A DNA stretch of 64,000 bases from Pimelobacter simplex (GTDB lineage: Bacteria; Actinomycetota; Actinomycetes; Propionibacteriales; Nocardioidaceae), in assembly GCF_024662235.1 (NCBI RefSeq), contig NZ_CP096276.1, positions 3,906,001 through 3,970,000 on the forward strand, given 5' to 3'. A model generated the notes under the pieces. The model did not search any database. It saw nothing but the letters and a program-made list of their open reading frames with translations, and was not told the origin of the DNA. Made by a program: the position numbers and the translations under genes. Shown here piece after piece: positions 1 through 64,000 of this stretch (positions are counted from its first letter, which is position 1; each line of letters begins with the position of its first letter).

Positions 1-168
1 CACCTTGCCATCCGAGCCGACCAGGTACGCCGCCGCGAGGCTCTTGCCGTGCCCCGGACCGACCGCGTGGGCGGCGCCGGCGGCGAAGGCGAGCACGAAG
101 GCGACCGGGAGGAATCCAGGCGACTGGACCAGGCTCAGCAGACGGTCATCGAGGGACGTGGGGGGCAC
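1..168 (-). CDS. NicO-family nickel/cobalt transporter, N-terminal fragment (gene runs off the left edge)
   Basis: Only the first 56 codons are in the window. They begin with a GTG that is the first possible start after an in-frame stop two codons upstream. The reading shows a hydrophobic helix followed by GAAHAVGPGHGKSLAAAYLV. The HAxGPGHGK stretch after the first membrane helix is typical of NicO/RcnA-type divalent metal permeases, where the histidines bind Ni/Co. The usual periplasmic N-terminal domain of longer actinobacterial members is absent. The metal cannot be told from a fragment. The gene is co-directional with the DUF4012 gene, 93 bp downstream of it. Confidence 0.66.
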   Translation of the reverse strand, partial: MPPTSLDDRLLSLVQSPGFLPVAFVLAFAAGAAHAVGPGHGKSLAAAYLVGSDGKV

Positions 169-261
169 GGGACCTCATCGAAACCGGCGCAGTTGAAGTC
201 AACGGTGTTGATCGATGGCCGTGCGGGGCCCGCCAGGTGAAGAGAAAGGTAAAGGAATCCC

Positions 262-2100
262 TCAGCGCACGGTGCAGGACGAGCGCACGGTGGCGTTCGA
301 GCTGCCGGCGCTCGCACCCGGCGACATCTCCAGACGCGGGTCGCCCTCCTGGCCCTTGCCCGAGCGCAGCACCAGGTCGACGGTCTGGGACTTGCCCGGG
401 TCGAGCAGGACGCCGACGCTGGCGACCTTGCGGCCGGCGTACGACAGGACGGAGGGGTTGTTGACGCGCTGGCCGTCGACCGACATCTCCACGACCTCGC
501 CACCGACCGGCGTGCTGACGTAGACGACGAGGAGCTGCTGGCCCGGGTCGGTCCGGTTGCCCGGGAAGAACTCACCGGTGATGGTGTCGGGCAGCTCGTC
601 CGCGCCCGGCGGGGTGGCGTTGTCGAAGTTGATCGTGACGCCGAGGGTCTGCCGGCCGCCGGTGCAGCCGCGGGAGAAGAGCGAGGCGTTCTGGCGCAGG
701 TAGTACTGCATCTTCGTCGGGCCGGCGTCGTTGACGTAGATGCCCACCTCGGGATGGTCCGGGTCGCGGCCGACGAACTCGCCGGCGATCCGGGTGCCGG
801 CGATCTCGGCCTGGGCGGCGGGGTCGAAGAAGTGCATCCGGACCCGGCCCTCCTGGACGCCGCTCACGAGCCCGCGGACCAGGTCGGGCGCACTGCCCCG
901 GCCGTCGGCGAAGGCGTTGAAGACGCCCTTGGCGACGGCGTCCTGGTAGTCGCTCTGGCCCTGCGTGGTCGGGACGAGCGCGTAGACCTGGTTCTCGACG
1001 CGGGCGACCACGTCCTTGGCGGTCACCGGCGGGTAGCCGGCGACGGGGACCGCGCCGAGCGTGGCGAGGAGGTAGGACACGGCGACCGGGTCGACGTACA
1101 GGACGCCGTCGACGCGCTGCCCGGTCACCTGCTGCCAGCGGGCCCGGATGAGCTCGGAGGATCGGGGGATGTCGGGGGTCAGCGTCGCGTCGACGCCGGC
1201 GGTGCCGAGGATCTCGCCGAACAGCGCGCGCTCCTCGGAGGTCAGCGGCAGGATCGGCTTATCGCTCGCGCCGAGCGAGGCCATGTCGCGCTGGTCGACG
1301 ATCTCGACCTTGCCGCGGCTGGCGCGGACCAGCGAGAGCGAGCCCGGCAGGCCGCCGCTGCTGCGCGACTCGGCGTTGTTCTGGAGGACGAGCAGGTAGT
1401 TGCGCGGCTTGTCCTGGCCGAGCAGCACCGGGAGCAGCCGCGCCGCCCGGTACGTCGACCCGAGCGTGTCGCGCGCGTCGTCCACCAGCCCGCGGAGCGC
1501 GGTGAAGCGGGTCTGCACCGGCCCGATGAAGGCCGCCGAGTCCACCTCGCCGAGCCGCGTGCTCGCCGCGTCGAACGCGCGCTCGCTGCGCTGGGCCGGC
1601 TCCTCGAGCCCGGCGACCTGCTCGAGCGGGAAGACGTGTCCGGCCGGCTTGAACGTCTCGGCCGAGACCTGGTCGGCGGCGTCGATGACCGGAGGCAGGC
1701 CCTCCCGGCCGAGGTCGCGCAGCACCTCGGCGACGGTGGCGACGCCCTCGGCGTCGTCCCCCAGGACCGGCACGTGCTCGAAGACCCACCAGGTCGGCCC
1801 GCTCGTGCGGTCCGCGGCCGCGTCGGTCGCCCGCTGGTACGCGCGCAGCGCCTCCCGGGCCCCCTGGGCGTCCCCGCGCACCAGCGCCTCGCGCATCTCG
1901 CGCGCCTGGACCTCGGCGTCCTTGAGGTCGCGGGCGGTGCCGGTGAGCGCGAGCAGCGTCCACCCGAGTCCCACGAAGAGGACGAAACCCAGCGCGATCG
2001 CGATCGTCGCGCGAGGATGGTCCCGGCGGAAGCGACGTAGCTGACGGAGCGCCCGCCGCACGCCTCGAGATCGGCGCCGACGCCGGATCTCGGGCGACAT
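262..2100 (-). CDS. DUF4012 membrane-anchored protein
   Basis: 612 residues: a basic N-terminus (RRRRRSRG), one membrane helix at about residues 33-54 (TIAIALGFVLFVGLGWTLLA), then a large extracytoplasmic region. The segment NYLLVLQNNAESRSSGGLPG is the hallmark of DUF4012 proteins, which are common beside actinobacterial exopolysaccharide genes and have no proven biochemical role. The ATG at 2100 is preferred to the in-frame start at 2133 because a TAGTGT -10 box (2109-2114, minus strand) ends 8 nt before it, giving a leaderless transcript. It is divergent from the Wzz/kinase gene, which suggests a cell-surface polysaccharide role, but this is inference. Confidence 0.85.
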   Translation of the reverse strand: MSPEIRRRRRSRGVRRALRQLRRFRRDHPRATIAIALGFVLFVGLGWTLLALTGTARDLKDAEVQAREMREALVRGDAQGAREALRAYQRATDAAADRTSGPTWWVFEHVPVLGDDAEGVATVAEVLRDLGREGLPPVIDAADQVSAETFKPAGHVFPLEQVAGLEEPAQRSERAFDAASTRLGEVDSAAFIGPVQTRFTALRGLVDDARDTLGSTYRAARLLPVLLGQDKPRNYLLVLQNNAESRSSGGLPGSLSLVRASRGKVEIVDQRDMASLGASDKPILPLTSEERALFGEILGTAGVDATLTPDIPRSSELIRARWQQVTGQRVDGVLYVDPVAVSYLLATLGAVPVAGYPPVTAKDVVARVENQVYALVPTTQGQSDYQDAVAKGVFNAFADGRGSAPDLVRGLVSGVQEGRVRMHFFDPAAQAEIAGTRIAGEFVGRDPDHPEVGIYVNDAGPTKMQYYLRQNASLFSRGCTGGRQTLGVTINFDNATPPGADELPDTITGEFFPGNRTDPGQQLLVVYVSTPVGGEVVEMSVDGQRVNNPSVLSYAGRKVASVGVLLDPGKSQTVDLVLRSGKGQEGDPRLEMSPGASAGSSNATVRSSCTVR

Positions 2101-2232
2101 AGGACGGGACACTAGTGGTCGATACCTCGACATGGAACAGTGACCCCGGCCGGGAGCGGACGTTGGTCACAGGGGCGTGCCCTAGGATCACCGTGCATTG
2201 GGGCCACGCAAGACACAGCAAGGGATGGGGAC

Positions 2233-3648
2233 TTGGATTTCAAGCAATTTCTGGCGGTGCTGAGGCGTCGCTGGATGAGCATCGTGGCCATCATTCTCCT
2301 CGCTCTCGCGGTCAGCTCGGCGGTCACTTTCACGCGCACCCCGATGTATGAGTCGAAGAGCAAGATCTTCCTCACCGTCGACGTCCGCGACACCACCGAT
2401 GCCTACGCCGCGCTGCTCTTCGCGTCGAACCGCGCGGCGTCGTACGCCACGGTGGTCAAGAGCACCGAGCTCGCCACGATCGTCAAGGAGCAGCTCAACC
2501 GCAAGGAGAGCGCCGACGTCCTCGCCTCGCGCGTCGACGCCGAGGTGATCGACACGACCTCGCTGATCCAGATCACGGTCAAGGCCGAGAACCCGCGCGA
2601 CGCGGAGACGATCAACGACCGGACCACCAAGGAGTTCATCAAGTACGTCGGGGGTCTCGAGACACCCGGCGGCGAGGGCGGCGGCCAGTCCCAGATCCTC
2701 GCCCAGATCACCGACAACGCCAGCTACAACCCGAACCAGGTCTCCCCCGACATCGTGCTCAACCTCGTCGTCGCGGCCCTGATCGGCATCCTGCTCGGCA
2801 TCGGCCTGGCCATCGCCCGCGAGCTCCTCGACCGCACCATCCGCACCGCGGACCACGTCTCCGAGCTCACCGAGTCGCCCGTGCTGGCCAGCATCGGCTT
2901 CGACGGCGACATCCGCTCCGCACCCCTGCTGACCGACCTGGGCGGCTTCGCGGCCCGCACCGAGGCCTTCCGCCTGCTCCGGACGAACCTGCAGTTCATC
3001 GACCTCGACCACCAGCCCCGCTGCCTGGTCATCACCAGCGCCGTCCCCGGCGAGGGCAAGACCATGACGTCGACCAACCTCGCCGTCGCCCTCGCCCAGA
3101 CCGGCCGCAACACGCTCATCATCGACGCCGACCTCCGTCGTCCCCGCGTCGCGAGCACCCTCGGCCTCGACCCCGCCGTCGGCCTCACCACGGCCCTCGT
3201 CGGCAAGACCGAGATCCACGACGCCATCCAGGTCCACGAGGCCAGCGGCCTGCACGTCCTCGCGTCCGGCGCCAAGCCGCCGAACCCGACCGAGATCCTG
3301 CAGTCGAAGATCACCCACGACCTGATCCTGCGGCTGCGCTCGTCGTACGACATGGTGATCATCGACGCCCCGCCGCTGCTCCCCGTGGCCGACGCCTCGG
3401 TCCTGGCCAAGCTCGCCGACGGCGTCATCATCGTCGTACGGCACGCGCGGACGACCAAGGACCAGGTCAACGAGGCCATCAACCGCCTCAACCACGTCGG
3501 CGCCCGCCTCTACGGCGTCGTGGTCAACATGGTCGCCAAGCGCGCGATCGGCTCGTATTACTACTACTACTACGAGGAGACGAGCCCCTCGGGCCGCGGC
3601 GACAAGTCGAGCTCGAAGTCGAACGGCTCCGGCCGCCGCCGCGCCTGA
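2233..3648 (+). CDS. Wzz-type chain-length regulator fused to BY-kinase (polysaccharide tyrosine autokinase)
   Basis: 471 residues from a TTG start that has AGGGA seven nt upstream; longer in-frame starts lack an RBS. A Wzz domain is held by two membrane helices (about residues 15-33 and 174-195). A cytoplasmic P-loop tyrosine kinase follows, with Walker A AVPGEGKT near 271, Walker A' IIDADLRRP and Walker B MVIIDAPP. The C-terminus carries a run of six tyrosines (SYYYYYYEE), the usual autophosphorylation cluster, then a Ser/Gly/Arg tail. The family controls polymer length by cycles of autophosphorylation. The Wzz and kinase parts are one protein, as is common in Gram-positives. No partner phosphatase gene is visible nearby. 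A TAGGAT -10-like box lies at 2183-2188. Confidence 0.93.
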   Translation: MDFKQFLAVLRRRWMSIVAIILLALAVSSAVTFTRTPMYESKSKIFLTVDVRDTTDAYAALLFASNRAASYATVVKSTELATIVKEQLNRKESADVLASRVDAEVIDTTSLIQITVKAENPRDAETINDRTTKEFIKYVGGLETPGGEGGGQSQILAQITDNASYNPNQVSPDIVLNLVVAALIGILLGIGLAIARELLDRTIRTADHVSELTESPVLASIGFDGDIRSAPLLTDLGGFAARTEAFRLLRTNLQFIDLDHQPRCLVITSAVPGEGKTMTSTNLAVALAQTGRNTLIIDADLRRPRVASTLGLDPAVGLTTALVGKTEIHDAIQVHEASGLHVLASGAKPPNPTEILQSKITHDLILRLRSSYDMVIIDAPPLLPVADASVLAKLADGVIIVVRHARTTKDQVNEAINRLNHVGARLYGVVVNMVAKRAIGSYYYYYYEETSPSGRGDKSSSKSNGSGRRRA

Positions 3649-3668
3649 CCAGCGGCACCCGCAGCACC

Positions 3669-3706
3669 CCGAGCCCCCGGCACCCGCAAGGTTGACGGGG
3701 GCTCGG
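3669..3706 (+). terminator. Hairpin after the Wzz/kinase gene
   Basis: Perfect 11-bp arms CCGAGCCCCCG and CGGGGGCTCGG are separated by 16 nt, 20 bp after the kinase stop and between convergent genes. No clear U-tract follows, so this is a GC-rich actinobacterial-type terminator candidate that could serve both strands. Confidence 0.55.
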
Positions 3707-3809
3707 TGCTTCCGCGGTTCCCGGGTGCCGCGCGGAAGGTGCCGGCAACCTCACCCGCCGGAACGTGCTCCTTCGCCCGCCGGAACGCGCCCCTTCGCCG
3801 GAGCGGAGA

Positions 3810-4577
3810 TCAGCCCTTGCGGACGAAGACCATGAGGGTCGGCGCGAGGGCCGGCGGGGTGAGGCGGTCCACGAGCTGGGCGACCCGCCAGGCCGGCGCG
3901 TTCGACCCGAAGTACGTCGGTTCCGAGGCGTGGCCGTAGACGACGAGCTCGTTCGGCGCCGGGAACAGCGAGGAGAGCGAGCGGCGGGTGTTCATGCTGT
4001 AGCGGACCGGGAAGACGTCCTCGGCCTTGCGGTGCGGCTGGAGCCGGGAGAGCACGCGGGTGTGCAGGTCGTTGGGTACGGCGCGGGCGCCGATGCCGAT
4101 GATCCCCCACTTGTTGGGGGTGCGGGCGGCGATCCAGCCGCCGGGCTTGAGGATGCGGAGCATCTCGGCGGCGACCGTGGGGGCGTCCGCCTCCCCCACG
4201 TGCTCCAGGACATGGTCGGCGAGGACCAGGTCGAAGGAGGCGTCCGCGAAGGGCAGCAGGGCGCCGGGCTCGATCACCTGGGCCGAGGCGAGGGTGGGGT
4301 TGTCGAGGACGACGGGGTCGACGTCGACGCCGTGGACCTCGGCGACCCGCTCGTGGAAGGAGCGGAGCATGCGGTGCAGGTCCGGGAAGGGCTCGACGGC
4401 CCACAGGCCGCGGCCGGCGCCGAAGTCGAGGACCCGGCTGTCGGGGGCGAGCAGCGCGTTGACGCGCGTGTAGAACTCGATGAAGCCGTCGTGGCGGGTG
4501 TAGCCGCCGGCGCGGACCTCCGGGTAGAGCCGGGTGAGGGTCTCGCCCGGGCGGAACGTCGATTCGGAGTCGTTCAC
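3810..4577 (-). CDS. Class I SAM-dependent methyltransferase
   Basis: 255 residues. The SAM-binding motif I is VLDFGAGRGLW, followed by VHGVDVDP (motif II), FDLVLADHVLEHV (motif IV) and RILKPGGWIAARTP (motif VI), a Methyltransf_11/23-type fold. The substrate is probably a sugar or lipid-linked glycan given the locus. The third codon, a GTG at 4577, is chosen because TAAGGT (4584-4589, minus strand) lies 6 nt before it; the longer reading from 4583 would overlap that box. It therefore seems to have its own leaderless promoter although it is only 17 bp beyond the GT61 gene stop. Confidence 0.8.
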   Translation of the reverse strand: MNDSESTFRPGETLTRLYPEVRAGGYTRHDGFIEFYTRVNALLAPDSRVLDFGAGRGLWAVEPFPDLHRMLRSFHERVAEVHGVDVDPVVLDNPTLASAQVIEPGALLPFADASFDLVLADHVLEHVGEADAPTVAAEMLRILKPGGWIAARTPNKWGIIGIGARAVPNDLHTRVLSRLQPHRKAEDVFPVRYSMNTRRSLSSLFPAPNELVVYGHASEPTYFGSNAPAWRVAQLVDRLTPPALAPTLMVFVRKG

Positions 4578-4594
4578 GACCACACCTTAGATCT

Positions 4595-5836
4595 CTAGAG
4601 GTCCGCGAGGAGGGCGTCGACCGAGGCGAGCACCCGTGCGGGAGGGATGGACACGTCGTCGAGCACGCCCTGGTTGGGTCCGTCGGGACCGGCGGTGGGC
4701 TCGGCGACGAGGTAGCGGTAGTCGGCGTCGATCGCCTGGCAGATCGCCCACAGCCCCAGGTGCACGTACGTCGACGCGAACATCTCGAGCACCCGCACCC
4801 CGGGCCGGGCGAAGGTCAGGTTGGTCAGCGCCGCCCCGTGCGGCGAGACGACGACGTCGGCGCCGTGGAAGAGGTCGATCTGCTCCTGGACGCTGTGCTT
4901 GCCGGGGTCGATGCGGACGAAGCCGCGCCGCTCCAGCTCGGGCCACAGGGCGGCCTCCTCGACGTACCGGCGGGTGCGCGGGGTGGTGCCGCGGGTGATG
5001 TAGAGGCGGCGCGGGCCGTCGGCGACGCCCGCGCTGGGGGGCAGTCGCTTGCGCAGCCAGTCGACCGTCGCGGGCGGGGCCTGGAGCGCCCAGTTGGGGT
5101 TGCTCGGGACGAGGAGGCGGTCGGCGCGGACGGTGCGGCCGCGCTCGGGCTGGATCAGCCGGCCGCGGACGCCGGCGAGCTCGAGCAGCTGGCGCTGGTA
5201 CCCCGTCCCGTGCGGTACGACGACCGCCGCGACCTCGTCGAGCACCCGGTCGCCGAGCGTCTCGTCGAGCACCGCCAGACGCCCGATCGCGTCGTAGAGG
5301 AAGTGGTAGTAGTTCTCGGCCGTGCCGCGGGCGGTGAGGCTGAGCACCGTGCCGCGGACGTGCTCGGTCGGGCCGAGGGTGGGCCGCAGGAAGATCGGGT
5401 GCTCGCGCCAGTCGACGACCCCGAAGTAGGTGCTCGTCTCGTGGTCGAGGACCTTGCCGGGCGTGGTCGCGGCACCGTAGTCGCCGGAGAGCCGGCCGTC
5501 AGTGATCTCGAGCGTGAACGTCGCCGGCACCGTCGTCGCGGGCACCCGCGGCGTGGGCACGGTCGCGGCGTGGATCGCGGCGAACAGCCAGTGCCCGGCG
5601 GGCTCCCCCAGCGTCGCGGGGCGGATCCACGGCTCCTCGGGGCGTCCGGGGTGCAGCGTCACGCCGGGCTCGCCCGCGGCGGTGTCGCGCGCGGACGAGG
5701 TCGCCCGGCGCGGGACGCCGCGGGCACCGAGGAGCGGCGAGAGCACCCGGAAGACGTGGCCGAGCAGCCGGGTGACCAGGAGGTGCACCCGCTTGAGCAA
5801 CGGCCACCACGGCCGCAGCCAGGCCGGGAGGCTCAT
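4595..5836 (-). CDS. Glycosyltransferase family 61 (DUF563) protein
   Basis: 413 residues. The C-terminal half has the GT61 signature DVVVSPHGAALTNLTFARPG followed by VRVLEMF, and the central YYHFLYDAIGRL and LYITRGTTPRTRR segments fit the same family, known from plant xylan and bacterial capsule glycosyltransferases. The N-terminal 80 residues are basic and hydrophobic (WLRPWWPLLKRVHLLVTRLLGHV) and may bind the membrane. The ATG at 5836 overlaps the stop of the upstream glycosyltransferase by 4 bp (ATGA), so the two are translationally coupled. Donor and acceptor cannot be read from sequence. Confidence 0.85.
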   Translation of the reverse strand: MSLPAWLRPWWPLLKRVHLLVTRLLGHVFRVLSPLLGARGVPRRATSSARDTAAGEPGVTLHPGRPEEPWIRPATLGEPAGHWLFAAIHAATVPTPRVPATTVPATFTLEITDGRLSGDYGAATTPGKVLDHETSTYFGVVDWREHPIFLRPTLGPTEHVRGTVLSLTARGTAENYYHFLYDAIGRLAVLDETLGDRVLDEVAAVVVPHGTGYQRQLLELAGVRGRLIQPERGRTVRADRLLVPSNPNWALQAPPATVDWLRKRLPPSAGVADGPRRLYITRGTTPRTRRYVEEAALWPELERRGFVRIDPGKHSVQEQIDLFHGADVVVSPHGAALTNLTFARPGVRVLEMFASTYVHLGLWAICQAIDADYRYLVAEPTAGPDGPNQGVLDDVSIPPARVLASVDALLADL

Positions 5837-6876
5837 CGCGCCACCAGCCGGCGCACGACCGCCCACACCGGGCGGAAGCGGACGACGCGGCCGATGAGGA
5901 CCCGCATCCACAGCGGCTTGATGATCCGCTTCACCGCCCGCGAGAGGCGCCCGTCGATCTGGAGCAGGACCAGCTCGAGCTCGGCCTCGGCCTTCTCGTT
6001 GAGCGCGACCTCGGCCGGGTGCACCAGCGGGAAGGGCATCTCCTGGGCGGGCATCGGGTCGCGTGCGGTGTGCGTGTGGGTCGCGTCGGGGCCGAAGCCG
6101 TCGTTCTCGACCAGGTTGAGCGAGGGCGTGATCGACAGCCCGCGCCGGGACATGATGGTCACCCACCAGTGGTGGTCCCAGCCGCGCGAGTCGCCGTCGC
6201 GGTCGCCGGCCACCTGGGTGAAGTGGCGCAGCGCGGCCTCGGTCACGAGCGCGTCGGGGTGCGGCAGCACCTCCACCGGCCGTACGGCGTCCGCGGTGCG
6301 CGGGGTCGCGCCCACCCGCTCCTCGGCCCCGGCGTGGTCGCGCGGGAAGACCGCGCGGTGCGCGTGCCAGCGGTCGGCCCAGGTCGCCCAGCCCCAGACG
6401 CTCGCCCAGGTGGTGAACGCGTAGCTGTCCGAGCCGAACATCCCGCGCGGGATGCCCTTGTTGTCGCCCGCGACCTGCCAGACCCGCGGCTCGGCGGCGT
6501 AGCGGTCGAGCAGCTCGACGCAGAAGTCGAAGAACGTGGGGTGCGGGATGCAGTCGTCCTCGAGCACGATCGCCCGGTCCACCTGGGCGAAGACCCAGTC
6601 CAGGCCGAGCTCGACGTTGGCCTCCAGCCCGATGTTGCGCTCGGCGAAACGGGTGTGGACCCGCCCCGGCCAGGGCGCCGACGTGAGCAGCTCGCGGACC
6701 TCGGCGCACCGCGCGGCGTCCTCGGGGTGGGTCGCGCGCGGGCCGTCGACGACGAGGAAGACGTCCTCGGGAGCGGTCGCGAGCACCGCCTCGACCGTAC
6801 GGCGGACGACCGCGGGCCGGTTGAACGCCACGATGACGACGGGCGTGCGGAGCGGGAGGGCGGACGACTCAGGCAC
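5833..6876 (-). CDS. Glycosyltransferase family 2-like protein (tandem copy 1)
   Basis: 347 residues, GTG start overlapping the previous gene's stop by 8 bp. The N-terminus PVVIVAFNRPAVVRRTVEAV and the acidic motif AIVLEDDCIPHPTFFDF give a GT-A nucleotide-diphospho-sugar fold with a metal-binding DD. The strip ASVWGWATWADRW is typical of this bacterial subgroup. It is clearly paralogous to the gene at 6869-7885: both contain LEANVELGLDWVFAQVDRAI and nearly the same WGWATWADRW region. The C-terminus (RRLVAR) is basic. The sugar specificity is unknown. Confidence 0.85.
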   Translation of the reverse strand: MPESSALPLRTPVVIVAFNRPAVVRRTVEAVLATAPEDVFLVVDGPRATHPEDAARCAEVRELLTSAPWPGRVHTRFAERNIGLEANVELGLDWVFAQVDRAIVLEDDCIPHPTFFDFCVELLDRYAAEPRVWQVAGDNKGIPRGMFGSDSYAFTTWASVWGWATWADRWHAHRAVFPRDHAGAEERVGATPRTADAVRPVEVLPHPDALVTEAALRHFTQVAGDRDGDSRGWDHHWWVTIMSRRGLSITPSLNLVENDGFGPDATHTHTARDPMPAQEMPFPLVHPAEVALNEKAEAELELVLLQIDGRLSRAVKRIIKPLWMRVLIGRVVRFRPVWAVVRRLVAR

Positions 6877-7885
6877 GACGGCCCTTCTCTCCGAGCTGGG
6901 TCAGGAACCGGTGGGTGGCGGTCGCCGCCTTGCTGTTGACCGCGGTCCGGGCCGCGTGGCGCAGCCGGGGCGAGCGGAGCACTTGGCGGGCCAGGGTCGC
7001 GGCACGGCCGCCGACCCGGCTGAGCACCAGCTCGAGCTCGCGCTCGACGTCAGTCGACAGCGCGACCTGCGCGGGGTGGTGGAGCGGGAAGCCGATCGAC
7101 GCCGCGGCGTGGTCGCGCTTGCCGGGCGCGACACCGTGGGTGGCGTCCTCGCCCCAGCCGACGTTCTCGACCATGTTGACCGCCGGCGAGGTCGCCAGGC
7201 CGCCGAGCGTCATCATCGTCAGCCACCAGTGCTTGTCCCAGCCGTGGGTGACGGTGTCGGACGACGCCGCCGCCTCGGCGAAGTGCTGCTGACCCGAGCG
7301 GGTCACGAGCAGCCCGTCCTGCGGGGCGGCCGGGACGGTGCGCACCGGCGCGTCCCCGGAGACGTGGTCGCGCGGGAACACCTCGCGGTGCCGCTGCCAG
7401 CGGTCGGCCCAGGTCGCCCAGCCCCACACGCTCGCCCAGGCAGTGAACGCATAGCTGTCGTCGCCGAACAGCCGGCGCGGTACGCCGAGCCCGCTGCCCG
7501 AGACCTGCCAGACGCGCTCGTCGTCGCGGTAGCGCTCCAGCAGCTCGTCGGCGTAGCGGAAGAAGTCGGGGCCCGCCTGGCAGTCGTCCTCGAGCACGAT
7601 CGCGCGGTCCACCTGCGCGAACACCCAGTCCAGGCCGAGCTCGACGTTGGCCTCCAGGCCGAGGTTGGTCTCGGCGTAGCGGCGGTGCACCTCGCACGGC
7701 CAGTCGACCTGCTCCAGGACCGCACGGGTCGCCGCGCACCGCTCGGCGTCGTCGGGGTGGGTCGGACGCGGCCCGTCGGCGACCAGGAAGAGCTGCGCAG
7801 GGCGCGCCGACCTGATCGCGGCCAGCGTCTGCTCGGTGAGCTGCGGCCGGTTGAAGGCGATGAGCGCCACGGGGGTCGTGAGCAA
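6869..7885 (-). CDS. Glycosyltransferase family 2-like protein (tandem copy 2)
   Basis: 338 residues from a TTG at 7885 with GAGGAA 4-5 nt upstream; an in-frame ATG at 8029 would add 48 residues unlike the paralogue and would run across the divergent promoter region. The protein begins MLTTPVALIAFNRPQLTEQT, then VADGPRPTHPDDAERC, IVLEDDCQAGPDFF and ASVWGWATWADRW, as in its neighbour at 5833-6876. It is first in a three-gene overlapping run (7885 to 4595) that also contains the GT61 gene. A GT-A fold is well supported; the linkage formed is not. Confidence 0.85.
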   Translation of the reverse strand: MLTTPVALIAFNRPQLTEQTLAAIRSARPAQLFLVADGPRPTHPDDAERCAATRAVLEQVDWPCEVHRRYAETNLGLEANVELGLDWVFAQVDRAIVLEDDCQAGPDFFRYADELLERYRDDERVWQVSGSGLGVPRRLFGDDSYAFTAWASVWGWATWADRWQRHREVFPRDHVSGDAPVRTVPAAPQDGLLVTRSGQQHFAEAAASSDTVTHGWDKHWWLTMMTLGGLATSPAVNMVENVGWGEDATHGVAPGKRDHAAASIGFPLHHPAQVALSTDVERELELVLSRVGGRAATLARQVLRSPRLRHAARTAVNSKAATATHRFLTQLGEKGRRA

Positions 7886-8004
7886 GCCGTTCCTCGGGTG
7901 TGTGGACTGGCGATGAGCGAGCGGTGATCTGGCGATGATTCGGTGGAAAGTCTTCCACCAGATGTCAGAACGACCCGCGCCCGATGCGGTTACAGTTGCG
8001 CGCT

Positions 8005-9075
8005 GTGCCCCCGATTTCCGCAGACGCACTCGTCGCCAAGGCCCGTCGTGCCAACCCCGAGCTGGTCGCCGGCTGGCTCCGCCGCCGGGCCAAGTCGGGC
8101 GCTGCCCGCGCCGGCTTCATGGTCAGCCGGATCGACGAGGAGGGCCGCCGCTACGTCGAGGTGACCCACAACGACGACGTCGCGCTGCCCGCCGGTGCCG
8201 AGACCGAGCTGCGCCAGGACAACCCGCGCCTCGCCGAGCTCCAGGCGACGTACGACGCGCTCGACCTGCCCTCCGCCGTCCACACCCAGTGGCGCCAGGG
8301 CTTCCTCAAGAAGAACCTCTCGCTCGCCTGGTTCCGCGGCGACAACGCCTACGTCTGGCAGTTCCGCCAGCTCGGCAACGCCGCCCGGATCCGGATGTAC
8401 CTCGCCATGCTCGACGTCCAGGAGCGCGACAAGCTCGGGCTGTTCGACAAGCTCACCGAGGACGGCCTGTTCGGCGCGTTCACGTTCGAGTTCGGTCAGC
8501 GCCCGTCGGTGAGCCGCGACCTGCTCGACAGCATCAACGAGATCAACTACCTCGACGAGCAGATGGGGCTCTCGTCGATCCAGGGCCTGCGCGTCCTCGA
8601 CATCGGCGCCGGCTACGGCCGCCTCGCGCACCGGATGTCGACCGCGTTCCCCGACCTCGCGGCGTACGACTGCGTCGACGCGGTCGCCACCTCGACCTTC
8701 CTGTGCGAGTACTACACGAAGTTCCGCGGGCTGCCCGAGAGCGTGCGCGTCGTCCCGCTGAACGAGCACGAGAAGCTCGCCGAGCGCTATGACGTCGCGG
8801 TCAACATCCACTCGTTCTCGGAGGCCTCGCACGACGCCGTGTGCTGGTGGCTCGACCGGATCGCCGAGCGCGACATCCCGTGGCTGCTGATCGTCCCGAA
8901 CACGCCCGACGAGCTGCGCAGCACCGAGCTCGACGGCTCGATGAAGGCGTTCCGCCAGGACGTCCTCGACCGCGGCTACGAGCTCGTGGACGACCGCCCG
9001 ATCCACCAGTCCGACGAGCTCCGCGAGCTCATCGACCTGCACGACCGGTTCTACCTCTTCCGCAAGTCGGCCTGA
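8005..9075 (+). CDS. Putative sugar O-methyltransferase
   Basis: 356 residues. The second half carries the SAM site VLDIGAGYGRLAHRM, then a NIHSFSEASHDAVCWW stretch and a C-terminal DRFYLFRK, as in the putative sugar O-methyltransferase family often found in glycan loci. The first half (about 190 residues) is helical and contains WRQGFLKKNLSLAWFRGDNAYVW reading across two short segments. The GTG at 8005 is selected because a TACAGT box (7991-7996) ends 8 nt before it; the ATG at 7984 lies upstream of that box. It is divergent from the glycosyltransferase trio, with 119 bp between starts. Confidence 0.8.
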   Translation: MPPISADALVAKARRANPELVAGWLRRRAKSGAARAGFMVSRIDEEGRRYVEVTHNDDVALPAGAETELRQDNPRLAELQATYDALDLPSAVHTQWRQGFLKKNLSLAWFRGDNAYVWQFRQLGNAARIRMYLAMLDVQERDKLGLFDKLTEDGLFGAFTFEFGQRPSVSRDLLDSINEINYLDEQMGLSSIQGLRVLDIGAGYGRLAHRMSTAFPDLAAYDCVDAVATSTFLCEYYTKFRGLPESVRVVPLNEHEKLAERYDVAVNIHSFSEASHDAVCWWLDRIAERDIPWLLIVPNTPDELRSTELDGSMKAFRQDVLDRGYELVDDRPIHQSDELRELIDLHDRFYLFRKSA

Positions 9076-9079
9076 ACTC

Positions 9080-10132
9080 CTAGAGCGACCAGGTCGGGAA
9101 CGACTGACCGGTCAGCTCGCGCAACCGATCGACCTCCGGCTGCAGCTCGGCCCGCAACGCCGCCTCGACGGCGGGGCTGAGCTGCGGCCGCTCGATCTTC
9201 TCCCCCGTACGACGCCACGCGAGGTGCACCAGTCGCTGGGCGGCGGGCAGCCGCCGGACGGCGCGCACCAGCGGGCCGCGGCGCAGCGCCATCAGCCACG
9301 GCGGGAGCCCGCGCTTCTCCTCGGCGGTGTTGTAGCGGCCGTACTCCTCGGCGGTGAGCTCGGGACGGTCGAGGCCGAGGAAGTCGAAGACCCGGCCCAT
9401 CGTGCCGACCAGGTCGGCACCGAGGTCGGCGAGGTCCACGACGAGGACCCGGTCCCGCCCGAACCGCTCCAGGTACGCCGCCAGCTGGGTCCCGTAGCGG
9501 CTCGACGCCACGAGCGGGCTGGTCGGCTCGGCCGGGTCGGCGAGCTCCTCGTCCAGCGGGCGCTCGGCGGAGTTCCAGGCGACCATCTCGACGTGCTCGG
9601 CGATGATCCGGTCGACCGGGTCGCGCACGAGGTAGATGATCCGGGCGTCCGGCACCAGGTCGGCCATCCGGTCCACGACGCCCGGGTAGCAGGGGGTCTT
9701 GCTGTAGAACGGCGTCGACTCCAGGCGGTAGCGGGTGCCGGTGGCGAACCGCTCCTGGTAGGCGCCGATCCAGTCACGGCAGTCGGGGTCGGTGAAGAAG
9801 CGCATCTCCTTCTCCTCCGACGCCGCGACCTCGGGGTGCACCGCGAGGTAGTTGTGCATGCTCGTCGTGCCGGCCTTGGTCGCCCCGACGACGACGACAT
9901 TGGGCAGTCGTGCGGGATCGGGCGTGACCGGCGCCGGGTCGCCGCGGCGTACCCGGTTCCGGGCGGCGACCCGCACCGTGCAGTTCGGGCAGGCGTCGAC
10001 GGGTCCGCCGTCGGCCGCCAGGGTCCAGCCGGTACGACGCAGCCAGGCCGGACTGGCGATGGTCAGGACGGGCGGGACGCAGAGGTCGCACTGCATCGAG
10101 ACCCGGCCGTGGGCCAACGGGGTGAGGAGCAC
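9080..10132 (-). CDS. Zinc-ribbon sulfotransferase
   Basis: 350 residues. A short N-terminal region has two cysteine pairs, CDLC (about 15-18) and CPNC (about 48-51), that look like a zinc ribbon. The sulfotransferase domain follows: VVVVGATKAGTTSMHNYL is the 5'-phosphosulfate (PAPS) loop and YLVRDPVDRIIAEH the 3'-phosphate region. Such enzymes move sulfate from PAPS to a hydroxyl on a sugar or lipid. The GTG at 10132 lies 7 nt after a TATCCT box (10140-10145), so the transcript is probably leaderless. Its end meets the sugar O-methyltransferase tail to tail, 4 bp apart. Confidence 0.85.
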   Translation of the reverse strand: MLLTPLAHGRVSMQCDLCVPPVLTIASPAWLRRTGWTLAADGGPVDACPNCTVRVAARNRVRRGDPAPVTPDPARLPNVVVVGATKAGTTSMHNYLAVHPEVAASEEKEMRFFTDPDCRDWIGAYQERFATGTRYRLESTPFYSKTPCYPGVVDRMADLVPDARIIYLVRDPVDRIIAEHVEMVAWNSAERPLDEELADPAEPTSPLVASSRYGTQLAAYLERFGRDRVLVVDLADLGADLVGTMGRVFDFLGLDRPELTAEEYGRYNTAEEKRGLPPWLMALRRGPLVRAVRRLPAAQRLVHLAWRRTGEKIERPQLSPAVEAALRAELQPEVDRLRELTGQSFPTWSL

Positions 10133-10213
10133 GCGGCCGAGGATAGGGCCTGCCGGACCATCCGCTCCGCGGAACGCCTCCACCGGACCTACGGCGTGTG
10201 TAGGCTGCGCCGC

Positions 10214-10915
10214 GTGCGCCAGGCCCTGACAACCCTTGTCTTCCTGCTGCCTCCGAGCAAGCTGAAGAACCGGCTCCTGCGCCGGCTGGGACACGCGATC
10301 CCGGACACCGCGGTCGTCGGCATCAACCTCGTGCGTCGCGTGGACCGGTTCGAGCTGGGCGAGGGCTCCCTCATCCACCACTTCAACATGTTCCGCGACC
10401 TGCGCCTGGTCAAGCTCGGCGTCGGCTGCCGGATCATGCTGTTCAACCAGGTGGTCGGCGACTCGGGCTACGAGCCCGGCGCGCCCCCGACCGACGACCT
10501 GCGCACGCTGCGCATGGGCGACGACTCGCACATCATCAGCCAGCACTACCTCGACTGCGGCGGCGGGATCATCCTGGGCGACAACGCCTGGGTGACCGGC
10601 ATCCGCTCGACGCTGCTGTCCCACGCGTTCGACCCCACCAACGGCGGCGTCATCCTCGACCCGGTCACCATCGGCGACCGGGCGGTCATCGCGACGTCCT
10701 GCACGATGCTGCCCGGCACCGTCGTGGGCGAGGGCGCGCTGATCGCGGCCGGCTCGACCACCTGGACCGGCCAGGAGGCCAAGGGCGCCCACCTGCACGG
10801 CGGCGTACCGGCCCGCCGGCTCGCGCCGATCGACATTCCTCGCCACGTCTACGACCGAGCCCGTTACCAAGGACCCCGTGACGTCGTTGGGATCTCCGAA
10901 CCCCCATCTGAGTAG
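10214..10915 (+). CDS. Hexapeptide-repeat (LbH) acyltransferase
   Basis: 233 residues. Imperfect hexapeptide turns run from about residue 50 (FELGEGSLIHHF, RMGDDSHIISQH, ILGDNAWVTGIRST, TIGDRAVIATSCTMLPGTVVGEGALIAAG) and end in the VPARRLAPI closing motif, indicating a left-handed beta-helix O-acetyl/acyltransferase. The GTG lies 7 nt after TAGGCT (10201-10206), hence a leaderless start. It is followed after 8 bp by an acyl carrier protein gene and then a reductase gene, so an acyl-ACP donor is as plausible as acetyl-CoA; that is inference. Confidence 0.84.
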   Translation: MRQALTTLVFLLPPSKLKNRLLRRLGHAIPDTAVVGINLVRRVDRFELGEGSLIHHFNMFRDLRLVKLGVGCRIMLFNQVVGDSGYEPGAPPTDDLRTLRMGDDSHIISQHYLDCGGGIILGDNAWVTGIRSTLLSHAFDPTNGGVILDPVTIGDRAVIATSCTMLPGTVVGEGALIAAGSTTWTGQEAKGAHLHGGVPARRLAPIDIPRHVYDRARYQGPRDVVGISEPPSE

Positions 10916-10923
10916 AGGTCGGC

Positions 10924-11181
10924 ATGAACGAGATTGAGCCCAGGATCGTCACGATCGTCACCGAGCTGCTGGAGCGCTCGGACCGCGAGGACCAGACGGT
11001 CTCGCTCGGCGCCACGCTGCACGGCGACGACGGCCTCGGCCTGGACTCGCTCGAGACCGCCGAGCTGTCGGCGATCCTCGAGGACGAGTTCGGCACCGAC
11101 CCCTTCGGCGCGGGCCTGCTGCCCGAGACCGTCGCCGACATCGTCGCGTTCTACGCCGACGCCACCGCCGCGTCCGCATGA
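10924..11181 (+). CDS. Acyl carrier protein
   Basis: 85 residues, acidic and helical. GLGLDSLETAELSAIL holds the serine of the 4'-phosphopantetheine site (D-S-L), and the flanking helices fit the ACP four-helix bundle. It is not the housekeeping AcpP by context: no fab genes are nearby. The start ATG has a GAGG-type RBS, and the stop overlaps the next start by 4 bp (ATGA). It probably serves a dedicated acyl chain used in this glycan locus together with the adjacent reductase, ligase and acyltransferase. Confidence 0.88.
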   Translation: MNEIEPRIVTIVTELLERSDREDQTVSLGATLHGDDGLGLDSLETAELSAILEDEFGTDPFGAGLLPETVADIVAFYADATAASA

Positions 11182-11915
11182 CCGCTCCCCGCACGGTCAT
11201 CGTCACCGGCGGCAGTCGCGGGCTCGGCGAGGGGATCGTCCAGCACTTCCTCGACGCCGGTGACCGGGTGGCCACCTGTGCGCGCAGCGAGACCGACGCG
11301 GTCCGCGCGTGGCAGGCGAACCCGGCCTACGCCGACCGCTTCCTCTTCCGCAAGGCCGACCTGGCCGACCGGGAGCAGTCCACGCAGTTCGGCAAGGACG
11401 TCATCGCCGAGTGGAAGTCGGTCGACGTCCTCGTCAACAACGCCGGGGTGGCCCGGGACGGCATCCTCGCGCTGTTCAGCGACGACGACTCCGACACGGT
11501 CATCGACCTCAACCTCAAGGCGACGATCCACCTCACCAAGCAGATCGTGCGCAACATGCTGGCGCACGGCGGCGGCCGGATCGTCAACATCTCCTCGATC
11601 ACCGGGCTCACCGGCTACCGCGGGCTCAGCGTCTACGGCGCCACCAAGGCCGCGCTCGACGGCTTCACCCGCGGCCTGGCGCGCGAGCTCGGCTCGCGCA
11701 AGATCACCGTCAACAGCGTCGCCTCGGGCTACCTCAAGACCGAGATGAGCCACGGCCTCGACGACGACCAGCTCAACCAGATCGTCCGCCGTACGCCGGC
11801 CGGACGGCTCGGCGAGCCCGACGACATCGCCCGGGCGATCGCCTTCCTCGTCGACGAGCGCAACGACTGGATCACCGGTCAGGTGCTCGTCGTCGACGGC
11901 GGCCTCACCGCCTGA
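11178..11915 (+). CDS. FabG-like SDR, 3-oxoacyl-ACP reductase type
   Basis: 245 residues. NAD(P)-binding TGGSRGLGEG, the NNAG motif, catalytic serine in ISSITG, and YGATK supplying the Tyr and Lys of the classical SDR site are all present; the C-terminus ITGQVLVVDGGL is FabG-like. Translational coupling to the ACP gene suggests that the substrate is a 3-oxoacyl chain on that ACP, reduced to a 3-hydroxyacyl group. The last 11 bp overlap the end of the convergent acyltransferase gene. The substrate is inferred from context only. Confidence 0.87.
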   Translation: MTAPRTVIVTGGSRGLGEGIVQHFLDAGDRVATCARSETDAVRAWQANPAYADRFLFRKADLADREQSTQFGKDVIAEWKSVDVLVNNAGVARDGILALFSDDDSDTVIDLNLKATIHLTKQIVRNMLAHGGGRIVNISSITGLTGYRGLSVYGATKAALDGFTRGLARELGSRKITVNSVASGYLKTEMSHGLDDDQLNQIVRRTPAGRLGEPDDIARAIAFLVDERNDWITGQVLVVDGGLTA

Positions 11916-13170
11916 GGCTGTCCTCCTCCGCGCCGACCAGCGCGAGGTACTCGGCGACGAGTGCCTCGCGCTGCTCCGGCGCGACGCGGTTGTCGTCGGT
12001 CGCGAACGTGTGCATCAGCCGGCCCTTGTAGAACGTCAGCGCCAGGAACACGACCTGGTTGGGCGCGGCGACGAGCTGGCCGTGCAGGCTGCGCAGCCAC
12101 TCCGGGTCGGTGCCGGCGTCGACGACGCCCATGTTGCTCACCACGACGCACGGCGGCCCGGCGGCGAGTGCGGCCGCGATCCGGTCCCGCCCGACGGCGA
12201 GCTCGGAGACCGCGTCGAGCCGGGTGAGGTGGAAGAACAGGTCGCCCTCGCCGCGGCCGAGCGCCTCGACGATGCCGGCCTTGACCTCGGCGGCGAGTGC
12301 CCAGCGATCGGCGACCTCGACCCGGAACGGCCGGGAGAGCACGGCGATCGCCATCGCCTGCGCGAGCGCCGGGTCGCTCGGCGGTGCGCCGAGGTCGGCC
12401 GGCGCGGCGAGCTGGAGCGTGGTGTCGCCGCCGGCGAGGACGTGCGCGGTGCTGGTCAGGAGCGCCGAGACCACGTTGGCGAACGGGTTGGCGCCGTGCG
12501 CCCGTCCGTCGGCGACGATCCGGGCCGAGGTCTCCGGGCCCATCTCGACGTGGCGCAGCCAGGAGCGGCGCGGGACCGTGGCGTCCGGCCAGTCCGCCGG
12601 TCCGGGCGGACCGAAGGCGGCGTTGCGGGTCTTGATCTCGCGCAGCAGGTCGATCATCGCGGCCCGGCTCTGCTGCCACGGGTGGGTGGTCGCCGGCGCG
12701 GGCGGCTCGGAGAGCTGCTGCTGCTCGGGAACGTCCTGGCCGTCGAGCATCCGCACGAACCACTGGAGCTCGGTGATCCCGATCCGGCCGTCGATGACGG
12801 AGTGGTGACCGTTGAAGATCACCCGGGAGCGGCCCTCGCCGGGGCTGGTCACGTAGTGGCAGCGCAGCGGTACGCCGAGCGGACAGGCCGTGTCGCCCTC
12901 CTCCTCGAACACCCGGTCCCACGCGCTCACCGGCAGCTCGTCGCTGCGGAAGACGTCGTGGTCGAGACCGACGTCGGCGATGGTGAGGTCCTCGGTCGCG
13001 GCCGAGCGCGCGAGCACCCGGCGGGCGCGGAAGGCGTCCCACGTGCGTCGTACGTCGTCGGGGTCGAAGCAGCGGTCGAGATCGGCCGAGATCATGGAGG
13101 TGCTCGGCCAGGCCTGGTCGAGGAAGGTGTAGTACTTCTCCGCGACCGTCATCGGACGATGGGCACCCAC
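11905..13170 (-). CDS. Condensation-domain-like (HHxxxDG) acyltransferase
   Basis: 421 residues. The motif NGHHSVIDGR (HHxxxDG) is the catalytic signature of the chloramphenicol acetyltransferase/NRPS condensation superfamily, which includes mycobacterial Pap acyltransferases that esterify sugars or diols. Further features are the PADLGAPPSDPALAQ segment and a VVVSNMGVVDAG stretch resembling the latch region of the family. The GTG at 13170 has GGAG five nt upstream; the ATG at 13152 is an alternative. With the ACP, reductase and ligase around it, it is a candidate for placing an acyl chain on the glycan. Confidence 0.78.
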   Translation of the reverse strand: MGAHRPMTVAEKYYTFLDQAWPSTSMISADLDRCFDPDDVRRTWDAFRARRVLARSAATEDLTIADVGLDHDVFRSDELPVSAWDRVFEEEGDTACPLGVPLRCHYVTSPGEGRSRVIFNGHHSVIDGRIGITELQWFVRMLDGQDVPEQQQLSEPPAPATTHPWQQSRAAMIDLLREIKTRNAAFGPPGPADWPDATVPRRSWLRHVEMGPETSARIVADGRAHGANPFANVVSALLTSTAHVLAGGDTTLQLAAPADLGAPPSDPALAQAMAIAVLSRPFRVEVADRWALAAEVKAGIVEALGRGEGDLFFHLTRLDAVSELAVGRDRIAAALAAGPPCVVVSNMGVVDAGTDPEWLRSLHGQLVAAPNQVVFLALTFYKGRLMHTFATDDNRVAPEQREALVAEYLALVGAEEDSLRR

Positions 13171-13288
13171 GCGCACTCCAGCCTCTCGGGACACAGGACG
13201 ATCCTGCCCCCTGCCAACGCTTCGACCGCCCTCCGGGTGACGCATGCGCCATACTCGCCCCGGACTTTCTGCGAAAGGATCGACACCG

Positions 13289-14674
13289 ATGATCGGGTTG
13301 CTGGAGAAGGCCGCCGCCGAACGGCCGGCGCAGGTCGCGGTCGTCACCCCCGAGGCCACGCTGACCTACGGCGAGCTGCTCGACGGCGCCCGCCAGGTCG
13401 CCGGAGCCCTCGCCGAGCGCGGCATCGAGCGGTTCGCGGTGCTCGAGCCCGACGCCGGCTGGGTGCTGCGCCTGCTCGCCGGTGCGGCGGCCGTGGGCAG
13501 CGAGCCGTGCCAGTACCAGCCCGACCTCGACGCCGCTCAGTTCGCCGAGCAGGCGGCCGCGCTCGGGCACACCATCGTGGTCACGCGGCGTACCGACCTG
13601 CCGGCGGGGTTCACCGTGCTGCGGCCCGACACCCTCGGCGCACCGTACGACGGCGGCCCGGTCGCCGAGGGCGCCCCGCAGCCCGTGATGATCCGCACGA
13701 CCGGCACCACCGGGCTGCCCAAGGCAGCCCGCCACGACTGGGCGGTGCTCGCCCGGCGCGCCGGCACCGCGCGGCCGCACCCCGAGGAGCGCTGGCTGCT
13801 GGCCTACGGACCCCAGCAGTTCGCGGGGATCCAGGTGCTGCTGCACGTGCTGGCGGTGCAGGCGACGCTGGTCGCGCCGTTCCCGCGCCAGCCCCGCGAC
13901 GGCCTGGCCGCGCTCGTCGAGCAGGACGTGACCTGCGTCAGCGCCACCCCGACGTACTGGCGCTTCCTGCTGGCCGAGGCCCGCAGCGCCAAGGCCGCGC
14001 TCCCCCGGCTCACCCAGATCACCCTCGGCGGCGAGGCGAGCCCGCCCGACCTGCTCGCCGAGCTCCAGGACGCCTTCCCCGACGCGCGGATCTCGCAGGT
14101 CTACGCCTCCACGGAGTTCGGCTCGATCGCCTCGGTGCGCGACGGCCGTCCCGGTCTGTCGGCCACCAGCCTGTGGGGGCCCGACAACCCGGAGGGCCTG
14201 CTCAAGGTCGAGGACGGCGAGCTGCTCGTCCGGGCCGGCACCGGGATGCTCGGCTACGCCGGCGACGCGGCCGAGTCGCCGCGCGAGGCCGACGGCTGGG
14301 TGGCCACCGGCGACCTGGTCGAGGTGGTCGAGGACCGGGTCCTCTTCCGCGGCCGCTCGTCCGAGGTGATCAACGTCGGCGGCGTCAAGGTCCACCCGCT
14401 GCCGATCGAGGAGCGGGTCGCCGCCGTGCCCGGGGTCCAGGTGGCCCGCGTCCACGGCCGCGCCAACCCGATGGTCGGCGCCGTCGTCGCCGTCGAGGTC
14501 GCGCTCACCGACGAGGGCCGCGCCGACGAGAGCGCCGTCAAGGCCGCCATCCGCAGCGCGTGCGCGGACCTCCCCCGCGCCTGGCAGCCACGCAGCATCA
14601 AGGTCGTCGCCGAGGCCGAGCTGGCCGCGGCGACCAAGGGCGGCAAGACGGTACGGGCTACTTCACCGGAGTGA
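13289..14674 (+). CDS. AMP-forming acyl ligase (ANL superfamily)
   Basis: 461 residues, short for the ANL family but with its core motifs: MIRTTGTTGLPKAARHD (P-loop), VYASTEFGSIASV (A5), GWVATGDLVEV (A7), FRGRSSEVINVGGVKVHP (A8) and a C-terminal KGGKTVR that supplies the A10 lysine. It activates a carboxylic acid as acyl-AMP and passes it to CoA or a carrier protein. The ATG at 13289 has AAAGGA upstream. Being divergent from the acyltransferase and close to the ACP gene suggests ACP loading. The final 17 bp overlap the flippase gene tail to tail. Confidence 0.84.
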   Translation: MIGLLEKAAAERPAQVAVVTPEATLTYGELLDGARQVAGALAERGIERFAVLEPDAGWVLRLLAGAAAVGSEPCQYQPDLDAAQFAEQAAALGHTIVVTRRTDLPAGFTVLRPDTLGAPYDGGPVAEGAPQPVMIRTTGTTGLPKAARHDWAVLARRAGTARPHPEERWLLAYGPQQFAGIQVLLHVLAVQATLVAPFPRQPRDGLAALVEQDVTCVSATPTYWRFLLAEARSAKAALPRLTQITLGGEASPPDLLAELQDAFPDARISQVYASTEFGSIASVRDGRPGLSATSLWGPDNPEGLLKVEDGELLVRAGTGMLGYAGDAAESPREADGWVATGDLVEVVEDRVLFRGRSSEVINVGGVKVHPLPIEERVAAVPGVQVARVHGRANPMVGAVVAVEVALTDEGRADESAVKAAIRSACADLPRAWQPRSIKVVAEAELAAATKGGKTVRATSPE

Positions 14675-15968
14675 GGCGGTGCCGGCCGGGCTTGGCCGGC
14701 ACGGGCTTCGGCTCCGGCCGCGGCGCCGCGGCGGCCGGCTGGGGCACCTCGGGCAGCGGCCCGCGGCCCTTCCACACCACCGCGATCCACCAGCACACGG
14801 TGGAGACGCCGGTGCCGACGGCCATCGCCCACAGGGCGCCCTCGGCGTCGCCCCAGGCGGCGCCGATGACCATGCAGACGCCGACCAGGACGATCGAGAC
14901 GATGTCGGTGACCATCGCGGTCTGGATCCGGTGGGTGCCGATGAGCGAGGCGCGCAGACCGCTCTGGGCCGCCATGAGCAGCACCTTGAGACTGAGCGCG
15001 AGCATGAGCGGCTGGACGATGTCCCAGGCGTCGCCGAGCACCGCGTGACCGATCACGTCGGGCAGGAAGACCAGCACGACGAGGTTGAGGACGCCGACGA
15101 CGGTGGCGATCGTGATCGCGCGCCGCACGTGCCCCCAGACCAGGCGCGGGTCCTCGCGGTCGCGGGCGATGTCGGCGGCGGCCGACGTACCGACCGCCAT
15201 CTGGACGGCGGTGCTCGGGGCGCCGAGCAGGGTCGCGGCCCGGAAGGCGGCCACCGCGATGGGGCTGCTGAACAGCGCCATGAGCGAGGCGGTGGCGAGC
15301 GCCGTACCGCTGGCGGCGAGCCCGCTGACCATCGAGCGCCACGAGAAGTCCCAGCGCTGGCGCAGCCAGTCGCGGCCCCCGCCCGTGGGCGCGCCGTTCT
15401 GGACGAAGACCCACAGCGACGCGATCACGCCGGAGCCGACCCACGCCGCGACCAGCCAGGTCAGCGAGTCGAGGTCGAGCGCGCCGGCACCGACGAAGCC
15501 GACCGCGAGCAGCACGAACCACAGCGAGTCGAGCACGACGGCGCCGCCCGGGCGCTGCCGGGCGATCGCGAGGTAGCGGCCCACGTCGTGGAGCACGAGG
15601 AACGGCAGCGACAGGCCGAAGACCAGGATCGGTCCGCCCAGCGCGCTGCCGCTCGCGAGCAGCGCGGCACCGCTCGCCACCGTGACGGCCGCGGCCAGGA
15701 CGCCGAGCTGGAGGGTCGCGCTGAGGATGGCGCCGGGGCGGGCGTCCGCGTCGTCGGGGTGGACCAGCGCGGTCGTCGAGATCAGGCTGCGGAAGACCAC
15801 CTGGGCGACCGTGTAGACCATGACGACCAGGCTGTAGCGGCCGAAGTCGGCCGGGCCGAACGCGTGGGCCACCCAGATCAGCGCCGCGATGTTGGACAGG
15901 CTGGAGAGGATCTGGTCGACGGTGACCAGGCTGAGCCGGCGGCCCGCCGAGGCGACGGGCGCGGTCAT
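14658..15968 (-). CDS. Polysaccharide flippase (Wzx-like, MOP superfamily)
   Basis: 436 residues with about 12 hydrophobic helices and the N-terminal pattern DQILSSLSNIAALIWVAHAF plus GPADFGRYSLVVMVYTVAQV, typical of Wzx/RfbX-type oligosaccharide flippases. A proline- and basic-rich cytoplasmic tail (PQPAAAAPRPEPKPVPAKPG) ends the protein. It would move the lipid-linked repeat unit across the membrane. The start ATG has a strong AGGAGG five nt upstream, unlike the many leaderless neighbours. It is the only clear flippase in the window. Confidence 0.87.
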   Translation of the reverse strand: MTAPVASAGRRLSLVTVDQILSSLSNIAALIWVAHAFGPADFGRYSLVVMVYTVAQVVFRSLISTTALVHPDDADARPGAILSATLQLGVLAAAVTVASGAALLASGSALGGPILVFGLSLPFLVLHDVGRYLAIARQRPGGAVVLDSLWFVLLAVGFVGAGALDLDSLTWLVAAWVGSGVIASLWVFVQNGAPTGGGRDWLRQRWDFSWRSMVSGLAASGTALATASLMALFSSPIAVAAFRAATLLGAPSTAVQMAVGTSAAADIARDREDPRLVWGHVRRAITIATVVGVLNLVVLVFLPDVIGHAVLGDAWDIVQPLMLALSLKVLLMAAQSGLRASLIGTHRIQTAMVTDIVSIVLVGVCMVIGAAWGDAEGALWAMAVGTGVSTVCWWIAVVWKGRGPLPEVPQPAAAAPRPEPKPVPAKPGRHRLTPVK

Positions 15969-16099
15969 CGGCGCCTCCTATCCGCGGAGCAACCCTGGAG
16001 CACCCGCGCATCATCGCACGCACCCTGGACGGCCGCGCGGGAACGACCAACCATGGGCCGGGCACGGTAACGGCGAGGTGCTCCGGCCGTTGTGCCATC

Positions 16100-17089
16100 G
16101 TGACCACCGTGGCTCTCAGCTCCGTCCTGCACAAAGCACAGGGCTCTGTGCGGGTGCAGCGCCAGCTCAGCAAAGTCCGCCGGCTCCGCAGCCGGCTCGT
16201 CAACGTCCCCCTCCAGCAGGTCGAGCACGCCCGCCGCCGGCTCGAGACCGAGGACGTCGATGTCCTGCTGCTGGGCGACAGCTCGACCCTGTGCTGGTCG
16301 CTTCGCGACACCGACCGCACGCTGCTGCCGGCCATGCTCGGCCAGCGGCTCGGCAATGTCGTCCCCCTCGCGGGGCCCGGCTTCGGCGCGGGGATCTACA
16401 GCGAGGCCACCCGGATCCTGTCCTCGATGGAGCGCCGCCCCAAGGCCGTCGTCTTCACGCTCGCGCTGCGCACCAGCACCGCCACCCACATCGTGGCCGA
16501 CCCGATCACCGGCTACCACCGCTCGCTCGCCGCGATGGCCAAGGTGCCCGGTGCCCGCCGCAAGGTCCGGTACGTCGGCCGCGGCGGCGCATTCGCCACC
16601 GACGAGGAGCGCGACACCTTCCTGGCCCAGCCCGTCGACAGCCGCTGGAGCGGCCGGCGCACCATCGGCTGGTACCGCGAGCAGCTCGTCGGCACCGGCC
16701 TCCCGCCGTGGCCCATCGAGCTCGAGAAGCTCCGCTTCGACTACTTCTACGGCGAGCAGCTGCGCGCCGACAACCCCGGCCTGGCGCGCCTCACCGAGCT
16801 CGCCCGCCACCTCGCGTCCTACGGCGTACCGACCGTCGGTGTGTGGACCCGGCCCCCGATGCAGCGCGGCGAGATGCACTTCCCCGGCGAGTTCGAGGCG
16901 CACGTGCGCTCCCACAAGGAGCTGCAGGACCAGGCGATCCTCCGGGGCTCGGCCGCGATCGGGCCGATGCTCGACATCCACCTGGAGGACGAGGACTTCG
17001 AGGACAGCTTCAACGCCACCGAGCACTTCGCCTTCTCGGGCCGCACCAAGGTCGCCGACGCGATCGCCGACGCGGTGCGCGCGCGGTGA
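16100..17089 (+). CDS. SGNH/GDSL hydrolase-like protein (first of two)
   Basis: 329 residues. DVDVLLLGDSSTLCWSL carries a block-I-like GDS motif, and IYSEATRILSSM, VVFTLALRTSTAT and the late TEHFAFSGRTKVAD (H-x-x-x-S-G, block-V-like) fit an SGNH fold. The function in glycan loci is often O-acetyl transfer or removal. The N-terminus is basic and there is no clear signal peptide. GTG at 16100 is used; the GTG at 16109 lies 7 nt after a CATCGT box and may be the true leaderless start. It is followed after 7 bp by a second GDS-motif protein. Confidence 0.66.
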   Translation: MTTVALSSVLHKAQGSVRVQRQLSKVRRLRSRLVNVPLQQVEHARRRLETEDVDVLLLGDSSTLCWSLRDTDRTLLPAMLGQRLGNVVPLAGPGFGAGIYSEATRILSSMERRPKAVVFTLALRTSTATHIVADPITGYHRSLAAMAKVPGARRKVRYVGRGGAFATDEERDTFLAQPVDSRWSGRRTIGWYREQLVGTGLPPWPIELEKLRFDYFYGEQLRADNPGLARLTELARHLASYGVPTVGVWTRPPMQRGEMHFPGEFEAHVRSHKELQDQAILRGSAAIGPMLDIHLEDEDFEDSFNATEHFAFSGRTKVADAIADAVRAR

Positions 17090-17096
17090 ACGCCTC

Positions 17097-17840
17097 ATGA
17101 GCCCCGCGTCGTTCCGCGCCTTCGTGCGGATGCGCCGGGCCCGGCTGCGCGGCTGGCTCGCGCTGCTCCGGCTGCTGGTGACCGCCGCCCGCGGCCAGGT
17201 CGACGAGATCTGGGTGGGCGACTCCCACTCGGTCACGTTCAACACCGAGCACTCCCCCTTGCCGGGCATCCTCCGCACCGGCGAGCGCCGCTGGACCTGG
17301 CACCTCGGTCCGCGGGTCATGTTCTCCATCGCCCGCGACGGCTTTCCGCCCACCCTGCTGCGGGTCGCGCGCCTGATCGCGCGGGTGCGCGGCGCCCGCG
17401 AGGCCGAGTGGTACTTCTCCTTCGGCGAGATCGACATCCGCTGCCACCTCGCCCCGCGCCTGGCCCAGGGCGGCGACGTCGGCTTCGTCGCGACGTACGC
17501 CGACCGCGTGCACGACCTGCTCGGCCGGCTCGGCGCGGACCACGGCACGCTCGTCGTACCGGTGCCGCCGTGCCTGGACAGCTACGACCACGCGGCCTTC
17601 CCGGTCGCGGGCACACCCGAGGAGCGGCTCGCCGCCCACCGGTCCGTGCGATCGGCGCTCGTCGTCGCCGTCGGCGCCGCACCGGCCCACCCGCAGCTGC
17701 GCCTGCTCGACCTCACCGACGCCCTGGCCGGGCCTTCGGGCCTGATGCGCGACGAGCTCACCGACGACGGGTGCCACACCAACGCCGCCGGCCGCGACGT
17801 CGTACGGCGGGCGGTGGCGGCGCTCGTCCAGACGCCCTAG
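17097..17840 (+). CDS. SGNH-like protein (second of two)
   Basis: 247 residues. DEIWVGDSHSVTFNTEHSPL contains a GDSHS block-I-like motif and the late DELTDDGCHTNAAGRDVVRR a D-x-x-H block, both as in SGNH hydrolases or glycan O-acyltransferase catalytic domains. It is not closely similar to its neighbour at 16100-17089, so this is not a recent duplication. An N-terminal basic hydrophobic segment (RGWLALLRLLVTAARG) could associate with the membrane. The stop overlaps the FkbM gene on the other strand by 4 bp. Confidence 0.6.
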   Translation: MSPASFRAFVRMRRARLRGWLALLRLLVTAARGQVDEIWVGDSHSVTFNTEHSPLPGILRTGERRWTWHLGPRVMFSIARDGFPPTLLRVARLIARVRGAREAEWYFSFGEIDIRCHLAPRLAQGGDVGFVATYADRVHDLLGRLGADHGTLVVPVPPCLDSYDHAAFPVAGTPEERLAAHRSVRSALVVAVGAAPAHPQLRLLDLTDALAGPSGLMRDELTDDGCHTNAAGRDVVRRAVAALVQTP

Positions 17841-18730
17841 GCGAGCGTGCCCGGCACCAGCCGGTCGATGGCCGCCTGCGCGGCCACGTCGTCGCCGTGC
17901 ACGACCGCGACGTCCCAGTAGGCGCGCGAGCGCGCCCGCCCGTTGGGCACGTCGTCGAGCACCCGCGAGCGCGCCGCCACCTGGTCGGTGGTGGTCTGCC
18001 CGAGCGGCGCACCGCCGTTGGCCCACACGGCCACGTTGCGGTAGCCCAGCGCCTCCAGCCGCGGCCACACCGCGTCGGGGTCGAGGCCCGCAAGGCGCGT
18101 CAGGTAGGGGTCGTACTCGAAGAACAGCACCGGGTGCGCGTCGTCCCACGTCTCCGCGATCGCGGGGACCAGGTCGACGTCGTACCCGTCGGTGTCGGAC
18201 TTGACCAGCCGCAGCTGCGCGAAGTCGGTGAACTCCGCCTTGAGCGAGGCCGGCGACACCGTCGGCATCGCGTCGCCCGCAGCGCCCTCGACGAACCGCG
18301 TCGTGCCGCCGGTGCGCACGGCCGTCGTACCGCTGTCCTCACCGTCGACGGTCAGCAGCGCCTCGACGACCGCGATCCGCGGATCCTTGTCGACATTGCG
18401 GTGCAGGAACTCCAGGTACGCCCGGTCTGCCTCGATGCACAGCACCTTGCCGTCCGCCGCGTGCAGGATCTGCACCGCGGAGTCCCCCACGTTGGCCCCC
18501 ACGTCCAGCACCGTCAGCGGCGCCGACTCGGCGAGGAGCCGGGCGAGCTCGACGAGGTTCTGCCCGTACTCCGGCCCCCACGCGGCATAGTCGGGCAGCC
18601 GGTGCGACCAGGGCAGCACCAGCTCGACGCCCTGCACCTCCCGCACGACGGGCCGGAAGGGGAAGCGGTCGCGAATCAGCCAACCGACGCGGCGCTTGGC
18701 GGTGGAAGCAAGGGTTCCGAGTCCGGTCAC
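17837..18730 (-). CDS. FkbM-family methyltransferase
   Basis: 297 residues. TVLDVGANVGDSAVQILHA is the SAM loop; LCIEADRAYLEFLHRNV, LRLVKSDTDGYDVDLV and PVLFFEYDPYL match the FkbM order of motifs. Members methylate sugar or polyketide hydroxyls. The GTG lies 7 nt after TAACAT (18738-18743), giving a leaderless start. The divergent methyltransferase at 18772 has its own box 16 bp away, so the two methyltransferase genes share a 41-bp promoter region. Confidence 0.86.
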   Translation of the reverse strand: MTGLGTLASTAKRRVGWLIRDRFPFRPVVREVQGVELVLPWSHRLPDYAAWGPEYGQNLVELARLLAESAPLTVLDVGANVGDSAVQILHAADGKVLCIEADRAYLEFLHRNVDKDPRIAVVEALLTVDGEDSGTTAVRTGGTTRFVEGAAGDAMPTVSPASLKAEFTDFAQLRLVKSDTDGYDVDLVPAIAETWDDAHPVLFFEYDPYLTRLAGLDPDAVWPRLEALGYRNVAVWANGGAPLGQTTTDQVAARSRVLDDVPNGRARSRAYWDVAVVHGDDVAAQAAIDRLVPGTLA

Positions 18731-18771
18731 TCGCCGGATGTTAGGGCATCTTCGGCCCTAGGATGTGCGTC

Positions 18772-19848
18772 ATGTCGGGCTCCATCGCAAATGCGACGAC
18801 GACCGCCGCCCTCGACGCGGCGCGTGACTACTACTCCCACGAGCTCGCGCAGGGGGTGGATCGCTTCCTCCTCGAGGCCCGTACGACGTGCCCGTGGTGC
18901 GGCGGCGAGCGGCTCAAGCACCGGACGACGACCCGGGACCTGCGCCAGTTCAAGCCGGGCCGGTTCCGGCTGGACGAGTGCCGCTCGTGCGGGCACGTCT
19001 TCCAGAACCCGGCGCTGAGCGACGAGGGGCTGGGGTTCTACTACCGCGACACGTACGACGGCCTCAACGCCGAGCGCGCCGAGGCCAACCTGGGCTCGAT
19101 GGGCGAGATCTACCGCAACCGGGCGAGCACGGTCTTCGACCACCGCCCCGACAAGCCGCGCCGCTGGCTCGACGTCGGTACGGCGTCCGCGCACTTCCCG
19201 GCCGCCGCTGCGCAGCTCTTCCCGGGCACGGTCTTCGACGGCCTGGACATGTCCGAGGGGGTGCTGTCGGGGCACCGGGCGGGCCGGATCGCGACGGCCT
19301 ACCAGGGGCAGCTGCCCGAGCTCGCGCCCCAGCTGAAGGGCCAGTACGACCAGGTCAGCATGTTCCACTACCTGGAGCACACGCGGGACCCGCTGGCCGA
19401 TCTCGACGCGGTCGCGACGGTGCTGGCCGACGACGGCTGGGTGCTCATCGAGCAGCCCGATCCGCAGGCCCGCTCGGCCAGGCTCTTCGGGTCGTGGTGG
19501 GCGGGCTGGAACCAGCCCGAGCACCTGCACATGGTGACGCTGCCCAACCTGACCAAGGCCTTGGAGGAGCGCGGCTTCGAGGTGGTCGAGGTGGTGCACC
19601 GCGAGGCGCACATCCCGCTCGAGGCGTTCATCGTGCTGGCGACGGTGCTCAACCGGATCGCGCCGGGCGAAGAGGTTCCGTGGCGCGACGGGCGTCCGCC
19701 GCGGTTCGCGCGGGCGCGCCGGCTGGTCGGCAAGGCGATCGCGGCGCCGTTCGTGCCGCTGGCGCGGTTCGTCGACAAGGTCGTGCTGCCGCGGATGCTG
19801 CGCAGCTATCACGCCTACCGGGTGCTGGCCCGCAAGAAGCCTGCCTGA
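18772..19848 (+). CDS. Zinc-ribbon SAM methyltransferase
   Basis: 358 residues. Cysteine pairs CPWC (about residues 40-43) and CRSC (about 69-72) form a putative zinc ribbon before a Methyltransf_23-type domain (WLDVGTASAHFPAAAA, VSMFHYLEHTRDP, DGWVLIEQPDP). This layout resembles C-methyltransferases acting on keto-sugars and related enzymes. The ATG at 18772 is used because TAGGAT (18759-18764) ends 7 nt before it; the in-frame ATG at 18763 lies inside that box. Whether it adds C-methyl or O-methyl is not decided. Confidence 0.82.
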   Translation: MSGSIANATTTAALDAARDYYSHELAQGVDRFLLEARTTCPWCGGERLKHRTTTRDLRQFKPGRFRLDECRSCGHVFQNPALSDEGLGFYYRDTYDGLNAERAEANLGSMGEIYRNRASTVFDHRPDKPRRWLDVGTASAHFPAAAAQLFPGTVFDGLDMSEGVLSGHRAGRIATAYQGQLPELAPQLKGQYDQVSMFHYLEHTRDPLADLDAVATVLADDGWVLIEQPDPQARSARLFGSWWAGWNQPEHLHMVTLPNLTKALEERGFEVVEVVHREAHIPLEAFIVLATVLNRIAPGEEVPWRDGRPPRFARARRLVGKAIAAPFVPLARFVDKVVLPRMLRSYHAYRVLARKKPA

Positions 19849-19868
19849 GCCAGCACCCCGGCGGGGGT

Positions 19869-20861
19869 TCAGTCGAGCTCGCGCTTGTGCTGGACCAGCC
19901 GGCCCAGGTGCTCGATGTCGGCGTCGACCATGAGCTCGGCGAGCGCCTTGGCGTCGGTGTCGGCCTTCCAGCCGAGGACGTCGCGCGCCTTGGTCGCGTC
20001 GCCGATGAGGGCGTCGACCTCGGTCGGGCGCTCGTAGGACTTGTCGTAGCGGACGTGGTCCTCCCAGTCGAGGCCCGCGTGCGCGAAGGCGTACTGGCAG
20101 AACTCGCGCACGGTCGTGCCGATGCCGGTGGCGAGGACGTAGTCCTGCGGGTCGTCCTGCTGGAGCATCCGCCACATGCCCTCGACGTACTCGGGCGCGT
20201 AGCCCCAGTCGCGCACGGCCTCGAGGTTGCCGAGGTCGAGGTGGTCGCTGATGCCGAGCTTGATCGAGGCGACGCCGAGCGTGATCTTGCGGGTCACGAA
20301 GCTCTCACCGCGCCGGGGCGACTCGTGGTTGAAGAGGATGCCGGAGACGGCGAACAGGTCGTAGGCCTCGCGGTAGTTGACCGTCACCCAGTGCGAGTAG
20401 AGCTTGGCCGCGCCGTAGGGCGAACGCGGGTAGAACACCGTGTTCTCGCTCTGCGGCGGCGGGGTCGCGCCGAACATCTCCGACGTCGACGCCTGGTAGA
20501 ACCGGCAGTCGATCTTGGCCGCCCGGATCGCCTCGAGCAGGCGCAGGGTGCCCACGGCGTCGGTCGACGCGGTGTACTCCGGCAGCTCGAAGGAGACCTT
20601 GACGTGGCTCTGGGCGCCGAGGTTGTAGACCTCGTGCGGAGCGATGTCGCGGATCTGGTTGCCCAGGCTGACGCCGTCGGTCAGGTCGCCGTAGTGCAGG
20701 TGGAGGCCCGACGTGCCGTGCAGGTGGTCGATCCGGCTGCGGTTCAGGGTCGATGAACGACGGACCAGCCCGTGGACCTCGTAGCCCTTCCCGAGCAGGA
20801 GCTCGGCGAGGTAAGAGCCGTCCTGACCGGTGATCCCGGTGATGAGTGCGCGCTTGGTCAC
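19869..20861 (-). CDS. gmd: GDP-mannose 4,6-dehydratase
   Basis: 330 residues, close to the usual length. [19 protein letters not shown] (NADP site), [12 protein letters not shown] with the Thr-Ser-Glu catalytic triplet, [14 protein letters not shown] with the Tyr and Lys, and [16 protein letters not shown] are near-diagnostic for Gmd. The product GDP-4-keto-6-deoxy-D-mannose feeds GDP-fucose, GDP-rhamnose and related sugars. The GTG lies 6 nt after TACTGT (20868-20873). This box overlaps the -10 box of the divergent glycosyltransferase gene, so the two promoters are back to back. Confidence 0.95.
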
Positions 20862-20867
20862 GGGGGC

Positions 20868-20877
20868 ACAGTATCGT
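20868..20877. promoter_or_regulatory. Bidirectional leaderless promoter with overlapping -10 boxes (gmd / glycosyltransferase)
   Basis: On the minus strand TACTGT (20873-20868) precedes the gmd GTG by 6 nt. On the plus strand TATCGT (20872-20877) precedes the glycosyltransferase GTG by 8 nt. The two hexamers share two base pairs and only 24 bp separate the start codons, so each -35 region must lie inside the other gene. Confidence 0.6.
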
Positions 20878-20885
20878 CGCGCCTC

Positions 20886-21962
20886 GTGCATCTGGTCGTA
20901 GATTCCGTAGTCGTTCGCACCGGAAGCGTGACGATCGTGCTCGAACACCTCGTCCGCGCCTGGGCCGAGGCCTTCCCCGGCGACCGGATCTCGGTGCTCT
21001 TCGGACCCGAGGGGCAGACCTTCCCGCTGCCCGAGGGCGCGCACGCCGAGGTGCTCACCCAGCCCGGCGGTCCGCTCGGCGGCCTGTGGCTGCGCTCGGT
21101 GGCCGTACGACGGGCCGCGAGCCGCCTCGGCGCCGACGCCGTGCTGGCGGCCGTGCCGGCCAGCGGCCTGCTGGGCGCGCGCAGCCCGCGCGGGGTGATC
21201 CTCTACGACCTGCGCTTCGAGCTGCGGCCCGAGCAGTTCAGCCGCAAGACCCGCATCGCGCGCAAGGTCTCGTGGCTGTGGAGCATGCGCCTGGCCGACC
21301 GGATCTTCACGATCTCCGACCGCACGCTGCACGACCTGCGCGACCTGCACCCCTCGCTGAGCGGCCGCGCCGAGACGGCCGCGCTCGGCTCCGACCACGC
21401 GCTCGCCTGGCCGCACCCCGCCACGGTCGAGGCTGACCACCCCTACGCGATCGCGTTCGGGCACTACGGCAACAAGAACGCCAACGCGGTCATCGACGGC
21501 TGGGCGCGGTTCTGCGCCGAGCACGCCGACCAGGCCGACGGCTGGCGGCTGCGCCTGGTCGGCATGGGCGCGCAGGACCGCGCCGCCGCCGAGGAGCAGG
21601 TACGCCGCCTGGGCGTCGGCGAGCGCATCGAGCTCATGCCCTGGCTGGACGACGACGCCTTCGCGCGCGCCTTCGCCGGTGCGGGGCTGGTGGTGTTCCC
21701 CTCCGACTTCGAGGGCTTCGGCCTGCCCGCGGCCGAGGCGATCCGGCTGGGCATCCCGGCCGTGGTCTCGACCGACCCGGCGCTGGCCGAGGTGACCGGC
21801 GGGCACGCCGTCGTCGCCGCCTCGACCACGCCGGCCGACCTGGCCGAGGGATTCGCCGCGGCGCTGGCCCGCACGCCCGAGCAGCTGGCCGCGGGCCAGG
21901 CGTTCGCGGAGGCGTTCACCTGGCGTCGTACGGCCGAGGTGATCCGAACCGGTCTCTCCTGA
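20886..21962 (+). CDS. Group 1 (GT4) glycosyltransferase
   Basis: 358 residues. The C-terminal half carries [39 protein letters not shown], shown here as one region, with the GT4 signature [10 protein letters not shown] and the preceding nucleotide-sugar contacts. The N-terminal half starts [20 protein letters not shown] and contains [20 protein letters not shown], typical of a retaining GT-B enzyme. The GTG lies 8 nt after TATCGT. It shares its control region with gmd, so it may use a Gmd-derived sugar; that is inference. Confidence 0.86.
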
Positions 21963-22015
21963 GGCCGCGCACCCCTACCCTTGCCCCGACCCGCTCGACC
22001 ACTCGGAGGAACCCG

Positions 22016-22906
22016 ATGCTCGTCTGCCCCGCCTGCGCCGGCTCCCGCATCCGCACCGGGCCCGCGTCCGGTGCGACCGGCCGCCGGATCACGGCCTGCC
22101 GTGACTGCGGCGTGCATTTCTGGGCCGACCACGAGGCGGCCGAGCGCCTGGAGGCGATCGAGATCCAGTCCGAGCTGACGGCCGAGGGCTACAGCGACTG
22201 GGTCGACATCAAGCGCGAGCAGGCCGGTCCCGAGGCGTGGCGCGACGCGATCGGCTGGATCCGCGGCGCGCTTCCCCCGACCGACGGCGCGCCGGTCATC
22301 TACGACGTCGGCGCCGGCGACGGGCACTTCCTGAGCCTGGCCCGCGACGAGGGCGGCTTCGCCGTGACCGGCAACGAGATCGCCAAGGGCGCCGTCGAGC
22401 TGGCCAAGGAGCGCTATGACGTCGACCTCGACCTCGGCGTCCTCGAGGACCTCGGCCACGTCGAGGACGTCGACGCGGCCACGCTGTGGTGCGTGCTCGC
22501 GCACGTCCCCGACGGCGACCAGCTGCTGCGCGAGGTGCACACGATGCTGCGTCCCGGCGGGGTGCTCTTCCTGCAGACCCCGCACTGGACCGCGGCCGAC
22601 GGTGCCGCCAACGGCGTCAAGACGCTCACCGGCGGCCGGTTCAGCAAGGTCCCGGACCGGCGGATCGCCCAGCACCACTGGATCCTGCACACCCGGCGCA
22701 GCATCACCGCCCAGCTCGAGCGGCTCGGCTTCACCGACGTGGTCGCCGAGCCCAAGCTGCGCTACACGCTGACCTCGCGGGCCTACTTCGCCTCGATGAA
22801 CCCGCCGCAGTGGACCATCGGGCCGGCCTCGTGGCTGCTCGACAAGGCCGTCGCCAGCCGGCTCGCGCCGCGCATCGTCCTCGACGTGCGCGCCCGCAAG
22901 GCCTGA
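22016..22906 (+). CDS. Zinc-ribbon SAM methyltransferase
   Basis: 296 residues. CPAC near the start and CRDC at about residues 30-33 form a compact zinc ribbon. A Methyltransf_23-like domain follows: VIYDVGAGDGHFLSLA, ATLWCVLAHVPDG and MLRPGGVLFLQTPHW. The order matches the gene at 18772 though the sequences differ. The start has a good RBS (GGAGGAAC, about 4 nt spacing). It lies 53 bp after the glycosyltransferase and may be cotranscribed with it. Confidence 0.82.
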   Translation: MLVCPACAGSRIRTGPASGATGRRITACRDCGVHFWADHEAAERLEAIEIQSELTAEGYSDWVDIKREQAGPEAWRDAIGWIRGALPPTDGAPVIYDVGAGDGHFLSLARDEGGFAVTGNEIAKGAVELAKERYDVDLDLGVLEDLGHVEDVDAATLWCVLAHVPDGDQLLREVHTMLRPGGVLFLQTPHWTAADGAANGVKTLTGGRFSKVPDRRIAQHHWILHTRRSITAQLERLGFTDVVAEPKLRYTLTSRAYFASMNPPQWTIGPASWLLDKAVASRLAPRIVLDVRARKA

Positions 22907-22913
22907 GCCGGGC

Positions 22914-23897
22914 TCAGGCGACGATGCGCGCCGGCAGCAGGTAGTCCACCGCCGCCGGTACGCCGGTCCGCAGCCGCCGCAGGTCGACGCTGACCATGTG
23001 GTCGACGAGCTCGGCGAAGGTCACCCGCGCGCGCCACCCCAGGGCAGCCGCCGCCGGCTCCGGGTCGGCGACGAAGACGGTGGTGTCGGAGGGCCGCAGC
23101 AGTGCGGGGTCCTGGACGACGCGGTCGCCCGGGGCGCCGAGGCCGGCCGCCGTGAACGCCCGCTCCAGCAGGTCCTGGAGCGCGTGCACCCGGCCGGTGC
23201 CGATGGGCAGGTCGAGCGGCTCGTCGTGGGCGAGCTGGAGGCGCATCGCCTCGACGTACTCGCCGGCGAAGCCCCAGTCCCGCTGGACGTCGAGGTTGCC
23301 CAGGCTCACGCTCTCGCGCAGCCCGAGCGCGATCTCGGCCGCGGCGGCGGTGATCTTGCGAGTCACGAACTGCGCGCCCCGCAGCGGGCTCTCGTGGTTG
23401 TGCAGCACGCCGCAGACCGCGAACAGGCCGTGCTCCTCGCGAGCCCGGCGGACCACGTCGTCGGCGGCCGCCTTGGCCCGGGCGTAGGGGCTGTCGGAGG
23501 CGCTGCCGTGGACCTCGGCCGACGAGGCCTGGAACAGCCGCGGCTCGACCCCGCCCCGCTCGCGCAGCCGCAGCAGCGCGGTGACCAGGTGCGCGACCGG
23601 CGCGGCGTTGGTGGCCGCGGTGCGCTCGGGCTGCTCCCAGCTGCGCCCGACCGAGCTCAGCGCGGCCAGGTTGTAGACCTCGTCGGGCGCCACCTCGGCG
23701 ACGAGCGCCTCGAGTGCCGCCCCCTCGCGCACGTCGAGCGGGCGCAGGTCGATGCCGTCGAGGTAGGTCCGCCGCGGGTCGTCGGGGGCGAAGCCGGGCG
23801 CGACGGTCCCGACCACGCGGCGCCCGGAGGCGCGCAGCGAGCGCGCGAGGTAGACGCCGTCCTGCCCCGCGACACCGGTCACCAGGGCGGTACGCAC
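22914..23897 (-). CDS. Gmd-like NAD(P)-dependent sugar epimerase/dehydratase
   Basis: 327 residues. TALVTGVAGQDGVYLARSL, QASSAEVHG, SPYARAKAAAD, CGVLHNHESPLRGAQFVTRK and LGNLDVQRDWGFAGEYVEAM follow the Gmd plan, but the catalytic triplet is Ser-Ala-Glu rather than Thr-Ser-Glu and identity to the gmd at 19869 is only partial. It could be a second GDP-mannose dehydratase or a GDP-4-keto-6-deoxymannose reductase (Rmd-type). The GTG lies 7 nt after TAGGCT (23905-23910); an upstream ATG at 23933 precedes that box. Confidence 0.78.
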   Translation of the reverse strand: MRTALVTGVAGQDGVYLARSLRASGRRVVGTVAPGFAPDDPRRTYLDGIDLRPLDVREGAALEALVAEVAPDEVYNLAALSSVGRSWEQPERTAATNAAPVAHLVTALLRLRERGGVEPRLFQASSAEVHGSASDSPYARAKAAADDVVRRAREEHGLFAVCGVLHNHESPLRGAQFVTRKITAAAAEIALGLRESVSLGNLDVQRDWGFAGEYVEAMRLQLAHDEPLDLPIGTGRVHALQDLLERAFTAAGLGAPGDRVVQDPALLRPSDTTVFVADPEPAAAALGWRARVTFAELVDHMVSVDLRRLRTGVPAAVDYLLPARIVA

Positions 23898-24018
23898 GAG
23901 GCGCAGCCTACTGAAGCCCGGAATGCCCGGCACGAGGCCGTGACGCGCGCCGCGACGCCTCGTTGGTCAGTGAACGCAAGGACGCTGGGGGGCGGATCAC
24001 GATCGATGAGGAGTGCAC

Positions 24019-25002
24019 ATGAACTCGGGCCACGTTGATGTTCTCGTCGCCGGTGGCGGCGGTTTCATCGGAGGTCACCTGGTCGCCGATCTTCTCGCCC
24101 AGGGCAAGACGGTGCGCGCCATCGACGTGAAGCCGGTGGACGAGTGGTACCAGGTGCACGCCGACGCCCAGAACGGCGTCGCGGACCTGTCGCTCCTCGA
24201 CAACGCCGAGCAGGCCACCAAGGGAGCGCGCGAGGTCTACATGCTCGCCGCCGACATGGGCGGCATGGGCTTCATCGAGAACAACAAGGCCCTGTGCATG
24301 CTGACCGTGCTCACCAGCACGCACATGCTCCAGGCCGCCCAGAAGTACGACGTCGAGCGCTACTTCTACTCCTCGTCCGCGTGCGTCTACGCCGCCGACA
24401 AGCAGACCGACCCGTCGGTGACGGCGCTCAAGGAGTCCGACGCCTACCCGGCCATGCCCGAGGACGGCTACGGCTGGGAGAAGCTCTTCACCGAGCGGAT
24501 GGCCCGCCACTTCCGCGAGGACTTCGGCCTGGTCACCCGGATGGCCCGCTACCACAACGTCTACGGGCCCGAGGGCACCTGGACCGGCGGTCGCGAGAAG
24601 GCCCCGGCCGCGGTGTGCCGCAAGATCGCCGAGGCGGTCATCTCCGGCAAGCACGAGCTCGAGATCTGGGGCGACGGCGAGCAGACCCGCTCGTTCATGT
24701 ACATCGACGACTGCGTCCGCGGCTCCCAGATGATCCTGGCCAGCGACCTCGAGGACCCGATCAACCTGGGCTCGGCCGAGCTGGTCTCGATCAACCAGCT
24801 CTACTCGATCGTCGAGGAGATCGCGGGCATCAAGTGCGAGCGGAAGTACGACCTCAGCGCGCCCCAGGGCGTGCGCGGCCGCAACTCCGACAACACGATG
24901 ATCAACGAGGTCTTCGGATGGGAGCCGTCGATCAGCCTCGCCGACGGGCTGGCCAAGACCTATGCCTGGGTCTACGACCAGGTCAAGCGCGCACAGGGCT
25001 GA
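24019..25002 (+). CDS. GDP-mannose 3,5-epimerase-like protein
   Basis: 327 residues. After the VAGGGGFIGGHL nucleotide loop come ADMGGMGFIENNK, FYSSSACVYAADK, EDGYGWEKLFTERM, YGPEGTWTGGREKAPAA, WGDGEQTRSFMYIDDCV and VRGRNSDN. These line up with plant GDP-mannose 3,5-epimerase, including the catalytic Cys (SACVY), Tyr and Lys (YGWEK) and the later Lys (GGREK). The plant enzyme makes GDP-L-galactose and GDP-L-gulose. The ATG has GAGGAG five nt upstream; a GTG at 24013 is less likely. Confidence 0.85.
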   Translation: MNSGHVDVLVAGGGGFIGGHLVADLLAQGKTVRAIDVKPVDEWYQVHADAQNGVADLSLLDNAEQATKGAREVYMLAADMGGMGFIENNKALCMLTVLTSTHMLQAAQKYDVERYFYSSSACVYAADKQTDPSVTALKESDAYPAMPEDGYGWEKLFTERMARHFREDFGLVTRMARYHNVYGPEGTWTGGREKAPAAVCRKIAEAVISGKHELEIWGDGEQTRSFMYIDDCVRGSQMILASDLEDPINLGSAELVSINQLYSIVEEIAGIKCERKYDLSAPQGVRGRNSDNTMINEVFGWEPSISLADGLAKTYAWVYDQVKRAQG

Positions 25003-25015
25003 CCGGGTACGTCCG

Positions 25016-26212
25016 GTGAGGATCCTCGTCCACGACCACAGCGGGCACCCCTTCCAGGCGGAGCTGAGCCGCGAGCTCTCCCGCCGGGGCCACGTCGTGA
25101 CCCACTCCTTCGTCGAGGGCTACGTCTCGGGCAAGGGCCGGCTCGCCGCCGGCCCGGGCGAGGCGATCACCTTCGAGGGGATCGGTGGCGCCAAGCCGGT
25201 CGACAACCAGCGGCTGCTCCAGCGGCTCGGCCGTGAGCTGCGCCGGGGCGGCGAGCTGGTCCGCCATGTGCGCCAGGTCAACCCCGACATCGTGATGGTG
25301 TCCAACGTGCAGATCCCGACGCTCGTGATCTTCGCGTTCGCGATGGCCGTGCTGCGCCGCCCGTGGGTACTGTGGCACCAGGACGTCTACGCCGTCGCGG
25401 TCAAGTCGTTCACCGGCAAGAAGCTGCCCAAGCGGTTCGCCGTGGTGGCCTGGGCCTTCGAGGTAGCCGAGCGCTGGTGCTCGCGCCGGGCCTCGGCGAT
25501 CGTGGCCATCGCGCCGTCGTTCGTGCCGGTCCACGAGAAGTGGGGCACGGCCGACAAGGTCACCGTGATCCCCAACTGGGCCCCGCTCGACGAGATCGTC
25601 CCGACCGAGCGCAAGAACGACTGGTCGATCGAGCACGAGCTCGACGACGTGCCGACGATGGTCTACTCCGGCACGCTCGGCCTCAAGCACAACCCGGCCC
25701 TGCTGGTCCGCCTGGCCCGCGCCGTGCACGACGCCGGTACGCCGGTCCGGCTCGTCGTGGTCAACGAGGGGCCCGCGGTCGAGGTGCTGCGCGCCGAGGC
25801 CGACCGGCTCGGCGTACCGGTCACGCTGCTGCCCTTCCAGCCCTACGAGCGGCTGCCCGAGGTGCTCGGCAGCGGCGACGTGCTCGTCGTGCTGCTGGAG
25901 CAGGAGGCGGGTGCCTTCTCGGTGCCCTCCAAGACCCTGTCCTACCTCTGCGCCGGCCGCCCGGTGCTCGGCCTGATGCCGGGCGAGAACCTCGCCTCGG
26001 CCCTGGTCAACCGGGCCGGCGGCCTGGTCCTCCCCCCGGCCGACGCCTCGCTCGACGAGGCGGCGCGCTGGGTGAGCGGCGTCCTGGCCGACCGCGACCT
26101 GCGCGACGAGCTCGGGGAGGCCTCCCGCGACCTCGCCGAGCAGGAGTTCGCGCTCGCCGGGTGCGCCTCCCGCTTCGAGCGGCTGCTGGCCGCTCAGGTG
26201 GAGCGCCGGTGA
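25016..26212 (+). CDS. GT4 glycosyltransferase (WbuB-like)
   Basis: 398 residues. VRILVHDHSGHPFQAELSREL, then WHQDVYAVAVKSF, IPNWAPLDEIVP, MVYSGTLGLKHNPALLV and LEQEAGAFSVPSKTLSYLCAGRPVLG fit a retaining GT-B enzyme of the WbuB type. The acidic residue cluster before VPSKTLSYL binds the nucleotide sugar. The GTG start lies 13 bp after the GDP-mannose epimerase stop, so the pair is an operon and the epimerase product is a candidate donor. Confidence 0.87.
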   Translation: MRILVHDHSGHPFQAELSRELSRRGHVVTHSFVEGYVSGKGRLAAGPGEAITFEGIGGAKPVDNQRLLQRLGRELRRGGELVRHVRQVNPDIVMVSNVQIPTLVIFAFAMAVLRRPWVLWHQDVYAVAVKSFTGKKLPKRFAVVAWAFEVAERWCSRRASAIVAIAPSFVPVHEKWGTADKVTVIPNWAPLDEIVPTERKNDWSIEHELDDVPTMVYSGTLGLKHNPALLVRLARAVHDAGTPVRLVVVNEGPAVEVLRAEADRLGVPVTLLPFQPYERLPEVLGSGDVLVVLLEQEAGAFSVPSKTLSYLCAGRPVLGLMPGENLASALVNRAGGLVLPPADASLDEAARWVSGVLADRDLRDELGEASRDLAEQEFALAGCASRFERLLAAQVERR

Positions 26213-26329
26213 CGTGATCGGAAAAGCCTCACAAAGTTGTGGTGAGACTCGTATCTCATTCGTGACTCGCTCGTTGAGGTGTTCGCGGGACGGCCTCATC
26301 CCGCAACCGGGGACGAGTGGAGGTTGCGC

Positions 26330-27043
26330 GTGAAGAAGCGGGCGTTCGACGTCGTGGTCATCTGCCTGGCCGCTGTGGTGTGGGTACCTGTGGTGCTCAT
26401 GGCCGCACTGGCCGTGCTGGTGCTCTCCGGCCGTCCGATCTACTACCGTTCGCGGCGCTGGGTCGGTCCCGGCACCGCCATCGAGATGGTCAAGCTGCGG
26501 GTCATGGTGCCCAATGCCAACAAGGTGGTCGCTCCGGTCGAGGCCGGTCGCTTCCTCAACACTCCGCCGGACTCGCCGCTCTACACCCCCATCGGGCGGG
26601 TGCTGGACCGGCTGGGTCTCAACGAGATCCCTCAGTTCGTCCACGTGCTGCGCGGCGAGATGAGCATCGTCGGCGCCCGTCCGCTCACGGACGTGGTGCG
26701 CGACGCGCTCACCGAGCAGCACGGCGACATCGACACCCGCTGGGAGACCCCGGCCGGCCTGACCGGTCTCCCCCAGCTCATCGGCCGCCACGACATCGAC
26801 GACCACCAGCGCCTGGTGCTCGAGTCGGCCTACTCCATGCGCACCGCGCGCGACGCGAGCATCCGGCTGGACTTCAAGATCCTGCTCTTCACGGTGCTCA
26901 TCACCTTCGGCCTCAAGCAGCCGATGACGTTCGAGGGCGCGCTCCAGCTCGCCCAGCCGCGCCCCCGCCGCCAGCGGGTGCACACCCCTGACCTCGCGCA
27001 GCCGCTCTACGGAGCCGCCGCGCCGGAGGCCGACGTCGCCTGA
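26330..27043 (+). CDS. Initiating sugar-phosphate (undecaprenyl-phosphate) transferase
   Basis: 237 residues, the short single-helix form of the bacterial sugar transferase family. MKKRAFDVVVICLAAVVWVP leads into the membrane helix. A Ser/Arg-rich YYRSRRWVG, MVKLRVM, LNEIPQFVHVLRGEMSIVGARP and PAGLTGLPQL follow. It would place the first sugar phosphate on undecaprenyl phosphate, starting the repeat unit. The GTG at 26330 has GGAGG six nt upstream; starts further upstream have no RBS. The usual KFRSM motif reads KLRVM here, a small deviation. Confidence 0.88.
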   Translation: MKKRAFDVVVICLAAVVWVPVVLMAALAVLVLSGRPIYYRSRRWVGPGTAIEMVKLRVMVPNANKVVAPVEAGRFLNTPPDSPLYTPIGRVLDRLGLNEIPQFVHVLRGEMSIVGARPLTDVVRDALTEQHGDIDTRWETPAGLTGLPQLIGRHDIDDHQRLVLESAYSMRTARDASIRLDFKILLFTVLITFGLKQPMTFEGALQLAQPRPRRQRVHTPDLAQPLYGAAAPEADVA

Positions 27044-27074
27044 TCGGCGGCTCGCTCCTCCACCGCACGGGAGA

Positions 27075-27104
27075 GAACCCCCGGGCCGATCGGCCCGGGG
27101 GTTC
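27075..27104. terminator. Perfect-palindrome terminator after the sugar-phosphate transferase gene
   Basis: GAACCCCCGGGCC and GGCCCGGGGGTTC flank a GATC centre with no mismatch. It begins 31 bp after the stop and ends in TTC-TGTCGCT, so a weak U-rich tail exists. It probably ends the plus-strand operon. Confidence 0.7.
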
Positions 27105-27184
27105 TGTCGCTCTGGCGCGGTCGCTGTGGGGGCCGTGGTCGGGGTGGGCGCGCGGCCGAGCGCGCCGCCGGTGCGCGGCCGGCG

Positions 27185-27302
27185 CCGGGGTAACACGCTG
27201 TTCATGGTGCTGGTCGGCGGTTGTCGTCGCAAAAGACGTGCTGGGACGGCGTGGTAGCGACGTCAAGCGGCGCCCAGCACGGTGGACAGCGTGTTACCCC
27301 GG
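27185..27302. repeat. 118-bp long imperfect palindrome
   Basis: Left arm 27185-27230 and right arm 27257-27302 are 46 nt each and pair at 39 positions without gaps. The outer 17 bp (CCGGGGTAACACGCTGT) are perfect. The loop is 26 nt (27231-27256). The stem is much longer than a terminator needs. Candidates are a MITE-like mobile element, a genome-wide intergenic repeat or a structured RNA. Confidence 0.75.
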
Positions 27303-27370
27303 GTCCCGGCGGCCGCCCGCGGCGGCTCCGCGGTGCGGCCGCCCGCGACGGCGGCGGCTCCGGGACCGGC

Positions 27371-28090
27371 TCAGCGCATCTTGATCGCGAGGTGGCCGAA
27401 GTAGTGCCAGGCCGAGGCGAGCACGTCGTACTCGCGCATGTAGGCCGAGCAGTAGTTGTCGAGCGCCTGGAACTCGTTGAGCACCGAGGAGAACTCGTCG
27501 AAGAGCACGATCGTGCCGGGCACCAGCAGCGCGTCGAGCCGGGTCAGCACGTAGAGCGCCGAGGAGTAGAGGTCGGAGTCGACGTGGACGACGAGCTGGC
27601 GCTGCGGGTCGTGGTCGAACTTCTCCAGGAAGAGGTCGAGCGTCTCCTGGAACCAGCCGGGCACGAACGAGAGCCGCTCGTCCTGGATGTCGGGCAGCGC
27701 GCCGTCGACGTCGAAGTGCGCCTTGACCATCCGGCCGTCGAAGCGCTTCCAGTTCTCGGGCAGGCCCTCGAAGGAGTCGAAGCCGAAGAAGCGCGACTCG
27801 GGGTGGTGGTTCATCTCCACCCAGTGCCGCAGCGAGCTGCCCTGGAAGACCCCGAACTCCAGGTAGTCGATCGGCGCCTCACCGATGAGCGAGGCGTGCA
27901 CGTGGTCGTACATCGCGGTGCGCTCGGCGAAGGCCGGCGTGCCGTCCGGGACGTGCTCGCGCCGCCAGGTCTCGATCTTCGGCAGGTTGACCAGCGTGTC
28001 GAGCCGCCGGCTGTCGACGCCGATCTTGGCGATCGCGACCTTCGACTTGATCCGGAAGCTGGCCATGGCGGTCTGGAGCGGACGTGCCAC
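27371..28090 (-). CDS. TylF/MycF-type O-methyltransferase
   Basis: 239 residues. IDYLEFGVFQGSSLRHWVEM (SAM loop), FFGFDSFEGLPENW, VPGWFQETLDLFL and LVVHVDSDLYSSALYVL match the TylF/macrocin O-methyltransferase group, which methylates sugar hydroxyls using a metal held by the Asp-rich stretch. GTG at 28090 has AGGAG about 7 nt upstream. It is last in a minus-strand group with the FkbM and polymerase genes (39 bp gap upstream). Confidence 0.84.
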   Translation of the reverse strand: MARPLQTAMASFRIKSKVAIAKIGVDSRRLDTLVNLPKIETWRREHVPDGTPAFAERTAMYDHVHASLIGEAPIDYLEFGVFQGSSLRHWVEMNHHPESRFFGFDSFEGLPENWKRFDGRMVKAHFDVDGALPDIQDERLSFVPGWFQETLDLFLEKFDHDPQRQLVVHVDSDLYSSALYVLTRLDALLVPGTIVLFDEFSSVLNEFQALDNYCSAYMREYDVLASAWHYFGHLAIKMR

Positions 28091-28129
28091 AGGGGGTCTC
28101 CTGTCGGTGGGGGGTGCTGCGGTGGGTGG

Positions 28130-28879
28130 TCAGTGGTCCCGCACGACGAGGACGTCGGCCTGCAGGAGGCGTCCGGTCGGGTCGGAGAATCCGGTCTCGA
28201 GGCTCTGCAGGCGGTAGCCGTGCTCACGCAGCACGGCGACGGACTGCTCGGCGAGCTGCTGGCCCTCGTAGAGCTCGACGAAGGACACCTCGAGCTGGAC
28301 GGCGTCGAAGCGTCCCAGCAGGTCGCCGGCGCCCGCGATCACCTCGGCCTCGTAGCCCTGGGTGTCGATCTTGAGCAGCGTGCGCGCCGGGTCGACCGCG
28401 AACCGCTCGACGAGCTCGGACACCGTCGTGACGTCGACGCGCTCCACGGCGACGTACGCCGAGTCGGGCGCGCCGTCGAGGTGCGCCTGGGTCATGTCGA
28501 GGATCGAGGAGGAGTACGAGTTGGCCGCGACGTGGATGTCGATCGTGCCCGGCTCGCGGCCGACGGCGGCGTTGACCGGGTGCCAGTGCGGGTCGCGCTG
28601 GGCGCGGCGCTCGAGCTCGGCGTAGGCACCCGAGAGGGGCTCGCAGCTGATGATCCGGCCGCCGTACCCGGAGCGGCGCAGGCCGAGGGCGTACTGCCCG
28701 ACGTTGGCGCCGATGTCGAGGACGGTGTCGGCGCTGCGCGCGGCGAGCGTGCGCGCGACCTGGCGGGTGTAGACGCCCTTGCTCACGTCGAGGTCGAGCC
28801 GGTGCAGGCCGCCGCGGATGGCCAGCTTGGCCCGCTCGCGGACCCGGTTCTTGAGGCTCTGGTCGGGGCCGTTGCTCAT
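28130..28879 (-). CDS. FkbM-family methyltransferase
   Basis: 249 residues. TVLDIGANVGQYALGLRRSG, IISCEPLSGAYAELERRA, NSYSSSILDM, LLKIDTQGYEAEVIAGAGDL and VQLEVSFVELYEGQ give the full FkbM motif set. The ATG overlaps the stop of the polymerase gene by 4 bp (ATGA), so the two are translated together. It is a different branch from the FkbM protein at 17837-18730. The target hydroxyl is unknown. Confidence 0.88.
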   Translation of the reverse strand: MSNGPDQSLKNRVRERAKLAIRGGLHRLDLDVSKGVYTRQVARTLAARSADTVLDIGANVGQYALGLRRSGYGGRIISCEPLSGAYAELERRAQRDPHWHPVNAAVGREPGTIDIHVAANSYSSSILDMTQAHLDGAPDSAYVAVERVDVTTVSELVERFAVDPARTLLKIDTQGYEAEVIAGAGDLLGRFDAVQLEVSFVELYEGQQLAEQSVAVLREHGYRLQSLETGFSDPTGRLLQADVLVVRDH

Positions 28880-30288
28880 CGCGAGGTCTCCGTGGCGGTG
28901 GTGGTGGCGGTCAGGACGGGCACGCCGGGGGCCTCGGCGGCCTCGGCAGCCTCGGTCTCCGGGTCGGGCGGGTCGACGTCGAACGGGTCGTCGGGACGCA
29001 GCCGGCGCATGTTCATCGCGACGAGGATGGCCGGGGCCATCGCGACCCACAGGGTGCGGTCCTCGAGCGCGGGCACCGTGGGCGTGATCGCGATGAACGC
29101 CCACGCGACATAGGTCAGCCGGCGCCGCGGGTGGTTGCCGATGATCGGCCGGGCCATCACGAACAGCACCATCAGGTAGCCGACCAGGCCGACCAGACCG
29201 ATGCTCGCGGCGACGCCGAGCACCACGTTGTGGACGTAGATCGTCTCGGCGAACCCGTTGCCGAGCACCGGGTGCGACAGGAACATCTCGATGCCGAAGT
29301 CCTGGGCGTTGAGGCGCGCGTTGTCGGCCACGATCGCGTCGCCCGAGCCGGCCAGCCGGCTCAGCGCCGAGGAGTCGCCCGAGCTGTCGATGAGCAGCGG
29401 CAGCGAGACGATGCCGATCGCCATCAGCAGCGCGAGCAGGAAGCCCTTGACCGCCGAGCGCTCGACGAACGGGATCATCACGACCAGACCGGCGACCACC
29501 GCCGCCGCGGCGCGGCTGCCGCTGGTGACCACGGAGAGGACCGAGAGGGCCGCGCAGCCGGCCACGAGCACGCGGTACCAGACCGCGTCGTGGCGCTTCC
29601 AGAGGTACATGGTCAGCGCGAAGGCCATCACGCCGGCCTCGCCGAAGGCGTTGGGGTGGTGGGTCAGGCCCACGTCGCGGTTGGCGATCTTGTCGCCCAC
29701 CGGCGAGTACACGACGCTCAGCATGTGCCCGGCGACGTAGCTCCACACGAGCGTGTCGATGATCCGCCAGCCCGGCGCCCAGATCGCCAGCAGACCGACC
29801 AGGCCGACCAGGACGACGAGCCACTGGAAGAACTGCAGCGCGCTGATGATCGGCGACGGCGAGAAGACGGTCGAGAGGATGCCCGTGGTCAAGATGATGA
29901 GGACGCCGAGCGCATAGCCCATCGGCAGCCGCACCGGGCGGCCGATCAGCGTCGGCACCAGCAGCAGCACCGCGACGCCGAAGAGCAGGTCGGTCGGTGT
30001 GATCGGGGTGTCCGGGCTCGGCGCGATGCCCTTGTACATCGGCGCGGTCGCGAAGGCGCCGATCATCGCCAGGAGCGCCATCCGCTCCCGGCCCAGGACG
30101 GCGAGCGCCATCACGGCCCCGGCCAGGCCCACCGCGATGGCCGCGAGCACCGGGCCGCGCGCCGCGGCGGCGGCCAGGACGGCGGCCAGCAGCACCACGA
30201 AGACGGTGACCGCACGGCGCTCGACGACGCCGGTGCTGCCGTCTCCCGTCACCGCCGTGGGCGGTCGCGGGGTGGTCTGGTGGGGCAC
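28876..30288 (-). CDS. O-antigen polymerase/ligase-like membrane protein (Wzy/WaaL-type)
   Basis: 470 residues with about ten to twelve hydrophobic helices and a large loop holding THHPNAFGEAGVMAFAL, TSGSRAAAAVVAG and HPVLGNGFAETIYVHNVVLG, the usual pattern of O-antigen ligase/polymerase proteins. It would polymerise repeat units or attach them. The GTG at 30288 follows GAGGAG by 4 nt; an ATG at 30303 is possible and would place the RBS inside the gene. The C-terminus is acidic (PETEAAEAAEAP). Confidence 0.85.
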   Translation of the reverse strand: MPHQTTPRPPTAVTGDGSTGVVERRAVTVFVVLLAAVLAAAAARGPVLAAIAVGLAGAVMALAVLGRERMALLAMIGAFATAPMYKGIAPSPDTPITPTDLLFGVAVLLLVPTLIGRPVRLPMGYALGVLIILTTGILSTVFSPSPIISALQFFQWLVVLVGLVGLLAIWAPGWRIIDTLVWSYVAGHMLSVVYSPVGDKIANRDVGLTHHPNAFGEAGVMAFALTMYLWKRHDAVWYRVLVAGCAALSVLSVVTSGSRAAAAVVAGLVVMIPFVERSAVKGFLLALLMAIGIVSLPLLIDSSGDSSALSRLAGSGDAIVADNARLNAQDFGIEMFLSHPVLGNGFAETIYVHNVVLGVAASIGLVGLVGYLMVLFVMARPIIGNHPRRRLTYVAWAFIAITPTVPALEDRTLWVAMAPAILVAMNMRRLRPDDPFDVDPPDPETEAAEAAEAPGVPVLTATTTATETSR

Positions 30289-30359
30289 GGGTCTCCTCTG
30301 CATTCCGCTGTCGTCGTATGCGTCAACGGCGGAAGGGAGTCTAGGGGACGGCCTTTCTC

Positions 30360-30635
30360 CTATCCGCCCGCGAACGGCGGCAGGAATTCGACCGTGTCGC
30401 CCGGCTGGAGGACGACGGCGGCCGGATCCTCGGACGACACCGGCCGCTCGCCGACGAGCACCGAGCAGACCTGGACCACCTCGGGGAAGCGGCCTCCGGC
30501 GTGGCGTCGTACCAGCTCGGTGCGCAGGTCGGCCAGCGTCACCGGTCCCGGCGCCGCGACCTCCTCCTCCGCCTGACCCGCTGCCGCCCGGGCGGCGGCC
30601 CAGTAGCGGACCCGGATGACCTGCGTCTCATTCAC
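30360..30635 (-). CDS. MoaD/ThiS family sulfur carrier protein
   Basis: 91 residues with a beta-grasp pattern ending in FLPPFAGG; the terminal Gly-Gly is the site that is adenylated and thiocarboxylated in MoaD and ThiS. The GTG at 30635 gives the family's normal length; the upstream extension to 30776 is Ser/Arg-rich and unlike the family. It is divergent from glnR. Whether it serves molybdopterin or another sulfur transfer cannot be decided, as no moaE or thiG lies near. Confidence 0.84.
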
Positions 30636-30663
30636 CTCGGCGACCCTTCCCCGTTGCACTGTT

Positions 30664-30679
30664 GTTTCGGTATCGTCCC
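30664..30679 (-). promoter_or_regulatory. Possible GlnR binding site
   Basis: On the minus strand GGGAC-GATACC-GAAAC is close to the published actinobacterial GlnR box (GTnAC, 6 nt, GAAAC), with one mismatch in the first half. It lies in the moaD-glnR intergenic region, so it could serve autoregulation. A single near-match in GC-rich DNA is weak evidence. Confidence 0.3.
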
Positions 30680-30768
30680 TCACCAGAAAACTGGCCGGGA
30701 CCCAGCGTTGCGTTTCGGTCTCTCGACTCGGCGCCCGCGATCGCGGTGATGCCGGTGAGGAGGCCAGC

Positions 30769-31509
30769 GTGAGCACTCTCCTTCTGCTGACCAGCGCACT
30801 GCAACCCTCGGCCGAGGTGCTGCCCGGTCTGGCCCTCCTGGGTCACCAGGTCAAGATCCTGCCCGCCGAGGGCAGCGCGCTGCTCGAGGCCCCCGACGCG
30901 GACCTGCTCCTCGTCGACGGCCGCCAGGACCTGGCCGGCGCCCGCGACCTGTGCCGGCTCATCCGCACGACCGGGACCGACGTCCCGGTCCTGCTCATCG
31001 TGACCGAGGGCGGCCTGGCCGTCGTCAACCACGACTGGGGCATGGACGACGTCGTCCTGCACACCTGCGGCCCGGCCGAGCTCGAGGCCCGGATCAAGCT
31101 CGCCGTCGGCCGCCTCGCCGCGGCCCGCGACGCCGCCGACCCCGAGGCCCACGTGATCCGCTCGGGCGAGGTCGTCGTCGACGACGCGACCTACACGGCC
31201 AAGGTCGGCGGGCGCACCCTCGACCTGACGTTCAAGGAGTTCGAGCTCCTCAAGTTCCTCGCCCAGCACCCGGGCCGGGTGTTCAGCCGCCAGCAGCTGC
31301 TCCAGGAGGTCTGGGGCTACGACTACTTCGGCGGCACCCGCACCGTCGACGTCCACGTACGCCGGCTGCGCGCCAAGCTCGGGCCCGAGAACGAGACCCT
31401 CATCGGCACCGTGCGCAACGTCGGCTACCGGTTCGTGCTGCCCTCCAAGGAGGCCGCCGCCGAGGCCGACGCCGCGACCGTGGCGGAGCGGGACCAGCAG
31501 GACGCCTAG
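30769..31509 (+). CDS. glnR: Global nitrogen regulator GlnR (orphan OmpR-type)
   Basis: 246 residues. It starts [20 protein letters not shown], runs through [12 protein letters not shown] and [20 protein letters not shown], and ends with a winged-helix domain ([40 protein letters not shown]). This reads almost as Streptomyces GlnR along its length. GlnR is an unphosphorylated orphan regulator of glnA, amtB and nitrate/nitrite genes: the receiver keeps one Asp but lacks the acidic pair and the conserved Lys. GAGGAGG precedes the GTG. No histidine kinase gene adjoins it. Confidence 0.93.
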
Positions 31510-31517
31510 GCCCCGCC

Positions 31518-33065
31518 CTAGGACGTCCGGCCCTGCTCGTCGAAGTGGTCGGCGGTGTGCATCAGCCGGCGCACCTGCTCCCGCAGCTCCGGGCCGAGCT
31601 CGCCCCAGCCCTCCTTGTAGCCGTAGACCGACGCCAGCGAGCGGGCGTCGTAGTCGCCGTTGAAGATGTCGACGTCCGCCGTCGTGATCAGCCCCGGGTG
31701 AGCGACACCCACCGCCGCGGAGACCCGGGTGAGCTCCTTGCGGAGGGTGCGGAGGTAGACCGCGCAGCGCTCCGCCTTCGAGACCGGGTCGAGGCCACGC
31801 ACCAGCCACGGGTTCTGGGTGGCGACGCCGGTCGGGCAGTGGTCGGTGTGGCACTTCTGGGCCTGGATGCAGCCGATCGACAGCATCACCTCGCGCGCCA
31901 CGTTGACCATGTCGGCGCCCAGCGCGAACGCGACGACCGCGTTGTCGGGGAAGCCCAGCTTGGCCGAGCCGATGAACGTGATGTCATCGGTCAGCCCCAG
32001 CTCGGCGAACGTGCCGTAGACCCGGGAGAAGCCCATCCGGTAGGGCACCGAGACCGAGTCGGCGAAGATCAGCGGCGCCGCGCCCGTACCGCCCTCGCCG
32101 CCGTCGACGGTGATGAAGTCGACCCCGCGCTCGCGCGGCAGCATCAGCCGGGCCAGCTCCTCCCAGAAGTCCATCGCACCGACGGCCGACTTGATGCCGA
32201 CCGGCAGCCCGGTCTCGGCGGCGATCATCTCGACGAAGTCGAGCATCGAGTCGACGTCGTGGAAGGCGGTGTGGCGCGAGGGCGACGCGCAGTCCCGGCC
32301 CTCGGGGATGCCGCGGATCTCGGCGATCTCGGCCGTCACCTTCGCCGCCGGCAGCAGCCCGCCCAGCCCCGGCTTGGCGCCCTGGCTGAGCTTGATCTCG
32401 ATCGCCCGGACCGGCGCGGAGGCGACCATCTCCTTGAGCCGCGGCAGCGAGAAGGCGCCGTGCTCGTCGCGGCACCCGAAGTACGCCGTACCGATCTGGA
32501 GGGTGAGGTCGGCGCCGTTGCGGTGGTACGGCGAGATCGCGCCCTCGCCCGTGTTGTGCAGGCAGCCCGCGGCGGCCGCCCCCTTGTTGATCGCCGTGAT
32601 CGCGTTGGGCGAGAGCGAGCCGAAGCTCATCGCCGACACGTTGACCACCGAGCCGGGCCGGAACGCCCGGGCCCGCCCGCGCGGCCCGCCGAGCACCTTG
32701 GCGCTCGGCAGCGTCCAGTCGTGGTCCTGGTCGCTGGGCAGCTGGTCGGCGAACGTGCGCTGCTTGATGTAGGCGTGCCCCTGGGTGTGCTCGACGTCGA
32801 CGTCGGTGCCGAACCCGAAGTAGGAGTTCTGCTCCTTGCTGGAGGCATAGATCCAGGTCCGCTGGTCGCGGCTGAACGGCCGCTCCTCCTCGTTGCTGGT
32901 CACGATGTACTGACGCAGCTCGGGACCGACCTTCTCCAGCAGGTAGCGGGCATGGCCGATCACCGGGAAGTTGCGCTGGAGGGCGTGCTTCTTCTGGACC
33001 AGGTCGCGCGCGGCGACCGCTCCGAGGGCGAGGGCGGCCCCACCCACCGCGCGGCTCAGCTTCAT
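31518..33065 (-). CDS. FMN-binding glutamate-synthase-domain protein
   Basis: 515 residues. An N-terminal hydrophobic segment (VGGAALALGAVAARDLV) may be a membrane anchor. The rest is a GltB-like FMN TIM barrel: NVSAMSFGSLSPNAITAIN, GEGAISPYHRNGADL, EIKLSQGAKPGLGG, ITVDGGEGGTGAAPL and a cysteine cluster CIQAQKCHTDHCPTGVATQ as in the 3Fe-4S region. There is no amidotransferase domain, so it is not a complete glutamate synthase. It is convergent with glnR (8 bp gap), which hints at nitrogen metabolism. Confidence 0.87.
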   Translation of the reverse strand: MKLSRAVGGAALALGAVAARDLVQKKHALQRNFPVIGHARYLLEKVGPELRQYIVTSNEEERPFSRDQRTWIYASSKEQNSYFGFGTDVDVEHTQGHAYIKQRTFADQLPSDQDHDWTLPSAKVLGGPRGRARAFRPGSVVNVSAMSFGSLSPNAITAINKGAAAAGCLHNTGEGAISPYHRNGADLTLQIGTAYFGCRDEHGAFSLPRLKEMVASAPVRAIEIKLSQGAKPGLGGLLPAAKVTAEIAEIRGIPEGRDCASPSRHTAFHDVDSMLDFVEMIAAETGLPVGIKSAVGAMDFWEELARLMLPRERGVDFITVDGGEGGTGAAPLIFADSVSVPYRMGFSRVYGTFAELGLTDDITFIGSAKLGFPDNAVVAFALGADMVNVAREVMLSIGCIQAQKCHTDHCPTGVATQNPWLVRGLDPVSKAERCAVYLRTLRKELTRVSAAVGVAHPGLITTADVDIFNGDYDARSLASVYGYKEGWGELGPELREQVRRLMHTADHFDEQGRTS

Positions 33066-33134
33066 GGGCCATTCCTACCGCGTCGCGAGGTCGCGGGTAA
33101 GAGGGGGCAGGGGCTCGCGCGATAGCGTCGCGAG

Positions 33135-34007
33135 GTGACCCCGGACCTCCCCCTGCTGACCGGTACCCCCGCCCTCGACGCGATCGACCGCGTGCGGGAG
33201 GCCTGCCGCGACGCCGACGGGACCGACCCGCTCGACGAGGCCGCCACCCTGCGCCTCAAGCACCACGGGCTCGACGGCATCGGCGCCTGGGTCGCCGCCG
33301 ACGGCTTCGCCCTGCGCCGCGACGACGAGATCGACCTCGCCGTCGCGCCCGCCGCGCGCGGACGCGGCGTGGCCGGCACGCTGGGCGGGCTCGCGGTCGC
33401 CGAGCCGGGCCCGCTGACCGCCTGGTCGCACGGCGACCACCCCGCCGCCGCGGCGCTCGCCGCCCGCTGGGGGTTCGCCCGCACCCGGGAGCTGTGGGTG
33501 ATGCGCCGGCCGACCGCCGTACCGCTGGCGGGGAACGTGGTGCCCGACGGCATCCGGATCCGCGACTACGGCTCCGGCGACGCCACCGCCCTCCTCGCGG
33601 TCAACGCCGCCGCCTTCGCCCACCACCCCGAGCAGGGCTCCCTCGACGAGGCCGGCCTGGCCGAGCGGATGGCCGAGCCCTGGTTCGACCCCGCCGGCCT
33701 GCTCCTCGCCGTCGCGGACGACGGCGAGCTGCTCGGCTTCCACTGGACCAAGCAGCACGACGCGGACACCGGCGAGGTCTACGTCGTCGGCGTCTCCCCC
33801 GCCGCCCAGGGCCGCGGCCTGGGCCGCGTGCTCACCCTCGCCGGCCTCCAGCACCTCGCCTCCCGAGGCGTCGCCGAGGTGCTCCTGTACGTCGAGTCCG
33901 ACAACGAACCGGCGCGGCGACTGTACGAAGGCCTCGGCTTCGGCCACGCTGCAGCGGACACCCACGTCCAGTACCGCCGACCGGACGTTTCCCAAGTTTC
34001 GCCGTAA
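33135..34007 (+). CDS. mshD: Mycothiol synthase (acetyl-CoA:Cys-GlcN-Ins acetyltransferase)
   Basis: 290 residues made of two GNAT halves. The second has VGVSPAAQGRGLGRVLTLAG (acetyl-CoA loop) and LYVESDNEPARRLYEGLGF, the first a degenerate APAARGRGVAGTLGG. LLGFHWTKQH and the FDPAGLLLA segment are typical of MshD. It performs the last step of mycothiol synthesis, an actinobacterial thiol. The GTG lies 6 nt after TAGCGT (33123-33128), consistent with a leaderless mRNA. Confidence 0.9.
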   Translation: MTPDLPLLTGTPALDAIDRVREACRDADGTDPLDEAATLRLKHHGLDGIGAWVAADGFALRRDDEIDLAVAPAARGRGVAGTLGGLAVAEPGPLTAWSHGDHPAAAALAARWGFARTRELWVMRRPTAVPLAGNVVPDGIRIRDYGSGDATALLAVNAAAFAHHPEQGSLDEAGLAERMAEPWFDPAGLLLAVADDGELLGFHWTKQHDADTGEVYVVGVSPAAQGRGLGRVLTLAGLQHLASRGVAEVLLYVESDNEPARRLYEGLGFGHAAADTHVQYRRPDVSQVSP

Positions 34008-34037
34008 CCCCCCTGCGGCTGAGTAGATTTACCTGAC

Positions 34038-37000
34038 ATGAGCTCTGTCACCGACAACGAGCCGGAGCCCGAGGACTCCCGGCTCGATGACGCGCGCCCC
34101 GCGCGCGGTCGGGGACGCCGTGGCCGGCTGTGGCGCCGCCACGAGGACGAGGCTCCCGATGCCGGCGAGCTCGACGCGGACGAGGTGGCCGAGCTGCTGC
34201 GGCGCAGCAACACCTCGGTCGCGCCGGAGGACGACGCTCCGGGCGAGCCTGCTGCTGCAGCTCCTGCTGCTTCTCCTGAGGCTCCTGCGCCCGAGGCGCG
34301 CGCCGGGGACTGGTCGGACGTCATCGACCGCTCGCTGGGTCGCCCGCTGACCGAGATCGCGCCCGAGGAGTTCGAGGTCACCCCTCCCGCGAGCGACGAC
34401 CCGTCGCTGCGGGGGACGCTGACGGACCGGTTGGAGCGGATGCGGTCCGAGTCCGACGTGGCGCCGGCTCCCTCGCCGACGGCCGCGGGTGACGAGGACG
34501 GGGACGGTCCCGTCGACGCCGTCGATGTCGCCGATGCCGAGGACGGTGACTGGGCTGCGGTCATCTCCCGCTCGACCAGTCGTTCGCTCGGTGAGCGGCA
34601 CGGGCTGAGCGCGCCGGAGCCCGCGCCGGAGCCTGAGCCCGAGCCGGAGCCTGAGCCCGTTGCTGAGGTCGAGGCCGACCTCGACCCCCTCACGTCCGAG
34701 ACCTGGATCATCGAGCCCGAGGCCGTGATCGAGCCGGAGCCCACGCCCGAGCCGGAGCCCATCGAGCCCGAGGCGGTCGAGCCTGAGGCGGTCGAGGCCG
34801 AGGCGGTCGAGCCCGAGCCCGCCCCGGAACCGCACGCCGACTTCGACCCGGCCACCGCGGACCTGCCGGACCACCGTCGTACCGCCGAGGAGGCCGGCCA
34901 GCGCGTCATCGCCGACGCCTTCGACGGCGGCTTCGCCGAGCCGACCCCGGTCCCCCAGCCCAAGGGCCTGGCCCGGCTGCGCCGGCGTCCCGGCGCGGGT
35001 TCCGCGCCGCGGCCCGAGGCGCGGCCGCTGCAGGAGTTCGTCGAGCCGCCGCTGCTCGAGGAGCCGATCCCCAACATCGACCAGCCGGCCGACGTACCGC
35101 GTCGCCCGTCGGAGGTCCTCGCCCACGCGCGCGCCGAGATCGAGGCCGAGCTGGTCGAGTCCGCGCCGCCGGTCGCGGCCGAGGACGGTACGCGCGCGGA
35201 GCCCGAGGTCGTCGTACCGGACAACGCGGAGGTGGTCGCCGCCCTCGCCGCGCGCCTGCGCCGCGACGCCGAGCTGGCCGCCGCCGAGCAGGCCGCCGAG
35301 CGCGCTGCCGCCGAGGAGGCCGCCCAGCGCGCCAGCGAGGCCCGCGCCGAGGCCGACCGCCTCGCGCAGGAGCAGGCCGAGACCGCAGCCACCGCGCACC
35401 GCGCCCGTGCCGAGGCCGAGGAGCTCGCCCGTACCGAGGCCGCCGCCCGCGAGGCCGCCGAGCGCGCCGCCCGCGAGCGCGCCGAGCTGGCCGACGCCGA
35501 GTCCGCCCGCCGCGAGGAGGCCGAACGCCACGCCGTCGAGCAGGCCGAGCGCGCCAGCGAGGCCCACGCCGCCCGCGAGGCCGCCGAGGCCAACGCCCGC
35601 GAGCAGGCCGACCTCGCCGCCGTCGCCGCCGGAGCCCGCCAGCAGGCGGAGTCCGCCGCCGAGACGTACGCCGAGGCCGCCCGCGTCGCCCACGAGGAGC
35701 GCGCCGCCGCCGAGGACCGCGCCCGGGTCATGGCCGAGGCCGCCGCCGTCAGCGCCGCCGAGCACGCCGAGTTCGCCCGCCGGATGCTGGCCGAGCGCGA
35801 GGCCGCGGAACGTACCTCCGCCGAGATCGCCCAGGCCCGCGCCCTCGCCGAGGAGTCCGCCCGCCAGCAGGCCGCCCTCGCCCAGGACGCCCACCGCGCC
35901 GCCGAGGCCGCCGAGGAGCGCGCCCGGATGCTCGCCGAGCAGGCCGCCGCCAGCGCGGAGGAGCACGGCGCCCTCGCCCGCCAGGCCGTCGAGGAGCGCG
36001 CGGTCGCCGAGCTCGCCGCCACCGAGCACGCCCACCTGGCCCAAGAAGCCCAGCAGGCCCGCCAGCTCGCCGAGCAGGCCGCCCTCGAACAAGCCGAGCT
36101 CGCCCGCCTCGCCCTCGAGACCGCCGAGGCCGCCGAGCGCCGCGCCGAGGACGCCGCCGGCCGCGCCGAGGCCCAGGCCGCCGCCCGCGTCGCCGCCGAC
36201 GAGTCCGCCACCCAGCAGGCCCGCCGCGCCGAAGAGGCCCACGAAGCCCGCCGCCTCGCCGAGGAAGCCGCCCGCGAGCAGCTCGAGCTCGCCACCGAGG
36301 CCCAGGCCGCCGCCGCCTCCGCCCACAGCTCCGCCGCCGCCCTCGCCGAGGAGAAGAAGGCCGCCACCGAGGCCCTCGCCCTCGCCACCGAGTTCGCCAC
36401 CGAAGCCGCCAACGCCCGTACCGAGGCCGAGCAGCGCGCCGCCGCCGCCCTCACCGAGCTCGAGCACTCCGCCGCCACCCACGCCGCCGCCGTCGAGACC
36501 CTCCAGTCCGACCTCGTCCGCGCCGAAGAGCGCGCCCTCCAGCACGCCCAGGCCCGCGCCGACGCCGAAGCCGCCGCCGCCGAACAGGCCCGCGCCCGCG
36601 CCGACGCCGAGGCCCGTGCTGCCGAGCTTGCGCAGGAGCGCGAGCGGGCGCTTGCGCAGACGGCTGCGCTGGCGAGCCAGATGGCGGAGATCCAGGCACG
36701 TTTGCGGGGCGAGGACGGGGACGGGGCTGCGGCGGTCGTCGAGCCGGCTATCGAGCCGGTCGCTGAGCCGGTGGAGCTGGTTGAGTCGGTGGAGCCGGAG
36801 CCGGTCGAGCTGGTGACCGTGGCTGAAGCGGAGCCGGTCGTCGACCCGGAGCCCGAGTCTGACCCCGAGCCGGAGCCCGTGGCCGTGATCGACCCCGACC
36901 CCGAGCCGGAGCCTGAGGCCGTCATCGCGCCCGAGCCTGAGCCCGACCCCGAGCCGGTCGTCGACGCGGAAGCACCTGAGGCCGACGTCGAGCCGGTCGC

Positions 37001-38207
37001 CGAGGCCGCCGTCGAACCGGCCGCTGAGCCGGAGCCGGAGCCGGAGCCGGCCGAGCCGGTCATCGAGCCCGAGGCCGCGGTCGAGCCCCAGCCCGAGATC
37101 ATCGTCGAGCCGGGGCCGGGTCCGGAGCCCGAGCCGGAGCCCGAGGCGGAGCCCGAGGCCGAGCTGGTCGTCGAAGCCGAGCCGGTGGTTGCGGAGGCGC
37201 CCGAGGAATCCGCGTCGTTCACGTCCGTTGCGGCGCAGATGGAGCAGATCCGGGCGCGGCTCCGCGCGGAGCAGGGCGGTCCCGTCGAGCCCGCTCCCGA
37301 GGCCGTCGCCGAGTCGGAGGTCGAGCCGGAGCTCGAGCCCGAGCCGGAGGTCAGGGACGAGGAGCGTCCGCCGTCGCTGCTCGAGCAGTGGCACGCGACG
37401 GCGGAGTCGGTGCCGGTGGCCGAGGTCGGGGTGCCGGATGAGACTGACGAGCTCCTCCCCCCCGAGTACGACGACACGTCGGTCGAGGAGCCCGAAGAGG
37501 CGCCCACGCCCTGGCGGATGAGGACCGCGGCCGAGCTCGTCGACGAGGCAAACGAGGCAAACGAAGCGGACGAGATCGACGAGGCGGCCGAGCTCGAAGA
37601 GGCCCAGACCGAGCCGATCGACCCCGACCCGGACACCGAGGAGCCCGAGCCCACCCCGGAGCCCACCCCGGAGCCCGAGCCCGAGCCGATCGTCGACCTG
37701 CAGCCCGAGCCCGCCCCCGAGCCGACCCCCGAGCCCGCGGTCGAGCCGGAGCCCGAGCCCACCCACCCCCACACCAAGCACATCCCCTTCCACGCCAAGC
37801 GCGGCAGCGGCAGCCTGGCCCCCGTCGCGATCCTGGTCGCGCTGGCCTGTGCCGCAGTCGTCGGCCGGATGGCGATCAAGGGCAGCCTGTGGGACGACAT
37901 CGGGTTCAGTGCGACGCTGACCGTGGTGGCAGCGGTGCTGCTGGGCTACGCGCTCAAGGTGAGCAGCTCCTCGCGCAGCGTCCACATCGACGAGGTGGGC
38001 GTGCTCAAGGTGACGGTGGGCGACACCAACAGCCAGTTCGACCTGACGAGCCCGAACACCAAGATCGAGCAGACCGGTACGCCGGGGCAGCGCAATTGGC
38101 GGGTGCTGATCCTGCGGCGGAGCATGTCCCCGGTGGTCATCGACGCGCGGATGGTCGAGCCGCACACGTTCATGGAGGCGCTGCGGCAGTGGCGAACGGA
38201 CCTGTAG
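34038..38207 (+). CDS. Giant Pro-Glu/coiled-coil membrane protein, unknown function
   Basis: 1389 residues. An acidic N-terminus holds two similar boxes ([14 protein letters not shown] near 90, [15 protein letters not shown] near 172). A first Pro-Glu repeat region follows, then a long Ala-Glu-Arg coiled coil (about 395-887), a second Pro-Glu region, two membrane helices (about 1260-1310) and a roughly 75-residue C-terminal domain. [13 protein letters not shown] and [13 protein letters not shown] are a second repeated box. I recognise no family. The C-terminal domain is repeated in the next gene, which overlaps by 19 bp. The start follows TAGATT by 8 nt. An envelope-spanning or scaffold role is a guess. 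Confidence 0.82.
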
Positions 38208-38809
38208 AACCCGACGAGGCGACGGCGCTCCGGAGTGAGCGCGACGACCTGCTGCGGCGCTGTGAGGCGGCGGAGGGTCAGGTCGTGGCGTTGACGGGTG
38301 AGCTGGCGGCGGCGCAGGAGCGGGTGGCTGCGCTGGAGGCCGATGACGGCTCGTTGTCCCTGTTCGGTGGGGATCCGGCGCCGGGCAGCGACCGGTTGAC
38401 GGGCGACGGCAGTGATCCGCGGATCCTGTCGATGGTGCTGGGAGCCACGGCGGTGGTGGCCGGGATGGTGGCGCTGCTGGCGCTGCTCAACGGCAAGATC
38501 GCGACGCCGTTCGGGGTCGTGATGATCGCGCTGACGATCGGGTTGGCGTGGGGGGCGGCGCGCACGCGGGTGGTGCCGGTCGAGGTGAGTGTCGTGCGCG
38601 GCATCGTGTACGTCGAGCAGGGCGAGACGACCTACCGCTTCGACCTCCGCAAGCCCGGGACCCAGGTCGAGATCGACGGCCGGCCCGGCGAGAGCGGGTG
38701 GGCGGTGCGGTTCCCGCGGCGCAACCTCGACCCGTTCGTGGTCGACGGGTCGATGGTGGACGCGGCGGACTTCACCCGTCAGCTGCGCGAGTACCGCCCC
38801 GAGCTGTAG
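38189..38809 (+). CDS. Membrane protein sharing the C-terminal module of the giant protein
   Basis: 206 residues: a short coiled coil ([21 protein letters not shown]), a linker, two helices ([22 protein letters not shown] and [17 protein letters not shown]) and a C-terminal domain. [17 protein letters not shown] and [21 protein letters not shown] in that domain align with [17 protein letters not shown] and [21 protein letters not shown] of the preceding protein. The GTG lies inside the previous gene with GGAGG 10 nt upstream, so expression is coupled. It looks like a half-sized paralogue or partner. The last 38 bp overlap the convergent hydrolase gene. Confidence 0.76.
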
Positions 38810-39833
38810 CCAGCTCCCGCAGTCGTCCGGCGATCTCGAGCACGGCCGCGCGGCTGGTGCGGCCGACGCCGACGATGTTGAGGAAGCCGTGGATCTGGTC
38901 CACGAAGCGGCGCAGCTCGACCTCGGCGCCGGCGTCGACCATGTGCCGGGCGTAGGCCTCGCCCTCGTCGCGCAGCGGGTCGAACCCAGCCGTCACCACG
39001 TACGACGGCGCGAGCCCCGCGGGCAGCGTGACGTCGAGCAGGTTGACCCGCTCGTCGGCGCGCGCCTCGGGGGTCGTGAGGTAGGTCGCGGTGAACATCT
39101 CCATCGACTCGGCGGTCAGGTAGAGGCCCTCGCCGAACAGGCGCAGGCTCTCGGTCTCCCGGTCGATGTCGGTGCAGGGGTAGACGAGGAGCTGGAAGGC
39201 CAGCGGGACGCCGTCGCGGGCGGCGGCGATGGCGGTCCAGGCGGCGATATTGCCGCCGGCGGAGTCGCCGCCGACGCCGATCCGGGCGGGGTCGACGCCG
39301 AGCTCGTCGGCGTGCTCGTGCACCCAGCGCAGGGCGGCCTCGGCGTCGTCGAAGGCGGCCGGGAAGGCGGCCTCGGGGCCGACGCCGTAGTCCACCGCCA
39401 GCACCGGTACGCCGGACTCCTCGGCGAGCACCCGGCAGGGCGCGTCGTGCGAGTCGAGGTCGCCGTAGAGGAAGCCGCCGCCGTGGAAGAACAGCAGCAG
39501 CGGGGTGCCCTGGTCGGCGGGACGGGCTCCGTGGGGCAGGTAGAGGCGGGCGGCCCGGTCGGCGACGACGAGGTCGCGGACGGCGCCGATGGGCTGGCGG
39601 CCCCCGGCGAGGGCCGCGTTGGCGTTCATCGAGGCCCGCCCGTCGGCCACGGAGGTGTGGCCGAGCTCGCCGCGGCGGGCGAGCTTCTGCATCCCGAGCA
39701 GGAGCTGCAGGTCGGGGGCCAGGGTCTGCCCGTCGAGGACGAGCGGGCGGCCGGAGAGCGCGCGCTGCGCCTTCGCCGGCAGGCTCAGCAGGGTCTTGAG
39801 GGCGCCGCCCTCGAGGGTCGCTCGCAGGTTCAC
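38772..39833 (-). CDS. Alpha/beta hydrolase, hormone-sensitive lipase (GDSAG) type
   Basis: 353 residues. The oxyanion motif FFHGGGFLYGDL, nucleophile GDSAGGN, acidic residue in AGFDPLRDEG and histidine in QIHGF give the full catalytic set of the HSL-like carboxylesterase family. A helical N-terminal cap (about 70 residues) precedes it. Its substrate cannot be assigned. The GTG at 39833 is 6 nt after TAAGTT (39840-39845); a GTG at 39839 would touch the box. The end overlaps the preceding plus-strand gene by 38 bp. Confidence 0.84.
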   Translation of the reverse strand: MNLRATLEGGALKTLLSLPAKAQRALSGRPLVLDGQTLAPDLQLLLGMQKLARRGELGHTSVADGRASMNANAALAGGRQPIGAVRDLVVADRAARLYLPHGARPADQGTPLLLFFHGGGFLYGDLDSHDAPCRVLAEESGVPVLAVDYGVGPEAAFPAAFDDAEAALRWVHEHADELGVDPARIGVGGDSAGGNIAAWTAIAAARDGVPLAFQLLVYPCTDIDRETESLRLFGEGLYLTAESMEMFTATYLTTPEARADERVNLLDVTLPAGLAPSYVVTAGFDPLRDEGEAYARHMVDAGAEVELRRFVDQIHGFLNIVGVGRTSRAAVLEIAGRLRELATARGGTRAADG

Positions 39834-39896
39834 GAGCACAACTTACCCGTGAGTCACCTCCAGGAGGAGGGGTCCGCGCCCCGGCGTCCCCCGCGA

Positions 39897-39914
39897 CGTC
39901 ACCTCGCGTTCACC
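39897..39914 (+). promoter_or_regulatory. PHO box (PhoP site) upstream of ppk
   Basis: CGTCACC-TCGC-GTTCACC: two GTTCACC-like units 11 bp apart, the first degenerate. The site ends 9 bp before the presumed -10 CACACT (39924-39929) of ppk, so it covers the -35 position, where PhoP activates in Streptomyces. Confidence 0.6.
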
Positions 39915-39936
39915 CGCAACTGCCACACTCGATCAC

Positions 39937-42111
39937 ATGTCCCTGGAGCAGCAGCCGGAGCTCGACGTCCCGCCGTCCGGCGGCGGACCCCTCGACCTCG
40001 CCACCGACCCTGCGGCCGTGGACCTCGACGGCATCCCGAACGCCGACCTGGTCGCCGCGATCGAGGCCGTCGACAACCGCTTCATCGACCGCGAGCTGTC
40101 CTGGCTGCGCTTCAACGAGCGGGTGCTCGAGCTGGCCGAGGACGAGACGCTCCCGCTGCTGGAGCGGGCCCGCTTCCTGGCGATCTTCACCAGCAACCTC
40201 GACGAGTTCTTCATGGTCCGGGTGGCCGGCCTCAAGCGCCGGATCGCGACCGGCCTCGCCGTCCGGGCCGCCAGCGGCATGATGCCGCTCGAGGTGCTCG
40301 AGGCGATCTGGCAGCGCACCACCGAGCTGAGCCACCGCCACGCGCGCGCCTTCCACGACCAGGTGATCCCCGAGCTCAACGAGCAGGGCATCGAGCTGGT
40401 CCGCTGGTCCGACCTCGACCGCGACGAGCAGAAGTTCTGCAAGCGCCTGTTCAAGGACCGCATCTTCCCGGTGCTGACCCCGCTCGCGGTCGACCCGGCG
40501 CACCCCTTCCCCTACATCTCGGGGCTCTCGCTCAACCTCGCGGTCGTCATCCGCAACCCCAAGACCGAGAAGGAGCTGTTCGCCCGGGTCAAGGTGCCCT
40601 CGAACTTCGACCGCTTCGTCGGGCTCGGCAACGCCCGCTTCGTCCCGCTTGAGGACGTCATCGGCGCCCACCTGGGCCGGCTCTTCCCCGGCATGGAGGT
40701 GCTCGAGGCGCACACCTTCCGGGTCACCCGCAACGAGGACCTCGAGGTCGAGGAGGACGACGCCGAGAACCTCCTCGCCGCGCTGGAGAAGGAGCTCCTG
40801 CGCCGCAAGTTCGGGCCGCCGGTGCGCCTGGAGGTCGAGGAGTCGATCGCGCCGTCGGTGCTCGAGCTGCTCGTCTCCGAGCTCGACATCAGCCCCCAGG
40901 AGGTCTTCCGGGTCCGCGGTCCGCTCGACCTGCGCGGGCTGCACTCGATCGCCGACCTGCCGCGCGACGACCTCAAGTACCCCTCGTTCGTGCCGGCCAC
41001 CCACGCCCGCCTGGCCGAGGTCGAGTCGGCGGCGCCGGTCGACGTCTTCAAGGCGCTGCGCCGGCGCGACGTCCTGGTGCACCACCCCTACGACTCGTTC
41101 GCCACCTCGGTGCAGCGCTTCATCGAGCAGGCCGCGGCCGACCCGCACGTGCTCGCGATCAAGCAGACGCTCTACCGCACCTCCGGCGACTCCCCCATCA
41201 TCGACGCGCTCATCGACGCCGCCGAGGCCGGCAAGCAGGTGCTGGTGCTGGTCGAGATCAAGGCCCGCTTCGACGAGCAGGCCAACATCCGCTGGGCACG
41301 CAAGCTGGAGCAGGCCGGCTGCCACGTCGTCTACGGCCTGGTCGGCCTCAAGACCCACTGCAAGCTGGCGATGGTGGTGCGCGACGAGCCCGAGGGCATC
41401 CGCCGCTACACCCACATCGGCACCGGCAACTACAACCCCAAGACCTCGCGGATGTACGAGGACCTGGGCCTGCTCACCACCGACGAGACCATCGGCGAGG
41501 ACGTCGCCCACCTCTTCAACAACCTGTCCGGCTGGTCGCGCAAGGCGACGTACGAGCAGCTGCTCGTCGCCCCCGACTCGGTGCGCGCGGGCCTGGTCGA
41601 GCAGATCCACGCCGAGATCGCCCACCACCGGGCGGGCCGCCCGGCCGGGATCCGGTTCAAGGCCAACTCCGTGGTCGACGAGGAGACCATCGACGCGCTC
41701 TACCTCGCCTCGTGCGAGGGCGTCCCGGTCGAGCTCCTGGTCCGCGGTATCTGCGCGCTGCGCCCCGGCGTCCCGGGTCTCAGCGACCACGTCAAGGTCC
41801 GCTCGGTGCTCGGCCGGTTCCTCGAGCACAGCCGCATCTTCGCCTTCGAGGGCGGCGGCGAGCCGGTCGCCTGGATCGGCTCGGCCGACCTCATGCACCG
41901 CAACCTCGACCGGCGCGTCGAGGTGCTCGTCCGGCTCCCCGACGCCTCCCGCGACGAGGTACGACGCCTGCTCGATCTCGCCTTCGCCCCGACCACCCAG
42001 GCGTGGGAGCTGGGCACCGACGGCGAGTGGAAGCGCAACGACGGGGTCGACCACCTCCAGGAGAAGCTCATCGAGCAGCAACGCCGCCGCAGGGCCGACA
42101 CGCCGCGCTGA
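39937..42111 (+). CDS. ppk1: Polyphosphate kinase 1
   Basis: 724 residues, the normal length. [18 protein letters not shown] (N domain), [42 protein letters not shown], and [20 protein letters not shown] carrying the phosphorylated histidine are family-diagnostic. It makes polyphosphate from ATP reversibly. The ATG lies 7 nt after CACACT. A PHO box lies just upstream, so phosphate starvation probably induces it. The DUF47-pit pair follows in the same direction. Confidence 0.96.
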
Positions 42112-42169
42112 CCTGCGACAACGCGTCACGTGCGCGGAGCCACACCCCGAACGGGGCCCCGCGGGTTGC

Positions 42170-42187
42170 GTTCACCAGAAGGTGACC
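42170..42187 (+). promoter_or_regulatory. PHO box upstream of the DUF47-pit pair
   Basis: GTTCACC-AGAA-GGTGACC: the first unit is perfect, the second weaker, 11 bp apart. A TAGCAT -10 box (42191-42196) begins 3 bp later, and the GTG at 42231 with GGGAG makes a leadered mRNA. Confidence 0.6.
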
Positions 42188-42230
42188 CCCTAGCATGAGC
42201 GCGTTCGCCTCCGCCTCAACGGGAGTCCAT

Positions 42231-42848
42231 GTGGGTCTGCGTCTGCGTCCGGTCGATACTTCCTTCTACGACCTCTTCACCCAGTCCGCCCAGCACCTCG
42301 TGGGCGGCGCCGAGCTCCTTGCGGAGATGCTGTCCGACTCCTCGGACAAGGACTCCGTCGCCGAGCGGATGCGTGCCGCCGAGCACGCCGCCGACGAGAC
42401 GACGCACGAGATCGTGAAGAAGGTCAACAGCACCTTCGTCACGCCCTTCGACCGCGAGGACATCTATGCCCTCGGGTCCGGCCTCGACGACATCATGGAC
42501 ATGATGGACGAGGCGGTCGACCTGATCCTGCTCTACGAGGTCAAGGAGCTGCCGGCCGAGCTCTCCGAGCAGGTCGACGTCATCCAGCGCTGCGCCGAGC
42601 TGACCGCGGCCGCGATGCCGCGCCTGCAGTCGATGCAGTCCCTCGACGACTACTGGATCGAGATCAACCGGCTCGAGAACGCCGGCGACCGCAACCACCG
42701 TCGTACGCTCGCCAAGCTGTTCTCCGGCGAGTACCCGACGATCGAGATCCTCAAGCTCAAGGACATCGTCGAGTCCCTCGAGGGCGCCATCGACGCGTTC
42801 GAGAAGGTCGCGAACACCATCGAGCAGATCGCCGTCAAGGAAAGCTGA
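42231..42848 (+). CDS. PhoU-like DUF47 protein
   Basis: 205 residues, all-helical. FYDLFTQSAQHLVGGAELLAE, AEHAADETTHEIVKKVN, FDREDIYALGSGLDDIMDMMDEA and NRLENAGDRNHRRTLAKLF match the DUF47/PhoU-like family that accompanies PiT transporters; the paired E/D-rich helices are thought to bind metal. The GTG at 42231 (GGGAG five nt upstream) is chosen over the ATG at 42195, which lies inside the -10 box. The stop is 4 bp from the pit start. It probably regulates phosphate uptake by Pit. Confidence 0.87.
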   Translation: MGLRLRPVDTSFYDLFTQSAQHLVGGAELLAEMLSDSSDKDSVAERMRAAEHAADETTHEIVKKVNSTFVTPFDREDIYALGSGLDDIMDMMDEAVDLILLYEVKELPAELSEQVDVIQRCAELTAAAMPRLQSMQSLDDYWIEINRLENAGDRNHRRTLAKLFSGEYPTIEILKLKDIVESLEGAIDAFEKVANTIEQIAVKES

Positions 42849-42852
42849 GTCT

Positions 42853-43881
42853 GTGACTCTCACGCTGGCGATCGTGATCGCCGTGGTCGTCATCGCCCTG
42901 GCGTTCGACTACACCAACGGATTTCACGACGCCGCCAACGCGATCGCGACCTCCGTCTCCACCCGGGCGCTCACCCCGCGCATCGCGCTGACGCTCGCCG
43001 CGCTGATGAACTTCATCGGCGCGCTCCTCGGCCAAGAGGTCGCCAAGACCGTCGCCGACGTGATCACCATCGAGGATGCCAACGGCACCTTGCAAGTGGG
43101 CGTGCACCACGGCCTGGTCATCGTGATGGCGGGCCTGCTCGGCGCGATCATCTGGAACATGATCACCTGGTACTTCGGCCTGCCGTCGTCGTCGAGCCAC
43201 GCGCTCATCGGCGGCCTGGTCGGCGCCGCGATCGCCGGCGGGGTCAGCGTCAAGTGGGACACCATCGTGCAGAAGGTGCTCATCCCGATGGTGATCTCGC
43301 CGCTCTTCGGCTTCCTCGCCGCGTTCGCGGTGATGACCGCGATCCTGTGGATCTTCCGCAAGAGCAATCCGCACAAGGTCAACCGCGGCTTCCGCGGCAT
43401 GCAGACCGTCTCGGCCGCCGCGCTCGCGCTCGGCCACGGCCTGCAGGACGCGCAGAAGACGATGGGCGTCATCCTGCTGACGCTGGTGATCGCCTACCCG
43501 GGCTCCTACGACATCGAGACGCTGCCGATCTGGGTCGTGCTCGCCGCGGCCGGCGCCATCTCGGCCGGCACCTACGCCGGCGGCTGGCGGATCATGCGCA
43601 CCCTCGGTCGCAAGATCATCCACCTCGACCCGCCGCGCGGCTTCGCCGCCGAGTCGGTCGGCGCCGGTGTGCTCTACACGACCGCCTTCGTCTTCCACGC
43701 CCCGATCTCGACCACGCACACCATCACCTCCGCGGTGATGGGCGCCGGCGCGACCAAGCGTCTCTCGGCGGTGCGCTGGGGCATGGCCCGCACGATCCTC
43801 GCCGCCTGGGTCTCGACGTTCCCGGCCGCCGCGCTCGCGGCCTGGGGCTCCTACGAGATCCTCCGCTTGATCCTGCTCTGA
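42853..43881 (+). CDS. pit: Low-affinity inorganic phosphate transporter (PiT)
   Basis: 342 residues with about nine membrane helices. FDYTNGFHDAANAIATSVSTRA and VLYTTAFVFHAPISTTHTITSAVMG are the two PiT signature repeats (GFHDAANAIAT and the STTHTITSAVMG element). It moves phosphate with a cation. GTG start 4 bp after the DUF47 gene, so the two form an operon under the PHO box at 42170. No regulatory feature is seen inside. Confidence 0.92.
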   Translation: MTLTLAIVIAVVVIALAFDYTNGFHDAANAIATSVSTRALTPRIALTLAALMNFIGALLGQEVAKTVADVITIEDANGTLQVGVHHGLVIVMAGLLGAIIWNMITWYFGLPSSSSHALIGGLVGAAIAGGVSVKWDTIVQKVLIPMVISPLFGFLAAFAVMTAILWIFRKSNPHKVNRGFRGMQTVSAAALALGHGLQDAQKTMGVILLTLVIAYPGSYDIETLPIWVVLAAAGAISAGTYAGGWRIMRTLGRKIIHLDPPRGFAAESVGAGVLYTTAFVFHAPISTTHTITSAVMGAGATKRLSAVRWGMARTILAAWVSTFPAAALAAWGSYEILRLILL

Positions 43882-43909
43882 CCTGACCGACCCGGCCGAG
43901 CCCGCTCGG

Positions 43910-44656
43910 TCAGCCCACGGTCAGGCTGTAGCCGCGCCCGCGGATCCGGCGTACGTCGGCGACATCGCCCAGCCGGGTCCGCAGCCGGGTGACGTGCATG
44001 GCGATGGTGTTGCCGCCCGGACGCTTGCCGTCGGCGCCCCACAGCGCCTCGCGCAGCTCGTCGTCGGTCACCACCCCCGGCGAGGAGAGCATGAGCGCGC
44101 GCAGCAGCTCGAACTCCTTGAGCGGCAGGTCGGCGATCCGGGCGCCGTTGACCCGCACCGCGTACGCCGTGGCGTCGAGCTCGATCGGTCCCACCTCGAG
44201 CGTCGCGTGCTCGGCGACCGAGCGCGGGGCGTGGGTGAGCAGGTCCCAGAGGTGCTGGGCGGCGTAGGGCCGCACCGTCACCGCCGAGGCACCCGCCAGC
44301 ATCAGCGGCCCGACCGCCTCCGGGGTGGGGTCGTCGACCCCGCCCGTCCCCGCGATCACGTACGGCGAGCCGTGCTGGCGGATCAGCCCGACGAACTCGT
44401 CCGGCGGGATCCCCGGCGCACCGGCGGCCACCACCACGGCGTGGGGGTCGGTGCGCCCGAAGGCCACCAGGCCGTCGAGGGTCGTCCCCACCCAGGTCAC
44501 GTGCACGCCGCGGCCCGCCATCGCCTCCGCGAGCGCTCCCCCGTCATCGGTGGGGTCGACCACGAGGAGCTGTGCTCCCGCGGTCTCCACCCAGCGGTGC
44601 AGGTAGGCGCGCACGGACTGACGACGGGCGTCCCGACGCCCGTCCAGCATGCCCAT
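43910..44656 (-). CDS. Degenerate-receiver OmpR-type regulator beside pstB
   Basis: 248 residues. The C-terminal winged helix (LPLKEFELLRALMLSSPGVV, NTIAMHVTRLRTRLGD, IRGRGYSLTVG) is OmpR-like. The receiver-like half reads PHAVVVAAGAPGIPPDEFVGL where a phosphorylated Asp is expected, and the usual Lys is Arg in VTVRPY. It is therefore likely an orphan, phosphorylation-independent regulator, as in GlnR. It starts 30 bp after pstB in the same direction. A role in phosphate or envelope control is inferred only from place. Confidence 0.78.
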   Translation of the reverse strand: MGMLDGRRDARRQSVRAYLHRWVETAGAQLLVVDPTDDGGALAEAMAGRGVHVTWVGTTLDGLVAFGRTDPHAVVVAAGAPGIPPDEFVGLIRQHGSPYVIAGTGGVDDPTPEAVGPLMLAGASAVTVRPYAAQHLWDLLTHAPRSVAEHATLEVGPIELDATAYAVRVNGARIADLPLKEFELLRALMLSSPGVVTDDELREALWGADGKRPGGNTIAMHVTRLRTRLGDVADVRRIRGRGYSLTVG

Positions 44657-44685
44657 GTCGTCGTCTGGTCCGAGAGCCTGCCGGC

Positions 44686-45465
44686 TCAGCCGAACCGGCC
44701 GGAGATGTAGGCCTCGGTGGCCGGGTCGTCGGGGTTGGCGAACATCTTCTTGGTCGGGTTGAACTCGACCAGGTGGCCGGGCTCGCCGGTCGCCTTGAGG
44801 TTGAAGAAGCCGGTGTCGTCGGAGACGCGCGCCGCCTGCTGCATGTTGTGGGTGACGATGACGATCGTGTAGTCGTTCTTGAGCTCGTGGATCAGGTCCT
44901 CGATCGCCGAGGTCGAGATCGGGTCGAGCGCCGAGCACGGCTCGTCCATGAGCAGGATCTGCGGCTCGACCGCGATCGCGCGGGCGATGCAGAGCCGCTG
45001 CTGCTGACCACCGGACAGACCCATGCCGGGCTTGTTGAGGCGGTCCTTGACCTCGTTCCAGAGATTGGCGCCGCGCAGCGACTTCTCGACGACCACGTCG
45101 GCCTGGGCCTTCTTGATCTTGCCGGCGTTGAGCTTGAGGCCCGCGAGCACGTTGTCGTAGATCGACATCGTGGGGAACGGGTTGGGCCGCTGGAAGACCA
45201 TGCCGACCTGGCGGCGTACGGCGACCGGGTCGACGCCGGCCTCGTAGAGGTCCTGCCCGTCGACCACGATCTTGCCCTCGACGCGGGCCCCCGGGATCAC
45301 CTCGTGCATCCGGTTGAGCGAGCGCAGGAAGGTCGACTTGCCGCAGCCCGACGGGCCGATGAAGGCGGTCACCGCGCCGGCCCGGACCGTCATGTTGACG
45401 CCCTGCACGGCGAGGAAGTCGCCGTAGTAGATGTTGACGTCGGAGACGTCGATGCTCTTGGCCAT
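44686..45465 (-). CDS. pstB: Phosphate ABC transporter ATP-binding protein
   Basis: 259 residues. Walker [10 protein letters not shown], signature LSGGQQQR, Walker [12 protein letters not shown] and the switch His in [15 protein letters not shown] are all intact. The opening [21 protein letters not shown] and the [13 protein letters not shown] insert are typical of PstB. It powers high-affinity phosphate uptake with PstA and PstC. It begins 11 bp after pstA, all in one direction. A regulator gene follows 30 bp downstream. Confidence 0.96.
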
Positions 45466-45476
45466 GGTGTTGCCTC

Positions 45477-46532
45477 TCAGCCCTTCTTGGGCGCGAAGAT
45501 CTTGCCGACGATGCGTGCTGCGAGGTTGAGCACCATCACGATGACGATGAGGATGAAGGCGGCGCCCCAGGCGATCGCCTCCGCGGGAGCGTCGCCCCGC
45601 AGGTTCTGGCCGTAGATGAGGACCGGCAGGGTCGTCATCGCGCCGTCGAAGAGGTTCATGTTGGTGCGGTCGGTCGCCCCGGCGATGAGCAGCAGCGGCG
45701 CGGTCTCACCGATGACCCGCGAGATCGCGAGCGTGATGCCGGTCAGGATGCCGCCGAGCGCGGTGGGGAGCACGATCCGCACGATCGTCTTCCACTTCGG
45801 CGTCCCCAGCGCGTACGCCGCCTCGCGGAGCTCGTCGGGCACCAGCATCAGCATCTCCTCGGTGGCACGCACCACGATGGGGATCATCAGCAGTGAGAGG
45901 GCGACCGAGCCGCCGAACCCGGAGACGTACGCCGGCCCGAAGATCAGCGTGAAGAGGGCGAACGCGAACAGGCCCGCGACGATCGACGGGATGCCGGTCA
46001 TGACGTCGACCAGGAAGGTGATCGCCTTGGCCAGCTTGTTGCCCTTGCCGTACTCGACCAGGTAGACCGCGGCCATGACCCCGACCGGGACCGAGATGAT
46101 CGTCGCGCCCAGCGTGATCAGCAGGGTGCCGATGATCGCGTGGTAGATGCCGACCGGCTGGTCGATCTGGGTCTTGAAGAACGAGTAGCTCAGGAACGTG
46201 CCGTCGATCCGGCCGGCGCCCTTGCTGACGACCCGCCAGATGAGCGAGACGAGCGGGACCACGGCGACACCGAAGGCCGACCAGATCAGCGCGGTCATCA
46301 GCCGGTCGGTCGCGCTGCGCCGGCCCTCGATCGCCAGCGACCACAGCGGCAGCGCGAGGATGTAGACGACCGCGGCGAGGACGACGGCCCCGACGACACC
46401 CATGCCGAGCACGAGCATCAGCGCGCCGAAGGCGACCGCGACGACGCCCATGATGGCCGGCGCCTGCCGCGGCAGGCGCGGCTGGACGAGCGGGACGTGG
46501 ACCCGCGTCGAGACCTCTTCGAGCGTGCTCAT
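45477..46532 (-). CDS. pstA: Phosphate ABC transporter permease PstA
   Basis: 351 residues. After a longer than usual N-terminal part with two helices (about 90 residues) comes the binding-protein-dependent permease core with [25 protein letters not shown] helices and the EAA loop [21 protein letters not shown]. The ATG at 46532 overlaps the pstC stop by 4 bp. It forms the membrane channel with PstC. Confidence 0.94.
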
Positions 46533-47500
46533 CGAGCCATCCGCCTCTCGCTGCGGCCCACGATCCAGCGGGCGAGGAAGTTGACCAGGAAGGTCAGCAG
46601 GAAGAGCACCAGACCGGTCGCGACCAGGACGCTGAGCAGGTCGGCGCTCCGCTCGCGGTACTTGAGCGCGATGTTGGCCGCGATCGAGGTCGGGCTCGAG
46701 GTGGCGAGCACGTTCCAGGACAGGTCGAAGCCGACCGAGAGCACCATGGTGACCGCCATCGTCTCGCCGAGGGCGCGGCCCAGGCCGAGCATCACGGCCG
46801 AGACCATGCCGGAGCGGGCGTAGGGGAAGACCGTCATCCGGACCATCTCCCAGCGCGTGGCGCCGAGGGCCAGGGCGGCCTCCTCGTGCAGCCGCGGCGT
46901 GCGGGAGAAGACCTCGCGGGTGATCGCGGTGATGATCGGCAGGATCATGATCGCGAGCACGATGCCGGCGGTGAGCAGCGTGCGACCGGCCGGGCTCGGC
47001 TCGCCGAAGAGGTGGCCGATGACCGGGATCGGGCCGAGGTGATCGTGCAGCCACTCGTGCATCGGGACGAGCTTCTTCGCCAGGTAGAACGCGCCCCACA
47101 GGCCGTAGACGACCGACGGCACGGCGGCCAGCAGGTCGATCACGTAGGCCACGGGCGCCGCGATCCACTTCGGCGCGTAGTGGCTGATCACCAGCGCGAT
47201 GCCGAACGCGAGCGGCACCGCGATGACCAGCGCGATGATCGATGCGGCGAAGGTGCCGACGAGCAGCGGGACGACATAGCCGATGAAGCTCTCGGCGTGT
47301 GGACCGTAGACCTCGGCCGGCTTGGTGAAGCCGGTGATGCCCTTGATCGCCAGGAAGATGAAGACCCCCGCGAGGGCGGCCAGGATGCTCAGACCGGCCA
47401 GGAGGGCCGCGCCGCTGAAGATGCGGTCGCCGACCCCGCCGCGGACGCTGGCCCAGGAGGCCGCGGGGGCATCCTCGGCCTCGGCGGTGGGTGCTGTCAC
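46529..47500 (-). CDS. pstC: Phosphate ABC transporter permease PstC
   Basis: 323 residues with six membrane helices; SIIALVIAVPLAFGIALVISH, DLLAAVPSVVYGLWGAFYL and the EAA loop LHEEAALALGATRWEMVRMTV are as expected for PstC. The GTG start follows AAGG by about 8 nt. A hairpin sits between it and pstS (47543-47583), suggesting lower expression of the permeases than of PstS. Confidence 0.94.
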   Translation of the reverse strand: MTAPTAEAEDAPAASWASVRGGVGDRIFSGAALLAGLSILAALAGVFIFLAIKGITGFTKPAEVYGPHAESFIGYVVPLLVGTFAASIIALVIAVPLAFGIALVISHYAPKWIAAPVAYVIDLLAAVPSVVYGLWGAFYLAKKLVPMHEWLHDHLGPIPVIGHLFGEPSPAGRTLLTAGIVLAIMILPIITAITREVFSRTPRLHEEAALALGATRWEMVRMTVFPYARSGMVSAVMLGLGRALGETMAVTMVLSVGFDLSWNVLATSSPTSIAANIALKYRERSADLLSVLVATGLVLFLLTFLVNFLARWIVGRSERRMAR

Positions 47501-47542
47501 GTCGTTCGCCTTCGTGCTCGGGTTTTGGTCGTGCGGGGCTGG

Positions 47543-47583
47543 CCGGAGGGGTGAGGCCGCGGCGCGCGGCCCCACCCCTCCGG
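47543..47583 (-). terminator. Intercistronic hairpin between pstS and pstC
   Basis: Arms of 19 nt (47543-47561 and 47565-47583) pair with one A-C mismatch around a 3-nt loop: the outer 11 bp are CCGGAGGGGTG with its complement. It begins 5 bp after the pstS stop. As in many binding-protein operons it may attenuate or stabilise the pstS message. Confidence 0.65.
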
Positions 47584-47588
47584 ATGGA

Positions 47589-48686
47589 TCAGTTGGCGGA
47601 GATGCCCGCCACGATGTCCTGGGCCTTCTTGGCGGTCTCGGGAGCGAGCTTCGCCGAGCCGGCGAAGTCGGCCGCCTCGGCCTGGCCCTCGTCGGAGACG
47701 ATGTACTCGAAGTAGCCCTTGACGTTGTCCGCCTCGGCCTTGTCGTCGTACTTCTCGCAGGCGATGAGGTAGGACAGCAGGATGACCGGGTAGGCGCCGG
47801 CCTCGGTCGTGGTGCGGTCGACGTCCACCGCGATGTCGGTGGCGTCGCGGCCTTCGACGACCGGCGAGACCTCGACGGTCTTGGCGGCGCCCTCGGGGGA
47901 CGGCGCGACGTAGGCGTCGCCGACCTTGACCGAGACGTGCTTGAGGTCGCCGGTCTGGCTGGCGTCGGCGTAGCCGATGACGCCCTCGGTGTCGGTGATC
48001 GACTTGACCACGCCCGAGGTGCCCTCGGCGGAGAGGCCGCCGGAGACCGGGAACGCGTCCTCGGCCTCGTACTTCCACGCCTCCGGAGCGACCTTGTTGA
48101 GGTAGTCGGTGAAGTTCTTGGTGGTGCCCGAGTCGTCGGAGCGGTGCACGGGCGTGATCTTGAGGTCGGGGAGGTCGACGCCGTCGTTCTGGGCGGCGAT
48201 GGCCGGGTCGTTCCACTTGGTGATCTTGTTGTCGAAGATCTTCGCGAGCGTCTCGGCGTCGAGCTTGAGCTCGTCGACGCCGGGGAGGTTGTAGGCGATG
48301 GCGATCGAGGAGATGTAGGCCGGGACCTCGACGATGTTCCCGCCGCAGCGCTCCTTGGCCTTGGTGAGGTCCTCGTCCTTGAGGTAGGAGTCCGAGCCGG
48401 CGAACGACTGCGCCTTGGCGATGAACTGGTTGCGGCCATCAGTGGACCCGAGGAGCTGGTAGTCGACGGTGAGGCCGGTGTTCTTGCCCTGGAACGCGGT
48501 CTTCCACGCCTCCTGGGCCTTCTCCTGCGACGTCGCACCGCCACCCTTGAGCGTGCCGCTGAGGCCGCCGGAGTCGTTGTTGTCGTCGCCGGAGCCGGAC
48601 TCGTTCGAGGCACCGCAGGCGCTCATGAGCAGGGCCAGAGCAGCGACACCGGGCACCGCGGCGCGGCGGATGGTCTTGAGGTTCAA
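47589..48686 (-). CDS. pstS: Phosphate-binding lipoprotein PstS
   Basis: 365 residues from a TTG start with AGAGG about 8 nt upstream. A lipoprotein signal peptide ends in the lipobox LMSAC. The mature part has GGGATSQEKAQEAWK, PVHRSDDSGTTKNFTDYL (phosphate-binding Ser/Arg/Asp) and GTSGVVKSITDTEGVIGYAD, standard for PstS. The in-frame ATG at 48776 gives an extension with no signal-peptide character. A -10 TAACTT lies at 48752-48757 and a PHO box at 48789-48806 upstream. Confidence 0.95.
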   Translation of the reverse strand: MNLKTIRRAAVPGVAALALLMSACGASNESGSGDDNNDSGGLSGTLKGGGATSQEKAQEAWKTAFQGKNTGLTVDYQLLGSTDGRNQFIAKAQSFAGSDSYLKDEDLTKAKERCGGNIVEVPAYISSIAIAYNLPGVDELKLDAETLAKIFDNKITKWNDPAIAAQNDGVDLPDLKITPVHRSDDSGTTKNFTDYLNKVAPEAWKYEAEDAFPVSGGLSAEGTSGVVKSITDTEGVIGYADASQTGDLKHVSVKVGDAYVAPSPEGAAKTVEVSPVVEGRDATDIAVDVDRTTTEAGAYPVILLSYLIACEKYDDKAEADNVKGYFEYIVSDEGQAEAADFAGSAKLAPETAKKAQDIVAGISAN

Positions 48687-48788
48687 GGAACTTGCCTCTC
48701 GGAGGTGAGGGGCACCCACAGCGGCCCCTCGATACGTACTGGACAGCCGTGAAGTTAGGCAGCGTCGGTAACGCAACTGTCCAGCACA

Positions 48789-48806
48789 TCTGAACGGCCG
48801 GTGAAC
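48789..48806 (-). promoter_or_regulatory. PHO box upstream of pstS
   Basis: On the minus strand GTTCACC-GGCC-GTTCAGA: two units 11 bp apart, the first perfect and the second with two changes. It lies about 31 bp upstream of the TAACTT -10 box of pstS. It is also 77 bp upstream of the divergent secreted-protein gene. Confidence 0.75.
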
Positions 48807-48882
48807 AGTGGCGGTCTGGGTGGAGCCGGCCCGTGGCGCGCGTTACGTTCGCCGCTCACTTACTCGGAAGACGGAGAACGGA

Positions 48883-49395
48883 ATGCACCGACTTGTCCGG
48901 CATCTCATCCTGGTCGTCGCCGTCGCCGGCGCCCTCGTGATCCCACTGGCCCAGCCAGCTTCGGCTGCGGCGGGCGACAGCATCACCACGGGCTGCGGCA
49001 GGGTGGGCGGCCTGCCCTACGGCGTCGCCTGCGACGCCATCATGAAGACCAACAAGTGCTCGAGCGGCGCGGTCGCCTTCCGGCTCCTCTGGGCGAACCC
49101 TGCGTCGGGGCCCGAGGATGACCGACTGGTCGTCTTCCACGACGGCACCCGCGGGTGCAACGTCAAGATCAGGCACCGCGTCCGGTACGGCAGCGGGAAT
49201 CCGCAGTGGCTGGCTGCAGTGTCCACCAGCGCGAACGACGAAGGCTGGATCGGTCAGACCCCCTTGAACCGCAACCTGTGCTGGACGGACTTCTCGGTCC
49301 AGCGCAAGGACGGCAGTTGGCTCACCCACCGGCACTACTCGCCGAACTGGGGCCGGAACGCCAGCTGGCGAGCGGCGTGCCGTACTGACGCCTGA
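48883..49395 (+). CDS. Small secreted protein, unknown function
   Basis: 170 residues. A basic start and hydrophobic core (HRLVRHLILVVAVAGALVIPLA) end in an ASA cleavage-like site (QPASAAAG), so the mature protein is about 140 residues. It has four cysteines, several Trp residues and no recognised motif. ATG has GGAGAA upstream (4-5 nt). It is divergent from pstS with the PHO box between them, so it might be coexpressed under phosphate limitation, but no second box is seen for it. Confidence 0.72.
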   Translation: MHRLVRHLILVVAVAGALVIPLAQPASAAAGDSITTGCGRVGGLPYGVACDAIMKTNKCSSGAVAFRLLWANPASGPEDDRLVVFHDGTRGCNVKIRHRVRYGSGNPQWLAAVSTSANDEGWIGQTPLNRNLCWTDFSVQRKDGSWLTHRHYSPNWGRNASWRAACRTDA

Positions 49396-49440
49396 TTCGT
49401 AGTCGCCCTCGCGACTCAGCGCCGCTGCCGCTGGTGGCGC

Positions 49441-49477
49441 TCGACGGCCCCGGACCCTGAGGGTCCGGGGCCGTCGA
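49441..49477. terminator. Convergent terminator hairpin
   Basis: Perfect 17-bp arms TCGACGGCCCCGGACCC and its complement around a TGA loop, between the secreted-protein gene and the beta-helix gene which converge here. It could stop both transcripts. No long U-tract is present. Confidence 0.72.
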
Positions 49478-49497
49478 TGCTTGTGCCGGGGGCCGAT

Positions 49498-52400
49498 CTA
49501 CCTCTTGATCTTGACCTTCACCACCGTCGTCGCGGCATCGCTCGTGGCGCTGCCGGCCGCGGTGACCCGGATCTTGTAGGTGCCGGGCTTCGTCAGCCGC
49601 GGCGTGGTCCAGGTCGCGGTGCCGGAGGACGTCAGCCGCACGGTGACGACCTTGACGACCTTCGCGCCCCGGCGCACCTCGATCCGGACGGTCGCGCCAC
49701 GCTGGCCGGCACTCGCCACCGCGACCCTGACCTTGGCCTTCTTCGCCTTCTTGGCGGCCTTGACCACCGTGGCCTTCGCCTGGACCACCGTGGCGGCCTT
49801 GGCCACCGTCAGCACGGCGCTGCCGGTCGAGGTGAGGACCGCGGCGTCACCGGCGTAGGTGGCGGTGAGGGTGCGCCGTCCGACCGGACCCGTGGCGTGG
49901 AAGGCGATCGTCGCCCGGCCGCCCACCAGGGTGGCCCGGCCGACCTCGACACCGTCGGCCGCGAGGACCACGTCGCCCGAGGGGACCGCCGTACCGGAGG
50001 TGGGGGTCACGGTGACCACCGCGCTCGCCCGGGAGCCGACCTTGACCGCGGCGGGCGACAGCGTGACCTTCGTGGTGCTGGCCACGGCCGGGTCGGCCTT
50101 GGCCGGGACCACGGCGGTGCTGGACTCCTCGACATTGCCCGCGACGTCGACGCCGCGGTACTCGACCACGGTCTCGGCGTTGCCGACCACGACCGGCGCG
50201 GTGTACGCCGCGAAGGCTCCCGTACCGATCCGGTACTCGATCCGGTCGAGCCCGGACAAGGCGTCGGCCGAGCGGAGGGTGACCTTGCGGGTCGCCTGGT
50301 CGACCTTGGCGTTGGAGACCGGGGCCGAGGCGTCGAGGGCGACCTCGCCGACGACCGGCTCCGAGACGTTGCCGGCCGCGTCGCGGGCCCGGACCTGGTA
50401 GGCCCAGCGACCGTCCTCGGAGAACACCACCGGCGCCGCGTACGCCGTCCAGTCCCCGCTGCCGAGCTTGACCTCGAGCACCGGCGCCGGGTCCTGCGCG
50501 TCGGTCGCGGTCGCGGTCACCGTCGTGGCGGCGGTCTGCCACCCGGTCGCGCCGGCCTCCGGCGCCTCGACGACGGACACCTCGGGCGCCGTCTCGTCGA
50601 GCGGCTGGGGGTGGGTCTTGAAGGCGTCCACGATCATGTAGCTGCCGGTCTTCTTGGTCCCGGTGATCGTGTGCTTGCCCGGCTCGAGTCCGGTCACCGA
50701 GAGCACGGTCTTCTGGTGGACCCGGGAGCCGTTCTGGAACGACTGGGTATTGTAGAAGGCCCCGTCGATCTTGATCTCGACATCGCCCAGGTCCGAGTTC
50801 ACCTGCGAGATGACGTCGATCCCGGTGCCGTAGAAGTCCAGCGACCAGCTGTCACCGGTGTTCTGGGTGGCGTCGATGTCGTCGAGGTAGGCGCTCGCAC
50901 CGCCGGCGGCCGCACCCCGCCACAGCCAGTGCTCGCTGCTGCCCGCGCCATCGGTGTAGACGACACCGGCCGTGTTGTTGAGGAGCTCGGGCGCGAGCGT
51001 CTTGGTGAGCTCGACCGTGACGTCGGTCGAGGCCCGGCGGACGCCGAGCGTGAGCGAGGCGCCCGGAGCGAGCGCGTTGTAGGTGCGCCAGAAGGTGTTG
51101 CGCTGCGTGGTCACCTCGACGCCGTTGATCGTGCGGATCAGGTCGTTGGTCTGGAGCCCGCCCTTGCCGGCGTCGCTCGTGGCCGGCACGGTGCTGAGCT
51201 TGACGCCCTTGAAGTCCGCGATGGCGTACGCCGACTGCTCGGCCTTGGTGCCGATCTGGGTGAGGTCGGCGCCCATCCACTTCTCGACCACCAGGTCCCG
51301 GGCCGGGACCTCGGGGTCCTCGTTGGCGCCGAGCACCGCCTTGGGCGGCAGCGCCGCACCGGGCGCCCCGAAGGTCATCGGGAAGTTCTGGTAGCCCAGC
51401 GCCAGGGCCGGCGAGTCGGCCGCGAGCGTGAAGTCGTACCGGTCGATCGCGTCGGCGTGGGCGAACTTGGGGTCGGCGACCGCGGAGTCCCGGTCGTAGC
51501 CCGCGGCGTACCAGCCGGTGGCGGTGTTGATCGTGCTGCCGTCGGCGGAGAGCTGCTGGTTGCTGCCCTGGCTCACGATGACGGGCTTGCCGGCGTTCCA
51601 GTAGAGGTTCTTGGCGACCTGGTACTGCGCGGCGGCGTAGTCGGGCTGGCAGCAGTTCTTCCACGGCGTGCTGCCGTAGGTGACGTTGTTCTCGATGACG
51701 TCACCACCGGGCATGTAGCTGACCTGCTCGAAGGTGGAGCCGTTGAGCAGCAGGTTGTTGCGCACCGTGCGGTCGAAGCCGTCGCGCAGCTTGATGCCGC
51801 CCTTGAGCAGCAGGTTGTTGGTCAGCTCGAACTGGGAGGAGCCGTCGTCGAGGTCGATGGCCCAGTCCCCGTCGTGCCAGAACCGGTTGTGGTCGATCTT
51901 GATCGGCCGGATCGTGTCGAGCTTGGCCATCTCCCGCGCCTGGACGGCGGTCAGCGGGCCGCCGGTGTTGCCCATGAAGGTCACGCCGCTGGCCAGGCTC
52001 GCGAACGCCGTGGCGCTCGCGCCGGTCTTCCAGAACCGGCTGCGGCCCCACGCGTTGATCGAGCCGTTGTCGCCGCTGCCCTTGACGCAGTCGAAGATGT
52101 CGTTGTCCTCGATGACGTGGCCGCCCCAGGTGGTGTCGGAGAAGTTCAGGCAGGCCCGCGGGCTGTCGGAGAGGCTGTTGCCCTTGACGGTCACGTCGAG
52201 CGCGGTGCCGATGTTGATCGACGACGTCTGCTTCTCGTAGTGACCGTTGTTGGCCATGTCGTTGCCCTGGATCAGGATGTTCCGGGGGTAGTTCTCCGAC
52301 TTCGGGCCGGTGCCCAGGTCGTCGATGGGCGGCGTGGTGAAGTAATTGCCGGCGTAGTTGCGCACGGCGTCCGGCAGGCCCACGACGTGGACGTCGGTGC

Positions 52401-53583
52401 CGCCGGAGTTGCGGAACCGGCTGTCGAGGATCTTGTTGCCGTCGTTGTAGCCGCTCATGAAGACGGCGTTGCTGCCCAGGTCGGTGAACGACGACCTCGT
52501 CACCGTGATGTCCTCGGCGTTCTGCAGGAAGATCGCGCCCTTGCGCACGACCGACCAGTCACCGCGCGAGATGCCCTCGAACGTGTTGCCGGGGCCGAAC
52601 ATCGTGCGGTGGGTGCGCTGGAAGTCCAGATTGTCGAAGGTGACGTGGGCGACCGGGTCGGCCGCGCTGGCGCCCTCGACCGTCACGAGCTGCTCGAGCT
52701 CGCCGGTCTCGACCGTGGCCGTGGAGAGGTCCACGCCCGCGGCGGGCTTGTAGTAGAGCCGGTGCTCGTCCTTGTCGAGGAACCACTCCCCCGCGGTGTC
52801 GAGCTCCTCCTTGATGTTCTCGACCATCACCACGCCGCTGTTGGCCGGCTGGGTCGGGTTGCAGTCCTGCGGGCGGTTGTTGTCGCCGATGTACGTCAGG
52901 TCCAGCGCGTCGTCGGTGCGGCCGGTGATCGTGAACGACACGCTGCCCCAGTCGTGGCAGTGCATCCCGCGGACGTAGCCCGTGGTCGGCTTGCTCCAGC
53001 CGGCCGACCGGGCGTTGAGCGTGCTGAGCGAGGTGGAGCCGTCGAGCCGGGGGGCGGACTCGTTGAAATTCGGGTAGCGCGCCATCACCTGGCGCTGACC
53101 GCCGACGAACAGCTCGTCGAAGTCGATGCCGTCGGGCACCGAGGTCACCATCACCGACGGGTCGCCGGCGCTCGGCGTCCAGGCCGACGACAGCGCCCGG
53201 CCGCCGGAGATGCGGACGCCGTCGCCGGTGCCCTTCCAGGTGACCGGCGCCTGCGCCGTACCGGAGTCCTGGGTGGTCAGCGCGAGGGGCTCACTGAGGT
53301 AGTAGTCGCCGGGCGCGATCTCGACGGTGATCGGCGCGTCGGCACCCGGCAGCGCCGCGCGGACCAGCTGCTGGGCCCGCTGGAGCGTGGCCACCGGGCT
53401 CCCGCTCGCGCCCGTGTTGGCGTCGTCGCCGGTGCTCGCCACCTGGATCACGACCGGCCCCGCGGCCTGCGCCGGCACGACCGCCGCGAGCGAGACCGCC
53501 GTCGCGGACACGGCTGCCGCGGCCAGGAACCGGACCTGGCGACGGCGTACGCCGATTCTTGTCCTGCTTGTGATGCTCACCAC
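49498..53583 (-). CDS. Secreted multidomain right-handed beta-helix protein
   Basis: 1361 residues. An N-terminal signal peptide (about 40 residues, AQAAG) leads a parallel beta-helix region (about 45-700) rich in NxF/DN repeats, e.g. ILIQGNDMANNGHYE, VIEDNDIFDC, IKIDHNRFWHDGDW. A PDZ-like segment follows (GLQTNDLIRTINGVEV, near 850), then a beta-sandwich carbohydrate-binding-like domain, two Ig-like/OmpL47-like units (YRIGTGAFAAYTAPV) and a Lys-rich tail. The N-terminal pattern (ITVEIAPGDYYLSEPLALT) resembles GH141-like polysaccharide-active proteins; the activity is not proven. Two adjacent GTG codons (53583, 53580) could start it. Confidence 0.84.
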   Translation of the reverse strand: MVSITSRTRIGVRRRQVRFLAAAAVSATAVSLAAVVPAQAAGPVVIQVASTGDDANTGASGSPVATLQRAQQLVRAALPGADAPITVEIAPGDYYLSEPLALTTQDSGTAQAPVTWKGTGDGVRISGGRALSSAWTPSAGDPSVMVTSVPDGIDFDELFVGGQRQVMARYPNFNESAPRLDGSTSLSTLNARSAGWSKPTTGYVRGMHCHDWGSVSFTITGRTDDALDLTYIGDNNRPQDCNPTQPANSGVVMVENIKEELDTAGEWFLDKDEHRLYYKPAAGVDLSTATVETGELEQLVTVEGASAADPVAHVTFDNLDFQRTHRTMFGPGNTFEGISRGDWSVVRKGAIFLQNAEDITVTRSSFTDLGSNAVFMSGYNDGNKILDSRFRNSGGTDVHVVGLPDAVRNYAGNYFTTPPIDDLGTGPKSENYPRNILIQGNDMANNGHYEKQTSSINIGTALDVTVKGNSLSDSPRACLNFSDTTWGGHVIEDNDIFDCVKGSGDNGSINAWGRSRFWKTGASATAFASLASGVTFMGNTGGPLTAVQAREMAKLDTIRPIKIDHNRFWHDGDWAIDLDDGSSQFELTNNLLLKGGIKLRDGFDRTVRNNLLLNGSTFEQVSYMPGGDVIENNVTYGSTPWKNCCQPDYAAAQYQVAKNLYWNAGKPVIVSQGSNQQLSADGSTINTATGWYAAGYDRDSAVADPKFAHADAIDRYDFTLAADSPALALGYQNFPMTFGAPGAALPPKAVLGANEDPEVPARDLVVEKWMGADLTQIGTKAEQSAYAIADFKGVKLSTVPATSDAGKGGLQTNDLIRTINGVEVTTQRNTFWRTYNALAPGASLTLGVRRASTDVTVELTKTLAPELLNNTAGVVYTDGAGSSEHWLWRGAAAGGASAYLDDIDATQNTGDSWSLDFYGTGIDVISQVNSDLGDVEIKIDGAFYNTQSFQNGSRVHQKTVLSVTGLEPGKHTITGTKKTGSYMIVDAFKTHPQPLDETAPEVSVVEAPEAGATGWQTAATTVTATATDAQDPAPVLEVKLGSGDWTAYAAPVVFSEDGRWAYQVRARDAAGNVSEPVVGEVALDASAPVSNAKVDQATRKVTLRSADALSGLDRIEYRIGTGAFAAYTAPVVVGNAETVVEYRGVDVAGNVEESSTAVVPAKADPAVASTTKVTLSPAAVKVGSRASAVVTVTPTSGTAVPSGDVVLAADGVEVGRATLVGGRATIAFHATGPVGRRTLTATYAGDAAVLTSTGSAVLTVAKAATVVQAKATVVKAAKKAKKAKVRVAVASAGQRGATVRIEVRRGAKVVKVVTVRLTSSGTATWTTPRLTKPGTYKIRVTAAGSATSDAATTVVKVKIKR

Positions 53584-53722
53584 ACCTACCCCTTTGAAGA
53601 TCGGATGTCTATTGCCCTGTGACCCGACTCACAGGCGCACGCTAACACCGAGGATGGCGATCTGCCACCACAAACATCGGATATCTTGGATGCGAGCAGG
53701 CCCGAGCACAGCGCGCCCTGGA

Positions 53723-53765
53723 CACGACGAGGGCCCCCGTCCCTGGGACGGGGGCCCTCGTCGTG
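53723..53765. terminator. Terminator after the repeat-protein gene
   Basis: Perfect 21-bp arms (53723-53743 and 53745-53765) with one central base; the loop must open to at least 3 nt. It is 35 bp after the stop of the minus-strand gene at 53801. Its GC-rich stem is typical of the other terminators here. Confidence 0.72.
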
Positions 53766-53800
53766 CTGCGATCGGCGACCCAGGCGTGGGCGCCGAGGGC

Positions 53801-54967
53801 TCAGGAGAAGTCGAGCGCGGTCGCGGTGTTGGTCCAGTAGCCGCCGACCTCGATCTCGTCATCCTGCTGGAAGTCGAAGGTCACGCACAGCGAGCCGACC
53901 GGGTTGGTCGAGATCGTCAGCCCCGAGGCCCCTGCCGACGGGGTGAACCGCTGGTTGGCCTCGTTGAAGGTGCCCTGGATAGACCCGGACATGCTGAACG
54001 AACAGTTGGCCCGCGCGAACGCCAGGGTCACGCCGGTGAGCCGGACCGGCCAGACCGTCCGGGCCGGGTTGGGATCCCCGGTCACCGTCAGGTTCCAGGT
54101 GCCGGACGGCGTGAGCGTGGCGGGCCCCGTGCAGCCGCTGATCGTGCGCGTCGGCAACGAGACGGCCGGCGACCCGAAGGCGCGGTAGGCGCCCGACGAG
54201 ACGACGCTGCCGCTCATGTCGAACGGCGTGCAGCTCGTCACCGGCTGCGCGGCGGGAATGTCGGTGAAGCCGACACCGGTACCGATGAAGGTGACGCCCG
54301 CGCCGGTGACCGCGTAGCCGGACCACCCGACCAGGGGCGTGCTGCCGGCCGGCGGGGTGTTGGTCCAGTAGCCGGCGACCTCGACGTCATCTCCGGGCAG
54401 GACGTCCAAGGTGGTGCACAGCGCCCCTGACGGGGGCGGCGAGGTCGCGACCGTCAGCCCCGACGATCCCGTCGTCGGCGTGAACTGCTGGGTGGTCTCG
54501 TCGAAGCTGCCGCGGATCACCCCCTGCAGCGCGTAGGTGCAGCCGGCGAACGCGACCGAGAGCTTCACGTTGCCGAGCTGGGCCGGCCAGACGGTGCCGG
54601 CCGGGTTGGACGCCCCGGTGAAGGCGAGGTTCCAGGTGCCGAGGTGCGTGACGGTGGTCGGCAACGATCCAGGATTGGTCACGCAGCTGCTCGCCGTGGA
54701 CGACGTCAACGTCGCCGCGGGACTTCCCCAGACCCGGCTGACGCCCGGGTTCACGACCGTTCCGTTGATCGCGTGCGAGGCGCAGGACGTGGTGATCGCG
54801 CTGGGCATGACCTTGAACGAGATCCCCGTCCCGACGAGCTTGACGGTCGGGCCTCCGCCGACCGCGTAGTCGGTCGCGTGCGCGGCGGTCATCGTCACGG
54901 CGAGCACGGACACCGCCGCGCAGATCGTGCTGACCAGCAACGCACACCAGCGGGTGACGATCGTCAT
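53801..54967 (-). CDS. Secreted protein of two tandem ~165-residue repeats
   Basis: 388 residues. A signal peptide (WCALLVSTICAAVSVLAVTM then AHAT) precedes two clear repeats: residues about 50-215 and 225-388. Both have a GTGxxF start, a cysteine-rich ITTSC/PVTSC part, LGTWNLAFTG or SGTWNLTVTG, AGTVWPAQLGNVKL or ARTVWPVRLTGVTL, QFTPTTGSSGLT or RFTPSAGASGLT, and EVAGYWTNT or EVGGYWTNT. I recognise no family; beta-rich extracellular repeats are likely. ATG with GAGGAG upstream; the longer reading to 55012 lacks one. Confidence 0.8.
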   Translation of the reverse strand: MTIVTRWCALLVSTICAAVSVLAVTMTAAHATDYAVGGGPTVKLVGTGISFKVMPSAITTSCASHAINGTVVNPGVSRVWGSPAATLTSSTASSCVTNPGSLPTTVTHLGTWNLAFTGASNPAGTVWPAQLGNVKLSVAFAGCTYALQGVIRGSFDETTQQFTPTTGSSGLTVATSPPPSGALCTTLDVLPGDDVEVAGYWTNTPPAGSTPLVGWSGYAVTGAGVTFIGTGVGFTDIPAAQPVTSCTPFDMSGSVVSSGAYRAFGSPAVSLPTRTISGCTGPATLTPSGTWNLTVTGDPNPARTVWPVRLTGVTLAFARANCSFSMSGSIQGTFNEANQRFTPSAGASGLTISTNPVGSLCVTFDFQQDDEIEVGGYWTNTATALDFS

Positions 54968-55097
54968 GGGTGCTCTCCTCGCGTTCGCACTGCCCGGCCC
55001 CGAGGTGGGCATCGACAGTGCGTCGCGGGTCAGCGGGAGTCAACGGCGACCAGCACGACGAGCGGCAAATACGGACGGGCGTCCGGTCCGGCCGCGC

Positions 55098-55976
55098 TCA
55101 GCGCGGCCGGTGTCGCTCCACCGCGACGACCCGGCCCTTGCGCACGTGCAGGACGAGCATCTCGGCCGGCGCCAGCGGGGCGTCCGGGGCGAGCTCGACG
55201 CCCGCGGCGTCGAGGACCAGCGGGAGGACGGGGCGATGGGTGCACAGGACGGCGTTCTCGGCCGCGGACGGCGGGCCGTCAGGGTCGAGGAGGTCGTGGA
55301 CGAGCTTGGTGACCGGGCGCGGGGCGGCGTTCTCCTCGGTCAGCCGGGGGCGCAGGTCGAAGGCGTAGCCGGCGGTCTCGGCGTACGGCCGCACGGTCTG
55401 GACGCAGCGGGTGCTGGTCGAGGTGACCACCCGGGTCACGCCGTACGCCGCGAGGAGGGGGACCAGGCGGTCGGCCTCGGCCTCGCCGACCTTGAGCAGC
55501 GTGCGGCCGGCGTCCGGACCGCGCCAGGCCGCGCGGGAGCGGGCCTGGGCGTGGCGCAGGACGACGACCGCGTGGGTCTTGCGGCGGACCCGGAGGGCGT
55601 CGGCGAGGGTCTCCCGGTCGCGGTCGTAGGACAGCCGCTCGGGGGCCTCGTCGACGGGCACCCAGGCGACCTGGTCGATCTCCTCGTTCGGCCGGTACGA
55701 CGACACGTCGTCGTCGCCGACCACCCGGCCGGTCCAGTAGTGCACCGTCTTGCTCCGCCGGGCGACCGGGTAGCGCTGGGTCGGCAGCGGCGGGCCGAGC
55801 CGGACGTGGACGCCGGTCTCCTCGGCGACCTCGCGCACCGCGGCGGCGGTGGGGTGCTCGCCGCGGTCGAGCTTGCCCTTGGGGAACGACCAGTCGTCGT
55901 ACTTGGGGCGGTGCACGAGCAGCACCTCACGACCTGGACGGAATGCGACCACGCCGGCAGCGAGGATGTCGGGCAC
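55098..55976 (-). CDS. MutT1-like NUDIX hydrolase fused to histidine phosphatase
   Basis: 292 residues. The NUDIX box (GKLDRGEHPTAAAVREVAEE then TGV) is complete in residues about 33-55. The C-terminal half has VVLRHAQARSRAAWRG, an RHG-like phosphatase motif, TSTSTRCVQTVRPYA and LCTHRPVLP, as in mycobacterial MutT1, which sanitises 8-oxo-(d)GTP and degrades diadenosine polyphosphates. The GTG lies 6 nt after TACCCT. A small hairpin (55088-55110) spans the stop and may end transcription. Confidence 0.88.
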   Translation of the reverse strand: MPDILAAGVVAFRPGREVLLVHRPKYDDWSFPKGKLDRGEHPTAAAVREVAEETGVHVRLGPPLPTQRYPVARRSKTVHYWTGRVVGDDDVSSYRPNEEIDQVAWVPVDEAPERLSYDRDRETLADALRVRRKTHAVVVLRHAQARSRAAWRGPDAGRTLLKVGEAEADRLVPLLAAYGVTRVVTSTSTRCVQTVRPYAETAGYAFDLRPRLTEENAAPRPVTKLVHDLLDPDGPPSAAENAVLCTHRPVLPLVLDAAGVELAPDAPLAPAEMLVLHVRKGRVVAVERHRPR

Positions 55977-55981
55977 GGGCC

Positions 55982-55988
55982 TAGGGTA
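55982..55988. promoter_or_regulatory. Bidirectional leaderless promoter (mutT1-like / membrane-anchored protein)
   Basis: TAGGGT (55982-55987, plus strand) and TACCCT (55988-55983, minus strand) overlap by five base pairs in the sequence TAGGGTA. Gaps to the two GTG starts are 8 and 6 nt, and the starts are 19 bp apart. Confidence 0.6.
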
Positions 55989-55995
55989 TGCAACC

Positions 55996-57048
55996 GTGAC
56001 GCCTCGCCGCTGGATGGTCCTGGTCGTGGCGGTGGCCGTGCTCGCCGCCGCTGCCGTGGTGGTGGTCTGGCGGCTGCGCGGCGAGGACCCGAGCCGGTTC
56101 TCCGCGGCGGTCGCGCTGGCGCCGGCGTCGACCGAGCGCTACAGCTGGACCGACTGGGCCGGCGTCCGTGACGAGCTCGGTCTGGACCTGTCGGTCGACT
56201 CCACGCCCGACGAGGTCACCGACCTCCTCGACCAGGCCTACGACCACGACCTCGTGCAGATGACCGCGCTCGACCAGTCCGCCCCGAACATCCAGCGCGC
56301 GCTGGGCTTCTCCCCCGCCAGCATCGACTGGGAGCTGTTCACCCAGGGCCGCGACGGCGCGCTGGTGATCATGGGCCTGCCCGCGTCGTACGACATCGGC
56401 CGGCTGCGCGAGCAGCTGCGCTCCGCGGGCTTCGCCGAGCCCAAGGAGGCCGACGGCGTCTGGGAGGGCGGGGTGGACCTGCTCGAGCGGCTGGGCGGCT
56501 CGATCACGCCCGAGCTGGCCGCGCTCCAGATCGACGAGGAGGACCACCTGCTCGTCGGCAGCGACGACGCCGCCTTCCTCGCCCAGCGCACCGACCTGGC
56601 CCGCGGCGACGAGGACGACGCGGTGGCCGAGGCCGTCGCGGCGACCGGGCCGGCGCTGAGCGCGGCCGCCTACACCGGCGACCAGGCGTGCTCCGCGCTC
56701 GCCATGTCCGCGGCCGATCCGGCCGACCAGGGCCGGGCGAGCGAGCTGATCAAGGCGGCCGGTGAGGTGCACCCCATCGCCGGCTACGCGTCGGCGGCGC
56801 TGCCGGGCGGCGACGTCCGGGTGGCGATGGCGTTCGAGACCGAGGACCAGGCCCGGACCGACGCCGACACCCGCTCCCGGCTCGCGGCCGGGCCGGCGCC
56901 GGGCCAGGGCGGGAGCTTCCCCGACCGGTTCCGGCTGGGCAAGGTGGTCGCCTCGGGCTCGGTACTGACCATGGAGCTGCACCCGCTCCCGGGCACCTTC
57001 GTGCTCTCGGACCTGACCAGCGGTCCGGTGCTCTTCGCGACCTGCTGA
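55996..57048 (+). CDS. Membrane-anchored protein, unknown function
   Basis: 350 residues. A single N-terminal helix (WMVLVVAVAVLAAAAVVVVW) precedes a periplasmic region with RYSWTDWAGVRDELGLDLSV, an acidic middle and an FVLSDLTSGPVLFATC end. There is no lipobox; the single Cys near the middle (DQACSAL) and the last residue Cys could bond. No family recognised. The GTG lies 8 nt after TAGGGT; an in-frame start at 55849 would run through the neighbouring gene. Confidence 0.78.
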   Translation: MTPRRWMVLVVAVAVLAAAAVVVVWRLRGEDPSRFSAAVALAPASTERYSWTDWAGVRDELGLDLSVDSTPDEVTDLLDQAYDHDLVQMTALDQSAPNIQRALGFSPASIDWELFTQGRDGALVIMGLPASYDIGRLREQLRSAGFAEPKEADGVWEGGVDLLERLGGSITPELAALQIDEEDHLLVGSDDAAFLAQRTDLARGDEDDAVAEAVAATGPALSAAAYTGDQACSALAMSAADPADQGRASELIKAAGEVHPIAGYASAALPGGDVRVAMAFETEDQARTDADTRSRLAAGPAPGQGGSFPDRFRLGKVVASGSVLTMELHPLPGTFVLSDLTSGPVLFATC

Positions 57049-57085
57049 GCCGCCGGAGCGCCGGGAGGCGCCCACGGGGCGAGGA

Positions 57086-57235
57086 CTAGACCAGGCCGAC
57101 ACCGAGGATGCGGTCGATCTCCTCGGTCGTGAGGCGCTCGTCGGAGGAGCTGGCGGCGATGATGAGGTTCGTCGTCAGCTCGACCTCGACGAGCAGGTCG
57201 CCGTCCTCGAGGGTCACGTCGAACTGATCTGCCAT
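57086..57235 (-). CDS. 49-residue small acidic protein
   Basis: ATG with a strong GGAGGGG five nt upstream, 49 codons, TAG stop. The product, MADQFDVTLEDGDLLVEVEL to ITHRILGVGL-like end (DRILGVGLV), is acidic, with a beta-hairpin-like half (DVTLEDGDLLVEVELTTNLI) and a helix (TTEEIDRIL). No known family. It is too short for routine gene callers. It lies 37 bp beyond the end of the preceding gene and is followed by the cold-shock terminator. Confidence 0.72.
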   Translation of the reverse strand: MADQFDVTLEDGDLLVEVELTTNLIIAASSSDERLTTEEIDRILGVGLV

Positions 57236-57333
57236 GCGCCCCTCCCTTCAGGCCCCTACCCCGGCCAGCACATCGATCCGCCTCCATCCTCCCCCCAACC
57301 GGAGCGGGCAAACCCTAAAGTTCCGGAAAAATT

Positions 57334-57370
57334 CGTGAGGCCCCGCCGGGCGTACCGGCGGGGCCTCACG
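57334..57370 (-). terminator. Intrinsic terminator of the cold-shock gene
   Basis: Perfect 16-bp arms (57334-57349 and 57355-57370) around a 5-nt loop, followed on the minus strand by a U-rich run (ATTTTTCC). It is the one U-tract terminator of classical form seen, 32 bp after the csp stop. Confidence 0.85.
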
Positions 57371-57401
57371 GAAGACGCGTGGTCTCCTCGATCAGCGCGG
57401 A

Positions 57402-57605
57402 TCAGAGGGGACGGACGTTCTCCGCCTGGGGGCCCTTGGGGCCCTGGGTGACGTCGAACTCGACCTTCTGGTTGTCCTCGAGCGACTTGTAGCCGTTGGA
57501 CTGGATGGCGGAGTAGTGGACGAACACGTCGTCACCGCCACCGTCCTGCTCGATGAAGCCGAAGCCCTTCTCGGCGCTGAACCACTTCACGGTGCCCTGA
57601 GCCAT
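57402..57605 (-). CDS. Cold-shock protein (CspA family)
   Basis: 67 residues. [20 protein letters not shown] holds RNP1 (KGFGFI), and [12 protein letters not shown]2 (VFVHY); [14 protein letters not shown] is the usual end. It binds RNA and single-stranded DNA. ATG with AAGGAG about 10 nt upstream. The 288 bp between it and the next minus-strand gene leave room for a long 5' leader, as in other csp genes, but no promoter box was picked. Confidence 0.95.
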
Positions 57606-57893
57606 GCGCTCATTACTCCTTGTGTCGGGGCGAGAGCCGCCACCTCGACGGCCCGCAGCGGCTGCGATGACACGTCGCACCGACCGTGATGAGCCCACCA
57701 CAAACCAGGTACGCCGTCGGCCACAGACTCCGCAGGCGTTCACCTTCGAGAACTGCAGCCGCTGCGAAGTCGACCCTACCAATCCGAAGCGACAGCGGAA
57801 CCTCCTCGCCGACAGGAAGTTCGGTTCGATCATGAAGGTTCTGCGTCCCACCGATGACGCCGCGGAAAACCCCGCCCGGGGCCGCTCCCTGAG

Positions 57894-59510
57894 TCAGGAA
57901 CGGGTGGTCAGCACGTAGCCGGCGTACCCCGTGTCGCGAGCCTCGTCGCACAGCCGGCGGTAGTTGCCGAAGCCGCCGATGTAGGGCATGAAGGTGCGCT
58001 TCTTGCCCTCGATGTTGGCGCCCATGTACCAGGACGCGGCCTTGACGAAGAGCGTCCCCTCGGCGACCTCGCCGAGGTGGTCGGTCCACTTCTCGGCGGC
58101 GTCGCGGCGCGGCTCGGCCTGGTCGATCCCGTGCTCGCGGCAGTAGGCGATCAGGTCCATGCCCCAGTCGACCTGCTGCTCGGTGTGGGTGGACATGTTG
58201 GCCAGCACCGACGGACTGCCCGGGCCGTTGAGCGTGATCAGGTTGGGGAACCCGGCCACGCCCAGCCCGAGGTACGTCGTGGGCCCGGCCGCCCACTCGT
58301 CGGCGAGGACCGCGCCCCGCGCGCCCCGCAGGTCGATCGAGGTGAGCGCGCCGGTGAGCGCGTCGAAGCCGGTGGCGAACACCAGCACGTCCAGCTCGAA
58401 CGACGCGTCGGCGGTCTTGATCCCCCACGCGGTGACCTGCTCGATCGGGTCCCGGCGCAGGTTGACCAGCTCGACGTCGTCGCGGTTGTACATCTCGTAG
58501 TAGCCGGTGTCGGTGACGATCCGCTTGGTGCCGATCGGGTGGTCGGTCGGGATCAGGTCGGTCGCGACCTGCGGGTCGGCCACGATCCCCCGGATCTTGG
58601 CCTCGGCGAACTCCCGCGCGTAGTCGTTGGCGACCAGGTCGCTGCTCTGGTCGGGGAAGGTCTTGGCGAACAGGACGCCGCCCTCCTGCCAGCGCGCCTC
58701 GAACGCGCGCTCGCGCTCCTCGGGGCTGACCTCGGTCGCCTTCTGCGCGTGGGTGGTGCTCAGCGAGCCGGCCGGGGCGTAGCGCGAGGCCTCGCGGCGC
58801 TCGGGATAGGTCTCCTGGATCTCGCGCTGCTCGTCCTCGGTCAGCGGCCGGTTCCGGGCCGGCACCGTGTAGTTGGCGCTGCGCTGGAAGACGGTGAGCG
58901 ACTGGGCCTGCTCGGCCAGGAGCGGCGCGGCCTGGATGCCCGACGAGCCGGTGCCGATGAGGCCGACCCGCTTGCCGGTCAGGTCGACCGGCTCCTCGGG
59001 CCACTGCGCGGTGAAGAGCTGGGTGCCGGCGAAGTCGTCGATGCCCGGCAGGTCGGGCCGGTGCGGCGCGGAGAGGCAGCCGGTCGCCATCATCACGAAG
59101 CGGGCCCGGTGCTCGGTGCCGTCGTCCAGGGTCGCGGTCCAGGTCGAGGCCTGCTCGTCGAAGCGGGCCGCGCTCACCCGGCGGCCGAAGGTGAAGTGCC
59201 GGCGCAGGTCGTAGCGGTCGGCGACGTGGTCGAGGTACGCGCGGATCTCGGGCTGGGTCGCGAACCGCTCGGTCCAGCGCCAGTCCTTCTCGAGCTCGCG
59301 GTCGAAGGAGTAGGAGTAGTCGACGCTCTCGACGTCGCACCGCGCACCCGGGTAGCGGTTCCAGTACCAGGTGCCGCCCACGCTGTCGCCGGCCTCGACG
59401 CCGACCACGTCGAGCCCCTGCTCGAGGGCCCGATACATCGCGTAGATGCCGGCCAGGCCGGCGCCGACGACGAGGAGGTCGCGGACGGGGGTGTCGTTCG
59501 GTGCGTTCAT
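57894..59510 (-). CDS. Flavin-containing monooxygenase, Baeyer-Villiger type
   Basis: 538 residues. FAD motif VVGAGLAGIYAMYRA, the pattern GGTWYWNRYPGARCD, and the NADPH motif LIGTGSSGIQAAPL are typical of cyclohexanone monooxygenase-like enzymes. The BVMO fingerprint FxGxxxHxxxWP reads FAGTQLFTAQWP, with Phe where His is usual. It would turn a ketone into an ester or lactone; the His-to-Phe change makes this less certain. ATG overlaps the hydrolase stop by 4 bp, so the two are coupled. Confidence 0.86.
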   Translation of the reverse strand: MNAPNDTPVRDLLVVGAGLAGIYAMYRALEQGLDVVGVEAGDSVGGTWYWNRYPGARCDVESVDYSYSFDRELEKDWRWTERFATQPEIRAYLDHVADRYDLRRHFTFGRRVSAARFDEQASTWTATLDDGTEHRARFVMMATGCLSAPHRPDLPGIDDFAGTQLFTAQWPEEPVDLTGKRVGLIGTGSSGIQAAPLLAEQAQSLTVFQRSANYTVPARNRPLTEDEQREIQETYPERREASRYAPAGSLSTTHAQKATEVSPEERERAFEARWQEGGVLFAKTFPDQSSDLVANDYAREFAEAKIRGIVADPQVATDLIPTDHPIGTKRIVTDTGYYEMYNRDDVELVNLRRDPIEQVTAWGIKTADASFELDVLVFATGFDALTGALTSIDLRGARGAVLADEWAAGPTTYLGLGVAGFPNLITLNGPGSPSVLANMSTHTEQQVDWGMDLIAYCREHGIDQAEPRRDAAEKWTDHLGEVAEGTLFVKAASWYMGANIEGKKRTFMPYIGGFGNYRRLCDEARDTGYAGYVLTTRS

Positions 59511-60472
59511 CGAGGGGTCTCCCGGGTGGTTCGGTCGAACAGCGTGCGCAGGTCGGCGTAGAGCAGCTCGCGCGCGGAGTCTCCGGCGCGCAGCGTGAGG
59601 AAGGTCAGGGTGCCGTGGAAGAGGCCGGGATAGGTCCGGGCGACGACCGGCACCCCGGCGGCGGCCAGCCGGGCTGCGTAGGCCTGGCCCTCGTCGCGCA
59701 GCGGGTCCGCGGCGGTGATGGCGATGATCGCCGGGGCCAGGCCGGCATGGTCGGCGGCGCGCGCCGGCGCGACCAGCTCGGGCGGCTCCGGCAGCCGGCG
59801 CTCGGGCCCGAGGTACTGGTCCCAGTACCACTCCATGGTGGCCCGCGTGTTGAACCAGCCCTCGGCGTACAGGTCGTAGCTCGGGGTGTCGCAGGCCGGG
59901 TCGATGACCGGGCCCAGCAGCGCCTGGCCGGCCAGGACCGGCCCGCCGCGGTCGCGGGTCATCAGGGCGACGACGGCGGCGAGGTTGCCGCCCGCGCTGT
60001 CGCCGGCGACGACCACCCGGGCCGGGTCGGTGCCGAGCTCGTCGTGGCGCTCGCTCGCCCAGAGCAGGGCGGCGTAGGCGTCCTCGGCGGCGGTCGGCGC
60101 GGGGTGCTCGGGGGCGAGGCGGTAGTCGACCGAGACGACGACCGCGTCGACGCCGCGGGCGAGCTGGCGGCAGAAGCCGTCGTGGCTCTCGAGGTCGCAG
60201 AAGACGAAGCCGCCGCCGTGCAGGAAGACCACGAGCGGACGGCGTACGTCATCGGCGCCGTGCGGCCGGTAGACCCGGGCGCCGATCGTGCCGCCGGCGA
60301 CCGGGATGGTCACGTCCTCGGCGGAGCGGACGTCGTCGAGGTTGGCCGGCGGGACCTGCCGGGCCCGGGTCGCGGCACGCGCCTCGGCGCCGGTCATGGT
60401 GGCCACCGGGGGGAAGCCCTCGTTGAGCGCCGCCAGGAAGCCGGCGACCTCGGGGTCGAGCTGGTCGATCAT
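59507..60472 (-). CDS. Alpha/beta hydrolase (esterase/lactonase, HSL type)
   Basis: 321 residues. FLHGGGFVFCDLESHDGF, GDSAGGN, AADPLRDEG and LFHGT are the oxyanion, nucleophile, acid and histidine regions. Genes coupled to a Baeyer-Villiger enzyme often hydrolyse its ester or lactone product. The ATG at 60472 lies 6 nt after TACCTT (60479-60484), with a hairpin just upstream; a GTG at 60520 is inside that hairpin. It thus has its own promoter next to an upstream terminator. Confidence 0.84.
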   Translation of the reverse strand: MIDQLDPEVAGFLAALNEGFPPVATMTGAEARAATRARQVPPANLDDVRSAEDVTIPVAGGTIGARVYRPHGADDVRRPLVVFLHGGGFVFCDLESHDGFCRQLARGVDAVVVSVDYRLAPEHPAPTAAEDAYAALLWASERHDELGTDPARVVVAGDSAGGNLAAVVALMTRDRGGPVLAGQALLGPVIDPACDTPSYDLYAEGWFNTRATMEWYWDQYLGPERRLPEPPELVAPARAADHAGLAPAIIAITAADPLRDEGQAYAARLAAAGVPVVARTYPGLFHGTLTFLTLRAGDSARELLYADLRTLFDRTTRETPR

Positions 60473-60486
60473 GTCGCGAAGGTAGG

Positions 60487-60513
60487 CAGCGGCCCCGCCT
60501 CGCGGGGCCGCTG
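60487..60513 (-). terminator. Hairpin between SDR and hydrolase genes
   Basis: Perfect 12-bp arms CAGCGGCCCCGC and its complement with a 3-nt loop. It is 58 bp beyond the SDR stop and directly before the -10 box of the hydrolase gene. Confidence 0.65.
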
Positions 60514-60571
60514 ATGCCACTGTGCGGAACCGACATATTCCTATTCGAAATAGGTGCCGCCCGCCGGTCGG

Positions 60572-61348
60572 TCAGAGCGAGGTGAACCCGCCGTCGGCCA
60601 CGAACTCCGAGCCGGTGCTGTAGCTGGACTCCTCGGAGACCAGGAAGAGCACGAGCGCGCCGATCTCGGACGGGTCCGCGGCGCGCGCCAGCGGCTGGGT
60701 CTTGACCTGCTCGTGGGAGCGGCTGGAGCTCGCGGTCATCTCCGAGGCGACGATCCCGGGGTGCACCGAGTTGACCCGGATCCCGTCCGGGCCGAGCTCC
60801 TGGGCCGCCGTCTTGGTCATCCCGCGCACGGCCCACTTCGAGGCGACGTACCCGAGGATCCGGGAGTAGGCGACGAGCCCGCCGGTCGAGGAGATGTTGA
60901 CGATCGAGCCGCCGCCCCCGCGCCGCATCGACCCGATCACCGCCTTCATGCCGAGGAAGACGCCGACCTGGTTGACGTCGATGACGCGGCGGTAGTCGGC
61001 CTCGCTGAGCGTCTCGATCGGGTCGACGTGCACGATGCCGGCGTTGTTGACCAGCCCCCAGACCGGCCCGAACCGCTCCTCGGCCGCGGCGACGGCCTGC
61101 TGCCAGCCCTCCTCGCTGGTCACGTCGAGCGGCACGTACGCCGTGCGCTCCCCCAGCTCGGCGACCAGCGCGGTCGCGTCGTCCGCGAGGACGTCGGCGA
61201 CCACCACGCGCGCACCCTCGGCGACGAGCGAGCGGACGCACGCGGCGCCGATGCCGCGGGCGCCGCCGGTGACGATGACGACCCGGCCGGCGACGCGGCC
61301 GGTCGGGGTCGAGGTCGGGGACGAGGACGGGTGCTGGGTCGTGGTCAT
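60572..61348 (-). CDS. Short-chain dehydrogenase/reductase, alcohol dehydrogenase type
   Basis: 258 residues. VTGGARGIGAACV, NNAG, ISSTGG and YVASKWAVRG give the NAD site and the Ser-Tyr-Lys triad. The N-terminus MTTTQHPSSSPTSTPTG is a low-complexity leader. It resembles SDRs that oxidise secondary alcohols to ketones. It is in line with the monooxygenase and esterase genes, so a three-step alcohol degradation path is likely. A divergent gene starts 81 bp away. Confidence 0.86.
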   Translation of the reverse strand: MTTTQHPSSSPTSTPTGRVAGRVVIVTGGARGIGAACVRSLVAEGARVVVADVLADDATALVAELGERTAYVPLDVTSEEGWQQAVAAAEERFGPVWGLVNNAGIVHVDPIETLSEADYRRVIDVNQVGVFLGMKAVIGSMRRGGGGSIVNISSTGGLVAYSRILGYVASKWAVRGMTKTAAQELGPDGIRVNSVHPGIVASEMTASSSRSHEQVKTQPLARAADPSEIGALVLFLVSEESSYSTGSEFVADGGFTSL

Positions 61349-61429
61349 GGGCCCAATGAACCGGCCCCGACGCCCGGCCCGGGCCCGAGGTGCCGGTCAG
61401 CGGCACCCGCACCCCGCACACTGGGGCCC

Positions 61430-62401
61430 ATGACCTATGCGGCGCAGCCGGCGTGGCGCGCGATCCAGGAGCACCTCCCCGAGCGCTACCGGCTCACGCC
61501 CGCGACCGAGCCGGCCGAGGAGTGGTGGGAGCCGGAGGGGCCCGGCGGGCACCGGATCCACCTCGACACCTACCGCGCGCCGGACGCGCCGCTCAAGGTG
61601 ATCCTCTTCCACGGCGTCGGCACCAACGGCCGCCAGATGAGCACGATCCTGGGCCGCCCGCTGGCCGAGCGCGGGTACGAGACGATCGCGGTCGACATGC
61701 CGACGTACGGCGTCACGGAGGTCGCGCCCGGCACCACGGTGACCTACGCCGACTGGGTCCGGCTGGGCGTCGACCTGGTCGCCGCCGAACGGGCCCGGGA
61801 CGACCGGCCGATCGTGCTCTACGGCCTGTCCGCGGGCGGCATGGAGACCTTCCACGTCGCGGCGCAGGCGCCGCCGGGCAGCGGGATCGCGGGGATCGTC
61901 GGTATGACCTTCCTCGACCAGGACTCGCTGCGGGTGCGGGTCGCGACCGCCTTCGACCCGGTCACCGGGCTGCTCGGCCGTCCGCTCATGGCACTGCTGG
62001 CGCGCACGCCGCTGCGCCGGGTCCGGGTGCCGATGCGCTGGGTGAGCAAGATGCGCACCCTGGTCAACGACCGCGCGGCCAAGCGGGCGGCGTACGCCGA
62101 CCGGAGCTCGGCGGGCAACCTGGTCTCGGTCGCCTTCCTCGACTCCTACCTGAGCCACCGCCCGGCGGTGGCACCCGAGGACTTCGACGTCTGCCCGGTA
62201 CTGCTCACCCAGCCCGCCGCCGACCGGTGGACGCCGCTCGCGCTGTCGACGCCGTTCCTGTCGCGGATCACGAAGGTGCCGGTCACCACGGTGCTGCTCG
62301 ACGGCGCCGGGCACTACCCGATCGAGCGGCCCGGCCTGGACCAGATGGTCGAGGCGATCGCCGGGTTCTGCGCCGAGCGGGCCCGCGCGGAGCGGCGCTG
62401 A
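61430..62401 (+). CDS. Alpha/beta hydrolase
   Basis: 323 residues. LKVILFHGVGTNGRQMS (oxyanion region), LYGLSAGGMETFHV (nucleophile GLSAG), TFLDQDSLRV and a C-terminal GAGHYPIERPG (His) make a complete catalytic set. The substrate is unknown. ATG lies 7 nt after CACACT (61417-61422), the same box type as at ppk. It is convergent with the regulator gene (4 bp gap). Confidence 0.8.
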   Translation: MTYAAQPAWRAIQEHLPERYRLTPATEPAEEWWEPEGPGGHRIHLDTYRAPDAPLKVILFHGVGTNGRQMSTILGRPLAERGYETIAVDMPTYGVTEVAPGTTVTYADWVRLGVDLVAAERARDDRPIVLYGLSAGGMETFHVAAQAPPGSGIAGIVGMTFLDQDSLRVRVATAFDPVTGLLGRPLMALLARTPLRRVRVPMRWVSKMRTLVNDRAAKRAAYADRSSAGNLVSVAFLDSYLSHRPAVAPEDFDVCPVLLTQPAADRWTPLALSTPFLSRITKVPVTTVLLDGAGHYPIERPGLDQMVEAIAGFCAERARAERR

Positions 62402-62405
62402 GGGT

Positions 62406-63281
62406 TCAGACCAGCCGGTCGACGTAGGCGACGACCCGGTTGAAGAGCGCGGTGACGCCGGTCGGCGCGGTGGCCCGTGGGGCCGGGCTCTCGGCGAGCT
62501 CGTAGAGCAGCGACTGGGCCGCCAGGACGCCGGCGTCGGCCGCGACCGACGCGGCGACGCGGGCCGCATCGCGAACCGCGACGGGGTCGACGGTCCACAC
62601 CGCCTCGAAGACCCGCTCCCGGTCGGGGACCGTGCTCTGGCCCGGCAGCTCCCAGGCCGAGAGGCAGGCGGTCGCGTCGAAGGCGTCGCACACCACGGCC
62701 CACTCGCGCCGCATCGGCGCACGCGGGCCGAGCGCGGCGCGCACCGGTCCGTCGGCGTCCTCGGCGCCGCCGTCCCAGTGGTCGGCGAAGACGACGGCCG
62801 AGCGGGCGACCCGGGCCAGCTCGTGCCAGCGCGGGGCCGACGGGGCGTAGAACTCCGGGCGCTGGAACGCCCCGAACAGCACCGGCCGCTCGGCGACGGC
62901 GCAGCACTCGTCCTCGATCGCCCACGACAGCGCGATCAGCGTCGACTTGCGCAGCCGGTGGGGCGCGAGCGCCGGGTGCCGGCGCCGCAGCTCGGCGAAC
63001 ACCGACGGGCTCTCGGGCGGCGTGGTCGCGGCGGCCTCGGCGATCGCGACCTCGAGCCGGATGCCGGCGTCCTTGCGCCGCAGCACCTGGCGCACGAGGT
63101 CGACGTCGGTCTCGGCGTAGCGCCGGTGCCCGCTGGCCAGCCGGCGCGGGACCGGGAAGCCGTGCCGGCTCTCCCACATCCGCAGCACCGCCGGGCTGAC
63201 GCCCGAGCGCCGGGCGAGGTCGCCGATCGTCAGGTCGCCCCCGACGGCCGGGGGTTGCGCCGACTCGGTGCCCTGGTCCAT
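62406..63281 (-). CDS. MerR-family regulator with DICT-like sensory domain
   Basis: 291 residues. An N-terminal MerR helix-turn-helix (TIGDLARRSGVSPAVLRMWE, PVPRRLASGHRRYAETDVDL) is followed by a roughly 190-residue part with RKSTLIALSWAIEDECCA, PVLFGAFQRPEFY and VVFADHWDG, as in DICT-domain regulators, proposed to sense light or redox. ATG lies 6 nt after TATGGT (63288-63293). It is divergent from the sigma-like and NAD-binding genes, its probable targets. Confidence 0.82.
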   Translation of the reverse strand: MDQGTESAQPPAVGGDLTIGDLARRSGVSPAVLRMWESRHGFPVPRRLASGHRRYAETDVDLVRQVLRRKDAGIRLEVAIAEAAATTPPESPSVFAELRRRHPALAPHRLRKSTLIALSWAIEDECCAVAERPVLFGAFQRPEFYAPSAPRWHELARVARSAVVFADHWDGGAEDADGPVRAALGPRAPMRREWAVVCDAFDATACLSAWELPGQSTVPDRERVFEAVWTVDPVAVRDAARVAASVAADAGVLAAQSLLYELAESPAPRATAPTGVTALFNRVVAYVDRLV

Positions 63282-63295
63282 GCTCACACCATAAA

Positions 63296-63333
63296 CCTAA
63301 ACAACTTGCTGAGGTATCTGTTTAAGTTGAGGA
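63296..63333. promoter_or_regulatory. Possible operator between the MerR-DICT and sigma-like genes
   Basis: CCTAAAC (63296-63302) and GTTGAGG (63327-63333) form an inverted repeat with one mismatch about 24 bp apart, in an AT-rich stretch unlike its surroundings. This is where a MerR-type regulator would bind between divergent promoters. No experimental support. Confidence 0.4.
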
Positions 63334-63340
63334 GGCGACG

Positions 63341-63616
63341 ATGAGCGGCACCCGGACCGGTCCGTGCCCGACCGAGCTGCGCCTGCTCCTCGACCGAGCG
63401 GCGGCCGGCGACGGCGCGTCGTTCGCCCGCCTGTACGACCTCACCTGCGACCTCGTGTGGCGCCTCGAGCTGTGCCGGCACCGCGACCCCGTCGCTGCCG
63501 AGGAGGCCATGCGCCGCCGGTACGCCGCCGCCTGGCGCCACGCGGCGGCCCAGCCCCGCTCGGGCCGCTCGCCCCAGGCCTGGCTGCTGAGCCTCGACCC
63601 GGCGGCAGCGCCGTGA
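63341..63616 (+). CDS. Sigma-70 region-2-like protein lacking region 4
   Basis: 91 residues. LLDRAAAGDGASFARLYDLTCDLV, RHRDPVAAEEAMRRRY and GRSPQAWLLSLDP follow the region 2 layout of ECF/SigK-like sigma factors, but the protein ends before region 4. It may be a stand-alone sigma-2 domain, an anti- or co-factor, or a remnant. ATG has GAGGAGG about 6 nt upstream. The stop overlaps the next start (GTGA). Confidence 0.68.
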   Translation: MSGTRTGPCPTELRLLLDRAAAGDGASFARLYDLTCDLVWRLELCRHRDPVAAEEAMRRRYAAAWRHAAAQPRSGRSPQAWLLSLDPAAAP

Positions 63617-64000
63617 CCGGCGGCCTGACCGGCCCCGCGCACGGCCCGGTCCTCGTCACCGGCGGCACCGGCTTCGTCGGGCGCCGCCTGGTGCGCGCGC
63701 TCGCCGCCCAGGAGGCGGGCGTCCGGGTGATGACGCGCCACCCCGACCGGTACGACGGCCACGGCACCCCCGTCTTCGGCGACGTGTCCGACCCGGACTC
63801 GCTCGACGCCGCGCTGGAGGGCTGCCGCGCGGCGTACTACCTGGTGCACGCGCTCGGGCACGCGGACTTCGCGGCCCGGGACGCCGCGGCGGCTACCGCC
63901 TTCGGCGAGCGGGCGGGCGCGGCCGGGCTGGCCCAGCTCGTCTACCTCGGCGGCCTGGGCGACGACCACGACGACCTGTCCGCGCACCTGCGCAGCCGGC
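63613..64000 (+). CDS. NAD(P)H-binding SDR, N-terminal part (runs off the right edge)
   Basis: 129 codons visible. VLVTGGTGFVGRRLVRAL is the Rossmann loop; RHPDRYDGHGTPVFGDVSDP, AYYLVHALG and QLVYLGGLGDD fit NAD(P)H-binding proteins of the atypical SDR/DUF2867 type, often found with DICT regulators, photolyases and carotenoid genes. The GTG start is coupled to the sigma-like gene. The end lies outside the window. Confidence 0.78.
   Translation, partial: MTGGLTGPAHGPVLVTGGTGFVGRRLVRALAAQEAGVRVMTRHPDRYDGHGTPVFGDVSDPDSLDAALEGCRAAYYLVHALGHADFAARDAAAATAFGERAGAAGLAQLVYLGGLGDDHDDLSAHLRSR

Follow-up and report, generated by a model that had tools for sequence, protein, structure and literature searches.

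A cassette of ligase, MupS-type reductase and acyl carrier protein in an exopolysaccharide locus of Pimelobacter simplex, proposed to serve glycan acylation

In a 64,000-nucleotide stretch of the Pimelobacter simplex genome (the window), genes for an acyl carrier protein (ACP), an AMP-forming ligase (LIG) and an SDR reductase (FABG) of the MupS family were found in an exopolysaccharide (EPS) locus, and these three genes form the conserved core of an acyl cassette present in several phyla. On balance we think it probable that the cassette makes a short hydroxyacyl-ACP without a ketosynthase and feeds it into glycan acylation; we infer the substrate, product, acceptor and transfer step.

Gene layout and surroundings

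Open reading frames and Pfam matches confirmed all five genes of the original prediction at the positions it gave (Table 1). A gap of 8 bp lies between HEX and ACP, and the ACP stop and FABG start share 4 bp; a single HEX-ACP-FABG transcript is plausible from this spacing. A sigma-70 and terminator consensus scan gave no match. PAP and FABG converge, overlapping by 11 bp, and PAP and LIG diverge, with 136 bp between them.

The surroundings are an EPS locus. The Pfam scan covered 30 distinct window proteins, nearly all from positions 265-33065, and detected GT2, GT4 and GT61 glycosyltransferases, an initiating sugar transferase, a sulfotransferase, two GDP-mannose 4,6-dehydratase-family proteins and an AAA_31 protein whose Wzc-type (GNVR) match was sub-threshold; one Wzy and one Wzx match were sub-threshold as well. 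The sulfotransferase, whose family is found in 16 of 41 Nocardioidaceae loci, is likely another glycan decoration enzyme.

Table 1. Cassette genes and selected neighbors in the window
Feature	Position	Strand	Evidence
HEX, hexapeptide acyltransferase	10214-10915	+	GTG start; PF00132 29.6 bits, cut-off 27
ACP, acyl carrier protein	10924-11181	+	PF00550 22.1 bits, cut-off 20.8; motif GLDSLE
FABG, SDR reductase	11178-11915	+	PF13561 195.7 bits
PAP, PapA-like/condensation-superfamily acyltransferase	11905-13152	-	PF16911 31.8 bits, cut-off 30; HHSVIDG
LIG, AMP/adenylate-forming ligase	13289-14674	+	PF00501 93.1 bits
SULF, sulfotransferase adjoining HEX	9080-10132	-	PF13469/PF00685
WZX-like flippase of polysaccharide locus	14658-15968	-	PF13440 20.5 bits, below cut-off 23
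Two small surface-locus proteins	16148-17840	+	First without Pfam match; second weak GDSL-hydrolase PF13472, 22.3 bits, cut-off 32.9
GDP-mannose 4,6-dehydratase, glycan context	19869-20948	-	PF16363 431.8 bits
Initiating sugar transferase of EPS locus	26279-27043	+	PF02397

Conservation of the cassette

Among 118 distinct loci picked by ligase similarity (six plasmid loci by ligase or SDR), 106 from several phyla carry both an ACP and an SDR gene within 4 kb of the ligase gene, mostly in the order ACP-LIG-SDR. Such a grouping is not due to chance, and three genes, those for the AMP ligase, the ACP and the reductase, make up the conserved core. Plasmid pTML1 has its ligase, SDR and ACP genes next to one another. 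Separation of the genes in other genomes had been named as evidence against the cassette; instead, ACP, ligase and reductase are kept together. This part of the prediction is supported: dedicated ACP, activating ligase, reductase and an acyltransferase make up one conserved unit in polysaccharide loci. In Nocardioidaceae, and in many proteobacterial loci among those viewed, the cassette is accompanied by hexapeptide-type genes, glycosyltransferases, flippase-like genes or flagellin. The Bradyrhizobium and Burkholderia relatives adjoin polyketide synthase-like genes.

Relationship of FABG, LIG and ACP to the mupirocin and thiomarinol proteins

FABG falls inside the MupS/TmlS clade (100/99) in a tree of 40 cassette reductases, including the window protein, TmlS and MupS, and outside the pair formed by the own-genome FabG-like protein L160 and 2nm0. 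The rows were hand-picked, with the long-branched cassette reductases L078, L079 and L080 left out, and the outgroup of 16 rows contains 13 distinct proteins, namely one FabG from the PDB and 12 proteins of the window's genome. In the PDB, the FABG profile matched MupS best (4yxf, 246.2 bits; next 214.2), as did the single sequence (188.8 bits; next 172), and FABG is 46% identical to TmlS. A mup-type reductase profile scored the window FABG at 267.4 bits, own-genome SDRs at 187.4 or less and FabG at 184.6, although the weakest cassette SDR (168.5 bits) lies below the best own-genome SDR. Arg205 is present in 40/40 cassette SDRs and in 1/16 outgroup rows. With TIGR01830 (FabG), FABG reached 226.9 bits (cut-off 297.75), and the best match in the genome, 294.8 bits, is likewise under the cut-off. 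Strong sequence kinship to the mup/tml reductases argues that FABG is a MupS-family SDR, and assignment as a housekeeping FabG was rejected on the tree.

Sequence kinship of LIG to the mup/tml ligases appears weaker. In a tree of hand-picked rows with an outgroup from one genome, 41 cassette ligases including TmlQ were separated from 20 own-genome rows (19 distinct) at 100/99, and the window ligase clade is a deep sister of the TmlQ-type clade. LIG shows 30% identity to TmlQ over 314 aligned columns. A Nocardioidaceae LIG profile scored four mup-type ligases at 174.7-198.3 bits and the 20 own-genome rows at 98.5 or less. In the reverse test the window LIG (156.4 bits) was barely above the best own-genome ligase (139.8 bits), and some Nocardioidaceae ligases (127.6 bits) and other cassette ligases (to 78.5 bits) fell under it. 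A closer, unsampled reductase or ligase family is possible, since the outgroups of both trees come almost wholly from one genome.

The LIG model (pLDDT 89.6) matches the CBL/MenE fold, and among structures the LIG profile scored CBL at 121.4 bits and DltA-type enzymes at 72.8 or less. LIG was rejected as an exosortase-A acyl-CoA ligase (TIGR03098, 71.3 bits, cut-off 592.35), and it is only weakly similar to the 2-oxoglutaryl-ACP ligase AmcH (81.6 bits, cut-off 370). The Dlt D-alanylation system uses the MBOAT protein DltB; a Dlt system was rejected on the low DltA-type scores and on the lack of an MBOAT among the 30 Pfam-scanned window proteins.

Ser42 of the ACP DSL motif is identical in 36/36 aligned sequences. 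The window ACP is not the housekeeping ACP, because it scores 25.4 bits on TIGR00517 (cut-off 70.45). It is 85 aa long without the C-terminal extension of TacpD-type carriers, whereas the ACPs in tml and PKS loci have 111-120 aa.

Proposed pathway

In the reading that we favor, LIG would adenylate a short acid and load it onto the dedicated ACP. The simplest substrate would be malonyl-CoA or succinyl-CoA, adenylated at its free carboxylate, as in mupirocin and thiomarinol. FABG would then reduce the opposite end to the alcohol and so yield 3-hydroxypropionyl-, 4-hydroxybutyryl- or a similar short hydroxyacyl-ACP. HEX would move the hydroxyacyl unit to an EPS sugar hydroxyl as an ester before WZX export, so that the acyl group would end on the glycan, and PAP would be an additional, exchangeable acyltransferase whose substrate is probably the same unit. 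For the glycan-locus copies examined here, neither biochemistry nor a glycan structure was found.

The model for the first steps is the mupirocin starter cassette: in the available part of PMC10098928, MupQ, MupS and MacpD, encoded by adjacent genes, convert malonyl-CoA to 3-hydroxypropionyl-ACP without a ketosynthase. The window cassette shares with MupQ-MupS-MacpD and TmlQ-TmlS-TacpD a co-located adenylating enzyme, SDR and discrete ACP, the reductase clade and, if our reading is right, a first unit made without a ketosynthase. It differs in its more distant ligase, in its shorter ACP and in PAP, which separates the ligase gene from ACP and FABG (10924-14674). The antibiotic unit primes a PKS ketosynthase, whose place in the window is taken by an EPS locus with a hexapeptide acyltransferase.

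Transfer step and the exchangeable position

HEX, a hexapeptide acyltransferase of the left-handed beta-helix type, is the proposed transferase of the hydroxyacyl group. Its family occurs in 17/41 Nocardioidaceae loci, and a hexapeptide-type gene of any kind (HEX, HEX7 or HEX40) in 40/41; the four HEX40 members scanned all match PF00132 below its cut-off only. Outside Nocardioidaceae, 22 of 66 loci have a hexapeptide-type gene near the cassette. The best NCBIfam match of HEX is WcaF-type, far under the cut-off. HEX might also have no link to the ACP and simply act as a common O-acetyltransferase. One DegT aminotransferase query found no match in the 41 Nocardioidaceae stretches, which makes a hydroxyl group the likelier acceptor compared with an amino sugar.

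PapA5 receives its chains from a PKS carrier, and PAP rather than HEX could move the ACP-bound acyl group to the glycan in the same way. PAP has a fitting HHxxxDG motif and a marginal PF16911 score, its profile matches 8s6l and PapA5 (1q9j), and a low-confidence PAP model matched the same folds. We nevertheless find this alternative doubtful: PAP is an optional member of the five genes, found in 12/41 Nocardioidaceae loci with a second PapA-like protein (PAP2) in 3 more (15/41). A methyltransferase or CatB-like protein takes its place in 24/41 loci, while the hexapeptide-type gene is nearly constant. Because of this restricted distribution PAP is probably not the core transferase.

At the variable position, 39/41 loci have exactly one protein, which is either a methyltransferase, CatB-like or one of the two PapA-like kinds; no locus has two, and the ligase tree shows at least seven changes, losses counted. 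These proteins may cap the new hydroxyl. As a speculative extension, in which we place little confidence, the locus would be a modular surface-glycan 'acyl printer': a mupirocin-type core would make an omega-hydroxyacyl unit, a methyl (MT11), acetyl (CatB/Vat-like HEX33) or longer acyl (PAP/PAP2) cap would be added, and the hexapeptide transferase would put the capped unit on the EPS. If so, a swap of the cap gene would alter surface chemistry between related strains, and one variable gene would predict a strain's cap.

Ketosynthase and alternative acyl chemistry

As the original prediction stated, there is no ketosynthase among the 30 distinct window proteins (Pfam), and a KAS III profile run over the genes called in the 41 stretches from Nocardioidaceae had 0 matches. 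The accompanying view that elongation would need an outside enzyme would fall away in our favored reading: with a MupS-type reductase instead of a 3-oxo FabG the missing ketosynthase is no gap, since mupirocin 3-hydroxypropionyl-ACP is made without one (PMC10098928, available part). Of the 66 loci outside Nocardioidaceae, 28 contain a KAS III, almost all of these from Azospirillaceae, and the seven KAS III sequences read have an intact Cys-His-Asn; 16/66 have neither a KAS III nor a hexapeptide match. In the KAS III-bearing loci the SDR might act on a 3-oxoacyl chain.

For the window, we consider a second scheme unlikely: LIG would activate a fatty acid or a free 3-oxo acid, FABG would serve as the 3-ketoacyl-ACP reductase (e.g., from acetoacetyl- to 3-hydroxybutyryl-ACP), and the glycan would receive a 3-hydroxyacyl group. 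The SDR fold and FabG-type similarity of FABG and the intact KAS III beside the cassette in Azospirillaceae/Herbaspirillum loci are consistent with this scheme, as are the N-linked 3-hydroxybutanoyl groups reported for several bacterial polysaccharides (PMC8074265, in the part available). However, it needs an outside source of free 3-oxo acid, and no ketosynthase was seen among the window proteins scanned. Since FABG groups with MupS/TmlS and outside the FabG rows, the 3-oxo reduction originally predicted is not the reading that fits best.

It is less likely still that LIG loads a ready-made amino, hydroxy or fatty acid which FABG oxidizes or reduces while it is ACP-bound, leading to a different product such as a lipid or small natural product in an incidental EPS setting, since this agrees with the polyketide synthase-like neighbors in Bradyrhizobium and Burkholderia and the weak AmcH similarity but not with the glycan or flagellin genes beside the cassette elsewhere, nor with the absence of PKS/NRPS matches among the 30 window proteins scanned.

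Comparison with other glycan loci

The wbeL gene of Vibrio cholerae is presumably of ligase type. Tetronate reduction in V. cholerae is carried out by a LuxC-type reductase and an iron alcohol dehydrogenase, not a MupS-type SDR; both are absent from the 30 Pfam-scanned window proteins, and a tetronate pathway of this type was rejected. The original prediction called a dedicated carrier for glycan acylation unusual, which is too strong in view of two precedents. Flagellin glycosylation islands of Enterobacteriaceae encode acyl carrier proteins, CaiC ligases and FabG (PMC4875605), and by these gene descriptions they resemble the window in combining a dedicated ACP with an AMP ligase and an SDR inside a glycan cluster; they also have LuxC/LuxE genes, and the available text of this source assigns the proteins merely to fatty acid synthesis. 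V. cholerae O1 has its own tetronate genes VC0248-VC0252 (wbe/rfb), including wbeL (471 aa), so that a glycan locus itself supplies the short hydroxylated acyl group that is put on a sugar, the acceptor there being the amino group of perosamine (PMC3441752, available portion).

If our favored reading is true, the chemistry of two antibiotics would be a widespread ketosynthase-free route to unusual acyl decorations of polysaccharides and flagellin glycans, and labels such as 'FabG' and 'fatty acid-CoA ligase' would need correction in these loci. It would also offer a genetic explanation, open to testing, for decorations like the N-(4-hydroxybutanoyl) group of the Idiomarina abyssalis O-polysaccharide, which is named in a title cited by PMC7281560, PMC8707391 and PMC8074265.

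Organization and conservation of the cassette

The window cassette is a real, conserved system with a predicted chemistry. The five genes that the original prediction placed side by side were found at 10214 to 14674 by ORF coordinates and Pfam matches, as listed in the table. A gap of 8 bp separates HEX from ACP, and the ACP and FABG genes share 4 bp, which makes co-transcription of HEX-ACP-FABG plausible; a promoter and terminator scan of the window cassette gave no result. The flanks form an exopolysaccharide (EPS) locus with glycosyltransferases, an initiating sugar transferase, two GDP-mannose 4,6-dehydratase-family proteins, methyltransferases (including FkbM), a sulfotransferase and proteins matching Wzc-, Wzx- and Wzy-type profiles, all of these last below threshold. 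As originally predicted, Pfam scans of 30 distinct window proteins, nearly all of them from 265 to 33065, showed no ketosynthase. The sulfotransferase gene is the neighbour of HEX; an Idiomarina O-polysaccharide sugar carrying sulfate plus 4-hydroxybutanoyl is reported in a title cited in PMC7281560, PMC8707391 and PMC8074265. ACP as the housekeeping ACP was rejected on profile score.

Features of the cassette and its surroundings in the window
Feature	Position	Strand	Description
DUF4012 protein	265-2061		at edge of EPS locus
Sulfotransferase	9080-10132		adjoins HEX
HEX (hexapeptide acyltransferase)	10214-10915	+	Pfam hexapeptide protein
ACP (acyl carrier protein)	10924-11181	+	Pfam phosphopantetheine carrier
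FABG (SDR reductase)	11178-11915	+	Pfam SDR
PAP (PapA-like)	11905-13152	-	Pfam PapA C-terminal match, 31.8 bits, barely above cut-off 30
LIG (AMP ligase)	13289-14674	+	Pfam AMP-binding enzyme

The 130 loci examined gave 118 distinct ones after removal of a short window copy and 11 duplicates. In 106 of the 118, an ACP gene and an SDR gene are both found no more than 4 kb from LIG; no ACP was found in seven, no SDR in three and neither in two, and at least two of these misses touch a contig end (L097 and L146). LIG similarity was the basis for picking the loci, with SDR similarity as an alternative for the six plasmid ones; the association with ACP and SDR is thus largely not built in. The predicted gene neighborhood was borne out for ACP, LIG and SDR; PAP is optional, occurring in only 12 of 41 Nocardioidaceae loci. 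The commonest gene order is ACP-LIG-SDR on a single strand; the window-type order is HEX-ACP-SDR-(PAP)-LIG. No ACP was found in the Nitrospirillum loci L098 to L102, and in L098 to L101 an ORF of 675 to 764 aa upstream of the ligase may hold or replace it. One short contig of a Jatrophihabitans MAG (L129) has two ACP and two ligase genes.

A LIG search of the family gave some match in all 294 genomes and matches below 1e-100 in 52, own genome included. The 41 Nocardioidaceae loci are the window plus stretches, none longer than 20 kb, from 40 of the other 51 genomes at that level; the family label rests on named copies of some (Nocardioides, Aeromicrobium, Pimelobacter). Of the relatives with a name, Pimelobacter simplex ATCC 6946 is the closest, its LIG being 91% identical; L159 and L031 both denote its locus. 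Few close copies exist across the phylum: a match at E<=1e-50 was obtained in 4 of 296 genomes, counting the window's own. A scan of named genomes turned up 165 relatives, from which 79 distinct loci were retained, and six plasmid records were added by hand selection on LIG or SDR similarity. The named-genome loci come from Azospirillaceae, sphingomonads, Rhodobacteraceae, Herbaspirillum and a marine gammaproteobacterium among the proteobacteria, and further from Bryobacterales, Fimbriimonas, planctomycete and myxococcal MAGs and Actinomycetota.

Relationship of the reductase and ligase to the mupirocin and thiomarinol enzymes

FABG is, by sequence, MupS-like (MupS is the reductase of the mupirocin ligase-reductase-ACP set MupQ-MupS-MacpD). 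MupS (4yxf) was the best PDB match of both the FABG profile (246.2 bits; next 214.2) and the single sequence (188.8 bits; next 172), and FABG is 46% identical to TmlS, its counterpart on the thiomarinol plasmid. Maximum-likelihood analysis placed 40 cassette reductases, among them MupS and TmlS, in a single clade with support of 100/99 (ultrafast bootstrap/SH-aLRT); cas_L078, cas_L079 and cas_L080 are omitted. The 16 outgroup rows represent 13 distinct proteins, a PDB FabG and 12 proteins of the genome that carries the window. Among the own-genome rows, own_w60575 and own_L173 are the same gene, and L161, L162 and L164 are identical, the L164 stretch containing the L162 gene. Ten alignment columns separate the cassette reductases, for example Arg205 (40/40 vs 1/16 outgroup rows). 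A mup-type reductase profile scored the window FABG at 267.4 bits, own-genome SDRs at no more than 187.4 and the weakest cassette reductase at 168.5. The assignment of FABG as a FabG was rejected on the tree placement and on a FabG-model score of 226.9 bits, below the cut-off of 297.75; the tree is the stronger evidence, since the genome's best match (294.8) also falls just short. The own-genome SDR stretches C1:634522-635253 and C1:4834693-4835424 have identical scores and tree rows, so this gene seems to be present twice.

By similar comparisons, the tie of LIG to the mup/tml systems is weaker than that of the reductase. In a tree sampled from cassette and own-genome ligases, with characterised ACP ligases outside the sample, 41 cassette ligases including TmlQ (thiomarinol) stand opposite 20 own-genome rows (19 distinct) with 100/99 support; TmlQ, two PKS-associated relatives and one actinobacterial ligase form a deep sister group. 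A Nocardioidaceae LIG profile gave 174.7 to 198.3 bits for TmlQ and the other three, and at most 98.5 for own-genome ligases. With the reverse, mup-type profile the window LIG scored 156.4 bits and the top own-genome ligase 139.8; scores of the other Nocardioidaceae ligases began at 127.6, and those of the other cassette ligases fell as low as 78.5. LIG shares 30% identity with TmlQ across 314 aligned columns. Its predicted structure (pLDDT 89.6) matches 4-chlorobenzoyl-CoA ligase and MenE folds; these matches do not fix the substrate or the carrier. A Dlt-like ligase was rejected on profile comparison, an exosortase-A ligase on profile score, and a role in defence on the lack of a PADLOC hit. 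The ligase of a Haematobacter massiliensis plasmid (L075, 8137-10014) has a long low-complexity, repeat-like insert.

Proposed chemistry and precedents

Passages of PMC10098928 have MupQ, MupS and MacpD convert malonyl-CoA to 3-hydroxypropionyl-ACP, place the three-gene mup/tml cassette next to a ketosynthase gene and give the thiomarinol starter as 4-hydroxybutanoyl. We infer that this chemistry applies to the window cassette, where it would account for a reductase and a ligase without a ketosynthase. Walker et al. in 2020, a study that PMC10098928 cites on this cassette, reportedly described a bis-CoA/ACP thioester and conversion of succinyl-CoA to 4-HB, with truncated MacpD still active.

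There are precedents for glycan loci that supply their own acyl groups: Enterobacteriaceae flagellin glycosylation islands encode Acp, CaiC, FabG, LuxC and LuxE (PMC4875605), and in V. cholerae O1 perosamine is acylated with tetronate, VC0248-VC0252 (including wbeL) being assigned to tetronate synthesis (PMC3441752). Among the titles and abstract openings listed in literature searches, which covered few subscription journals, none described such a cassette as a source of hydroxyacyl groups for polysaccharides. The combination of a MupS-type core, a hexapeptide transferase and partners that can be swapped was likewise not seen there.

Candidate transferases and exchangeable genes

HEX is the candidate for transfer of the acyl unit to EPS. 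In 40 of the 41 Nocardioidaceae loci, a member of one of three hexapeptide-type families is encoded within two genes of the core. Among the members scanned, the window HEX and HEX7 (another such family) of L046 and L057 exceed the Pfam cut-off; HEX of L063 (16.4 bits) and all four HEX40 proteins, a further family (17.0 to 24.1 bits), match below it. The KAS III profile had no match in the called genes of these 41 stretches. Near the core of 66 other loci, any of four hexapeptide profiles was found in 22, KAS III in 28, both in none and neither in 16. Because almost all KAS III loci belong to a single family, only a few events may underlie this exclusivity. Reading the Azospirillum KAS III as an acyltransferase like CerJ was not supported: in all seven Azospirillaceae and Herbaspirillum sequences compared by eye with FabH motifs, the Cys-His-Asn triad looks intact; an eighth sequence (L121) is distant from its cassette. 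In Azospirillum L072 (5548-13940) the cassette and KAS III lie between a pseudaminic acid synthase gene and flagellin, L081 to L092 and L094 are similar, and the Azospirillum KAS III loci mostly also have an alpha/beta hydrolase. No homologue of the L075 DegT aminotransferase (one query) was found in the 41 Nocardioidaceae stretches, which favours an O-ester on a neutral sugar over an amide.

One exchangeable gene usually accompanies the core in these 41 loci: MT11 (a SAM methyltransferase, present for example in Aeromicrobium loci) in 18, PAP in 12, HEX33 (CatB/Vat-like) in six, PAP2 in three, none in two (L062 and L065) and never two at once. Scanned MT11 and PAP2 members exceed Pfam cut-offs; the best model for HEX33 is CatB at 110.8 bits, below the cut-off of 350. 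On the ligase tree of 41 rows, the state of this gene, with "none" counted, needs at least seven changes. Each kind could act on a hydroxyl, and we hypothesize that MT11, PAP, PAP2 and HEX33 cap the new one. A "slot" for the gene is a functional guess, since its place differs with architecture, the flanking pair being SDR and LIG in some loci and HEX7 and ACP in others. The predicted PAP structure, from five sequences, matches 8s6l, PapA5 and NRPS condensation domains, which is only supportive given the low model confidence (pLDDT 58.6). In the marine gammaproteobacterium HTCC2148 (L156, 7587-8969 and neighbours), the ligase and reductase group with actinobacterial ones, the reductase with support of only 80/33, and an MT11-type methyltransferase gene lies beside them, which suggests horizontal transfer.
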